A DNA stretch of 36,369 nucleotides from a virus. Below, piece by piece: positions 1-36,369 of the stretch (positions are counted from its first letter, which is position 1; each line of letters begins with the position of its first letter). Made by a program: the position numbers and the translations under genes. The notes beneath the pieces were generated by a model that worked only from the letters and a program-made list of their open reading frames with translations, had not been told where the DNA came from and searched no databases. The stretch spans positions 1 through 36,369 of the IMG/VR virus record IMGVR_UViG_3300025435_000048. One strand, written 5' to 3'.

Positions 1-530
1 CCAGCAAGCGCTGTCTTTGGGTATTGCGTCTGGGCTTCACCGGACATGCCACGCGCCATTTCAGTGATGTCCTTGATTGGCATCGCCTGAATTTTTTCAC
101 GCTGTTCACGAGTTGACTCGCGTGGATCAAGATAGCTTGCACCTTTTACGAGCGCTGCTTCGGCCCAAGGTTGCCAGCCCATCATTGTTGTATCGCCAAA
201 ACCACTTGTTCCTGCGAGAACTTGATTAGTAAGCGGCGATGATGTTTCCGTCATACGGCGACCGACATTATAGGCCGCTGAATTTTGCGGACCCTGATCT
301 GGTGTGGATTTTTGACCGGACAACGCAGCGCTCAACCGATCTTCCAAACTTGCCTGAGCAGGAGGAAGAATTTTCTGCGTTTCGGGGTCGTAACCTTGCT
401 TCGCCCAATCAGGTGTGATTTGCGTAGCAGTACCCGGTTGAGGACGATCTTGAACGGACGATGGGGCGGCTTCTGGTTCTGCCACTGGGTCTTGGAGAGC
501 TTTGCCGAGGCGATCTTCTAAATCGTCCAT
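1..530 (-). CDS. partial hypothetical protein, virion-interior module
   Basis: The reading frame is open from an ATG at 530 to the left edge of the window, giving at least 176 residues, so the C-terminus is missing. A GGGAG ribosome site lies seven bases before the ATG, inside the end of the preceding gene (stop at 534-536). The sequence is rich in Gln, Pro, Ala and Asp, has no transmembrane segment, and contains two similar short acidic segments (LEDRLGKAL and LEDRLSAAL) about 60 residues apart, which may be a repeat. I do not recognise the family. Its place after the transglycosylase gene suggests an internal or ejection protein, by position only. Confidence 0.75.
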   Translation of the reverse strand, partial: MDDLEDRLGKALQDPVAEPEAAPSSVQDRPQPGTATQITPDWAKQGYDPETQKILPPAQASLEDRLSAALSGQKSTPDQGPQNSAAYNVGRRMTETSSPLTNQVLAGTSGFGDTTMMGWQPWAEAALVKGASYLDPRESTREQREKIQAMPIKDITEMARGMSGEAQTQYPKTALA

Positions 531-533
531 GAA

Positions 534-3500
534 TTATCTCCCGCCAGTGAAGTAACGACTCATTCCACGGAAACCATGAGTTTCAAAAAGCTTATCGATG
601 CGCGTTGGGTCCATGTTACCACTGATCATTTGCTTAAACAGCGCAGGATCATTTAGCATCACGTTCTCAATTGCCTTGGCCTCTGTCCCATAACGAGCGG
701 ATGGATTTTTCCGCTCAAAGTCAGCAGGCGCATTGACATAGCTATTACCGGAATCTTGCCCATAAAGATTAGCGTGGTTTGCTTGATCAATGCCGCGCTG
801 TGTCTGTGTCATTAGCAAAGAAGTCAATTGAGCGTATGCTTTTGGATTTTGGTTTGGATTTGCGTTAGCATTTGCCAATTCATCCAAAGCCCTGACGCTC
901 TCTTGCCCAGCACCAGATGCCTTCATAAGGCCTTGAAGCCTTGTAAGTTTTTCAGAAATTTGGGCCGGTGTATCATTGTCAAGAATATCTTGACCACCAA
1001 ATGCACGGGAAATCGTATTGGCTATTCCAGAAATTTGAGCGCGAGTTGTATACGCCGTACCCGGAGCATTCCAACCCTTTGCAGCGGACACATCAGCTAA
1101 GTTGCTGGCAAGTTCATGGACATTCTGTTGATTGTCGCGAGAAGCAGAGCCCACCTTGTCCACGTTATCAATGTAGACCTTGCTGCGCTCGATTGGGATC
1201 AATGCGCTTGGCCCACCGGCAATCGCTCCGGCCCCCTTCTGATTTCCTTCCGCAATAGCCGTAGCCGCAGAATTTTTATCATAGAAATCCGTTGGTGCCT
1301 GACCGATCGGTTCACCCTTTGGCGCAGGAGCCGTCATCGCTGCTGGCAATGGATTAGTGATTGTGTCTGAGCCCGGAGGCTTCGCTTGTGGCGGCTGGCC
1401 TGCGGCTGCTGGAGCGGCATTACCCGGACCGCCGGGAACCTTTCCAAGCAGTGGAATGTTCTCACCAGCATCGTGGCGGCGCTGATAGTCTGACGCCGGA
1501 ATGAAGCTGCCGTCTGCAAGCCACACAATATTGCCGTATGGCGTCTGCTGGAAGCTCTTCTGAAGGTTGGTAATGTCAGTGCCGCGGGTAAGCGCTTGCT
1601 GTTGTGCTGTCTGAGCGCCCGTAAGACCCCGGCTTGCAATATTGCTCTGCACGTCTTCATATGTCTTGGCACCGCCGCCGAGGCCTTGAAGAATGGCCGC
1701 GCCGAGATAGCGGCTATTTGAGCCAGCCATCGTGCCAATGCCTGACAGAAGCGGGATGAGGAACTGTTCGCTCATAAGAGTATCGCCAAGGGACTTCTGT
1801 CCATCCTTAGGGGGTTCTTGGGCCTGCGCTGGCCCTGCGCCAAACATGTTGCCTAATGTGCCAAGGATGCCATTATCCGCAGGCTTTGGACCACCATAGA
1901 TGGACGAGACATACTTTTGAGTTTCGGCAGGAAGATAATTAAGATAGCTGCCACCCTTGGTAGACGCCTTTTCCAATGCCAAATCAACATTGCCGGGGCC
2001 AGCATTATATGCAGCGCTGGCCAATGCAGGGTCTTGATATTTCTGGTATTGCGCCTTCAAATACGCCTTTCCAAGCGTCTGGTTATATTCTGGGTCGCTG
2101 GCAAGCTTTTCAGGGCTCCACTCGACGCCAGCAAGCTTTGCAGCCTCTGGCCCAGTGCTAGGCATAATCTGGCCAACGCCTACCGCACCCTTAGGAGAGG
2201 TCAGCGGTGTGCCATCGGCATTAAACTGCTTGCCACCGCTTTCTTGCTGGACATGCTTGGACCAGTATTTATTGACAAAGTCGTCTGCCGGGTCTGGAGC
2301 AGCATCAGCAACAACGCTGTCTGCTGGAGCAGCATTAGCAACAACGCCACCTGCTGGAGCATCGCCAACTCTGTCGCCATCAGCATGATGTTCACGATGC
2401 TCGGCAACGCCGCCATCTTTCAGCGCAAGAGCAAAAGGCCCAAGTGATGAAAGGAAGCTGCCGATGCCACTTGCTGCAGCTCCGACACCAGAACCAACAG
2501 CAGAAGCCATCGTTCCGAGGCCAGAAATCTCGCCGGGGATTGCTGCAATCTTGCTAAGGTCACCCAACGTGCTCGATGACTGCCCAGTAGGATTTTGAGC
2601 TGTCATGAGGCCATGCTGGCTTTTGTCTTTTTCGGTGTCCGAAACTACCTGCGACATCGGATCATCGGTCTGGTACGGATCGACACTGCCGCCGTCGGCA
2701 TAACCTACAACGCCGCCATGGGCCTGCCCTTGTGGCTGACCAAGGGTTTTTAACCACTCTAGGCCAGTTGCATTCTGGGCAGGGACGGCTGCTACAGCCG
2801 CTGCGCCAGTCTTTGGGTCAGCAGGAATTGCAGCTTGTGCAGGTGTAGCAGGATGGCCAATAATATCCTTGCGATAATCGTTTGCCTTTTTAATGGTATC
2901 GCCAATATTCATGGCACCCTGCACGTCACCCATAAGCGTGTCGCCCTGCTGCGCACGAGCAGGATTGGCAATGCCTAAATGAGCGACTGGGAGATTTGCC
3001 GCTGGGACAACGCCCTTGCCACCCGGCGTACTGGCAGGAGAACCGCCGTAAATGCCGCCTTTTGTGAAGGGGGCATAGGACTGCTGCTGCGACGCCAGAA
3101 TAGCCGATAGATCATATGGCGATACGACATCGCCGCCGTTAAAATAACCTTCTGCGGCATGCTGCGGGGCTACGACGCCGCCCTCAGAATTTGTGGCACC
3201 ACCTCGGGCCCATGCGCCATTAGAACGGTCGGATGCCTGCTGGCCGCCCATATCAGAAAAACCAAAGCTGCCATGCTCAACATTGTCATGCCCACCATGA
3301 TTTTCATTGGGAACAACGCCACCATTGACGGGAGGTAGTACCGATGGGTCTTGGCTTCCTTGGCCCATTTCACCCATCAGGGTCGATGCTGGATTAAGAT
3401 TTAAGCCACCAAACGCCCGATGCACTGGCTCCGAAGCCTTGTCGTAATCGACGGTCTTGTAGCCATGCGATTCGCCGACAGCCTCTGGGTGGATCTTTTC

Positions 3501-4388
3501 AACGTCCTGCGCCATGTAGCCGATATGCGTCTGCTCGGCGTCGTCGCCCTTGTACTTAAAGGTGTAGATTGGCAGACCATTCTTGGCCGTGCCAACCTGC
3601 TTGATGTCTTCCTTGAGCCGTGCATCGGAGAACCATGACTGCGGTCCCGTCGTAGTCGTGGTCGAGCCAGACAGTGCGCCAGTGCCCTCCGCGATGTTTG
3701 CGAGGAATTGCGCCACTTGGAATGGATAGGCCTGCTGCTGCTGGAATTGGTTGTACAGTGCCGACTGTCCAGCCTGCGTTGTCTGCTGGCCCAACGTACC
3801 GGCACCCATCATTGCCTGAGCGCCCTGCAGGCCTGCCTGCTGACCCTGAACGCCAAGTGCGCCGATCTGGCCTAGGCCCGTCTGATAGTTCTGTGCGGCG
3901 CTCTGGAAGCCTTGGCTTGCCATGTTGCCGAGCGTCTGGCCTTCTGCAAGGTTCTGCTGGTTCATCAAGGCAGCCTGCGCCACCTTGCCGCGATCACCAC
4001 CAAAGGCACCCTGCTGGATTGCCGTGCCCAGAAGCTGCTGCTGCTGCTGCTGGTTGACGTTATTCATTTGGGCTGCCGTTGAGCCCATGGCATTTTGCAG
4101 GAATGGGTTCATGTAACCCTGAACACCCTGCTGGAAACCTTCCGGCGTGTAGCCCTGCTCAGCGTAATTGATCGCAGGCTGGGCGGCATTGGCATATTGG
4201 TTTGTCTGTGCCGTTGCCGCGTTTTGCTCTTGGTTAAGGGGGGCCACAAATGCGCTTGCGTCAGTGCCGTATTGCTGGAAGGGCTGCGTGGCGGTTGCCT
4301 GAGCCTGAGTATTGACAGCGCTATACCGAGCCAACACCTCTGGTGGAATGGCTACGCTCGAAGTCGTTGTTCCAGTTTTACCGCCCAT
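534..4388 (-). CDS. large virion protein with S74-type domain and lytic transglycosylase (ejection protein candidate)
   Basis: 1284 residues from the ATG at 4388, which has a GGAG site eight bases upstream; the longer frame to 4451 would overlap the upstream gene without a better site. Residues 1-250 are Gln/Ala/Gly-rich. At 254-318 is an intramolecular chaperone/peptidase S74-like segment starting SDARLKEDI and containing GYMAQDVEKIHPEA. Residues 320-690 are low-complexity, with many GGVV, NGGDVV and DGGSV motifs. Residues 703-835 are an SLT-type lytic transglycosylase with the catalytic Glu in QQESGG (E716), then GVGQIMPST and AYNAGPG. The last 450 residues are unassigned. The family role is local peptidoglycan cleavage during DNA entry, as in T7 gp16 (functional analogy). 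The S74 segment in mid-chain is unusual and could make this a self-cleaving protein. Confidence 0.85.
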   Translation of the reverse strand: MGGKTGTTTSSVAIPPEVLARYSAVNTQAQATATQPFQQYGTDASAFVAPLNQEQNAATAQTNQYANAAQPAINYAEQGYTPEGFQQGVQGYMNPFLQNAMGSTAAQMNNVNQQQQQQLLGTAIQQGAFGGDRGKVAQAALMNQQNLAEGQTLGNMASQGFQSAAQNYQTGLGQIGALGVQGQQAGLQGAQAMMGAGTLGQQTTQAGQSALYNQFQQQQAYPFQVAQFLANIAEGTGALSGSTTTTTGPQSWFSDARLKEDIKQVGTAKNGLPIYTFKYKGDDAEQTHIGYMAQDVEKIHPEAVGESHGYKTVDYDKASEPVHRAFGGLNLNPASTLMGEMGQGSQDPSVLPPVNGGVVPNENHGGHDNVEHGSFGFSDMGGQQASDRSNGAWARGGATNSEGGVVAPQHAAEGYFNGGDVVSPYDLSAILASQQQSYAPFTKGGIYGGSPASTPGGKGVVPAANLPVAHLGIANPARAQQGDTLMGDVQGAMNIGDTIKKANDYRKDIIGHPATPAQAAIPADPKTGAAAVAAVPAQNATGLEWLKTLGQPQGQAHGGVVGYADGGSVDPYQTDDPMSQVVSDTEKDKSQHGLMTAQNPTGQSSSTLGDLSKIAAIPGEISGLGTMASAVGSGVGAAASGIGSFLSSLGPFALALKDGGVAEHREHHADGDRVGDAPAGGVVANAAPADSVVADAAPDPADDFVNKYWSKHVQQESGGKQFNADGTPLTSPKGAVGVGQIMPSTGPEAAKLAGVEWSPEKLASDPEYNQTLGKAYLKAQYQKYQDPALASAAYNAGPGNVDLALEKASTKGGSYLNYLPAETQKYVSSIYGGPKPADNGILGTLGNMFGAGPAQAQEPPKDGQKSLGDTLMSEQFLIPLLSGIGTMAGSNSRYLGAAILQGLGGGAKTYEDVQSNIASRGLTGAQTAQQQALTRGTDITNLQKSFQQTPYGNIVWLADGSFIPASDYQRRHDAGENIPLLGKVPGGPGNAAPAAAGQPPQAKPPGSDTITNPLPAAMTAPAPKGEPIGQAPTDFYDKNSAATAIAEGNQKGAGAIAGGPSALIPIERSKVYIDNVDKVGSASRDNQQNVHELASNLADVSAAKGWNAPGTAYTTRAQISGIANTISRAFGGQDILDNDTPAQISEKLTRLQGLMKASGAGQESVRALDELANANANPNQNPKAYAQLTSLLMTQTQRGIDQANHANLYGQDSGNSYVNAPADFERKNPSARYGTEAKAIENVMLNDPALFKQMISGNMDPTRIDKLFETHGFRGMSRYFTGGR

Positions 4389-4389
4389 G

Positions 4390-4866
4390 TTATTGCTCCG
4401 CGTGTCCGGTCTGGACGTTGTATAAGAAGAAAGCGCCAGCCGGTGGGCCAAACGAACGCTCGTATAGTTTTACTTTGGCTTCTGTACGATGATTTGACAG
4501 AACGCCAATAATCAATGGAAGGTTAAGCTCATCAGCAACCTTCTTTGAAAAATCACAAAGGCGACGCGCCCTACCGCCCTTTGCGCTTCGAAACTCGGGA
4601 TCGACAAAAATTGCCTTCTCTTCGAGCATCCAAGCATCCGAATACCACATCTGGCTCATTCGTAAAAGGACCGCGCCTTCAATCTTTTGGCCCGGCTCTC
4701 CGATAATTCCAACTAGCCCCTGCCACAGGTAAAGAGCAGGCTTGATCATGCCTAGCATCTTCTGTGGGTTAACGTCCTTGATGCCATTTTCTTCCCACGC
4801 ATCTAGCGCCAGCTTTAGCATGGCGGCTTCGTCGGCGGGTGTTCCTAATCTAATCGTTGGTTCCAT
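4390..4866 (-). CDS. GNAT-family N-acetyltransferase
   Basis: 158 residues. The pattern fits GNAT: an N-terminal strand and helix (IRLGTPADEAAMLKLA), a central beta region, then the acetyl-CoA loop region VDPEFRSAKGGRARRL followed by an amphipathic helix (CDFSKKVADEL). A C-terminal strand ends YERSFGPPAGAFFLY. Phage versions of this compact type are common among structural genes; the substrate is unknown. The ATG at 4866 follows an AGGGAC site. The stop is one base before the 1284-aa gene, and the upstream stop is one base before this ATG, so the three genes are translationally coupled. Confidence 0.8.
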   Translation of the reverse strand: MEPTIRLGTPADEAAMLKLALDAWEENGIKDVNPQKMLGMIKPALYLWQGLVGIIGEPGQKIEGAVLLRMSQMWYSDAWMLEEKAIFVDPEFRSAKGGRARRLCDFSKKVADELNLPLIIGVLSNHRTEAKVKLYERSFGPPAGAFFLYNVQTGHAEQ

Positions 4867-4867
4867 T

Positions 4868-5533
4868 TCAGTCCCTTTTTGGCCCCGGTAACTTCTTCAA
4901 TGTATCAATTGTCTTCTTGCGATATCCGGTCACGAAGTGGTCGAGGATTTCGTGGCCATGGTCAATGTCCCCACCACCGATGCGGGTGACGTCGTCTGGT
5001 TCAATAACATATTCGCCACCGGCTGCAACGATCTCAACCGGTGCTGCGCCACCCGTGGCAAGCTTTGAGCCGTATGGACCGGCACTGTTGCTATATGGCA
5101 TGCCAGAAGCATTATACGGAGCCTTGGGGCTATTATAGGGCGCGTTGCCAGCCCCGTAGGGCGTGGCACCATGTTCCATGTATGGTTTTGACGAAAACAT
5201 GCGCTTGGCAATCTTGAAGCCTGCCATCGTGTTGCCTTCGCCCATTGCGCCGATGATGTCGGCGGGGATCACATAAGACCCCGACGGCACGTTCATTGGA
5301 AGGTGATCGGTGCGGCCAGCCACGGGGCTGTGGATTGGTCCCACATGCACCTGATGTTTGGGTGCCCCCAGACCCAAGGCAATCTGCTCACCCATGCCGC
5401 CACCGGCAAGACGCGAATGCCGGGCGGTATTCAGCGCAGCGGCAACAGCCTGATCCTGCGGGTGCCCAGCGCTGATCATTTCGCCGATGTTGTGGCTGAT
5501 TGTTTTCTGGGACTTGCCCTTCGATAGCGGCAT
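4868..5533 (-). CDS. virion-module protein with PY heptad repeats and duplicated GxYVI motif
   Basis: 221 residues. The N-terminus (MPLSKGKSQKTISHNIGEM, then QDQAVAAALNTAR) resembles a short motif seen at the start of many phage hypothetical proteins. Residues 124-158 are five consecutive seven-residue repeats of the form xPYxxxx. Two segments look duplicated: SGSYVIPADIIGAMGEGNT (84-102) and GGEYVIEPDDVTRIGGGDI (172-190), each followed by a helix. Similar GEYVIPADVV segments occur in tail and interior proteins of marine podoviruses, as I recall them. It sits between a small structural gene and the GNAT gene. An AAGG site lies nine bases before the ATG. Function unknown; structural or ejected protein likely. 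Confidence 0.7.
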   Translation of the reverse strand: MPLSKGKSQKTISHNIGEMISAGHPQDQAVAAALNTARHSRLAGGGMGEQIALGLGAPKHQVHVGPIHSPVAGRTDHLPMNVPSGSYVIPADIIGAMGEGNTMAGFKIAKRMFSSKPYMEHGATPYGAGNAPYNSPKAPYNASGMPYSNSAGPYGSKLATGGAAPVEIVAAGGEYVIEPDDVTRIGGGDIDHGHEILDHFVTGYRKKTIDTLKKLPGPKRD

Positions 5534-5544
5534 AGCGTAGTACC

Positions 5545-5955
5545 TTAATTTGATGCGCCAGATATTTTAAAGGTAAGATTTGTCGTACCGGCGTAAGCTT
5601 GTATCGTATAGTTTGAGTCTAAAGCAGTTCCGCCACGCCACGATATTGTCGTGTGAGCTGCAATCGGCGCGGAATAATAAAGAGCATTTGTAGCATTTGC
5701 AGTGCCGCCCGATGGGACGAAACAAATTGTAAACGTGTCGGCAGACCCTGATGTATTACAAATGTCTATTCCGGTGACTGTATACTGAAGTGTATTTGGC
5801 ACCGTGTATAAGATATTAGCTGATGTCGTTGACTGAACCGTTGGAGATGGATCGGCAATATAGACATAAGACATATAGGAAAGGATTTGCGCTAAATTGT
5901 TAATAGCGACAACACCGTTTTTCTGTGTAGTGAGGATATCGTCCAAACTAGCCAT
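5545..5955 (-). CDS. small structural protein, beta-rich
   Basis: 136 residues. The N-terminal helix (MASLDDILTTQKNGVVAINN) is followed by Thr/Ser/Ala-rich strands typical of a beta-sandwich (NTLQYTVTGIDICNTSGSAD; FTICFVPSGG). I recall this type from alphaproteobacterial phages next to tail-hub genes, but it has no named function. Its ATG overlaps the stop of the 680-aa gene (TAATG), which implies stoichiometric co-translation. A head or tail decoration role is inferred from position and composition only. Confidence 0.7.
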   Translation of the reverse strand: MASLDDILTTQKNGVVAINNLAQILSYMSYVYIADPSPTVQSTTSANILYTVPNTLQYTVTGIDICNTSGSADTFTICFVPSGGTANATNALYYSAPIAAHTTISWRGGTALDSNYTIQAYAGTTNLTFKISGASN

Positions 5956-7997
5956 TAGAATTTCCCATCCGGTTGGAACCGATACCTGATAGCACCCAGA
6001 CGCCAGAAGGTGCCAACGTCATTGGAAGACACAGCGATGGACATCAAACGGGCGCGGATGCGGACGGAGATATACTCGGTTGCCTGCGTCATGTTGTAGG
6101 GGCCGTATGCAGTGACTGCATCGCCGGGGTAATTGGTCACGTAGAATGTAATCTGCACCGTGGCATTCTGCGAACCGCTGTATGTACCCCACTTCATGTC
6201 CGGCCAAATCTGGTCGATGAAGATCAGATCATCGGCTTCGTTGAGTTGGAAGAAGCCGGTCTGGAACGAAGACAGCATAGCCGTAGTCGATGTCCCGCTG
6301 GCCGCATCGTTTCCTATTTCGTGCTGATATAGGTAATTATCAGACCCAGCACCAATGGGAGGCCCAAGCACAGATTGATCAATCCAAGCAGTACGACCAA
6401 GAGAGCCATAGTCCCACTGTTGGAGAACCGTATTGTATTTAACATAGGAATCATTCTCCGTCGAACTCGCCGATGGATAGTACCAAGTCACTTCACTGAA
6501 CTGCGAATTAACGCCACAGGCGACCTTGTAAAGGTACGAGGTGTTGATATTTTGGAAGACAACGTCCCAGATAGGGCAGGGAATGCTTTGCGGCCCCGAG
6601 CCCATCGACATAAAAAACTGCTTCTGGCTCATCCAGAAAATTGCGCCGTTAAGCTGGCCGGTGCAGTGACGGGAAATCGCGCCGCAGTTTGAGCCAATTT
6701 TATTGAAGCCATAGACAAACGGCGTTCCAACATACTGCATCGCCCACAGATCAAGATCGGTCCAGATCAAACCCTGCTGTGGTCCCTGAACGGCGGCGAC
6801 AATCTTGGAACCAGTTGGGATACGATATGAACCAGCTTGATTGGTTGGTGCGGCAGTCCAAGATGAGAAGTTTTCAAGATCAGACCACCTAATTAACATT
6901 GGGTCTGGAGACAACGTAAACGACGACCCATAGGCAACAACTTGGCGCTGTGGCATGGCAACAAAAATACCGTTGTTTACCAGTGGTCCATCTCCACCCA
7001 CGATCTGCGCGTTTTGTAACTGTCCACCGGGTTGCCAATAATAAATGGCACCACCTGCTGGGCAGGCGATTAGGTCTTGGCCGAAGTTGTCAAGCGTCCA
7101 ATCGGTTGCTGTGATAGGCGTTCCGGGCACCGAAGGCTGGGTCGTTCCAACACCGAATCCGCCAGTTCCGAAGCCGCCGACGCCGAAGCCGCTGCCAGTA
7201 GGTTGTGGGCCAAGGGCCACATAAAAGGTCGATTGGATGTTGCCGGAATTGATTGAAACGGGGCCAGCCGACGATGTTGCAGTGTTTGCGGCGGAGAATG
7301 TGAATGTGTTTGTCGTTGGCACGGTTAGAACTGTGTACAGGCCAGATAGCGTCAAACCGCCTAAAGTTGTCGCAACTCCGACATAGAAGCTGTCGCCGAC
7401 ATTGTAGCCGTGATTGTTGAATGTCGTGGAAATGATTGACGATCCGCTTATCGTCGAGAATGCATAGGATGCGCCGTCACTGGTGACGGTGGCCGTTGCC
7501 AGTGCAGAGGCGCTGATCGTGTATGTGGTGCCGCTTGCCGTGTAGATGGCATAGGGGCCGGTGAGGATCAGTCCGCCGACCGATACGGGCGTGACATAGT
7601 TTACAAAGTCCAGAACTGACGAGGTAATCCCCGCGTCTGTAACGGTGACGGTATTTGATCCAGATGTTGTCGAGAAGTTTGGGGCAGAGTTCGTGATCGT
7701 TATCTGCGGGGTGATGTCAACCAGATTATTGCCCGTCAAGACATCAAGTTGCGCCTCGGCACCAATTCCCAGATGGTTGGTGGCGTTAAGATCGGCCCAG
7801 CCCTTCAGCGCTCTAACCTTTGATGATAGCGCGGAGTTAAAGTAGGCCACCCAGCCGCCAAGCTTCTGGGCCAGACCGTAGCCGTTGCGCTCTGGAAGAA
7901 ACCGGATCAGGGCCGAAGACGAATAGGCAGCCTCGTTGAGTGCCAACGTGGTGTTGGTCTCGACGCCGGGCTTAAGCTTAATCGTGTTATGCGGCAT
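5955..7997 (-). CDS. tail hub / stabilisation protein candidate (beta-propeller-like)
   Basis: 680 residues. The N-terminus (IKLKPGVETNTTLALNEAAY, then IRFLPERNGYGLAQKLGGW) is typical of a large podovirus structural protein located beside the head-tail adaptor. Residues 100-260 hold beta-rich segments of the FCCH/Ig-like type (FNNHGYNVGDSFYVGV; GLYTVLTVPTTNTFTFSA). Residues 300-580 carry recurring W-D and strand patterns (IRWSDLENFSSW; YRIPTGSKIVAAVQGPQQGL; VKYNTVLQQWDYG) that suggest propeller blades, as in P22 gp10-type plug proteins. The C-terminus is a beta-domain. Assignment rests on pattern and neighbourhood. An AGGG site precedes the ATG. Confidence 0.65.
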   Translation of the reverse strand: MPHNTIKLKPGVETNTTLALNEAAYSSSALIRFLPERNGYGLAQKLGGWVAYFNSALSSKVRALKGWADLNATNHLGIGAEAQLDVLTGNNLVDITPQITITNSAPNFSTTSGSNTVTVTDAGITSSVLDFVNYVTPVSVGGLILTGPYAIYTASGTTYTISASALATATVTSDGASYAFSTISGSSIISTTFNNHGYNVGDSFYVGVATTLGGLTLSGLYTVLTVPTTNTFTFSAANTATSSAGPVSINSGNIQSTFYVALGPQPTGSGFGVGGFGTGGFGVGTTQPSVPGTPITATDWTLDNFGQDLIACPAGGAIYYWQPGGQLQNAQIVGGDGPLVNNGIFVAMPQRQVVAYGSSFTLSPDPMLIRWSDLENFSSWTAAPTNQAGSYRIPTGSKIVAAVQGPQQGLIWTDLDLWAMQYVGTPFVYGFNKIGSNCGAISRHCTGQLNGAIFWMSQKQFFMSMGSGPQSIPCPIWDVVFQNINTSYLYKVACGVNSQFSEVTWYYPSASSTENDSYVKYNTVLQQWDYGSLGRTAWIDQSVLGPPIGAGSDNYLYQHEIGNDAASGTSTTAMLSSFQTGFFQLNEADDLIFIDQIWPDMKWGTYSGSQNATVQITFYVTNYPGDAVTAYGPYNMTQATEYISVRIRARLMSIAVSSNDVGTFWRLGAIRYRFQPDGKF

Positions 7998-8000
7998 GTA

Positions 8001-8711
8001 TTATACCCTGATCGGGGTTGCGGCAGGCGCAGGGGAGTAGGATGACCAAGCCGAAGCCTCGTATTTCTTGCGGTTTTCTTCGACCATGGCCGAGCGCAGA
8101 AGGGCTTGATACTGGTTCTCGTAGCTTTGGGCCATCTGCGGATCATCCGACTGACGGCCAAAATTGCGCTGGTATGCCGAGATGTAGATCATGGATGCCA
8201 TGATCATCATGTCTGGCAAGTTGGTCGAGATGTATGTCATCGTATTCGTGGCCGAAAGCGGCGCAGAGCGCACGGTGCCCGTCAGGCGCACCTGATATGC
8301 CGAATCAGGAATAGGGCCGACAATCATGATCTGGGAGGTGTAGCCGGTGGTTGCAGCGTCGCCACCGTATTCGGCATAATAGGCAGGAAGACCGGCGGTT
8401 GAGCCACTGCCGTACACGTTCTGCAGGAATTCCTTCGTGACCGGCAACAGAGGCGAAGACGCGCCAGAGCCATTGATCACTTCCAATGTTTCAGTCGTGA
8501 CAAACTGCGACTGTGGGATTGTCAGCGTGTTGTTGTTTGCCGTAAACGAGTATGCGGTCGTGCTAATTTGGGTTGACAGAAAGTCGATGTCGCGCTGCAT
8601 CCGCAACTCGGCATACGAGATCATCTGTGGCAAAATGATCTGATAGTTGGTGTCCGTCACCGGAACCACCGCCATCGTTGCAATCTGCTGAACGTAAGTG
8701 TTGTAATCCAT
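8001..8711 (-). CDS. head-tail adaptor protein, SU10-like
   Basis: 236 residues. The N-terminal helices (MDYNTYVQQIATMAVVPV; LPQMISYAELRMQRDIDFL), a central beta-domain (TLTIPQSQFVTTETLEVING) and C-terminal helices (LPDMMIMASMIYISAYQRN; then QYQALLRSAMVEENRKKYEA) match the SU10-type adaptor family of short-tailed phages, which binds under the portal and connects the head to the nozzle. The neighbour downstream is the tail-hub candidate, which fits a connector block. The stop lies three bases before the next gene's leader. Confidence 0.75.
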   Translation of the reverse strand: MDYNTYVQQIATMAVVPVTDTNYQIILPQMISYAELRMQRDIDFLSTQISTTAYSFTANNNTLTIPQSQFVTTETLEVINGSGASSPLLPVTKEFLQNVYGSGSTAGLPAYYAEYGGDAATTGYTSQIMIVGPIPDSAYQVRLTGTVRSAPLSATNTMTYISTNLPDMMIMASMIYISAYQRNFGRQSDDPQMAQSYENQYQALLRSAMVEENRKKYEASAWSSYSPAPAATPIRV

Positions 8712-8713
8712 GA

Positions 8714-9226
8714 CTACCTAGCCAAGTTAAAAGCAATTCGCTCGACTTCCGAAACGCGTTTAGACCAGCCTTTGCCGAAGGTATCATAGGTGGCAAGACT
8801 TTGCAAAAAAGCTAGTCGGGCTTCGCAGACGGACGTGACAACATCACGAGGGTTTGCCGCTTCAAGAGCACTAAGTGTACTGGCCCCGATTTTTCCGTCC
8901 GCATTAACACCGAGAACCGCTTGAAGGGCTTTCGCTGCGCGGGACGGCCCCGAGTTGACGGCAAAATCGAAGACGGCATAATCCACCCCTACAGGGAGAT
9001 CGTCGCCGCTTATAGCATCCCAATACCTTGCGCGATAGAGCGGTTCGACATCTTCCGGCGTCAAAGCTGCAATGTCGTCTTTCGTCACTGCATGACCGAC
9101 ATACTGCTCCCAAACCGCCTTGGTACAACCTAGATTAGTTGCGCCGCCGGGGTCTTTGGGATTGTCAACATACCCGCCCTCGTTTTGAAGGATGAGTACG
9201 AAGCAGGGCTGCCAGTTACTTTGCAT
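8714..9226 (-). CDS. endolysin, glycoside hydrolase family 108
   Basis: 170 residues from the ATG at 9226. The frame extends to 9271, but homologues start just before the catalytic motif, so the shorter form is preferred. Residues 14-29 read QNEGGYVDNPKDPGGA, with Glu16 as the expected catalytic acid of GH108 muramidases. Residues about 60-95 (PLYRARYWD; FDFAVNSGPSRA) complete the lysozyme fold. Residues 100-165 match the predicted peptidoglycan-binding domain of this family (LQAVLGVNADGKIGASTLSA). It cleaves host cell wall at lysis. It overlaps the holin gene by 11 bases, forming a lysis pair. No signal peptide or membrane anchor is seen, so release depends on the holin. Confidence 0.9.
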   Translation of the reverse strand: MQSNWQPCFVLILQNEGGYVDNPKDPGGATNLGCTKAVWEQYVGHAVTKDDIAALTPEDVEPLYRARYWDAISGDDLPVGVDYAVFDFAVNSGPSRAAKALQAVLGVNADGKIGASTLSALEAANPRDVVTSVCEARLAFLQSLATYDTFGKGWSKRVSEVERIAFNLAR

Positions 9227-9590
9227 GGACACCCAACGTCTTTTCATAGGTACGCAAACCAGCCATACCAAGCATGGCGGTTACTAATTCCATAAGGGAC
9301 TGATCCAAAGTAGGCAAATCATGCCACCCCGCCCCAACGGCGATTGGACGCAGAAGGTATTGGTATGCGAGGCCAAGTGCGCCAACCCACCCAATAGCAG
9401 GCCGCCAGCCACTAACAAAAATAGAAGACGATTGTGCTTCATTTGCATTCACCTGTGTCTGTTGTGCATCCCAGCCCTGCAGGGAGGTCCGTAGGGCTGC
9501 CTCAGCTTCCGCCCGTTGGTTTGGGTCGGGAATGAATTTGTTGACGATCTGCAGGCCTGCGCTGATCGCGTCGTCGATGCCAAATGCCAT
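9216..9590 (-). CDS. holin, GTA-type 3TM family
   Basis: 124 residues. The N-terminus is a charged helix (IPDPNQRAEAEAALRTSLQG), then the family signature FVSGWRPAIGWVGALGLAYQ, followed by hydrophobic segments at about 70-85 and 98-115 (LVTAMLGMAGLRTYEK). This is the three-transmembrane holin family named for gene-transfer-agent release, common in alphaproteobacterial phages. It permeabilises the inner membrane for the endolysin encoded directly downstream with an 11-base overlap. The two genes form the lysis cassette, placed between fibre and adaptor genes. Confidence 0.88.
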   Translation of the reverse strand: MAFGIDDAISAGLQIVNKFIPDPNQRAEAEAALRTSLQGWDAQQTQVNANEAQSSSIFVSGWRPAIGWVGALGLAYQYLLRPIAVGAGWHDLPTLDQSLMELVTAMLGMAGLRTYEKTLGVHAK

Positions 9591-9599
9591 GATGCCCTC

Positions 9600-9908
9600 T
9601 TAGAATGGTGCCGCTTGCGTCTGCAAAACAGGCTGCGATAGCTGCTCTACTTGCTTGGTGATCTCGTTTTCGACAGCCGGTATGCTGATGCATCCAGCGA
9701 CCCATGCGTAGGCCATGTCGTAGGTGATGTCGGCATAGGGCACAAACTCGGCAGGGTTTGGTGTCCCAAGCTTGGCCGTTCCCGAGGCTGACGATGAGAT
9801 CGTGCCATCGGTGCCGGTGCATACCCAATTCACCGCCGTAACCACATCGGTCAGGCCGTCGTATGTCGGCGACACGATAAACTGGGGGAAGGTCCATTCA
9901 AACGTCAT
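9600..9908 (-). CDS. DUF7936-family structural protein (paralogue 1)
   Basis: 102 residues. It shares a clear pattern with the gene at 11800-12129: W(T/S)FP, PTYxxxTDVV, VxWxxTGTDGT, PYAD(I/L)T and a C-terminal Gln-rich helix. The family is found beside phage fibre genes and has no settled function. Here it lies between the glycine-rich adhesin and the holin. Its ATG is one base downstream of the adhesin stop. Small size, beta-rich N-half and helical C-half suggest a fibre accessory, connector or chaperone, by inference. Confidence 0.7.
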   Translation of the reverse strand: MTFEWTFPQFIVSPTYDGLTDVVTAVNWVCTGTDGTISSSASGTAKLGTPNPAEFVPYADITYDMAYAWVAGCISIPAVENEITKQVEQLSQPVLQTQAAPF

Positions 9909-9909
9909 G

Positions 9910-10737
9910 TTAATTCCAAGCTATTGTAATGCGACCAATTGCACCAGCGCCGCCCGTGTTTGCCGATCCTGCCGCACCCACGGCGAACCCTATAACTGTG
10001 CCAGCAGATGGCCCATTTGAAGTGTTAAAAGTATACGTGGTATACCCACCGCCACCGCCGCCGCCGCCGGTTCCCCAGCTTTTTGCGCTATTGTTTACGT
10101 CTTCATCAAAGGCCGCTCCACCGCCACCGCCCCCCGGTGCATTGCCGGGGCTACCATTATAATAACCACTGCTTGGGACAAACCCACCGGCACCCCCACT
10201 ACCTCCGTTGCCGCCGGTTCCACCGCCGCCTGCGGATTGGCGTTGTCCATTCCCGCCAGCAGTTCCAGAAACGCTAGACGTCCCCCCGGAGCCGGAACCT
10301 GCACTGCCACCAGCGCCGCCACTTCTATCACTTGCGGGTGAAATACCCCCGCCACCGCCATTGCCTACTAAAGCATTGCCAGACACCGTTATGGATGAAG
10401 AGCCGCCTGCGCCACCATTTGTATGCGCCCCTGTGGGGCCACCTGCATCTCCACCACCGCCGCCAGCTCCCCAAACTTGAAAAGTAATGGAATTTCTATA
10501 AAGCGGAACGGTAAAGGAACCGCTGTTGGTATAAGTTACAGAACCGGGCGAGGCAGGGTCCGTAGATTGCTTATTATAGAATTGATCCATCCCAAGATTG
10601 GAGCTGGAAAAAGTTCCAGTATTCAATGAATTTGGCTGATACCAAGTAACCCCACGGTATGCTGACAAAGCATAACCAAGCCCAAAAGCTGAGTTAATAT
10701 CGCTAATCGATATAGGTCCAGAAGCAGGGGTAGCCAT
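9910..10737 (-). CDS. glycine-rich tail adhesin / receptor-binding protein candidate
   Basis: 275 residues. The N-terminus (GPISISDINSAFGLGYALSA) is a recurrent start of phage minor tail and adhesin proteins. After a short beta region (FTVPLYRNSITFQVWGAGGG), residues 90-260 consist of many Gly-runs (GGGGG; GSGGAGG) separated by Ser, Asn and Thr. Such arrays can fold as polyglycine-II helices, as in the gp38 adhesins of some T-even-like phages. The last residues (GAIGRITIAWN) form a closing strand. Its start codon overlaps the stop of the S74 fibre gene, so the two are co-translated and the adhesin may cap that fibre. Confidence 0.75.
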   Translation of the reverse strand: MATPASGPISISDINSAFGLGYALSAYRGVTWYQPNSLNTGTFSSSNLGMDQFYNKQSTDPASPGSVTYTNSGSFTVPLYRNSITFQVWGAGGGGGDAGGPTGAHTNGGAGGSSSITVSGNALVGNGGGGGISPASDRSGGAGGSAGSGSGGTSSVSGTAGGNGQRQSAGGGGTGGNGGSGGAGGFVPSSGYYNGSPGNAPGGGGGGAAFDEDVNNSAKSWGTGGGGGGGGYTTYTFNTSNGPSAGTVIGFAVGAAGSANTGGAGAIGRITIAWN

Positions 10738-11567
10738 TATTCAGCCTCCAATTCCTTCACACGACTTGTCAATTCCTTAATAGCCTCAATAAGCAATGGC
10801 ACAAGGCGTTCATATCGAACTGTAAGATATTTTGAATCGATAGGGGCGGGGGCAACAATTTCCGGCAAAATAGCTTGAACGTCTTGCGCCGATATACCTA
10901 CCTCGCGAATAGGTGCATAGCCTAAAGCTTGCGCCGTCTCGTTGGCTTCATAATAGAAGCCTGTGAGGGACAATATCTTATCCAAAGCATTTTCAATGCC
11001 GCCAAGGCGATTTTTTAACCGATCATCAGAATAGTAGGCAGTGATATTGTTGGTAGCACGAATTTCACCGGACGTCCCAGATGCTGCTGTTCCAACGCCG
11101 ATAGAAGTAAATGTTGGGGAACTGGGGACGCCGCCATCATTTGCAAGGCGCACATTGGTGCCATCGCAATAAACAAGAACGCTGTAGCCTTGAGGGACGG
11201 CTATTGTTGTACCGGCTGCGACGTTGCTGCCGTTGTTAGAGCCAATCGACACGGTGAACGCGTTCGTTGTGTTGTTGCTGACAATCCACATGCCTGCCAC
11301 GCTCTGCGGAAGCAAAACTGTCTGGTTTGCTGCCAAGGAACCCGTGAGATTGAACCGCATAGCTTGCGATGTTGAACCGGCAGCGGTCGAGCTGGGCGCT
11401 GTGATAAGAGTATATGTCGAACTGCTGCCTGTGTTAACGGATACGCCGGTCGTGTTGCCAAACATCTGGTCAAGGATGGTGGCGTTGTAGTTCAGCGGCT
11501 GGTCCCACGTTGGGGATGTGCTGTTATATGCTGGCTCGTTAAGGGCAAGATTAGTCGTCGTTGACAT
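10737..11567 (-). CDS. tail fibre with C-terminal S74 intramolecular chaperone
   Basis: 276 residues. The N-terminus (LALNEPAYNSTSPTWDQPLN) resembles phage fibre attachment regions. The middle is a Thr/Ser-rich beta domain. From Ser180 to the end is an S74 chaperone domain: SDDRLKNRLGGIENALDKIL, then VGISAQDVQAILPEIV and YLTVRYERLVPLLIEAIKEL. In this family the domain trimerises the fibre and cuts itself off at the Ser of the SDxRLK motif. The start lies 17 bases inside the upstream holin-like gene and the stop overlaps the adhesin start. Confidence 0.85.
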   Translation of the reverse strand: MSTTTNLALNEPAYNSTSPTWDQPLNYNATILDQMFGNTTGVSVNTGSSSTYTLITAPSSTAAGSTSQAMRFNLTGSLAANQTVLLPQSVAGMWIVSNNTTNAFTVSIGSNNGSNVAAGTTIAVPQGYSVLVYCDGTNVRLANDGGVPSSPTFTSIGVGTAASGTSGEIRATNNITAYYSDDRLKNRLGGIENALDKILSLTGFYYEANETAQALGYAPIREVGISAQDVQAILPEIVAPAPIDSKYLTVRYERLVPLLIEAIKELTSRVKELEAE

Positions 11568-11760
11568 CGGTATTGTCCTTCTTACGGCCTAGAATCTGCT
11601 GAAAAGTTTCAGTTTCGTATATGCGAATGCTATACCACATAATGGGCAGCAATGCACCAAGCGGTGTCAGCCAGCCCAGAAGCGTCGTAATCGTCGCTGA
11701 GATCGATATCCAATCCATGAAATGCTTCATTCCACTATCAATGTTGTCAGTTACAGACAT
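11551..11760 (-). CDS. small membrane protein, holin-like
   Basis: 69 residues. There is a short polar N-terminus, then a hydrophobic stretch from about 17 to 44 (ISISATITTLLGWLTPLG; ALLPIMWYSIRIYETETF), then a charged C-tail (RKKDNTDVNDD). The motif with Pro in the membrane segment followed by WYxIRIYE resembles small holin-like proteins of rhizobial and related phages. It lies among fibre genes, about 2 kb upstream of the clear holin-endolysin pair, so it may be a second holin or antiholin. A GGAG site lies seven bases before the ATG. Confidence 0.65.
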   Translation of the reverse strand: MSVTDNIDSGMKHFMDWISISATITTLLGWLTPLGALLPIMWYSIRIYETETFQQILGRKKDNTDVNDD

Positions 11761-11799
11761 GATCGGACTCCAATATCAAAATAGGACGTTTCGAGAACA

Positions 11800-12129
11800 T
11801 CATGCGCCCCAAGGCGGTGGTAGATTAACGCTCGTTGGCGTGATCTGCTGTTGAATCTGAGCGGCAATATTAGCTTCCAGAGCAGCAACCTGTTCTGCAC
11901 CAAGAGTGGTCGTTGTCCAACCTTGAACCTGAGCTTCAGTCAAGTCAGCGTATGGCGTGTAAGGCGATCCAGCAACGTAGGTTAGGCCAACCGTACCATA
12001 AACAGAGCCAGTGTGAGTGCCGTCGGTGCCGGTAAGCGTCCAATGCACTGTGTACACGACATCCGTTTGGCTTTCATAAGTAGGGTATGCGGTGAGGGTC
12101 GGGAACGACCAAGTGTAGGTGATAGCCAT
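11800..12129 (-). CDS. DUF7936-family structural protein (paralogue 2)
   Basis: 109 residues and paralogous to the gene at 9600-9908 (shared PTYxxxTDVV, TGTDGT and PYADLT). The C-terminus is Ala/Gln-rich and helical (EQVAALEANIAAQIQQQI). It lies directly after the large tail fibre gene, so each fibre gene group in this phage has its own copy. An AAGGA site lies nine bases before the ATG at 12129. Function is not known. Confidence 0.7.
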   Translation of the reverse strand: MAITYTWSFPTLTAYPTYESQTDVVYTVHWTLTGTDGTHTGSVYGTVGLTYVAGSPYTPYADLTEAQVQGWTTTTLGAEQVAALEANIAAQIQQQITPTSVNLPPPWGA

Positions 12130-12141
12130 GTGTATTGGTCC

Positions 12142-15100
12142 TTAAGGGTGGGTGGCTTTATATGCTTCGAACTTGGCGTCAAGTTCTTGAATGGCTTTAA
12201 TGAGAACAGGAACAAGTCCTGATTTATCCAAACCATACATTAAATTTGCATCAGTTTGGTCATCTACAGCATTATCAATAACGGCCTTTACCTCTTGAGC
12301 AATAAGGCCAATATGCTTTTTAACCCCATCAACCTCATCAATCATATTGTATTCAACTGGCCGAAGTTTTAAAATCTCTTCTAAACCAACATTTAATTCT
12401 ACAATATTCTTTTTTGCCCTTTGATCAGAAACTGACACATACGCACCAGTCGTACTATTGATGTAACCTTTTGATGCCGCATTATAAGCAAAGTAAAAGT
12501 TTCCAGATGTCCCATCGATCATCTGCTGCCAAGTGTCAGTATTGGACGATTTTTGAATTGAAAATGCTTGAGTAAAATTATTGTCAACGGTCTGTTTAAT
12601 TAGAACTTTTGCGCCATTAGAATTGCTCGTCGTTCCCACCAGCAGATTGCCGGAGGAGTCGATACGCATCTTTTCAGTAGGCGTTGTTCCATTAAGAAAT
12701 AACATTGAACTATCGCTAAACAACCTGATTTGACCAATAGCGGTAGCTCCACTATTGATTTGCATCGTCATCGTTGGCGCAGAATTTGTTGCCGTAGCAT
12801 TCAATACGACGTTATTAATATTAGATGAAGAGGCAGTTCCTTCAAAATAACCAATATTTCCAGATGATGCTGTAACCGCAAATTTTCCATAAGTACTTGG
12901 CGAAGTAGTCCCAATACCTACGTTGCCAGCATTGGTAATACGCATCGCAGATGCAAGCGTATTGGCTGTAGTGCCTGTTGATCCAACTGGGGCAACTTGG
13001 AAATCAATGTATCCAGAACCGCCCGTGCCTGTGCCGTTACCTGCATATAGCGATAAATTACCGCCAGTGATGTTGGTTCCCGTGCCGTTTGGCGAACGGA
13101 TAATAGATGCACTTGGCGTAGCACCCGCATCGCCACGGCCCAAGATGAGGACAGGATTGGTTGAAATATCAAGTTGGGCGGCTTGCGTACCGTTTGTGTA
13201 GAACGATAGCGGCAAATACGTACCCGTGCCGTTAATGCCCGACACCAACTGAACGTCCGTGGAGCCGTTCGTCGCAATCAAAATCTTGGATGCGTTGGTA
13301 GGATCAGCGGCATTGGTTGCTTGCCAAGAAGCAGCCGTGGATGTGCCGTTAGGCAAAGCATAAATGCCCGTTGTGCTGTTGGTCGTGCTTGTCTGGAAAG
13401 CCAAACGGTTCGTGATTGTGGCGTTGGTAAAGTCACCAAGGATACGCGCACCAGTGCCAGTGAATGTTTCGTTGCCGCTATTACTAATGCTGCCCGTTGT
13501 TAAAGCCGTAACCGTAGGCGAATTAGACCATGCAGGAGCAACACCAACGCCGCCAGAGATTAAAACCGACCCCGTAGCAACATCCGCCAGCTTGGATAAA
13601 GCCGTAGTGGTGGATGCGTACAATAAGTCGCCAACGGTATAAGATGATTGACCCGTGCCGCCATTGGCCGCAACAAGCGTACCTGCAACCGTAACAGCGC
13701 CTGTTGTGGCCGAAGATGGCGTTAAGCCCGTTGTACCAAACGTAATTGATGTAACAGCAGCAGTTGATGGAATTGCACCCCACGAAGGAGCACTGCCCGT
13801 TGTAGCTACAAGAACTTGACCCGTAGTTCCAACGCCCGTAACGCCAAGCGCACTTGTTCCATTACCATAAATGATGCCATTAGCCGTAAATGTAGCCGCG
13901 CCCGTACCACCACTTGCAACTGTCAAGGCATTCGTGAGAGACAATGTACCGATAGCCGTCGTGGAAGTGCTCAAGAACGTAGCATTACCATTTGAGGCAA
14001 TTGTTAGAGCCGTTACAGCCCCGTTATTACCCGTTTTAAATACAATATTATCTGTCGTGCCTGAACCTGTTGTGGATTGTAATAATAACGACGAGGAAGC
14101 AGAAGTTCCGCCGTATACAGATGCGGCAGTCAGTGACGTAAGCGTAGGCGTTGCAGAATAAGAAGGAGCGGCACCAACACCACCAGAAATAAGAACCGAC
14201 CCCGTAGCGACATCAGCCAATTTGGATAAAGCGGTTGTGCTTGAAGCGTAAAGAATATCACCAATCGCATAAGATGATTGACCAGTGCCACCATTCACCG
14301 CAACAAGTGTTCCAGCTACCGTTACCGCGCCAGTAGATGCCGTATTAGGCGTTAAACCTGTTGTTCCAAACGTAATGGACGTAACCGCAGCCGTTGAAGG
14401 TATTGTAGAAGACCAACTTGGCGCAGCACCTGTCGTGGCAAGCAAAAATTGACCCGTTGTACCAGCCGCCGTAATGCCCATAGCGGTTGTAGAGGAGCCA
14501 TAAACTACGCCATATTGCGTCAATGCAGAGGCTTGCCCAGTGCCACCCGCTGTTACAGGTAACGTACCCGTAGTCAGGACTGACGTAGACGTAGCATAAA
14601 CCGCACCGCCAGACGTGAATGACGTTAATCCAGTGCCGCCATTGGTCGTCGCAAGTGTGCCACTTAGTGTTACAGCGCCAGTAGTTGTTGTGCTTGGAGC
14701 AAAACCAGTCGTACCAGCTGAGAATGACGTTACACCGGCGTTAGCAATGCTAATCGTTCCAGAACCGTTGGTAATTGTAATGCCGGAACCAGTTGTAATC
14801 GTAGAACGGGTAAATCCAGTGCCGTTTCCAATATCAATTTGACCATTGGTAGGTGTCGCCGTCAAACCCGTGCCGCCATTTGCAACATTAAGCGTACCAG
14901 CAAGCGTTACCGCGCCATTTGTCGCCGTTGATGGCGTAAATCCAGTAGTCCCCGCTGAGAAAGTTGACACGCCAGAAGATGCAATTGAAATACCACCCGC
15001 GCTATTCGTAATGGTGATGTTTGACCCGGCTGTTAACGTCGCAAGTGTATATCCAGTTCCATTACCAATAAGAAGTTGACCGTTAGCTGGAGTAGTTCCA

Positions 15101-16191
15101 AGAGCAGTGCCGCCATTTGCAACACCTAACGTGCCACCTAACGTCAGCGTACCTGAAACCGTAATAGGCCCACCACTAAACGTAAGACCGGTAGAGCCGC
15201 CAGAAGCATCAACGCTCGTAACCGTACCAGCACCCGAAACTGTTGCCCAAGTTGGGTTAGCACTGGTTCCACCCGTACGAAGAAGCTGCCCCGCTGTCCC
15301 CGGTGATAAAGCCGTCCACTGAGTACCGCTACGAAAAATTAATGCACCTTGAGTTGAGCCAATAACAACGTCCAAGATGGAAGATAAAGAGTTACCCGTT
15401 GGGACTGCTGATACGTTCGATGTGTTAGAAAGAATGGCATAGGCGCTTACTGAGGCTAACGACAACGTACGGTTCGCGGAAAGGTCGCCGCCGCCAGATA
15501 AGCCCGTGCCAGCCGAAATGGTCGTTGATGCCGATGCTGCACCAATATTAGATGGCGTAATTGTCGTGTTTGACGCTGATGTAATTCGGCCATACGTGTC
15601 CACTGCAATAACAGGAACAGCTGTCGTAGAACCATAAGTAGATGCAGAAACACCGGTAGTTGGTAATGAGATTGTGCCAGTAGTCGTTATCGTCCCGCCG
15701 GACAAACCATTACCAGCCGTAATAGATGTAACCGTACCCGTGCCGTAAGATTGTGCTTTTACGAAAGCCGTAGTGGCCAACGTGGTGCTATTGTCACTCG
15801 ACGAAGGCGTTGGGGCTGCAGGTGTTCCAGTGAACGTAGGCGAGGCCAAAGGTGCGGCACCCAAAAGGGTCATTGTTTGCGCGACAGTTAGATCTACCGG
15901 CTGTGCAAAGCCAGCCGCATTGTTGCCCTTGATCGTGTTTCCGGCCATGTTGGCAAGGTAGACGTTTGCCACGCCACCGGCATTCAGGCCAATTGAGCCA
16001 GTCGAGGTGATCGTGCCGCCCGAAAGCGGCGAAGACGCCGTAATCGACGTTACGGTGCCGCCATTGGCGTTTAAGTTGGCAATTTGCTGTGCGGTCGCAG
16101 ATGACGAAACGCCATTCTGCACAACCATGACTTCAGATGATCCGCTAAGGGTCGTAAGAACCGGAAGATTCGTGACAGTCGTATTGCTCAT
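12142..16191 (-). CDS. large tail fibre with repeats and C-terminal S74 chaperone
   Basis: 1349 residues. The body is built from many beta repeats with the pattern VTSxxxGTTGLTPxTAxTGAVTVAGTL, GGTG(Q/L), and short blocks such as LYASTTTALSKLADVATGSV, typical of long trimeric phage fibres. Two copies of about 80 residues (near 597-677 and 804-885) are almost identical in protein. The C-terminus from Ser1255 is an S74 domain (SDQRAKKNIVELNVGLEEIL; HIGLIAQEVKAVI; GLVPVLIKAIQELDAKFEA) that should trimerise the fibre and then be cut off. The final 700 bases are visibly richer in A+T than the rest. The ATG overlaps the stop of the zinc-ribbon gene (ATGA). Confidence 0.88.
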   Translation of the reverse strand: MSNTTVTNLPVLTTLSGSSEVMVVQNGVSSSATAQQIANLNANGGTVTSITASSPLSGGTITSTGSIGLNAGGVANVYLANMAGNTIKGNNAAGFAQPVDLTVAQTMTLLGAAPLASPTFTGTPAAPTPSSSDNSTTLATTAFVKAQSYGTGTVTSITAGNGLSGGTITTTGTISLPTTGVSASTYGSTTAVPVIAVDTYGRITSASNTTITPSNIGAASASTTISAGTGLSGGGDLSANRTLSLASVSAYAILSNTSNVSAVPTGNSLSSILDVVIGSTQGALIFRSGTQWTALSPGTAGQLLRTGGTSANPTWATVSGAGTVTSVDASGGSTGLTFSGGPITVSGTLTLGGTLGVANGGTALGTTPANGQLLIGNGTGYTLATLTAGSNITITNSAGGISIASSGVSTFSAGTTGFTPSTATNGAVTLAGTLNVANGGTGLTATPTNGQIDIGNGTGFTRSTITTGSGITITNGSGTISIANAGVTSFSAGTTGFAPSTTTTGAVTLSGTLATTNGGTGLTSFTSGGAVYATSTSVLTTGTLPVTAGGTGQASALTQYGVVYGSSTTAMGITAAGTTGQFLLATTGAAPSWSSTIPSTAAVTSITFGTTGLTPNTASTGAVTVAGTLVAVNGGTGQSSYAIGDILYASSTTALSKLADVATGSVLISGGVGAAPSYSATPTLTSLTAASVYGGTSASSSLLLQSTTGSGTTDNIVFKTGNNGAVTALTIASNGNATFLSTSTTAIGTLSLTNALTVASGGTGAATFTANGIIYGNGTSALGVTGVGTTGQVLVATTGSAPSWGAIPSTAAVTSITFGTTGLTPSSATTGAVTVAGTLVAANGGTGQSSYTVGDLLYASTTTALSKLADVATGSVLISGGVGVAPAWSNSPTVTALTTGSISNSGNETFTGTGARILGDFTNATITNRLAFQTSTTNSTTGIYALPNGTSTAASWQATNAADPTNASKILIATNGSTDVQLVSGINGTGTYLPLSFYTNGTQAAQLDISTNPVLILGRGDAGATPSASIIRSPNGTGTNITGGNLSLYAGNGTGTGGSGYIDFQVAPVGSTGTTANTLASAMRITNAGNVGIGTTSPSTYGKFAVTASSGNIGYFEGTASSSNINNVVLNATATNSAPTMTMQINSGATAIGQIRLFSDSSMLFLNGTTPTEKMRIDSSGNLLVGTTSNSNGAKVLIKQTVDNNFTQAFSIQKSSNTDTWQQMIDGTSGNFYFAYNAASKGYINSTTGAYVSVSDQRAKKNIVELNVGLEEILKLRPVEYNMIDEVDGVKKHIGLIAQEVKAVIDNAVDDQTDANLMYGLDKSGLVPVLIKAIQELDAKFEAYKATHP

Positions 16192-16931
16192 GTCGTGGGT
16201 CCAGTCAGCGGTATCTGGTTGTAGTTGTATGGCAAGCCAACCAAGGCCGTAACCATCAAGGTGGTGCCCTGAAGCAACCCACCTGCGGGTATAGCATTGT
16301 TGACCTGATATGTGAAGGCCGTCGCAGTCGTAACCGTGACGCTATAAATGCCATCTGCATTGTTGTCTGTCAGACCCTCGACTGCGATTTGGTCGTTGGT
16401 GCTAAGGCCATGCGCCGATGAAAACGTCACTGTAATCGTGCTTGTGCCGGTCTGCGACGTCACAGACAGCGGGGACAGCACAACGCGATAATGCGACTGG
16501 TTTAACAGCGGCATGACGGCATTCTGATCGAGGCCAGTCGGCTTGCCTACAACTTGAGTTGTGACGTTCTGGCCGTCTTGCGTGACGATATCCGTCGTCG
16601 ATGGGACAGGAATGCCAGTCCAGAAGTCAGTTACGGTTGGGGCATTGGTCGCGATGTTGTCGGTTTCAGCCGCTGCGTAATCTTGAACGCGTGGGTTCAT
16701 GATTGGCACCGGGTCAGCAGGAAGAATAATCGACCTTAATTGAGCCTGAGGAGTGTCCAAGCACGGGTTACACACCAGAATGCGCTTGTTGATAAGGCCA
16801 GCACCTGCATAGTCAAACTGCCACTGCAGTTGATGATGATTGTAAATAAAACCACACCGGTCGCATTGAGCTGCCGCCCTCGGATTGCGAGAGCTTATTG
16901 ATGCACGGCCTAATTGAGAAGCATACCCCAT
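16188..16931 (-). CDS. zinc-ribbon structural protein with FCCH-like domain
   Basis: 247 residues. Two Cys pairs, CDRC (23-26) and CNPC (54-57), form a zinc ribbon around the segment LQWQFDYAGAGLINKRILV. A linker (ADPVPIMNPRVQDY) follows. A C-terminal beta region (FSSAHGLSTNDQIAVEGLTD; GIYSVTVTTATAFTYQV) resembles the FCCH-type module found inside many phage structural proteins. I recall this arrangement from other phages near fibre genes. A role at the fibre base is inferred from the ATGA coupling to the 1349-aa fibre gene. An AGGA site precedes the ATG. Confidence 0.7.
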   Translation of the reverse strand: MGYASQLGRASISSRNPRAAAQCDRCGFIYNHHQLQWQFDYAGAGLINKRILVCNPCLDTPQAQLRSIILPADPVPIMNPRVQDYAAAETDNIATNAPTVTDFWTGIPVPSTTDIVTQDGQNVTTQVVGKPTGLDQNAVMPLLNQSHYRVVLSPLSVTSQTGTSTITVTFSSAHGLSTNDQIAVEGLTDNNADGIYSVTVTTATAFTYQVNNAIPAGGLLQGTTLMVTALVGLPYNYNQIPLTGPTT

Positions 16932-16993
16932 TATGCGGTCCTAACGTATTCAAACTTGTGTCCACCCGCGCTTATTCTACTGCTCATAAACAT
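16931..16993 (-). CDS. possible 20-aa micro-ORF
   Basis: In the 74-base gap between two structural genes, an ATG at 16993 opens a 20-codon frame (starts MFMSSRISAGG, ends EYVRTA) whose TAA overlaps the ATG of the zinc-ribbon gene as TAATG. That junction is the same type used by confirmed genes in this operon. The product contains an SAGGHK segment resembling the Gly-Gly/basic motif found elsewhere in the window. There is no strong ribosome site. It could instead be leader sequence. Confidence 0.3.
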   Translation of the reverse strand: MFMSSRISAGGHKFEYVRTA

Positions 16994-17005
16994 AAAATAA
17001 ACCGG

Positions 17006-17917
17006 TCACCGAAAATACCCCTGAATTTGAGGGCTTATGTACTGCTGCGCCGTTTCCACGTTCTGCTCGGCAGCAACGGAATAGGCCTCATCAGCCAGCG
17101 GCTTCAGCAATTGCACCTTTTCGGCATTCCAGATGATGGCGAGGCGCAGAGCCAGATTGTAGGCAAACGCTTCCAACCAAAGGTATGGGATTTCGACCGT
17201 CTGGCCGCCGGTGTAGGCCGCGTCTTGGATTTGGCGGACGCGGTAATACTTCAGGGTCTGCGATGACGTGCCATCCGGCACCGGCCACAGTGTCACCTGC
17301 GGTGCAATGAGGCGGTCCATCCAGAACACAGTGGGAAAGCCTACCTGCTGCTTATTGGGATAGGACGCGTACTCGGTGCGCGAGACCGGCAGGATGATGC
17401 GGTCGATGGGCTGCGACCCATTCGTGGTGTTTTCCACGTAGGCATCGAGCATCACGACGGTGTTTGGGTCAATCGAGTACGTGGCCGCTGGCGTCGAGGT
17501 CGAGATCGTGCCGCCGGTGGAAGTTCCAACAACCGAGGATGAAAAGGACACCGAACCGTTGGAACTCGCCGTAACCGTCTGCAAACCGTCTACAATGCCG
17601 GTGCCTGCCACGGTAATCTGTGTACCTATTGTGTATACAGGGGTATTGGGGGTGGCATAGGTCAACGTGGCCGTTGAGCCGTTGCCGGTAGCCTTGGTAA
17701 TCGTTGGGGTCTGGTTGAAGTTTACCGTCACGAGATCGACGGCCCACAGGTTCACACCACGGTTAGCCCAATTGGCTAACAGCAGGTTCGTGGACATCCG
17801 CGCGGCTTCCATGTGCTCTTGGGCAATAGCCGTATTGCGCACTTCGCAGAGATTGTACGCATAGAGCACAATCTCGCCGAGCGACGGATTAAACGTGTAG
17901 GTGCCGCTTGTGGCCAT
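17006..17917 (-). CDS. conserved phage structural protein with beta-domain insertion
   Basis: 303 residues. The N-terminus (MATSGTYTFNPSLGEIVLYA; then AARMSTNLLLANWANRGVNLW) and C-terminus (IPYLWLEAFAYNLALRLAII; ISPQIQGYFR) match a conserved virion protein found next to tail genes in many phages; the fold looks like a helical adaptor. Between about residue 75 and 140 there is a Thr/Ser/Gly-rich beta insertion (LTYATPNTPVYTIGTQITVA). I recall homologues running directly from the NLWAVDLVTV strand to YSIDPNTVVMLDAYV, so the insertion looks acquired. Its start overlaps the stop of the upstream gene (TAATG). Role: probable tail or connector component. Confidence 0.7.
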   Translation of the reverse strand: MATSGTYTFNPSLGEIVLYAYNLCEVRNTAIAQEHMEAARMSTNLLLANWANRGVNLWAVDLVTVNFNQTPTITKATGNGSTATLTYATPNTPVYTIGTQITVAGTGIVDGLQTVTASSNGSVSFSSSVVGTSTGGTISTSTPAATYSIDPNTVVMLDAYVENTTNGSQPIDRIILPVSRTEYASYPNKQQVGFPTVFWMDRLIAPQVTLWPVPDGTSSQTLKYYRVRQIQDAAYTGGQTVEIPYLWLEAFAYNLALRLAIIWNAEKVQLLKPLADEAYSVAAEQNVETAQQYISPQIQGYFR

Positions 17918-18690
17918 TAGAGAGTTCCGTCAGTTGCAACCAGAACGCCCTCACCAAATGCGCCGACAGCATAAGTTCCGGCAGTCGTATTAACGCGAAA
18001 CTGGATGTCTGTTTTTTCCGTATAAATCAGCGGATATTGCCGATGAATATCCAAAATGCTGATAAACGGCGACTGAGCAATATTAAAGGCAACCTTTGTA
18101 GAAGGATTTTGCTGCCAGTTAATGAAGGTCAGGTTATTAGAAGATGTGTAGGGGTTAGATGCAAACACGTCGATGCGGTTCAAGAAGAACGAGTAACCCG
18201 CTGGCACCGTATAAATTGCCATCTGTGTCTTACCGACACCAATAGCAATCTGTGCATAGGTCGTTCCGCCGTTCTTAGCCGTAATCGTGCCAACATTTGA
18301 ATTGCCAAGCGTTGCAACGCTGGTGACAATCATGCTGTTGATGCGGAAGAATGCCGTGCCGTTGGTGGCCGTACCGGAAGTGCCGCCGGAGAATGTCACC
18401 GTATCGGTCACGACAGCATAATTGATATCTAAACCAGTAACCGTCATGGTCAGGGTTTCAGATGCCGAGCTGGCATATGTCATCGTTAAGGCAGAGGTTG
18501 GGTAGGTATAAGTAGATGCATTTTCCCAGACTGGGATGCTGGTAGTCGTTACAGAGGCCTGATAGCCAAAAATGTTGACCACGTTGTGAAGCGTAATCTG
18601 GCTACGAGCTACCTGTAGTTCAAACGGTTCATTGCGACCCGTGCGAGTGATGGACTGGTTAACAGCGCCCGTTGATGTAAAGGTGGTCAT
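17917..18690 (-). CDS. virion structural protein, beta-sandwich type
   Basis: 257 residues. The N-terminus (TRTGRNEPFELQVARSQITL, then HNVVNIFGYQASV) and the series IPVWENASTYTYP, ASETLTMTVTGLDINYAVVT and MAIYTVPAGYSFFLNRIDVF match a recurrent phage structural family of unknown exact role, usually found with capsid genes. All segments look like strands, with no transmembrane segment. An AAGG site lies nine bases before the ATG. It sits between the 54-aa gene and the 303-aa gene and is co-translated with the latter. Confidence 0.7.
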   Translation of the reverse strand: MTTFTSTGAVNQSITRTGRNEPFELQVARSQITLHNVVNIFGYQASVTTTSIPVWENASTYTYPTSALTMTYASSASETLTMTVTGLDINYAVVTDTVTFSGGTSGTATNGTAFFRINSMIVTSVATLGNSNVGTITAKNGGTTYAQIAIGVGKTQMAIYTVPAGYSFFLNRIDVFASNPYTSSNNLTFINWQQNPSTKVAFNIAQSPFISILDIHRQYPLIYTEKTDIQFRVNTTAGTYAVGAFGEGVLVATDGTL

Positions 18691-18692
18691 GA

Positions 18693-18857
18693 TTATTTGC
18701 CTTTTTTACGCGCAACTGCCACATTATCGACAGCGTTAGGATATGGCCGACCTGCGGCCCTTGCACTAGCCTTAGCACTTTGCTCTTGCTTGTGCGACAA
18801 ATGCTTTGTGTGATGGCCCTTGGGAAGCTGTTTGTCCCAGAATGGTTTGGTTGTCAT
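18693..18857 (-). CDS. 54-aa basic protein with AGRPYPN motif
   Basis: A 54-residue gene, short but convincing: ATG at 18857 overlaps the stop of the endonuclease gene (ATGA) and the TAA at 18693 lies two bases before the next gene. The product begins MTTKPFWDKQLPKGHH, has a Lys/Ala/Ser-rich helix (HLSHKQEQSAKASARAAG) and ends GRPYPNAVDNVAVARKKGK. The RAAGRPYPNxVDNxxxA segment recurs in small proteins of many phages in my recollection. Very basic, so DNA or RNA binding is possible. Function unknown. Confidence 0.7.
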   Translation of the reverse strand: MTTKPFWDKQLPKGHHTKHLSHKQEQSAKASARAAGRPYPNAVDNVAVARKKGK

Positions 18858-19282
18858 TGATAAGCCTCAAATAGGTTCAATCCGCTATGGATTTTAACAT
18901 AATCCGCAGCTTCCTGTTTGTTTTTTGCTGCCAAAAGGTAAATTCTGGCATATTCTAATAGGTCTGGGTCGTCTCTAAAATGGCCCAAACCTCTATTGCA
19001 CCTATCACATAACATGCCCCTAATCTCGCTTGTTACATGATCATGATCAACGACAAGTTTATCACGTTCTCCGCAAATAGTGCATTCAATTGTTGTCGCT
19101 ATAAGTGATTTCAATTCGTGATCAGAGATCATGCCGCGATAGTTTCCACGGCGTATTTCAGACCTATACGAATTACGACAATCCCTGCACCAACTATCCA
19201 ACCCGTTGCGCTTCTTATTATGAAGAGGAAAAAACTCAGAAGTTTCTGGTTTTTCGCATTTGCAACGAGTGCAAATTAGCAT
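18854..19282 (-). CDS. recombination endonuclease VII-like HNH nuclease
   Basis: 142 residues from ATG 19282; an in-frame ATG at 19294 gives 146 residues but lacks a ribosome site. Two treble-clef units are visible: C4-C7 with C32-C35 (CTRCKCEKP; WCRDC), then C67-C70 with C92-C95 (CTIC; CDRC). The catalytic core is VVDHDHVTSEIRGMLCDRCN, followed by NRGLGHFRDDPDLLEYA, the hallmark of the endonuclease VII family. T4 endonuclease VII resolves branched DNA before packaging. A free-standing homing-type HNH is the alternative, since it sits inside the structural cluster and is A+T-richer than its neighbours. Confidence 0.87.
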   Translation of the reverse strand: MLICTRCKCEKPETSEFFPLHNKKRNGLDSWCRDCRNSYRSEIRRGNYRGMISDHELKSLIATTIECTICGERDKLVVDHDHVTSEIRGMLCDRCNRGLGHFRDDPDLLEYARIYLLAAKNKQEAADYVKIHSGLNLFEAYQ

Positions 19283-19524
19283 GTCACGCCCCATTTTTTT
19301 AAAGCAAGATTGATTCTGCTGTTGGGGTCGTGGGCAGTTTTAGAGGATGTAAGTTTTTCCTTCATCCCACACATTCTTGCCCTAAAATTCTCGTGGCGCG
19401 GATTATCGGAATCTTTGGTTGGAGCCTTGAGGTGATGACCTTCCGCACGAGCAGATTGCCTACCGCGTTCGTTAAGCCCACCAGATGGCGATTTACCTTC
19501 GGAACGCGTCCATGCAGCGGTCAT
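19276..19524 (-). CDS. DUF6321-type small phage protein
   Basis: 82 residues. The order WTRSEGKSPSGGLNERGRQS, then LKAPTKDSDNPRHENFRARM, CGMKEKLTSSKTAHDPNSRI and a terminal KKWGVTC matches the DUF6321-type family of small phage proteins, which are basic and lack a known function. ATG at 19524 follows GGGAG seven bases upstream, right behind the terminator at 19546-19565, so this gene may begin a new transcript. It overlaps the endonuclease start. Confidence 0.75.
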   Translation of the reverse strand: MTAAWTRSEGKSPSGGLNERGRQSARAEGHHLKAPTKDSDNPRHENFRARMCGMKEKLTSSKTAHDPNSRINLALKKWGVTC

Positions 19525-19545
19525 ATGAGGCTCCCTATAGAGAAA

Positions 19546-19565
19546 AGGGGGGCCGAAGCCCCCCT
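19546..19565 (-). terminator. UUCG tetraloop terminator
   Basis: On the minus strand, AGGGGGGC-UUCG-GCCCCCCU forms an 8-bp stem with a stable UUCG loop, followed by UUUUCUCU. It lies after the stop of the His-rich gene (19573) and before the DUF6321 gene. The tail on the plus side is weaker (CGACTTTTT). Expected to end or attenuate capsid-module transcripts. Confidence 0.8.
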
Positions 19566-19572
19566 CGACTTT

Positions 19573-19956
19573 TTACTTGCCGTGCTCTTCTGGCTCATAC
19601 GAATGGTGACCCTTAGGCTCCATACCCTTGTGAGCAGACGACAGTGGGTTCATGTTTGAACCACCGGCTGCGCGACCACCCGACTTGCGTGGGGCGCGGT
19701 CCATACGATGCTCGGCCTTGTGGCCTTCGTGGTGACCGACGTGCTTCTTTACCTTGCCGCCAGCCTTACGCTTGTCGGCTTCCTTGACGACGTTAGAATT
19801 GCCGCCTTCATAGACGTCATGTGGAGCTTCGTCAGAAGCCCAATGACCTTCCATAGGCGATTCTACCTTGCCACCCTTCTTGTGCTCTGCACGAGGATGC
19901 TTGTGATGCACACCGGCTTCCATATGGCCGTGGTGATGTCCTTTGTGACCCTTCAT
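19573..19956 (-). CDS. His/Lys/Gly-rich protein with GG-basic motifs
   Basis: 127 residues, 20 of them His (MKGHKGHHHGHMEAGVHHKH at the start). It carries KKGGKV, KAGGKV and RKSGGRA, the same short motifs as in the 442-aa protein. No hydrophobic core segment is obvious, so it is probably disordered or metal-dependent. It lies just after a capsid-associated gene and before a terminator. A metal-binding or nucleic-acid-binding interior protein is inferred. No family recognised. Confidence 0.65.
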   Translation of the reverse strand: MKGHKGHHHGHMEAGVHHKHPRAEHKKGGKVESPMEGHWASDEAPHDVYEGGNSNVVKEADKRKAGGKVKKHVGHHEGHKAEHRMDRAPRKSGGRAAGGSNMNPLSSAHKGMEPKGHHSYEPEEHGK

Positions 19957-19966
19957 GGCTCACTCC

Positions 19967-21166
19967 TTAGAAGTTGTAGTATTGGGTTGAGCCAAACAGA
20001 CCCGTGGTATACGGAGCCATGTAGGCCTGCGGGGACTGACGAACGATCAGCTTGTTGGCACCGCTGCTTGAGGTAGCGGCGTAGGTTCCACGAACGTCTG
20101 CCGTCGTTGCCGATGGCGTGGTACGGTCAGCGGGGAGATAGCCCGTTGCAGCAGTGACCAAGGTCGAGGCAACCAAAGAGGTTGCATAGTTGACAATGAT
20201 GTCACCGAACGTATCCGAACGAAGTGGAAGACCAAACACGTCAGCAGTACCGACCGAATAGGCGTGGGTCGTATCAGCCGTGCCGCCCGAAAGCACCACA
20301 GACTTGATGTACTTGAACGCCTTCCTGCCGTTTACAGCCGAACCTGCAGTGAGCGTAATGGCTTCAGACATTGGATACCCGTAGATATCGTAGCCGTTAA
20401 CCGTTGCGGTCGTGTAGGTTGCGCCTGATGCCGCCGTAACGCTTACAGCGCGACCGAGAAGAGCCTGTGGGCTCCAGTTGGCCATGCTTGGCGTCTGAAC
20501 GTTGTTTGGAACAGCGCACTGGCTTGGCATCTGGTAGGCCAAGGTGACCGTTCCAGAGGTTGCAGTCAGATTGCCGGTAAGCTGATAGGTTCCGGTCGTG
20601 CCTTGCGAAACCGTCGAATAGGTGCCGGTCGTCGTAAGCTGCGCGATAACCTGCGACCCAAGAGCGGTTCCCTGAGAAACCGTACCCGTGGTCGCCAGAA
20701 CTACCATGCCCGGGCCGATTGGCATCTGGTTGGTCGAGGTCGTGACCGTCAAGATGCCGTTGGCGACCGTGCCGGTAACCGATGCATAAGCATCGAGCGC
20801 CAGAACCGTGTCAGTTGCGCCCGTATCCGCACGGGTAAACACCGTGGAATAGTAGACACCCGTCGTCGAGGAGTTAGCAGTAACCAGTGAGAGCGTTGCA
20901 CTCGTCGGGTTGGCAGAGGCGACAATCGCCGCCGCTGCCGCCGAATAAGGCACCGCACTCAAGGTCGTGATGTTATCGAACCCAAGCCAGCCAAAGTCGA
21001 TGGCCGACTGTGCTTCACCCGGAAGATAGGTGTAAGGCAAGCGTGGGTCGAGGAAGCCTGCACCTGCATAAAACAGGGACGAGCCGCCGATATCGGGGTT
21101 GTAATCAGCACTTGTGGCAGCTTGGCCAAAAGCGATGAAAGGACCAGTGAATGCGTCTACAGCCAT
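19967..21166 (-). CDS. capsid-module structural protein, beta-rich
   Basis: 399 residues. The N-terminus (MAVDAFTGPFIAFGQAATSA, then NPDIGGSSLFYAGAGFLDPR) and C-terminus (YMAPYTTGLFGSTQYYNF) look like a virion protein. The middle (about 130-215) has Thr/Gly-rich beta repeats (VANGILTVTTSTNQMPIGPG; GTYSTVSQGTTGTYQLTGN) of the type inserted into phage structural proteins. It follows the major capsid gene by 12 bases, with a GGAG site, so high expression is expected. Possible head decoration or fibre; exact role unknown. Confidence 0.7.
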   Translation of the reverse strand: MAVDAFTGPFIAFGQAATSADYNPDIGGSSLFYAGAGFLDPRLPYTYLPGEAQSAIDFGWLGFDNITTLSAVPYSAAAAAIVASANPTSATLSLVTANSSTTGVYYSTVFTRADTGATDTVLALDAYASVTGTVANGILTVTTSTNQMPIGPGMVVLATTGTVSQGTALGSQVIAQLTTTGTYSTVSQGTTGTYQLTGNLTATSGTVTLAYQMPSQCAVPNNVQTPSMANWSPQALLGRAVSVTAASGATYTTATVNGYDIYGYPMSEAITLTAGSAVNGRKAFKYIKSVVLSGGTADTTHAYSVGTADVFGLPLRSDTFGDIIVNYATSLVASTLVTAATGYLPADRTTPSATTADVRGTYAATSSSGANKLIVRQSPQAYMAPYTTGLFGSTQYYNF

Positions 21167-21178
21167 AGTAACTTCTCC

Positions 21179-22093
21179 TTACGAAGTTGGGAACGAACCG
21201 TAGATCGAACGCCAGTTGTAGTAACCGAACGAGTAACGCTCATAGCCCTTTACAAGTAGATTATCAGTAACAAAATCGACCTGCATGTCAGTTTCGAACT
21301 TTACGCGCTCCATATAGGCTAAACCGTCAATGTTGGTAAGTAAGAACCAAGCATATGGCGAGGTCAAGAAGTCGTTGACCATGTAACCTTCTGGAAGACC
21401 ACCGGCAGTTGTCATGAGCGCGTTGACATCGTTGTCAGCAGTACCCGGACGCAATTCGGTCTTCAGAAGACGGATTGCAACTGGCTCCAACTGAGGAGGG
21501 ATAATCAACTTGCGACCACGAGCAAACACCTTCAGACCGGCCTGATCCTTGAAGTTCGTGCGGATTGCGATCATCGCATTCAGCAAGGTGGCTTCGTTAA
21601 GATCAACCTGCGTCGATGGGGTGTTGGCAACCGTACCGCCATCGATAGGATGCGCCGTGGAGCAGAGTGCCACACCGTCGCCGCCGACCGCTGCATTGTA
21701 GGTCGTTGCCGTATTCAAGAGGTTCGCGCCGTAGATTTCCTTGGTCTGTTGGAAAGATTCAATCAGGCCGAGGTTCGAAGGGGTGAACTGGGTCTTGTAG
21801 AGGTTGTCGTCGATTGCCTTACGGGTAATCGCGTAGCCGAGAGCAATTTCAGTGTGCTCTTGGTTGTACACAAAACGCTCACCCGAGCCTGAATCGAAAG
21901 CCGTCTGGCCACCTTCGCTCTTAAGCTGAGCGAGGCCGAGGTAGCGCATTTCTGCGGTACGTTCGAGAGCCATCTTCGAATCGTGCTTAGTGAAAATCTT
22001 GTCGTACTGAGATGGGATCATCTCGTACTTGCCTTCGACACCGCGTAAACCGGGGAGCAAAAGGTCTTTAATCTGTGAGAGATTAACAGCCAT
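21179..22093 (-). CDS. major capsid protein, gpT-like HK97 fold
   Basis: 304 residues. The series LPGLRGVEGKYEMIPSQYDK, ERTAEMRYLGLAQLKSEGGQ, EHTEIALGYAITRKAIDDNL and ALCSTAHPIDGGTVANTPST, then GLKVFARGRKLIIPPQLEPV and the C-terminal ERYSFGYYNWRSIYGS, matches the Mu gpT-like major head subunit family. It assembles the shell. The scaffold gene lies upstream in the same module. The ATG at 22093 has a GGAG site and is separated by 13 bases from the preceding gene. Confidence 0.88.
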   Translation of the reverse strand: MAVNLSQIKDLLLPGLRGVEGKYEMIPSQYDKIFTKHDSKMALERTAEMRYLGLAQLKSEGGQTAFDSGSGERFVYNQEHTEIALGYAITRKAIDDNLYKTQFTPSNLGLIESFQQTKEIYGANLLNTATTYNAAVGGDGVALCSTAHPIDGGTVANTPSTQVDLNEATLLNAMIAIRTNFKDQAGLKVFARGRKLIIPPQLEPVAIRLLKTELRPGTADNDVNALMTTAGGLPEGYMVNDFLTSPYAWFLLTNIDGLAYMERVKFETDMQVDFVTDNLLVKGYERYSFGYYNWRSIYGSFPTS

Positions 22094-22106
22094 GATAAAT
22101 TACTCC

Positions 22107-22730
22107 TTACGAGATACCGGTTGGGCCAGCGCCATTCGTGCGCCAAACTTCGTTATTGAAGCCGACGATCAAATTGCAATACTGGGTGGTTGGATCGCCG
22201 CCGTTGCCGAACGAGGTGGCATAATCAACAACGATGAATGGATAGGTAACCGTGGTGCCAACAGCCGAGATGTAAGCGCCAGAACGACCGGTCGAGGTGT
22301 TACCCGTGCCGATGGTGAACTGTGCATACTGGCCTTGGACGCCAGAAGTCTGGGCGGTAGCCGTACCCGTGATCGGGAAACCCGAACCGGAAGACTGGAC
22401 AACGAAACGAGCGTTTGGATCATCGATCACATATGCTTCGACGTCGTAAGAGCAATCCGAACCCGGCCAATAAGACGACCAAACGGTGCGCTTCTGGGAG
22501 GTCGAGAGATACTTACAACCAACAAAGATACCGGCGAGAACCGTGGTTCCGGCTGCGGCCTGCGTGATGTAACCGTTAGCTGTGCTAACGACGGGCATTA
22601 CCGGATCGCCAGTGAAGACTGCCGTGGTATTGCCTGAAGCGATTTTGCGGGGGGATTGTGCGAACGTCGGTGCGCCGCCTGCTCCGCCCTGATACTGCAA
22701 GAAACCGTAGGGCGCAAAGGTATTGGCCAT
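22107..22730 (-). CDS. capsid-associated structural protein (decoration candidate)
   Basis: 207 residues. It starts MANTFAPYGFLQYQGGAGGA and is beta-rich with Gly and Thr (GTTVLAGIFVGCKYLSTSQK; VEAYVIDDPNARFVVQSSG). This type of protein is commonly found directly before the gpT-like capsid gene, as I recall. It has an AGGAG ribosome site and is the first gene after the terminator at 22861, so it should be strongly expressed. A head decoration function is inferred; no direct motif proves it. Confidence 0.7.
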   Translation of the reverse strand: MANTFAPYGFLQYQGGAGGAPTFAQSPRKIASGNTTAVFTGDPVMPVVSTANGYITQAAAGTTVLAGIFVGCKYLSTSQKRTVWSSYWPGSDCSYDVEAYVIDDPNARFVVQSSGSGFPITGTATAQTSGVQGQYAQFTIGTGNTSTGRSGAYISAVGTTVTYPFIVVDYATSFGNGGDPTTQYCNLIVGFNNEVWRTNGAGPTGIS

Positions 22731-22860
22731 GACGGGATTCTCCTTTCAGAGAGTTTCCATCATCGCGCACCGAGCCGACTATGAAACGGACATTGTTTTA
22801 ATCTCCCACACCGGGGGGAGAGCGAGGATGGCAATATAGACACACTTGCATCTATAAGTA
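22731..22860 (-). promoter_or_regulatory. leader between terminator and capsid genes
   Basis: A 155-base gap (22731-22885), the largest inside the late region, lies between the terminator and the capsid-associated gene. If transcription stops at the hairpin, a promoter must lie here, but I see no convincing -35/-10 pair. Two tiny frames (17 and 5 codons) occur and are not called. The ribosome site AGGAG sits just before the ATG at 22730. Confidence 0.3.
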
Positions 22861-22880
22861 AAGGGGGCCGAAGCCCCCTT
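22861..22880. terminator. bidirectional UUCG-type hairpin terminator
   Basis: AAGGGGGC-CGAA-GCCCCCTT forms an 8-bp stem. On the plus strand it is followed by six T. On the minus strand the loop reads UUCG and the tail is UUUACUUAU. It lies five bases after the TAA of the 173-aa gene and before the capsid genes. Almost the same hairpin ends the His-rich gene at 19546. Confidence 0.8.
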
Positions 22881-22885
22881 TTTTA

Positions 22886-23401
22886 TTATTGCTCTGGAAC
22901 GTACAGATTGTGGTCCTTGGTGATCTTCGGGGCCACCTGCGCGTCCTCGCGGCTGATCAAGCCACCCTTGCCTTTCGGGTCAAGCTGGCCTTCCTTCATG
23001 CGGACCTGAGCCCGTGCATTGCGAAGGTCACGAGCCTTGATGTCGTTCGTGATTTCTGCAGGGCGCTCACAGAGCACCATGCCGTCACGCTCGATAGCGC
23101 CGACAGCGCCACGGGCCATCATGTCTGGGTGCCGTGAAGTATCGACCGGCTCCCAACCCGAACGGGCCATCTTTTGCAGATAGGCCGCGTCAACGTAGCC
23201 CATGACCGACTTGACTTTCCACTCATATGACCAGCCATCCGGTGGGATCGGCGTGGCAAACTTATCGGAACCTTCGTCAACCGTAGCGTTGTTGTGGTCG
23301 CGAAGTTCCGCGACACGACGTGCCGCGCGTTCAGCGGAAGTCTCTTCATGCAGTGCTGCCGGGCGCAATGACAAACGGCCTTCGTCTTTAATCGTCTTCA
23401 T
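22886..23401 (-). CDS. small conserved virion-module protein
   Basis: 171 residues from the second ATG at 23401, preceded by AAAGGA eight bases upstream; the first ATG at 23407 lies too close to that site. The features AERAARRVAELRDHNNATVD, IPPDGWSYEWKVKSVMGYVD, AYLQKMARSGWEPVDTSRHP and MVLCERPAEITNDIKARDLR recur in phage genes next to scaffold and capsid genes. It is mostly charged and helical, with no enzymatic motif. A role in the head, perhaps as a scaffold accessory, is inferred. It ends just before a strong terminator. Confidence 0.7.
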   Translation of the reverse strand: MKTIKDEGRLSLRPAALHEETSAERAARRVAELRDHNNATVDEGSDKFATPIPPDGWSYEWKVKSVMGYVDAAYLQKMARSGWEPVDTSRHPDMMARGAVGAIERDGMVLCERPAEITNDIKARDLRNARAQVRMKEGQLDPKGKGGLISREDAQVAPKITKDHNLYVPEQ

Positions 23402-23416
23402 ATCCATATTCCTTTC

Positions 23417-24268
23417 TTAGCTTGCCATCCGGCCAGCTTTTTGCAGTGCTACTTTGTTTTGGGCGTATTCCTTTGGCGTCATGCCCATGTCACGGGCAGC
23501 TTCCTGCTCGGCACGGGACAAGGTAACGACATTGGGACGTCCGCCGGTGCCCGTTCCAGAACGGGACACAGGTGCGGCAGGCGGTGCAGATGCCCGACGG
23601 CCCGAGGTTGATTCCGAGGCTTCTGACATGGCTGCTTCCTGACGCACGGGCGTTTTATTGATGTTGAGGCGATTTTCGAGGAAGTTGAAGTAGTCTGGAC
23701 TATCCGGCTGGATGCCATCATCGAGCGCGTCGAAGTGCGCCCTCTCAAGGCGCTTGGCACGGCGCTCGTCATTGACCACATCTGGGTTGTTGCGAACCCA
23801 TTCAGCCGACTTTGGCGTCAATTGTGATGCCAATGCCTCTACTTTGTTGGCTACGGGGGCTTTAATCTGCGCCTCGTAGTGCTTTTTTCCTTCAGTAATC
23901 TGCCGAAGGTTGTTTTCCGTCTGGTTGATGGCCATCAGGATGTCAGCTTGGGCGTCAGTGTCGCCGTTTGCCACCGCTTCGCGAAGATTTGCCTTTAAAA
24001 TCTCCTTATTGCGGCCTTCCGTCTCGATTGCGGTGTTTAACATCCGCAAATCGCTGTCTGCCTTGTCGTTTGTAGCTACACGAGCCTGCTGTTCGGCACG
24101 TTGACGGGCAGCTTTCTCGGCTTCAAGCTCACGGCGAAGGGCTTCAATGCCATCATCGACCGTAATTTCGGGTTTTGTCTTAATAACAGGCTCTTCTGGA
24201 GCCTCCACGATGACAATGTCGTCCTCTGGGGCTGTTTCCAGCTCCAATTCTACCTGATTGTCTTCCAT
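23417..24268 (-). CDS. scaffolding protein
   Basis: 283 residues, highly charged and helical. The acidic N-terminus (ELETAPEDDIVIVEAPEEPV) is followed by a long coiled coil (LRRELEAEKAARQRAEQQA; then helices through 140). The C-terminus (SRAEQEAARDMGMTPKEYAQ) is a basic helical end. This charge layout and the position directly before the capsid genes are typical of head scaffolds. No protease domain is visible. A GGAG site precedes the ATG. Confidence 0.75.
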   Translation of the reverse strand: MEDNQVELELETAPEDDIVIVEAPEEPVIKTKPEITVDDGIEALRRELEAEKAARQRAEQQARVATNDKADSDLRMLNTAIETEGRNKEILKANLREAVANGDTDAQADILMAINQTENNLRQITEGKKHYEAQIKAPVANKVEALASQLTPKSAEWVRNNPDVVNDERRAKRLERAHFDALDDGIQPDSPDYFNFLENRLNINKTPVRQEAAMSEASESTSGRRASAPPAAPVSRSGTGTGGRPNVVTLSRAEQEAARDMGMTPKEYAQNKVALQKAGRMAS

Positions 24269-24278
24269 TTTTATCTCC

Positions 24279-24671
24279 TTACCACACTGAATCTGGGTGC
24301 TTTACGCGCCCACGGATCACGACGTCGTCCATGAGACGGCAAGGCTGGCCATTAATGGCAACAGACCAACCATCAGATGGGCGAAACACGACCCAATCGC
24401 CGACATTGACGTCTGCGTCCTTGAACCAACGACCTGTATCGTCTTCAAAAGCAGACGGACCTTTCTTCACAACAAGGCCAACTTTGCCCTGATACTTGTC
24501 TTGCTCGGTCGTCTCGTCCGCCAAAATGATGCCGGACTTGGTTTTGTTGGGACGAATGTAGATTGCAACGAGGATGTTGTTGTTAAACACCTCAATCTCG
24601 TTGAGATCGCCAAGGCTTGCCAATAAATCTTCCTTAAAATTATCGGCGTGTGTCATCTTCATAGGAGGCAT
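24279..24671 (-). CDS. GroES-like co-chaperonin (Cpn10)
   Basis: 130 residues. Residues 30-70 read NNNILVAIYIRPNKTKSGII, then QGKVGLVVKKGP: the Cpn10 barrel with a mobile-loop segment (KTKSGIILADETTEQDKYQ). Residues 90-97 (VGDWVVFR) and the end (CRLMDDVVIRGRV) complete the family pattern. Phage GroES homologues such as T4 gp31 work with host GroEL to fold the major capsid protein. Its location directly before the scaffold supports that role here. Overlap with the upstream gene is TAATG. Confidence 0.85.
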   Translation of the reverse strand: MPPMKMTHADNFKEDLLASLGDLNEIEVFNNNILVAIYIRPNKTKSGIILADETTEQDKYQGKVGLVVKKGPSAFEDDTGRWFKDADVNVGDWVVFRPSDGWSVAINGQPCRLMDDVVIRGRVKHPDSVW

Positions 24672-24868
24672 TAGATTTTCTCCGCATTGGTTTGGGCGAT
24701 ATCAAACATTTCCTGAACTGCGCGGAAGGCCTGAACCATGCCCACGTACTTCTGATATGTTGCATAATCGGCCACGTATCCTGTGGAGATGTAGCTAACG
24801 ATCTTCTTTTCTTCTTCGTCGATTAACTTTCGCAATTCGTTTGCGAATTTCGCTGCTGTAGTTTGCAT
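24671..24868 (-). CDS. 65-aa helical protein
   Basis: 65 residues from the ATG at 24868 with a GAGGG site; a longer frame to 24943 runs through the hairpin region and is unlikely. The product is helical and charged (FANELRKLIDEEEKKIVSYI; then YQKYVGMVQAFRAVQEMFD). It is translationally coupled to the GroES gene through TAATG. Similar short helical proteins occur at this position in other phages in my recollection. Function unknown. Confidence 0.7.
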   Translation of the reverse strand: MQTTAAKFANELRKLIDEEEKKIVSYISTGYVADYATYQKYVGMVQAFRAVQEMFDIAQTNAEKI

Positions 24869-24897
24869 ATTGCCCTCTTTAACCCCTTGTAATGATA

Positions 24898-24934
24898 GAC
24901 CGGACGCCCCAAGGGGCTGGAAAGGCGTCCGGTC
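24898..24934. terminator. 11-bp hairpin, tandem site 2
   Basis: GACCGGACGCC (24898-24908) pairs perfectly with GGCGTCCGGTC (24924-24934) around a 15-base loop. There is no U-tract on either side, so this may be a rho-independent-like pause, an RNase processing site or a protein target rather than a classic terminator. It lies in the 106-base gap before the 65-aa gene. Confidence 0.5.
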
Positions 24935-24943
24935 CTCTCTCAT

Positions 24944-24968
24944 CTGGGCGGTTGCGAACCCCGCCCAG
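24944..24968. terminator. 8-bp GC hairpin, tandem site 1
   Basis: CTGGGCGG (24944-24951) pairs with CCGCCCAG (24961-24968) around nine bases. It begins seven bases past the stop of the 442-aa gene in the minus direction and is followed nine bases later by the second hairpin. No U-tract. Confidence 0.5.
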
Positions 24969-24974
24969 AGAAAC

Positions 24975-26303
24975 TTATTTGCCGCGTGGCTTTAGGCCGT
25001 AGGCTTCGATTTTTTCGAGCCGTGCATTGCCGCCACCAGCGCCCGTATCGATTGGATAGCCGGTACGGCCACCAGACTTGCGAGGCATTGGGTAGCCCAT
25101 AGGCTGCTGCATCATTGGCTGGCCCATCATCGGCTGCTGCTGCATTGGCTGCATGCCACCGGCATTGCCTAACGACCCGCCGACCATTTTGCGGGTACGA
25201 CCACCAGTAGCGCGGCCCGGCATCTGCGGAGGCATCTGCGGAGGCATACCGCCCATAGGAGGTGCGCCGCCTGCCATCTGTGGAGGTGGCACAGGAACGC
25301 CCATAGGAGGCTTTGGTGGCATCACAGGAGCGTTAGGCATGCTGGCCTGATCCTGACCGCCACGAGGTGCCATCACAATGTTGATCGTGGTGGTGCCCTT
25401 GGTACGGCCACCCTTGGCGTGTGCCTTGCGACCGCCGACTTCGCCGGGGTTTTTTTCTTTGGAATTGCCGGAGAAAACGCCGCCACCTGCATACTTCATC
25501 GTGCGACCGCCGCTGCACATATGGCAGGTGCAATCCTTGTGATGCATGGTTTCTCCGCCGGACTTGCGACCGGTACGGGCCTCAGGCTTAACCATGCGCT
25601 TGATCAGCGCCTTGTCTTCGGCGACGTCTGGGTGCTTGATCTTACCGCCATGTTTACGGTTCTGCGGAAGCGACCGCTGGAAGGCAGCCTGCTGCTCATC
25701 AAATGCCTTGGCATTTTTAGCACGATCAGCATCAGAGCCCTTCATGGTGCTTTGCGATGCAGCCCGTGCGGCGGCTGCATTCTTCATCACGGTATCGTAA
25801 TCAGGCGTCGTTTGGCTTTGAGCACCAACTACGTTGCCATCGGCACCGTCATGGTGTTCGCGCTTCTTGGTCCGGCCACCCTTCTTCATGGGACCAGCGG
25901 CCTTGCCCATAGCCTTATTTTGGTCGGAAATAGGATTGTTGCCAATCATACCGCCGCCAAACTTGTGAACCTTGCCACCCTTCTTGAATGCGCCGTCATG
26001 CTTGATGCCTTCGCGATCTTCGTTGGCTTCGCGGACATTGCGGTTGATCAGGCTGTCAGCGGTCAGCGCACGGCCACCGGACTTGCGGGGCTTGCGGTCG
26101 GCGCGTGGAATAGGGTTATTGCCGATGACCTTACCACCCTTCTTGTACAGGCGCTTGGTAAGCGGACGTGCGCCGGTCTTCACACCTGCATTTTCAGGAG
26201 CCGATGGCGTCCACGTCGAGCTATCGACCTTGCTGTGTGGGTCGGTCTGCGTAAGGCGCTTGGCCTTGGACCTGCCACGGTCGTCTTTCTTGTATTCTTC
26301 CAT
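24975..26303 (-). CDS. Gly-Gly/basic repeat protein (interior virion candidate)
   Basis: 442 residues with at least ten copies of a short motif, for example KKGGKV, RKSGGRA, KKGGRT, RKHGGKI and AKGGRT. A phrase ending IGNNPI occurs twice (59-65 and 119-125). A Cys/His cluster HHKDCTCHMC lies at 254-263, possibly metal-binding. Residues 304-313 (TTINIVMAPR) form a short strand, then Pro/Met-rich spacers follow (KPPMGVPVPPPQM; QQQPMMGQPMMQQPMGYPM). The C-terminus ends with GNARLEKIEAYGLKPRGK. I recall similar unnamed proteins near portal genes of alphaproteobacterial phages. Very basic, likely disordered; DNA or capsid-lining binding is inferred. A GGAG site precedes the ATG. Confidence 0.7.
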   Translation of the reverse strand: MEEYKKDDRGRSKAKRLTQTDPHSKVDSSTWTPSAPENAGVKTGARPLTKRLYKKGGKVIGNNPIPRADRKPRKSGGRALTADSLINRNVREANEDREGIKHDGAFKKGGKVHKFGGGMIGNNPISDQNKAMGKAAGPMKKGGRTKKREHHDGADGNVVGAQSQTTPDYDTVMKNAAAARAASQSTMKGSDADRAKNAKAFDEQQAAFQRSLPQNRKHGGKIKHPDVAEDKALIKRMVKPEARTGRKSGGETMHHKDCTCHMCSGGRTMKYAGGGVFSGNSKEKNPGEVGGRKAHAKGGRTKGTTTINIVMAPRGGQDQASMPNAPVMPPKPPMGVPVPPPQMAGGAPPMGGMPPQMPPQMPGRATGGRTRKMVGGSLGNAGGMQPMQQQPMMGQPMMQQPMGYPMPRKSGGRTGYPIDTGAGGGNARLEKIEAYGLKPRGK

Positions 26304-26322
26304 AGTCTTTACTCCAGAGTGT

Positions 26323-29061
26323 TTATTGACGGCGTCCCGTCACGTTGCCTAAAGGGGGAACCGACGCAGGCAACGGTGCGGCGATCTTGGCCAGCACATG
26401 CTGGACAATTGCTGAATTGGTTGGCGCTCCATATTCAACATTTGCGTCTTTACCGTGCCAAATACTGCCCTCTACCTTGCCACCCTTCATATATGCACGA
26501 CGCAAAAAACCCCCGGTTGATAAACCGGAGGCTTTAGCATGTTCAATATCAGCAGGATTTAACCCAAAATTTTGGGCTTCATGCGGCTGAAGTGTTTTTA
26601 CTGCACCAAGTGTTCGTACGAACCGGTCGGAAGGACGTGGTGCATTATCTGGTCGTACTGCCCCTCGATCTCGTCCGGCGTCACCGTTTCCACGTCCCCC
26701 TTGTGGCGCAGCAATATCCGATCCAGCGCTCTGTTCAAGAGGTTTGCTTGTTGCGTGGACATCTGATTGACCAGTTCGTGGCCCAAAACCTTCACCGCCT
26801 TTTGAGACAAAGCGTCGTACTGCGTCTTGTCGATCTGCATCTGAACCTCTCCATTTCATAATGGCAAGTGAAGGTAATCCGTGACGTTGCTCGTCCCAAC
26901 CTGTTTTTGCCCACTCATGTTTCATATCAGCTAAATGCTGATCTCCCAAGGGTTTTTTATTCCCATCATCATCGTGCGTCACGTACTTTGGATCAAAAGG
27001 TACGCGACCAAGCTCTTCAAAACCAAAGTGTGAATAGAAATCAGGCAAGAAACCATTTGGATGGCGATCAGTTGGAACAGCATATGCATCCAAGGCTGTT
27101 GCGCCATGCTGCAGCGCCTTCAATACTACCGGTGCGCCTCCGATGCCTTTGGCACCGGGCTCATTGTTTACAACGCTGGTCAAGGCAGTTTCATTGTCAG
27201 TTAAATCAGGGTGATGGAAATCATAATCTTTAGCGTAATTTGTGCCGTGCTTAAGACCAAAGTACACTTCACCGTCTTTAAGTTTATATCCGGTAAATTT
27301 ACCGGCCTTCTTCATTTTGTTAATTTCTTCAGGGGTGTACTGGGTAAGTGTAGAGGATGAATCTGAATTACGAAGTGCACGAGCAAAATCAGCGGAACCA
27401 ACACCGCCTTGCTTGACGTTGGTATTGGTGTCTCCCCACTTATCATTGAAAGCATTAAGGGCTAACTGTGCTGCCTTGCTAGATTGAATGTCTTTTGGCG
27501 CATGCGGCAACATATCCGCAATTTCTTGCGTGATTGTGGTGACTGGCAAAGCCATTTCAAAGGCACGGCGGATATTTGGTGCCTTGCCTTTTGGTGTTAC
27601 CTTAGTTTTGTTTTCTTCTTTTTTCGCGTCAAACCACGTCTTGTGTAGGATGTCTGCAGATACAGGGTTAGCAAAGCGCCCCACAACGCGCCCACGGACG
27701 CCCCAATCATATGATGGGTGGATTGGTAGCCCTGATTTTGCCAGATTAACCAAAGAATCGCTTGAACCACGGGGCACTTCAAGCAGATACGACGCCGAAC
27801 CATATTGGTCACCGGCATGCTGTGGCGAAAGCGTATCACGACGAATTTTTTCAATGCTTGGTGCGCCAAGCTTTTCAGCTTTGGCTTGGCCAAGGATATC
27901 ATACATCTTCAAACGGCTTTCAAAGTTCATGTCTTTCATAAACTTTTGAATTTCAGGGTGATCAAAGCCGGGGAAATCCTGCAAAGATTGGTGCTTTGCA
28001 TCAATTTCACCTTTTTTATTTACCGCGCCACTACGAATTAAATCGTTTATTTTCGATACAGCATCGGGTGAAAGGCGACCATCACTCACATATGCCTGCA
28101 TCGTTTTGGCGACAGCATTTGACATCGATGCATTGGAAAGATGGCTATTGGGGTTCATTGCATGCACTGCAATGTAATCAAAATCTTTATTAAGCTTTGC
28201 AGTTCCTTTTCCCTTACCCTGCACAGCCCACCCTAAGCCATGCTTTTGATTTTCAGGAAGCAAAGGATAGCCGGGGCCGCCAAGCATAGGCTCAGGATTT
28301 TGAATTTTGCTGCTGTCAATGCCTGAATAATACCCACCGGCGCGGGTTAAATCAGCCAAAAGTGAACCAACTCGTTTACCCACAAGGTCTTGTGGGTTAA
28401 CAATTGGAACTTCCTCGTGGGAATTATAGCCAGATGGAACCCACCGCTCCCAAGGACGATCTTGTGGACCGGCGGCTTCAGAAGATACTAGCTGGCCTTT
28501 TTGAAATGGGCCAAATGGTTGCTTGTATTGTTTTTGACCTGTTACCGCACCCTTTGTGGCATAGCCCTCAACGTCTCCGCCCTCGGCCTTAGTGATGTTG
28601 GGGTTTGATAACCCACGTTCAATTTCATCAGACATGGCTTTTAAAGCATTTAGCTTATGACCCATTGCATTACGGGCATGAAGCATAACTGGCAAATGTG
28701 GCTTACCCGTTTGCTTTGCAGCAGCCAAGCGATGATGACCATTTGAAAGCATAACACTAGGATCATGCTCATCATTATTTCGGTTATAGCGAAATGCTGT
28801 GGCTTCAACAGGTTCGGAAAAATCCATATTACGAGCAACATCGTCACTTACACGATGCGTTTCACCCGCCATACCAGAATGATCTATGGCATAAGTCGGA
28901 AGGTATTTTATCTGAGGAATTGACCCATTGTATTTTTGATTTGGTTCAAACTCATCGCGCTTCGGATCACCAACAGGGATGACATCCCGACCACCCGCAG
29001 AACGGTGCAATCCACGGATCACATGCACTGACTGTGCCAACTTGCGGAGCGCATCATCCAT
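26323..29061 (-). CDS. polyvalent-like multidomain protein (ParB-like, GNAT-like)
   Basis: 912 residues. Residues about 50-128 resemble the ParB/sulfiredoxin fold: IKYLPTYAIDHSGMAGETHR and SNGHHRLAAAKQTGKPHLPV. Residues 158-175 carry KAEGGDVEGYATKG. Residues 270-500 hold an unassigned domain (HGLGWAVQGKGKGTAKLNKD; FDYIAVHAMNPNSHLSNA). Residues 640-740 resemble a GNAT-type domain of phage polyvalent and MuF-linked proteins: GGAPVVLKALQHGATALDAY and LPDFYSHFGFEELGRVPFD. A C-terminal GG-basic motif (RRAYMKGGKVEG) follows. Polyvalent proteins are thought to be injected with phage DNA and to act against host defence; that is family knowledge applied by analogy. It overlaps the portal gene by eight bases. 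A+T-richer than the portal. Confidence 0.72.
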   Translation of the reverse strand: MDDALRKLAQSVHVIRGLHRSAGGRDVIPVGDPKRDEFEPNQKYNGSIPQIKYLPTYAIDHSGMAGETHRVSDDVARNMDFSEPVEATAFRYNRNNDEHDPSVMLSNGHHRLAAAKQTGKPHLPVMLHARNAMGHKLNALKAMSDEIERGLSNPNITKAEGGDVEGYATKGAVTGQKQYKQPFGPFQKGQLVSSEAAGPQDRPWERWVPSGYNSHEEVPIVNPQDLVGKRVGSLLADLTRAGGYYSGIDSSKIQNPEPMLGGPGYPLLPENQKHGLGWAVQGKGKGTAKLNKDFDYIAVHAMNPNSHLSNASMSNAVAKTMQAYVSDGRLSPDAVSKINDLIRSGAVNKKGEIDAKHQSLQDFPGFDHPEIQKFMKDMNFESRLKMYDILGQAKAEKLGAPSIEKIRRDTLSPQHAGDQYGSASYLLEVPRGSSDSLVNLAKSGLPIHPSYDWGVRGRVVGRFANPVSADILHKTWFDAKKEENKTKVTPKGKAPNIRRAFEMALPVTTITQEIADMLPHAPKDIQSSKAAQLALNAFNDKWGDTNTNVKQGGVGSADFARALRNSDSSSTLTQYTPEEINKMKKAGKFTGYKLKDGEVYFGLKHGTNYAKDYDFHHPDLTDNETALTSVVNNEPGAKGIGGAPVVLKALQHGATALDAYAVPTDRHPNGFLPDFYSHFGFEELGRVPFDPKYVTHDDDGNKKPLGDQHLADMKHEWAKTGWDEQRHGLPSLAIMKWRGSDADRQDAVRRFVSKGGEGFGPRTGQSDVHATSKPLEQSAGSDIAAPQGGRGNGDAGRDRGAVRPDNAPRPSDRFVRTLGAVKTLQPHEAQNFGLNPADIEHAKASGLSTGGFLRRAYMKGGKVEGSIWHGKDANVEYGAPTNSAIVQHVLAKIAAPLPASVPPLGNVTGRRQ
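26504..26531 (-). terminator. intragenic terminator-like hairpin
   Basis: On the minus strand CCUCCGGUU-UAUC-AACCGGGGG forms a 9-bp stem (one G-U), followed at once by six U. This is a textbook intrinsic terminator shape but lies inside the 912-aa gene, in the codons for SGLSTGGFLRR. It may attenuate read-through from the upstream terminase-portal operon, or be a coding coincidence. Confidence 0.5.
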
Positions 29062-31357
29062 TATTGGTGCCTCTTGTAATTGATGGGATCACGTTGCCGA
29101 GCAATTGATGCACGGCTGGGTCGCTTTCAGGGTGCACGGCGATGTTCTGCGCCAGATCAATCATCTGGATGCGCTCCTTTGCGATCATATCTGCCTGCTT
29201 TAACTCGGCGGTGACCTTATCGTTCTGTGCCTTCTGGGCCAGCTCGGCAGCCTTGATTTTGGTCTCGGCGATCTTGGCGTCGGCCAGCTTTTCCTTGATG
29301 ATCAGGTCAATGCCATCAACTTGCTTTTCGTGGTCAGACGGTGGCACGACACCACCGGCACCGAATGTCTTGTGGGCTTCCAATCCAGCCTTGCTGTTAT
29401 CAAGATGCAGTTGGGCACTGTCGAGCGCGACCTTGCCCTTGGCCAGCATGAGCTTGGTATCGCTGTCCTGCTTCTTGATCTGCAGCTCGGCCATCTTGGC
29501 CTGCGCCTCGGGGTTGCTTTGCTGGCCCATGGCCTCTGGGGGAACCATGAACTGCTCGGGATTTGACCAGCCTATGGACTGCAACGCCATGCGATCCACA
29601 GCAATCGGGTCATACATCGCAGGATTTGCGGCCTGCAATTGCTTCAGGGCCATAACCTTCATCATGCGCTGGGTCTGGCTGGCCGTGTTAGGATCGGCCT
29701 GTGGCACAAGGTCCACCTGATTGATGGCGCGGAGGAAGGTTTCCTCATCCCATTGCCGGGCTGGGCGCTTGTTTTGTTGCCAAAACGAATCAGGGTTTTC
29801 GCGGAAGCAGCGGACCAGCAGCTCGAACTCTTCCGACTGCGCGGTATGCATGCGCTTGTGAACGGCATTCAAAACCTTGGTTGCTTGATCGATCAGCGCA
29901 ATCGTGGTGCCCACCGGCGCATCTTGTTTGCCCTCGCCGACAGCCTGCTCGGCGGTGCCGCCGACACGCATGCCGGTGGTATTGATGCTATCCACAAGGG
30001 TCATCAGGCCGGGGCCGACATCCTTGTAGGGAAGCGGCATAACGGCGTCCGAGATCGGAGCGCCGCCGGTCTTGATCAAGGCACCACCGCCGGGAGGAAT
30101 GCGGAAGATGTTCGTGTTCTGCCGCGCACCCGCATCGGAATACAGGAAGCCGGGGAAGTTGGCGTACATGCCAGCATCGAGCATTTCGCGCCATGCGGCG
30201 GTCAATGCATTGGTCGTGTTGCCTAAGATGTGCAGGAGACCCAGATCATAAAACCCCAGCCCCGGTATGAAGGTGTACTTAACAAACGTCTGCCGAGGCT
30301 CCGGCAAATCCTTGGTATCCTCATCATAATTCCTGACAATGCTTAGAATTTCTCGCGACGACACGTCGATGGTCACGCGGTAGGGGATCTCCAGACCGGT
30401 TTGCTTGCCGTTGCGGCGATGCTCAAATGCTGCGATTTCCAATTCGCAATAGCACTCATAGATTTCGCGGTCACGATCTTCGGGATCGTTCTCGTTCTCG
30501 CTGATACCCTGCTGCGCCTTCTTCTCGCGCTGCGCGGCGTCGAGCTTGGCCTGCTTTGCGTTCGAAAGTTCCACATCGCTATAAACGCCAAGGATTTGCA
30601 TCCGCTTGACGGTCGATGGCTTCATGTAGATGCGATGGGTTACGCGTGTCGAGTTGTAGAGGTCGGTGGCGCTGTTGTTGACGATGAGGTCGTCGGCGTC
30701 GATGCTTTCGCTAACTGGACGGTTGCGAAGGGGACAGAAATATACCTTCTTGAACGCCGTCCCGCCAAAGCCCAACATGAGGAGCATTCGGTCGGTATCA
30801 GGGTAATACTCTCGGGCAGTGGCCGTGAGGTAATGGTTGAGGTCGTTCTCAAGGTCATTGGCCAACTCGTCGGAAGCATCGTTCGCGTTGTTGTTGTCCT
30901 CGCGGATTTTTACGGGGCCATCCGTAGGCAATAGCTCCGACCGGGCATTGGCTTGAAAGCGTAGCACCGCCTCGAGCAGGAGCGGGTGCCGAACGCGGGA
31001 CATACCCTCAACGGGCGCTCCGTCAGCGGCACCGGCGAGGCCCGGAATTTCAACCTTGAGGCCCAGAAGCTTAATGCCCTGAGCGCGGTCCTCGATCCAT
31101 TCCTGACGCGACTTAAGATCACCCTCAATACCCTTCATCAGTTCTTCGGCGATGCGGGTCAGTTCGTCCTTCGAGATATCCTCGACGATGTTGTCGAACC
31201 AGCCTTCTCGCGTTGGCTTCTCAGCCTTCTCTAGCGGCGACCCGTCCATCGTAAACTCTATGGAGCCGTCAGGAAGCTGGATGGACATGATGTTGCCATG
31301 CTCGTCCATCTCCGTGGTCGGCGCGTCTTCCTGAATTTCAATCTCAAAGTCTTCCAT
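29054..31357 (-). CDS. portal protein, SU10/P22-like
   Basis: 767 residues from the ATG at 31357, which has AGGA five bases upstream; ATGs at 31363 and 31375 lie too close to or within the upstream stop. Typical portal features are RVRHPLLLEAVLRFQANARS, REYYPDTDRMLLMLGFGGTA, AADGAPVEGMSR and, in the middle, NTTNALTAAWREMLDAGMYA and RQNTNIFRIPPGGGALIKTG. The C-terminus is a long coiled coil (AELQIKKQDSDTKLMLAKGK; KIAETKIKAAELAQKAQNDK), like the barrel of P22-type portals. It contains one FGAGGVVPP motif. The portal is the dodecameric DNA channel at the head vertex. Confidence 0.88.
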   Translation of the reverse strand: MEDFEIEIQEDAPTTEMDEHGNIMSIQLPDGSIEFTMDGSPLEKAEKPTREGWFDNIVEDISKDELTRIAEELMKGIEGDLKSRQEWIEDRAQGIKLLGLKVEIPGLAGAADGAPVEGMSRVRHPLLLEAVLRFQANARSELLPTDGPVKIREDNNNANDASDELANDLENDLNHYLTATAREYYPDTDRMLLMLGFGGTAFKKVYFCPLRNRPVSESIDADDLIVNNSATDLYNSTRVTHRIYMKPSTVKRMQILGVYSDVELSNAKQAKLDAAQREKKAQQGISENENDPEDRDREIYECYCELEIAAFEHRRNGKQTGLEIPYRVTIDVSSREILSIVRNYDEDTKDLPEPRQTFVKYTFIPGLGFYDLGLLHILGNTTNALTAAWREMLDAGMYANFPGFLYSDAGARQNTNIFRIPPGGGALIKTGGAPISDAVMPLPYKDVGPGLMTLVDSINTTGMRVGGTAEQAVGEGKQDAPVGTTIALIDQATKVLNAVHKRMHTAQSEEFELLVRCFRENPDSFWQQNKRPARQWDEETFLRAINQVDLVPQADPNTASQTQRMMKVMALKQLQAANPAMYDPIAVDRMALQSIGWSNPEQFMVPPEAMGQQSNPEAQAKMAELQIKKQDSDTKLMLAKGKVALDSAQLHLDNSKAGLEAHKTFGAGGVVPPSDHEKQVDGIDLIIKEKLADAKIAETKIKAAELAQKAQNDKVTAELKQADMIAKERIQMIDLAQNIAVHPESDPAVHQLLGNVIPSITRGTNNG

Positions 31358-31364
31358 GATCATC

Positions 31365-31616
31365 CTATGCCGCAACGGCTACTGGAGTGCCGCCATCGGG
31401 GGCGGTGGGCAGGTTTGAAGGCGGGATAACCGCAGGCTTGCAGCCCAGCAAACCATATCCATCGGCGTAGGCTTGGGCGCTTTCGGCGCTGTTGAACTTC
31501 TCGACGTCAATAATTTGACGCGTCCAACGGTGGGTCTGCATCCACTTGCCCTTGATCTCTTTGTTGGGGGCAACCCAGACATCCCTGTGTACCTTCAGCC
31601 CGTAGCAAACGTCCAT
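31365..31616 (-). CDS. small hypothetical protein between large terminase and portal
   Basis: 83 residues from the ATG at 31616, one base after the TGA of the large terminase, with GGGGT upstream. A longer frame to 31673 would sit inside the terminase. Residues KVHRDVWVAPNKEIKGKWMQ and IIDVEKFNSAESAQAYADGY suggest a small alpha/beta domain; the C-terminus is Pro/Ala-rich. No family recognised. Position suggests an accessory in packaging or portal assembly. Confidence 0.65.
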   Translation of the reverse strand: MDVCYGLKVHRDVWVAPNKEIKGKWMQTHRWTRQIIDVEKFNSAESAQAYADGYGLLGCKPAVIPPSNLPTAPDGGTPVAVAA

Positions 31617-31617
31617 G

Positions 31618-33246
31618 TCATACCCCGTAAAGCGGTTCCGGTGGACGCCCATCGTGCTGACGGGCATCCTCATATGCCTGCGACACCTCGTCTGTCCTGA
31701 GGATGAACCCAGAACGGCGCAAGTAGCGCATAGCCATCGAAACTGTATCTACTAAATCATCGTGCTTGGCCTTCGGGAAGCGCATGCACTGGCTGATCAC
31801 CTCATCTGCCCACGCTTTGTCGGGGCAGTAGACCAGCCCTTCCTCGAACAGATGTTGCACCGAATAGAGACGGGCCATCTTGTCGATAGAGCCGGGGTCT
31901 TCGAGTTGGACGCCGAAATCCCTCCCTGCATACATCCTTCTTAGCTCTCTGGCAACTGGCATACCCACAGACTTGTTTTCGATGAGAAGCTTGGACACCT
32001 TCCACTTCTGGCAGCTTTCGCTGACCTTGGCTATCAGGTCGGGCATCTCGAGGTGTTCCTGCCAAGCATGGATCAGCATGATCCGAGGCGGAACTTCCTT
32101 CTCGTCGTATGTACGTACAATGTGGTAGCCGTTCTTGCCCAGCATGCGAGTGGCATGGGTCTTGGGGTCATCCGTCCAGATGCCCCAGACGGTCATGGCC
32201 GATGGATCGTTCTCGGTCTTCTGGGTGTAGGCGGTGTCCAGCGATCCGATGATGTAATCGAACGGCGGGAACTTGGGGTCGTCCCACAACTGCCAGTGCT
32301 TCCGCTTGATAATACCGCCGTCTTCCGGTGTAGGCTGCTGCTGGAATTGGCCGGACGCGGCGTAGGTGCCCATGATCTTCTTGTCGCGTTCCACCACGAA
32401 CTTGGGGAACCGGTTCGGAAACATCAGCTCCCCTTTGACGGTGCGGGGGTCTTGCCATCCCAGCATCGTGGGTGCCGCGCGGTCGGGGTCGTACTCCATC
32501 GGGATCATGATGTGGTCGTAGCCCATCTGCTTCTCGATGATGATGCCGGACACGTCTTCTTCGTGCAGGCGCTGCATGATCACCACGATGGCCGACTTGT
32601 CGGGGTTGTTGAGGCGGGTGGGGATGGCGCGTTCAAAGGTCTCGGTGACCGTCTGGCGCTCGGCCTCGGAGTTGGCGCTGTTGACGCTATGCGGGTCATC
32701 GATGATGACGCGGTCGCCGCGCGATCCGGTGATTGAGGTCATGGCGATAGCCTGCCGGAAACCGCTGGCTGTTGTTTCAAACTTGGTCTTGGCATTCTGG
32801 TCGCCGGTCAACGTGACGCGGTCGCCCCAGCGTTCCTGATACCATTCAGACTGGATCAGCCGCCGCATCTTGGTGCTGTCGCGGATGGCGAGGTCCACAT
32901 TGTGGGAGGCGCAGACATAGCGCAGGTAGGCCATGTCACGCGGCCCCCATTCCCACGAGGGCCACAGCACGTTGCAGAGCAGAGACTTCATCGCGCCCGG
33001 CGGGACATTGATCAGTAAACGGGCGTAATATCGCTCATCGTCGATCATCATCTCGTCGGTGATGGCGGTCAGGTGCTCGGCGATGGCGTCGATGTGCCAG
33101 TTGTGCTTGTATTCTTGCCCGGGCTCGATGACGTGCCAAGCCTGCTTGATGTACTCGACGAACGAGAGTTCGCACATGCGCTTCTCGACAGCGAACCGCG
33201 AGGCGTCAAGGTTGATCTTCTGGCCGTCGAGCATCATGAAGGTCAT
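31618..33246 (-). CDS. terL: large terminase subunit (ATPase and nuclease)
   Basis: 542 residues from the ATG at 33246, coupled by ATGA to the DUF551 gene and served by a GAGG site; a longer frame starts with TTG at 33312. Walker A is VPPGAMKSL (81-89), Walker B is VIIDDP (180-185), and the motif III region is VVIMQRLHEED (221-231). The RNase H-like nuclease has D337 in GSLDTAY, an acidic residue in IENKSVG (about 423) and KHDDLVD (494-500). It pumps DNA into the head and cuts it. Full length, no missing key residue. Confidence 0.95.
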   Translation of the reverse strand: MTFMMLDGQKINLDASRFAVEKRMCELSFVEYIKQAWHVIEPGQEYKHNWHIDAIAEHLTAITDEMMIDDERYYARLLINVPPGAMKSLLCNVLWPSWEWGPRDMAYLRYVCASHNVDLAIRDSTKMRRLIQSEWYQERWGDRVTLTGDQNAKTKFETTASGFRQAIAMTSITGSRGDRVIIDDPHSVNSANSEAERQTVTETFERAIPTRLNNPDKSAIVVIMQRLHEEDVSGIIIEKQMGYDHIMIPMEYDPDRAAPTMLGWQDPRTVKGELMFPNRFPKFVVERDKKIMGTYAASGQFQQQPTPEDGGIIKRKHWQLWDDPKFPPFDYIIGSLDTAYTQKTENDPSAMTVWGIWTDDPKTHATRMLGKNGYHIVRTYDEKEVPPRIMLIHAWQEHLEMPDLIAKVSESCQKWKVSKLLIENKSVGMPVARELRRMYAGRDFGVQLEDPGSIDKMARLYSVQHLFEEGLVYCPDKAWADEVISQCMRFPKAKHDDLVDTVSMAMRYLRRSGFILRTDEVSQAYEDARQHDGRPPEPLYGV

Positions 33247-33452
33247 TGCGGTGGCCTCGGCAATGGCATCCAATGGGTGGGGTGAACTTGTCCTGTTTCC
33301 AAAACCATCCAATACAACTCTTTTGATGGCTCACCATATGGAGGTTCGTCGTAAGTGTGCCAACCTTCACCAATTACGATTCCACCTCCCTTTAAATACA
33401 AAAGAACCTCCGTATCCTTCGGCGCTGTTTCGATTGGTTGCCATTCAGTCAT
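33243..33452 (-). CDS. DUF551 protein, copy 2
   Basis: 69 residues from ATG 33452. It has the DUF551 signature at both ends: MTEWQPIETAPKDTEVLLY and VHPTHWMPLPRPP. The gene overlaps both neighbours by ATGA junctions. It is a divergent tandem copy of the next gene upstream. The family is common in phages, with no settled function. Confidence 0.85.
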   Translation of the reverse strand: MTEWQPIETAPKDTEVLLYLKGGGIVIGEGWHTYDEPPYGEPSKELYWMVLETGQVHPTHWMPLPRPPQ

Positions 33453-33694
33453 TTCGGTTCCTCCGGCAAATCCATCCAATGGGTAGGGCAAATACAACGA
33501 TCTGACCCATCCCCTTCAACACGGTGAGGCGCGTAAACAAACATTGGCCTATCGCCGTATGTATAATGCATTTCACTGTGATACACCGCCACAGCAATAC
33601 GTTGACTAAACTCCGCCTGATCCCCTTTTTCCTTATTTCCATAAACTAATATTGGACGATCTTTTGGTGCTGTTTCGATTGGTTGCCAGTTCAT
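33449..33694 (-). CDS. DUF551 protein, copy 1
   Basis: 81 residues, MNWQPIETAPKDRPILVYGN at the start and CICPTHWMDLPEEP at the end, the DUF551 pattern. Only the ends are shared with the downstream copy; the middle (AEFSQRIAVAVYHSEMHYTY) differs. ATGA overlaps with both neighbours place it in a translationally coupled series. Confidence 0.85.
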   Translation of the reverse strand: MNWQPIETAPKDRPILVYGNKEKGDQAEFSQRIAVAVYHSEMHYTYGDRPMFVYAPHRVEGDGSDRCICPTHWMDLPEEPK

Positions 33695-33951
33695 GCGATC
33701 AATACCTCCGCACGGTTCATGAACTCAACCACCAGTTCGCGAAGTTCCTCTTCCTTTCGCGAAGCGTCTTGAGCCCAGATCGCGTTCTCGCCCTCGACCA
33801 ACTCCCATGCAGCATCGGCCACGGCAGACCAAATTCGTTTGTAAATAAGATCTCGCTCATCCCATTCAAGCAATGTAAAATCTCTCTCTCGTAATACCTG
33901 CGCCCGATAGGCCTCATACAGCTTTTGGGTCAATTCCTCGTGCGTAATCAT
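33691..33951 (-). CDS. hypothetical 86-aa helical protein
   Basis: 86 residues, almost all helix: MITHEELTQKLYEAYRAQVL, then RDLIYKRIWSAVADAAWELV and KEEELRELVVEFMNRAEVLI. Acidic, no motif recognised. It overlaps the DUF551 gene (ATGA) and the next gene upstream (TGATG). Part of the block of small genes between the two terminase subunits. Confidence 0.65.
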   Translation of the reverse strand: MITHEELTQKLYEAYRAQVLRERDFTLLEWDERDLIYKRIWSAVADAAWELVEGENAIWAQDASRKEEELRELVVEFMNRAEVLIA

Positions 33952-34220
33952 CAGTAACGGTCCACTTCGATGTCAACGCCGAGCTGGTCAGCGCATTGCT
34001 GCATGATGGCCCAAAGCCGGTCACGTAGCACGGTGTTGATGTCTTCCATCATTCCGATCTCGGTACGGTCAATGGCCATGAACTCGGCGACGGCTTCCCA
34101 GCCCCGCCTTTGCGCTCGTGTGAGAAGATGGTACGGGATCGCTGGGCTTTGGTGCTGGTTGAACACCGAATACAGCGTGATCGCACGGTCGATGGTTTGA
34201 GCGGTCAAGAGGCTGATCAT
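33951..34220 (-). CDS. hypothetical 89-aa protein
   Basis: 89 residues: MISLLTAQTIDRAITLYSVF, then IPYHLLTRAQRRGWEAVAEF and INTVLRDRLWAIMQQCADQL. Helical and amphipathic, without a predicted membrane segment. No family recognised. It overlaps the membrane-protein gene by four bases and the following gene by one. Confidence 0.62.
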   Translation of the reverse strand: MISLLTAQTIDRAITLYSVFNQHQSPAIPYHLLTRAQRRGWEAVAEFMAIDRTEIGMMEDINTVLRDRLWAIMQQCADQLGVDIEVDRY

Positions 34221-34516
34221 GATCTTCCATCCTCTAAGTGCTTTAGGATCCGCTTTAGCATCTCGTGATCCTGCTTCGAGCGCCGGTCGTTATCTTTTCC
34301 TTCGAGCCGCTGGCCCACCATGATCAAGGGTAATGCCACGAGCTGAATAACTCCCCCGCTGACATAGAAGACGATCTGCTCCCAGCCCTTGTCGAGCGTC
34401 GGCAACAGCGACCAGACGGTGAACGCATAGACGCAGGCCATCGACGACATGGCTGTGACAGTATGTCGCGCCAGCCACTCGTTAAATGCGTTGATGTGTG
34501 AGATGGCGCGTTTCAT
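34217..34516 (-). CDS. two-TM membrane protein
   Basis: 99 residues from ATG 34516, coupled by ATGA to the 201-aa gene. Hydrophobic segments lie at about 21-37 (AMSSMACVYAFTVWSLL) and 50-67 (IVFYVSGGVIQLVALPLI), followed by a charged helix (EGKDNDRRSKQDHEMLKRIL). The layout resembles phage or low-affinity-iron-permease-like two-TM proteins, but no catalytic motif is seen. A holin-like or exclusion role is possible. Confidence 0.68.
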   Translation of the reverse strand: MKRAISHINAFNEWLARHTVTAMSSMACVYAFTVWSLLPTLDKGWEQIVFYVSGGVIQLVALPLIMVGQRLEGKDNDRRSKQDHEMLKRILKHLEDGRS

Positions 34517-35118
34517 GGTTTGCGGCCCTTGCCGACAGCGCCGCCGACATTGCCCTTGGTCCACTTGTACCGTTCGCTGAATGATTGGGCTACTTTGTCT
34601 GCCATCTCCCAGCCGTCGCTATAGCTTGGCTCATCCTTCCACATTGCTGCCTGCACAACGGCGCGGCGCTTCTCCTCGGCAACACGATACTCGGCGTCAC
34701 GCTTGTCCTGCTTGACCTTCTGATCAGCCTTCCAGTCCTCAGTCTGCATGTCGGGGTTAAGCACGATCATGGCTTCGATCAGGTCCATGACGATGGCCGC
34801 ATCGTGTGCAATCGCGCTGTCAGGATCGTGCTTGCGAAGCTCCACAACCAGCGTCTCGATCTGCTGCTGGCAGGTTGCGAGGCTCTTGATCGCGTCGTTG
34901 TAATGCTTGCGCTTGACCATCGTGGCCATCTCGGCCTTCATTCCACCAATGACAGTTTTCCAATCATCGGCATACCGTTCCAAATTTCTGGCTTCAGCAG
35001 CGGCCACATCGTACCAGCCGCGTTTTTCAACTTTGTTAAAAGAACCCCACATATTGGGATGATGTGGGTATGCGCTCTTACGCCAAATCTCATACAACTC
35101 TTCTGCGCGTTTATACAT
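34513..35118 (-). CDS. hypothetical 201-aa helical protein
   Basis: 201 residues. The N-terminus reads MYKRAEELYEIWRKSAYPHH, a middle coiled-coil-like stretch follows (AIKSLATCQQQIETLVVELR), and the basic C-terminus ends GGAVGKGRKP. No known domain recognised. An AAGGAG site lies seven bases before the ATG and sits inside the 46-aa gene, so it should be well translated. Confidence 0.7.
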   Translation of the reverse strand: MYKRAEELYEIWRKSAYPHHPNMWGSFNKVEKRGWYDVAAAEARNLERYADDWKTVIGGMKAEMATMVKRKHYNDAIKSLATCQQQIETLVVELRKHDPDSAIAHDAAIVMDLIEAMIVLNPDMQTEDWKADQKVKQDKRDAEYRVAEEKRRAVVQAAMWKDEPSYSDGWEMADKVAQSFSERYKWTKGNVGGAVGKGRKP

Positions 35119-35251
35119 CGTTATTCTCCTTTTCTATCCACTTTTCAATCCTGATTGGCCCGAAGCGCCAATATTGAATATCCTGCCAACGATCAGAGTA
35201 TGCGTTCGTCCGCCACCATGTGCGCCAGCCGAAGCCGACCCAATTAATCAT
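35111..35251 (-). CDS. 46-aa Trp-rich basic protein
   Basis: A small gene between the small terminase and the 201-aa gene. Its ATG (35251) overlaps the terminase stop (ATGATTAA) and its TAA (35111) overlaps the next ATG, so both ends show translational coupling. The product starts MINWVGFGWRTWWRTNAYS and holds seven Trp in 46 residues plus seven Arg/Lys. No family recognised; no transmembrane stretch. Real by junction logic, function unknown. Confidence 0.6.
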   Translation of the reverse strand: MINWVGFGWRTWWRTNAYSDRWQDIQYWRFGPIRIEKWIEKENNDV

Positions 35252-35723
35252 CCATTTCGTCTTCATCTGGCCCCTCGATTGCTGCTACCAGAGCTTCCCG
35301 CACCGCCAGAAGCTGATCCATGTCCAAAGCCTCCGCCTCGATCACGCGGCCCTCGACCACCTTGATGTTGGCATTGACGTCGATCTTCTCGCCATACCGG
35401 AACCGCGCCAAGCGAATCGCCTGCCACCGGCGCTCGTTCACCAGTTCCTTGCGGATATCCCATGCAACGTTCTTCCACTCGCCAATGCCGCGCAGAATTG
35501 CCTCGTTCTCCTCGACGCGCGGCTCGATGCTTAATTCACGCGCACGGGCGTATTCTGACATAAAATACGGATCTCGATGTAGTTCACGGTTCATGGTGCG
35601 GTAATCAAGCCCCACTTCCGCATCCGCGCAGATATCAGTCGCCGAGCGCCCAATCGCGATCTGCTCACAGACATAAGCCTTCATCGCATCATTCATCAAC
35701 CGTGGTGGTCCGCGTTTCGCCAT
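35244..35723 (-). CDS. terS: small terminase subunit
   Basis: 159 residues. The N-terminal HTH-like region (AYVCEQIAIGRSATDICADA; YRTMNRELHRDPYFMSEYAR) and the helical middle (VNERRWQAIRLARFRYGEKI), with an acidic tail (AIEGPDEDEMDD), match the phage small terminase that recognises DNA and regulates the large subunit. It starts the minus-strand late block and has an AGGAG site six bases before the ATG. The gene pairs with the large terminase 2 kb downstream. Confidence 0.82.
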   Translation of the reverse strand: MAKRGPPRLMNDAMKAYVCEQIAIGRSATDICADAEVGLDYRTMNRELHRDPYFMSEYARARELSIEPRVEENEAILRGIGEWKNVAWDIRKELVNERRWQAIRLARFRYGEKIDVNANIKVVEGRVIEAEALDMDQLLAVREALVAAIEGPDEDEMDD

Positions 35724-35745
35724 TTATATCTCCTGTTCTGACAGG

Positions 35746-35754
35746 TTATACACA
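35746..35754 (+). other. DnaA-box match
   Basis: TTATACACA matches the consensus TTATNCACA in full. It lies in the gap between the divergent small terminase and plus-strand gene. A single box is not proof of an origin. Confidence 0.4.
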
Positions 35755-35780
35755 CATCGCACCTACGTGACAAGTATGGG

Positions 35781-35809
35781 TTGACTAATTATAAATTTGA
35801 TAATAATTC
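35781..35809 (+). promoter_or_regulatory. possible promoter for the plus-strand gene
   Basis: TTGACT is followed after 17 bases by TAATTC, a weak -35/-10 pair ending about 33 bases before the ATG at 35842. The -10 box matches poorly, so this is tentative. Confidence 0.3.
35788..35793 (-). promoter_or_regulatory. -10-like TATAAT for the late operon
   Basis: TATAAT on the minus strand lies about 65 bases before the small terminase ATG. No good -35 is seen at the normal distance. It overlaps the plus-strand promoter candidate, so the two directions could compete. Confidence 0.3.
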
Positions 35810-35841
35810 AAATACTTCTATTAACTGGAAGGATTGATCCA

Positions 35842-36048
35842 ATGGAAGTTACCCACGTTTTAAAACTGCCCCCAAACTTTGATCGCAAGGACTGGCCTTT
35901 GAAGGACATGGAGGTTGGCCAAATCGTTTGTATTTCTAACCCACCGGCGCATGCTCAGGTCTACGTCCACGTCTATGCCTCGAAGGTAAACAAGAAATTT
36001 AGGACCAAAACCGTCGATGGCGCTTTGTTTGTCACCCGTAAATTGTGA
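35842..36048 (+). CDS. small phage protein with DWPLKDMEVGQ motif
   Basis: 68 residues from the ATG at 35842 with a GGAAGG site upstream; the longer frame from 35797 lacks one. It is the only clear plus-strand gene. The segment DRKDWPLKDMEVGQIVCI followed by SKVNKKFRTKTVDGALFVTR resembles a small phage family with a [W/F]PxxDMxVGxSF start and a GxKFxTR end, often thought to be DNA-binding. It is transcribed away from the late operon, ends at a strong terminator and may belong to the early or regulatory module. Confidence 0.72.
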   Translation: MEVTHVLKLPPNFDRKDWPLKDMEVGQIVCISNPPAHAQVYVHVYASKVNKKFRTKTVDGALFVTRKL

Positions 36049-36070
36049 TAAAACATTGAAAACAAACAAC

Positions 36071-36100
36071 AAAAGACCCGCTAGAAACGGCGGGTCTTTT
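36071..36100. terminator. bidirectional intrinsic terminator
   Basis: AAAAGACCCGC (36071-36081) pairs perfectly with GCGGGTCTTTT (36090-36100) around an eight-base loop. It has a T-run on each strand and lies 22 bases after the plus-strand gene's stop. Confidence 0.85.
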
Positions 36101-36134
36101 ATGCCTAGTTTAAATATTTGTTGATATGATTAAA

Positions 36135-36154
36135 CCATTTTGTGAACGAAATGG
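36135..36154. repeat. inverted repeat, operator candidate
   Basis: CCATTTTG and CGAAATGG form an eight-base inverted repeat (one G-T pair) around TGAA. The size fits a dimeric repressor site or a small RNA hairpin. Confidence 0.4.
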
Positions 36155-36183
36155 GCTAAGTTCTTGATTTTACTCTTCTTCTT

Positions 36184-36226
36184 ATTAATTAATTATTAGA
36201 TATTATTAATAGATTAATTAATTAAT
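36184..36226. repeat. TTAATTAA-rich inverted repeat
   Basis: ATTAATTAATTA (36184-36195) and TAATTAATTAAT (36215-36226) are inverted copies separated by 19 AT-rich bases. Such easily melted DNA is typical of unwinding elements. Confidence 0.5.
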
Positions 36227-36235
36227 CTCTCTCTC

Positions 36236-36274
36236 TTATATCTCAGGGGGTGCTATAGTGTATCTTTATATCTC
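36236..36274 (+). promoter_or_regulatory. extended -10-like box between two 9-base direct repeats
   Basis: TTATATCTC occurs at 36236-36244 and again at 36266-36274, exactly 30 bases apart. Between them is TGCTATAGT (36251-36259), close to the extended -10 consensus TGnTATAAT. No -35 is seen. Plausible regulated promoter facing right. Confidence 0.35.
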
Positions 36275-36369
36275 TAATTTATTTTGAGAGTGTCTCTAGG
36301 GTGTATCCAATAACAGTATATCAGGAAGTGGCCATAAGTGACATTTCCAACAAGTAACTTGCATTTTTA

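Follow-up and report, generated by a model that had tools for sequence, protein, structure and literature searches.

The window analysed here, from a freshwater phage, is an IMG/VR virus record, linear and 36,369 bases long. It specifies a 912 amino acid protein (P0001; 26323–29061, minus strand) which is rather likely to be a phage polyvalent protein, encoded between the portal gene and the gene of a basic KGG-motif protein in a slot whose cargo is exchanged, and a probable head cargo that would be loaded by tags and ejected. The protein is made of modules which have separate histories and are exchanged independently of one another.

Genome setting

P0001 is encoded by an intact open frame of 912 codons on the minus strand, with its ATG at 29061; the plus strand across 26323–29061 is full of stops. 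The head genes run leftwards in the order terminase large subunit (TerL; 31618–33312, minus strand; phrog_38, 2e-78; Terminase_6C), SU10-type portal (29054–31375, minus strand; phrog_1216, 6.6e-24; Pfam SU10_portal, PF23899, 2.3e-11), P0001, a basic GG-rich protein of 442 residues, a GroES-like co-chaperonin, several unassigned genes and the major head protein. The P0001 frame overlaps the 3' end of the portal gene, the anchor of the slot, by 8 bases. It is more than a chance frame, residues ~190–850 having relatives in 53 viral contigs at 36–67% identity. One relative of the unit formed by the middle and GNAT-like domains lies in a betaproteobacterial MAG contig, which is possibly misbinned. 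Searches of P0001 against Pfam and NCBIfam gave no match, even at E=10, while PHROGs gave two weak ones, to a DNA-binding family at residues 77–132 in the ParB part (phrog_21912) and to phrog_2563, of unknown function, at 624–688.

The GroES-like co-chaperonin (24279–24671, minus strand; phrog_3188, 2e-14) lies within the head gene cluster, and the head clusters of HTVC027P, DSL-LC04, CRP-902 and MW202675 likewise include an annotated co-chaperonin. Elsewhere in the window, a 1305-residue ORF (534–4451, minus strand) joins in one frame a virion structural region, a Peptidase_S74 (endosialidase chaperone) domain at 275–325 and an SLT transglycosylase domain at 735–834, an unusual fusion.

The slot behind the portal

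A search that used the portal as bait yielded 80 loci; in these, as in the loci gathered before, the gene next behind the portal was examined. Pfam analysis of 38 slot proteins revealed ART-PolyVal in 13, DUF7178 in five, InPase and GNAT in two each, and LPD23, zeta toxin, SLT, amidase, M15, Hydrolase_2 and others in one each. The slot gene keeps short constant pieces while its body is exchanged, the bodies including ADP-ribosyltransferase, DUF7178, pyrophosphatase, zeta-toxin-like and cell-wall hydrolase domains and the unit of middle and GNAT-like domains found in P0001. The earlier note had likened P0001 to the polyvalent proteins and proposed it as an injected anti-defence factor. The likeness is borne out by the presence, in the same slot of relatives, of ART-PolyVal, InPase and LPD23, all domains defined for polyvalent proteins; the label "anti-defence" is too narrow for the evidence, as peptidoglycan hydrolases and effectors of other kinds also occur in the slot. 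Weak phiKZ_IP matches on four relatives (E 0.038) were not used as evidence.

Exchange also takes place within the protein. The middle and GNAT-like domains are kept together in those relatives whose sequence spans the whole region, and in 53 contigs the unit has N-terminal partners other than that of P0001. In loci L004–L008 the ParB part is 95% identical and the sequence diverges abruptly from residue ~174; in these close relatives the break falls exactly at the junction/linker peptide GGDVEGYATKGAV, with complete divergence right after it. This recurrent junction peptide, listed for P0001 as KAEGGDVEGYATKGAVT (residues 158–174; 28540–28590, minus strand), stands between modules in 8 distinct contexts, and in gp205 of Tunturiibacter phage Tunturi_5 the ParB domain sits behind ART. 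In marine phages with a different portal (L108–L138), whose TerL and portal were recognised from the sequence itself and not by family search, a protein with the unit of middle and GNAT-like domains lies directly upstream of a TerL-like gene and ends right after the unit.

This last arrangement, with the gene wedged beside TerL among packaging genes, again places the unit in the packaging/head region, which speaks for the cargo reading. It would suit equally a head-assembly or DNA-packaging factor that does its work inside the cell making the phage, with no injection. The overlap of the P0001 and portal genes and the occurrence of the middle domain as solo genes near portals point the same way. 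We nevertheless regard such a role as unlikely: slot bodies are freely swapped for ART, zeta-toxin-like, pyrophosphatase and cell-wall hydrolase domains, and an essential assembly factor would therefore not be expected here. It is more improbable still that P0001 is a structural ejection-channel protein like the internal proteins of T7 and P22, helping DNA to cross the envelope. Some slot proteins do carry SLT, amidase or M15 domains, as ejection proteins do, but P0001 has no match to a peptidoglycan hydrolase domain in Pfam, NCBIfam or PHROGs, and the window possesses a separate large virion-type ORF containing SLT (534–4451). A polyvalent cargo protein is the reading that we prefer.

Domains of the 912-residue protein

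The ParB/sulfiredoxin (Srx)-like part, the middle region without a nameable family and the GNAT-like domain, described in the earlier note as fused in one chain next to the portal, are indeed specified by one frame that overlaps the portal gene, and this description in three parts largely stands.

The N-terminal third contains a ParB/Srx box, "SNGHHRLAAAKQTGKPHLPV", within a domain at residues ~37–161 (28579–28953, minus strand; box GHHRLAAAKQTG at 108–119). The evidence that this domain belongs to the ParB/Srx superfamily is good but indirect, because its own sequence, searched alone, gave no match to solved ParB/Srx members and its AlphaFold2 model was poor (pLDDT 37). Support comes through relatives only. 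Residues 37–161 are 52% identical to a domain of Tunturi_5 gp205, which in turn matches human sulfiredoxin in the PDB along its whole length (E 0.004). A profile that combines the domain with two phage ParB domains of more remote kinship matches SbnI and the serine kinase SerK at 2e-5 to 3e-3, the value for SbnI being 2e-5, and one of the two added domains matches Spo0J (E 3e-4). Alignment of the P0001 part with phage ParB domains using hhalign gave E 1.7e-8, over the box only, and a deeper alignment search returned near-copies and just two far relatives. Sulfiredoxin enzymes need the catalytic Cys of their GCHR motif. In P0001 the motif reads GHHR (108–111), with His in place of this Cys, and the domain is therefore not a sulfiredoxin enzyme.

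Tunturi_5 gp205 resembles P0001 in having the related ParB/Srx-like domain and a GNAT in one chain. It differs in belonging to a jumbo phage, in the ART modules (annotated ADP-ribosyltransferase) that precede ParB and the Pfam-recognised GNAT that follows, in having no middle domain, and in being encoded away from the portal gene.

The middle domain (residues ~219–545; 27427–28407, minus strand) is present in two alignments. Residues 195–850 were modelled with AlphaFold2 from an alignment of 34 relatives (mean pLDDT 84, pTM 0.84), and the pLDDT of the middle domain is mostly ~80–96. Pfam, NCBIfam and the PDB were all silent on it, in keeping with its earlier description, and yet it is found in other phages. 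Foldseek against BFVD matched it to ~17 uncharacterised phage proteins, down to E 3e-13, one full-length relative excepted, and by sequence it matches three further proteins: one that stands alone in phage C72C1, gp72 of Roseobacter phage CRP-902, and the product of the third gene in the MW202675 slot, in which an ART follows. Aligned with hhalign against an alignment of these three (C72C1, CRP-902 gp72 and MW202675 ORF3), it gave E 3.6e-12 over 233 columns. This is confirmation of an unnamed but widespread phage domain. CRP-902 gp72 and C72C1 CDS0023 are, like P0001, specified near the portal; unlike it they are solo proteins, of 436 and 468 amino acids respectively, without ParB or GNAT. Hits to Csm2, a ricin-like protein, ipgC and YjgF in PDB sequence searches were due to chance (E 0.17 or worse).

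Across the middle domain, D237, R343, R383, H448 and Y451 are invariant in the five sequences aligned. Such polar residues suggest, without proving, an enzyme, and the domain is a good target in the search for a new activity, because it is widespread, unnamed, without a solved relative and in possession of an invariant polar residue set.

Two annotations may be mentioned here. In MW202675.1 (locus L148, 19024–21720) the annotation "type I restriction enzyme" has been given to a polyvalent protein in which the middle domain is followed by a C-terminal domain common to DarB-like and minor head phage families. In phage DSL-LC04 (locus L150, 5412–7889) a PcfJ-like protein immediately precedes the portal gene, and one of the BFVD matches of the middle domain is also named PcfJ-like.

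The model of residues ~577–757 (26791–27333, minus strand) supports a GNAT fold. Its top Foldseek matches in the PDB are GNATs, the best being PA2271 and AAC(6')-Im (prob 0.94–0.96, E 0.015–0.09), and phrog_2563 is matched in 28/34 relatives. Motif A is represented by the invariant G636 and G639 and by FYxxFGFEExGR. In the acetyl-CoA loop, GAKG-I-G, the GxG/A half of the Q/R-x-x-G-x-G/A motif is present and G636 stands in place of Q/R; use of acetyl-CoA is uncertain because motif A is without this usual residue. Structure prediction, which had been put forward as a check of both folds, accordingly upheld the GNAT-like domain, all of whose best PDB matches are GNATs, but yielded for the ParB part only the poor model noted above.

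Constant tags, linker and tails

The first 24 residues of P0001, MDDALRKLAQSVHVIRGLHRSAGG (28990–29061, minus strand), constitute a tag that relatives carry on unrelated bodies. Across relatives this N-terminal helix tag is ~13–24 residues long, and a motif model from 49 non-redundant starts reads (M)x-D-A-L/I-R-L/I-A-K/R-x-V-K-P. The opposite end, NSAIVQHVLAKIAAPLPASVPPLGNVTGRRQ (residues 882–912; 26326–26418, minus strand), is a tail of type A. The strict N-terminal pattern with a following GG was found in 22/65 unique slot proteins against 0/220 upstream ORFs (Fisher 3e-16), a lower bound because this pattern misses P0001's own MDDALRKL form, and tails of type A (IVxxxLxKIxAPLPA...GRR) or B (HPAxxIPGIHIV...FTG) in 23/49 complete slot proteins against 0/220 (Fisher 5e-20), both Fisher values overstating the strength of the association because related phages were treated as independent and the redundancy filters remove close copies only. 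Resemblance of the C-termini to the N-terminal tag is moderate (12/41 versus 5/118) and arises in part via the RRAY linker.

Where the slot holds two genes, the first often ends in tail B and the second in tail A. In locus L013 (830–6336) the split leaves a first gene with the N-terminal tag and tail B and a second that ends in tail A and in which parts resembling ART and a methyltransferase were recognised by eye.

A linker tag, RRAYMKGGKVEGSIWH (residues 854–869; 26455–26502, minus strand), occurs in 14 distinct protein contexts, where it may precede, separate or follow modules that are unrelated to one another; twice among these, RRAYxKGGKVEGSIWH is the very start of a protein. Related motifs recur in the neighbouring genes. 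Directly after the slot, the 442-residue basic GG-rich protein (24975–26303, minus strand; 18% K+R), for which no Pfam or PHROG match was found, has repeated KKGGKV and RKSGGR motifs (RLYKKGGKVIGNNPI and GAFKKGGKVHKFGGG), and in many relatives, too, the slot is followed by a protein with a KGG motif. The frequency of KGG motifs per 10,000 residues is 0.29 upstream, against 5.9 for the first gene of the slot and 16.8 for the gene after it; basic proteins like the 24975–26303 product account for most of the excess in this last group. Motif scan and composition likewise identified a basic protein of 127 residues with KKGGKVE (19573–19956, minus strand).

Constant ends of this kind could be the borders of homologous recombination, cassettes being swapped between alike flanks, and not signals at all. 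The tags do lie at the slot borders, linker DNA is 72–81% identical between contexts, and close relatives break exactly at GGDVEGYATKGAV. We consider this explanation the less likely one, since the N-terminal tag is under selection and persists across diverged phages, so that recombination would not be the whole story. Among 10 DNA variants of the MDDALRKL form, pN/pS is 0.16, the protein being conserved while synonymous sites differ, which indicates purifying selection; the motif is kept in phages with portals only 62–78% identical. Moreover, tail B closes first genes whose end falls within a two-gene slot, and the RRAYxKGGKVEG linker also starts proteins. Recombination borders and signals may both be true together.

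The tags are regarded as candidate capsid-targeting signals. With more reserve, we put forward as a possibility that this portal group has a cargo-loading system, in which one slot behind the portal would hold interchangeable effectors, each marked by a common helix tag at one or both ends and by a KKGGKV linker. The basic protein next door, which has this linker as well, would act with the effectors as their common partner in head loading, and the middle domain would then be a new enzyme family. If this is true, a consensus tag on unrelated cargo would make loading directly testable and cargo recognisable by sequence in uncultured phages, and the tag could be a handle for delivering proteins to bacteria.

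Comparison with known systems

Polyvalent proteins have been proposed to be packed in the head and injected (Iyer et al. 2017, PMC5512222). They share with P0001 the union of several unrelated domains in a single chain, specified next to the virion genes of a phage with portal and terminase, and ParB/Srx, ART, InPase and GNAT domains recur in the slot. The P0001 gene lies beside the late virion genes for the portal, TerL and major head protein, and its slot draws on, and recombines with, the catalogued pool of domains: ART-PolyVal, InPase and LPD23 occur in the slot, and the ParB domain is shared with an ART protein. In contrast, the middle domain matches no Pfam model, the LPD models in Pfam included, and no HEXXH zincin peptidase, as seen in many polyvalent proteins, is visible in P0001. 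Constant end-tags common to unrelated cargo were not found described in the sections of PMC5512222 consulted. Within the open-access PMC papers, the tag consensus across unrelated cargo, the unnamed middle domain and the motif that the next gene has in common with the slot seem to be new, earlier notice being possible.

For the packaging, injection, catalysis and targets of P0001 we infer the following course. Synthesis would most likely take place late in infection, the constant end-tags would bring the protein into the prohead, and it would leave the head together with the first DNA. Once inside the next cell, the GNAT domain would acylate a host or defence protein; the ParB/Srx-like domain would act in parallel, by hydrolysis or binding of nucleotides or DNA, as would the middle domain, a probable enzyme.

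For few kinds of such varied cargo, namely the T4 internal proteins and P1 DarB, is it established how they are recognised when the head is packed. The internal proteins IPI, IPII and IPIII of T4 have a packaging motif and are injected, and some act on host defences (PMC9391042). The likeness to P0001 lies in a targeting peptide on a payload; the slot payloads differ in being large and multidomain, with C-terminal tails and internal linkers, and no prohead-protease cleavage site was identified in them. In phage P1, 30 residues from the N-terminus of DarB are enough to direct a reporter to the capsid, and DdrB is present in the virion (PMC9024508). These large or ParB-containing virion proteins are likened to P0001 by its presumed role, not by sequence. 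A short conserved N-terminal peptide common to unrelated head-region cargo, a feature of targeting sequences of the T4 and P1 type, is present here. The authors of the P1 study reported no consensus among the Dar N-termini (PMC9024508), whereas in the P0001 group a consensus exists.
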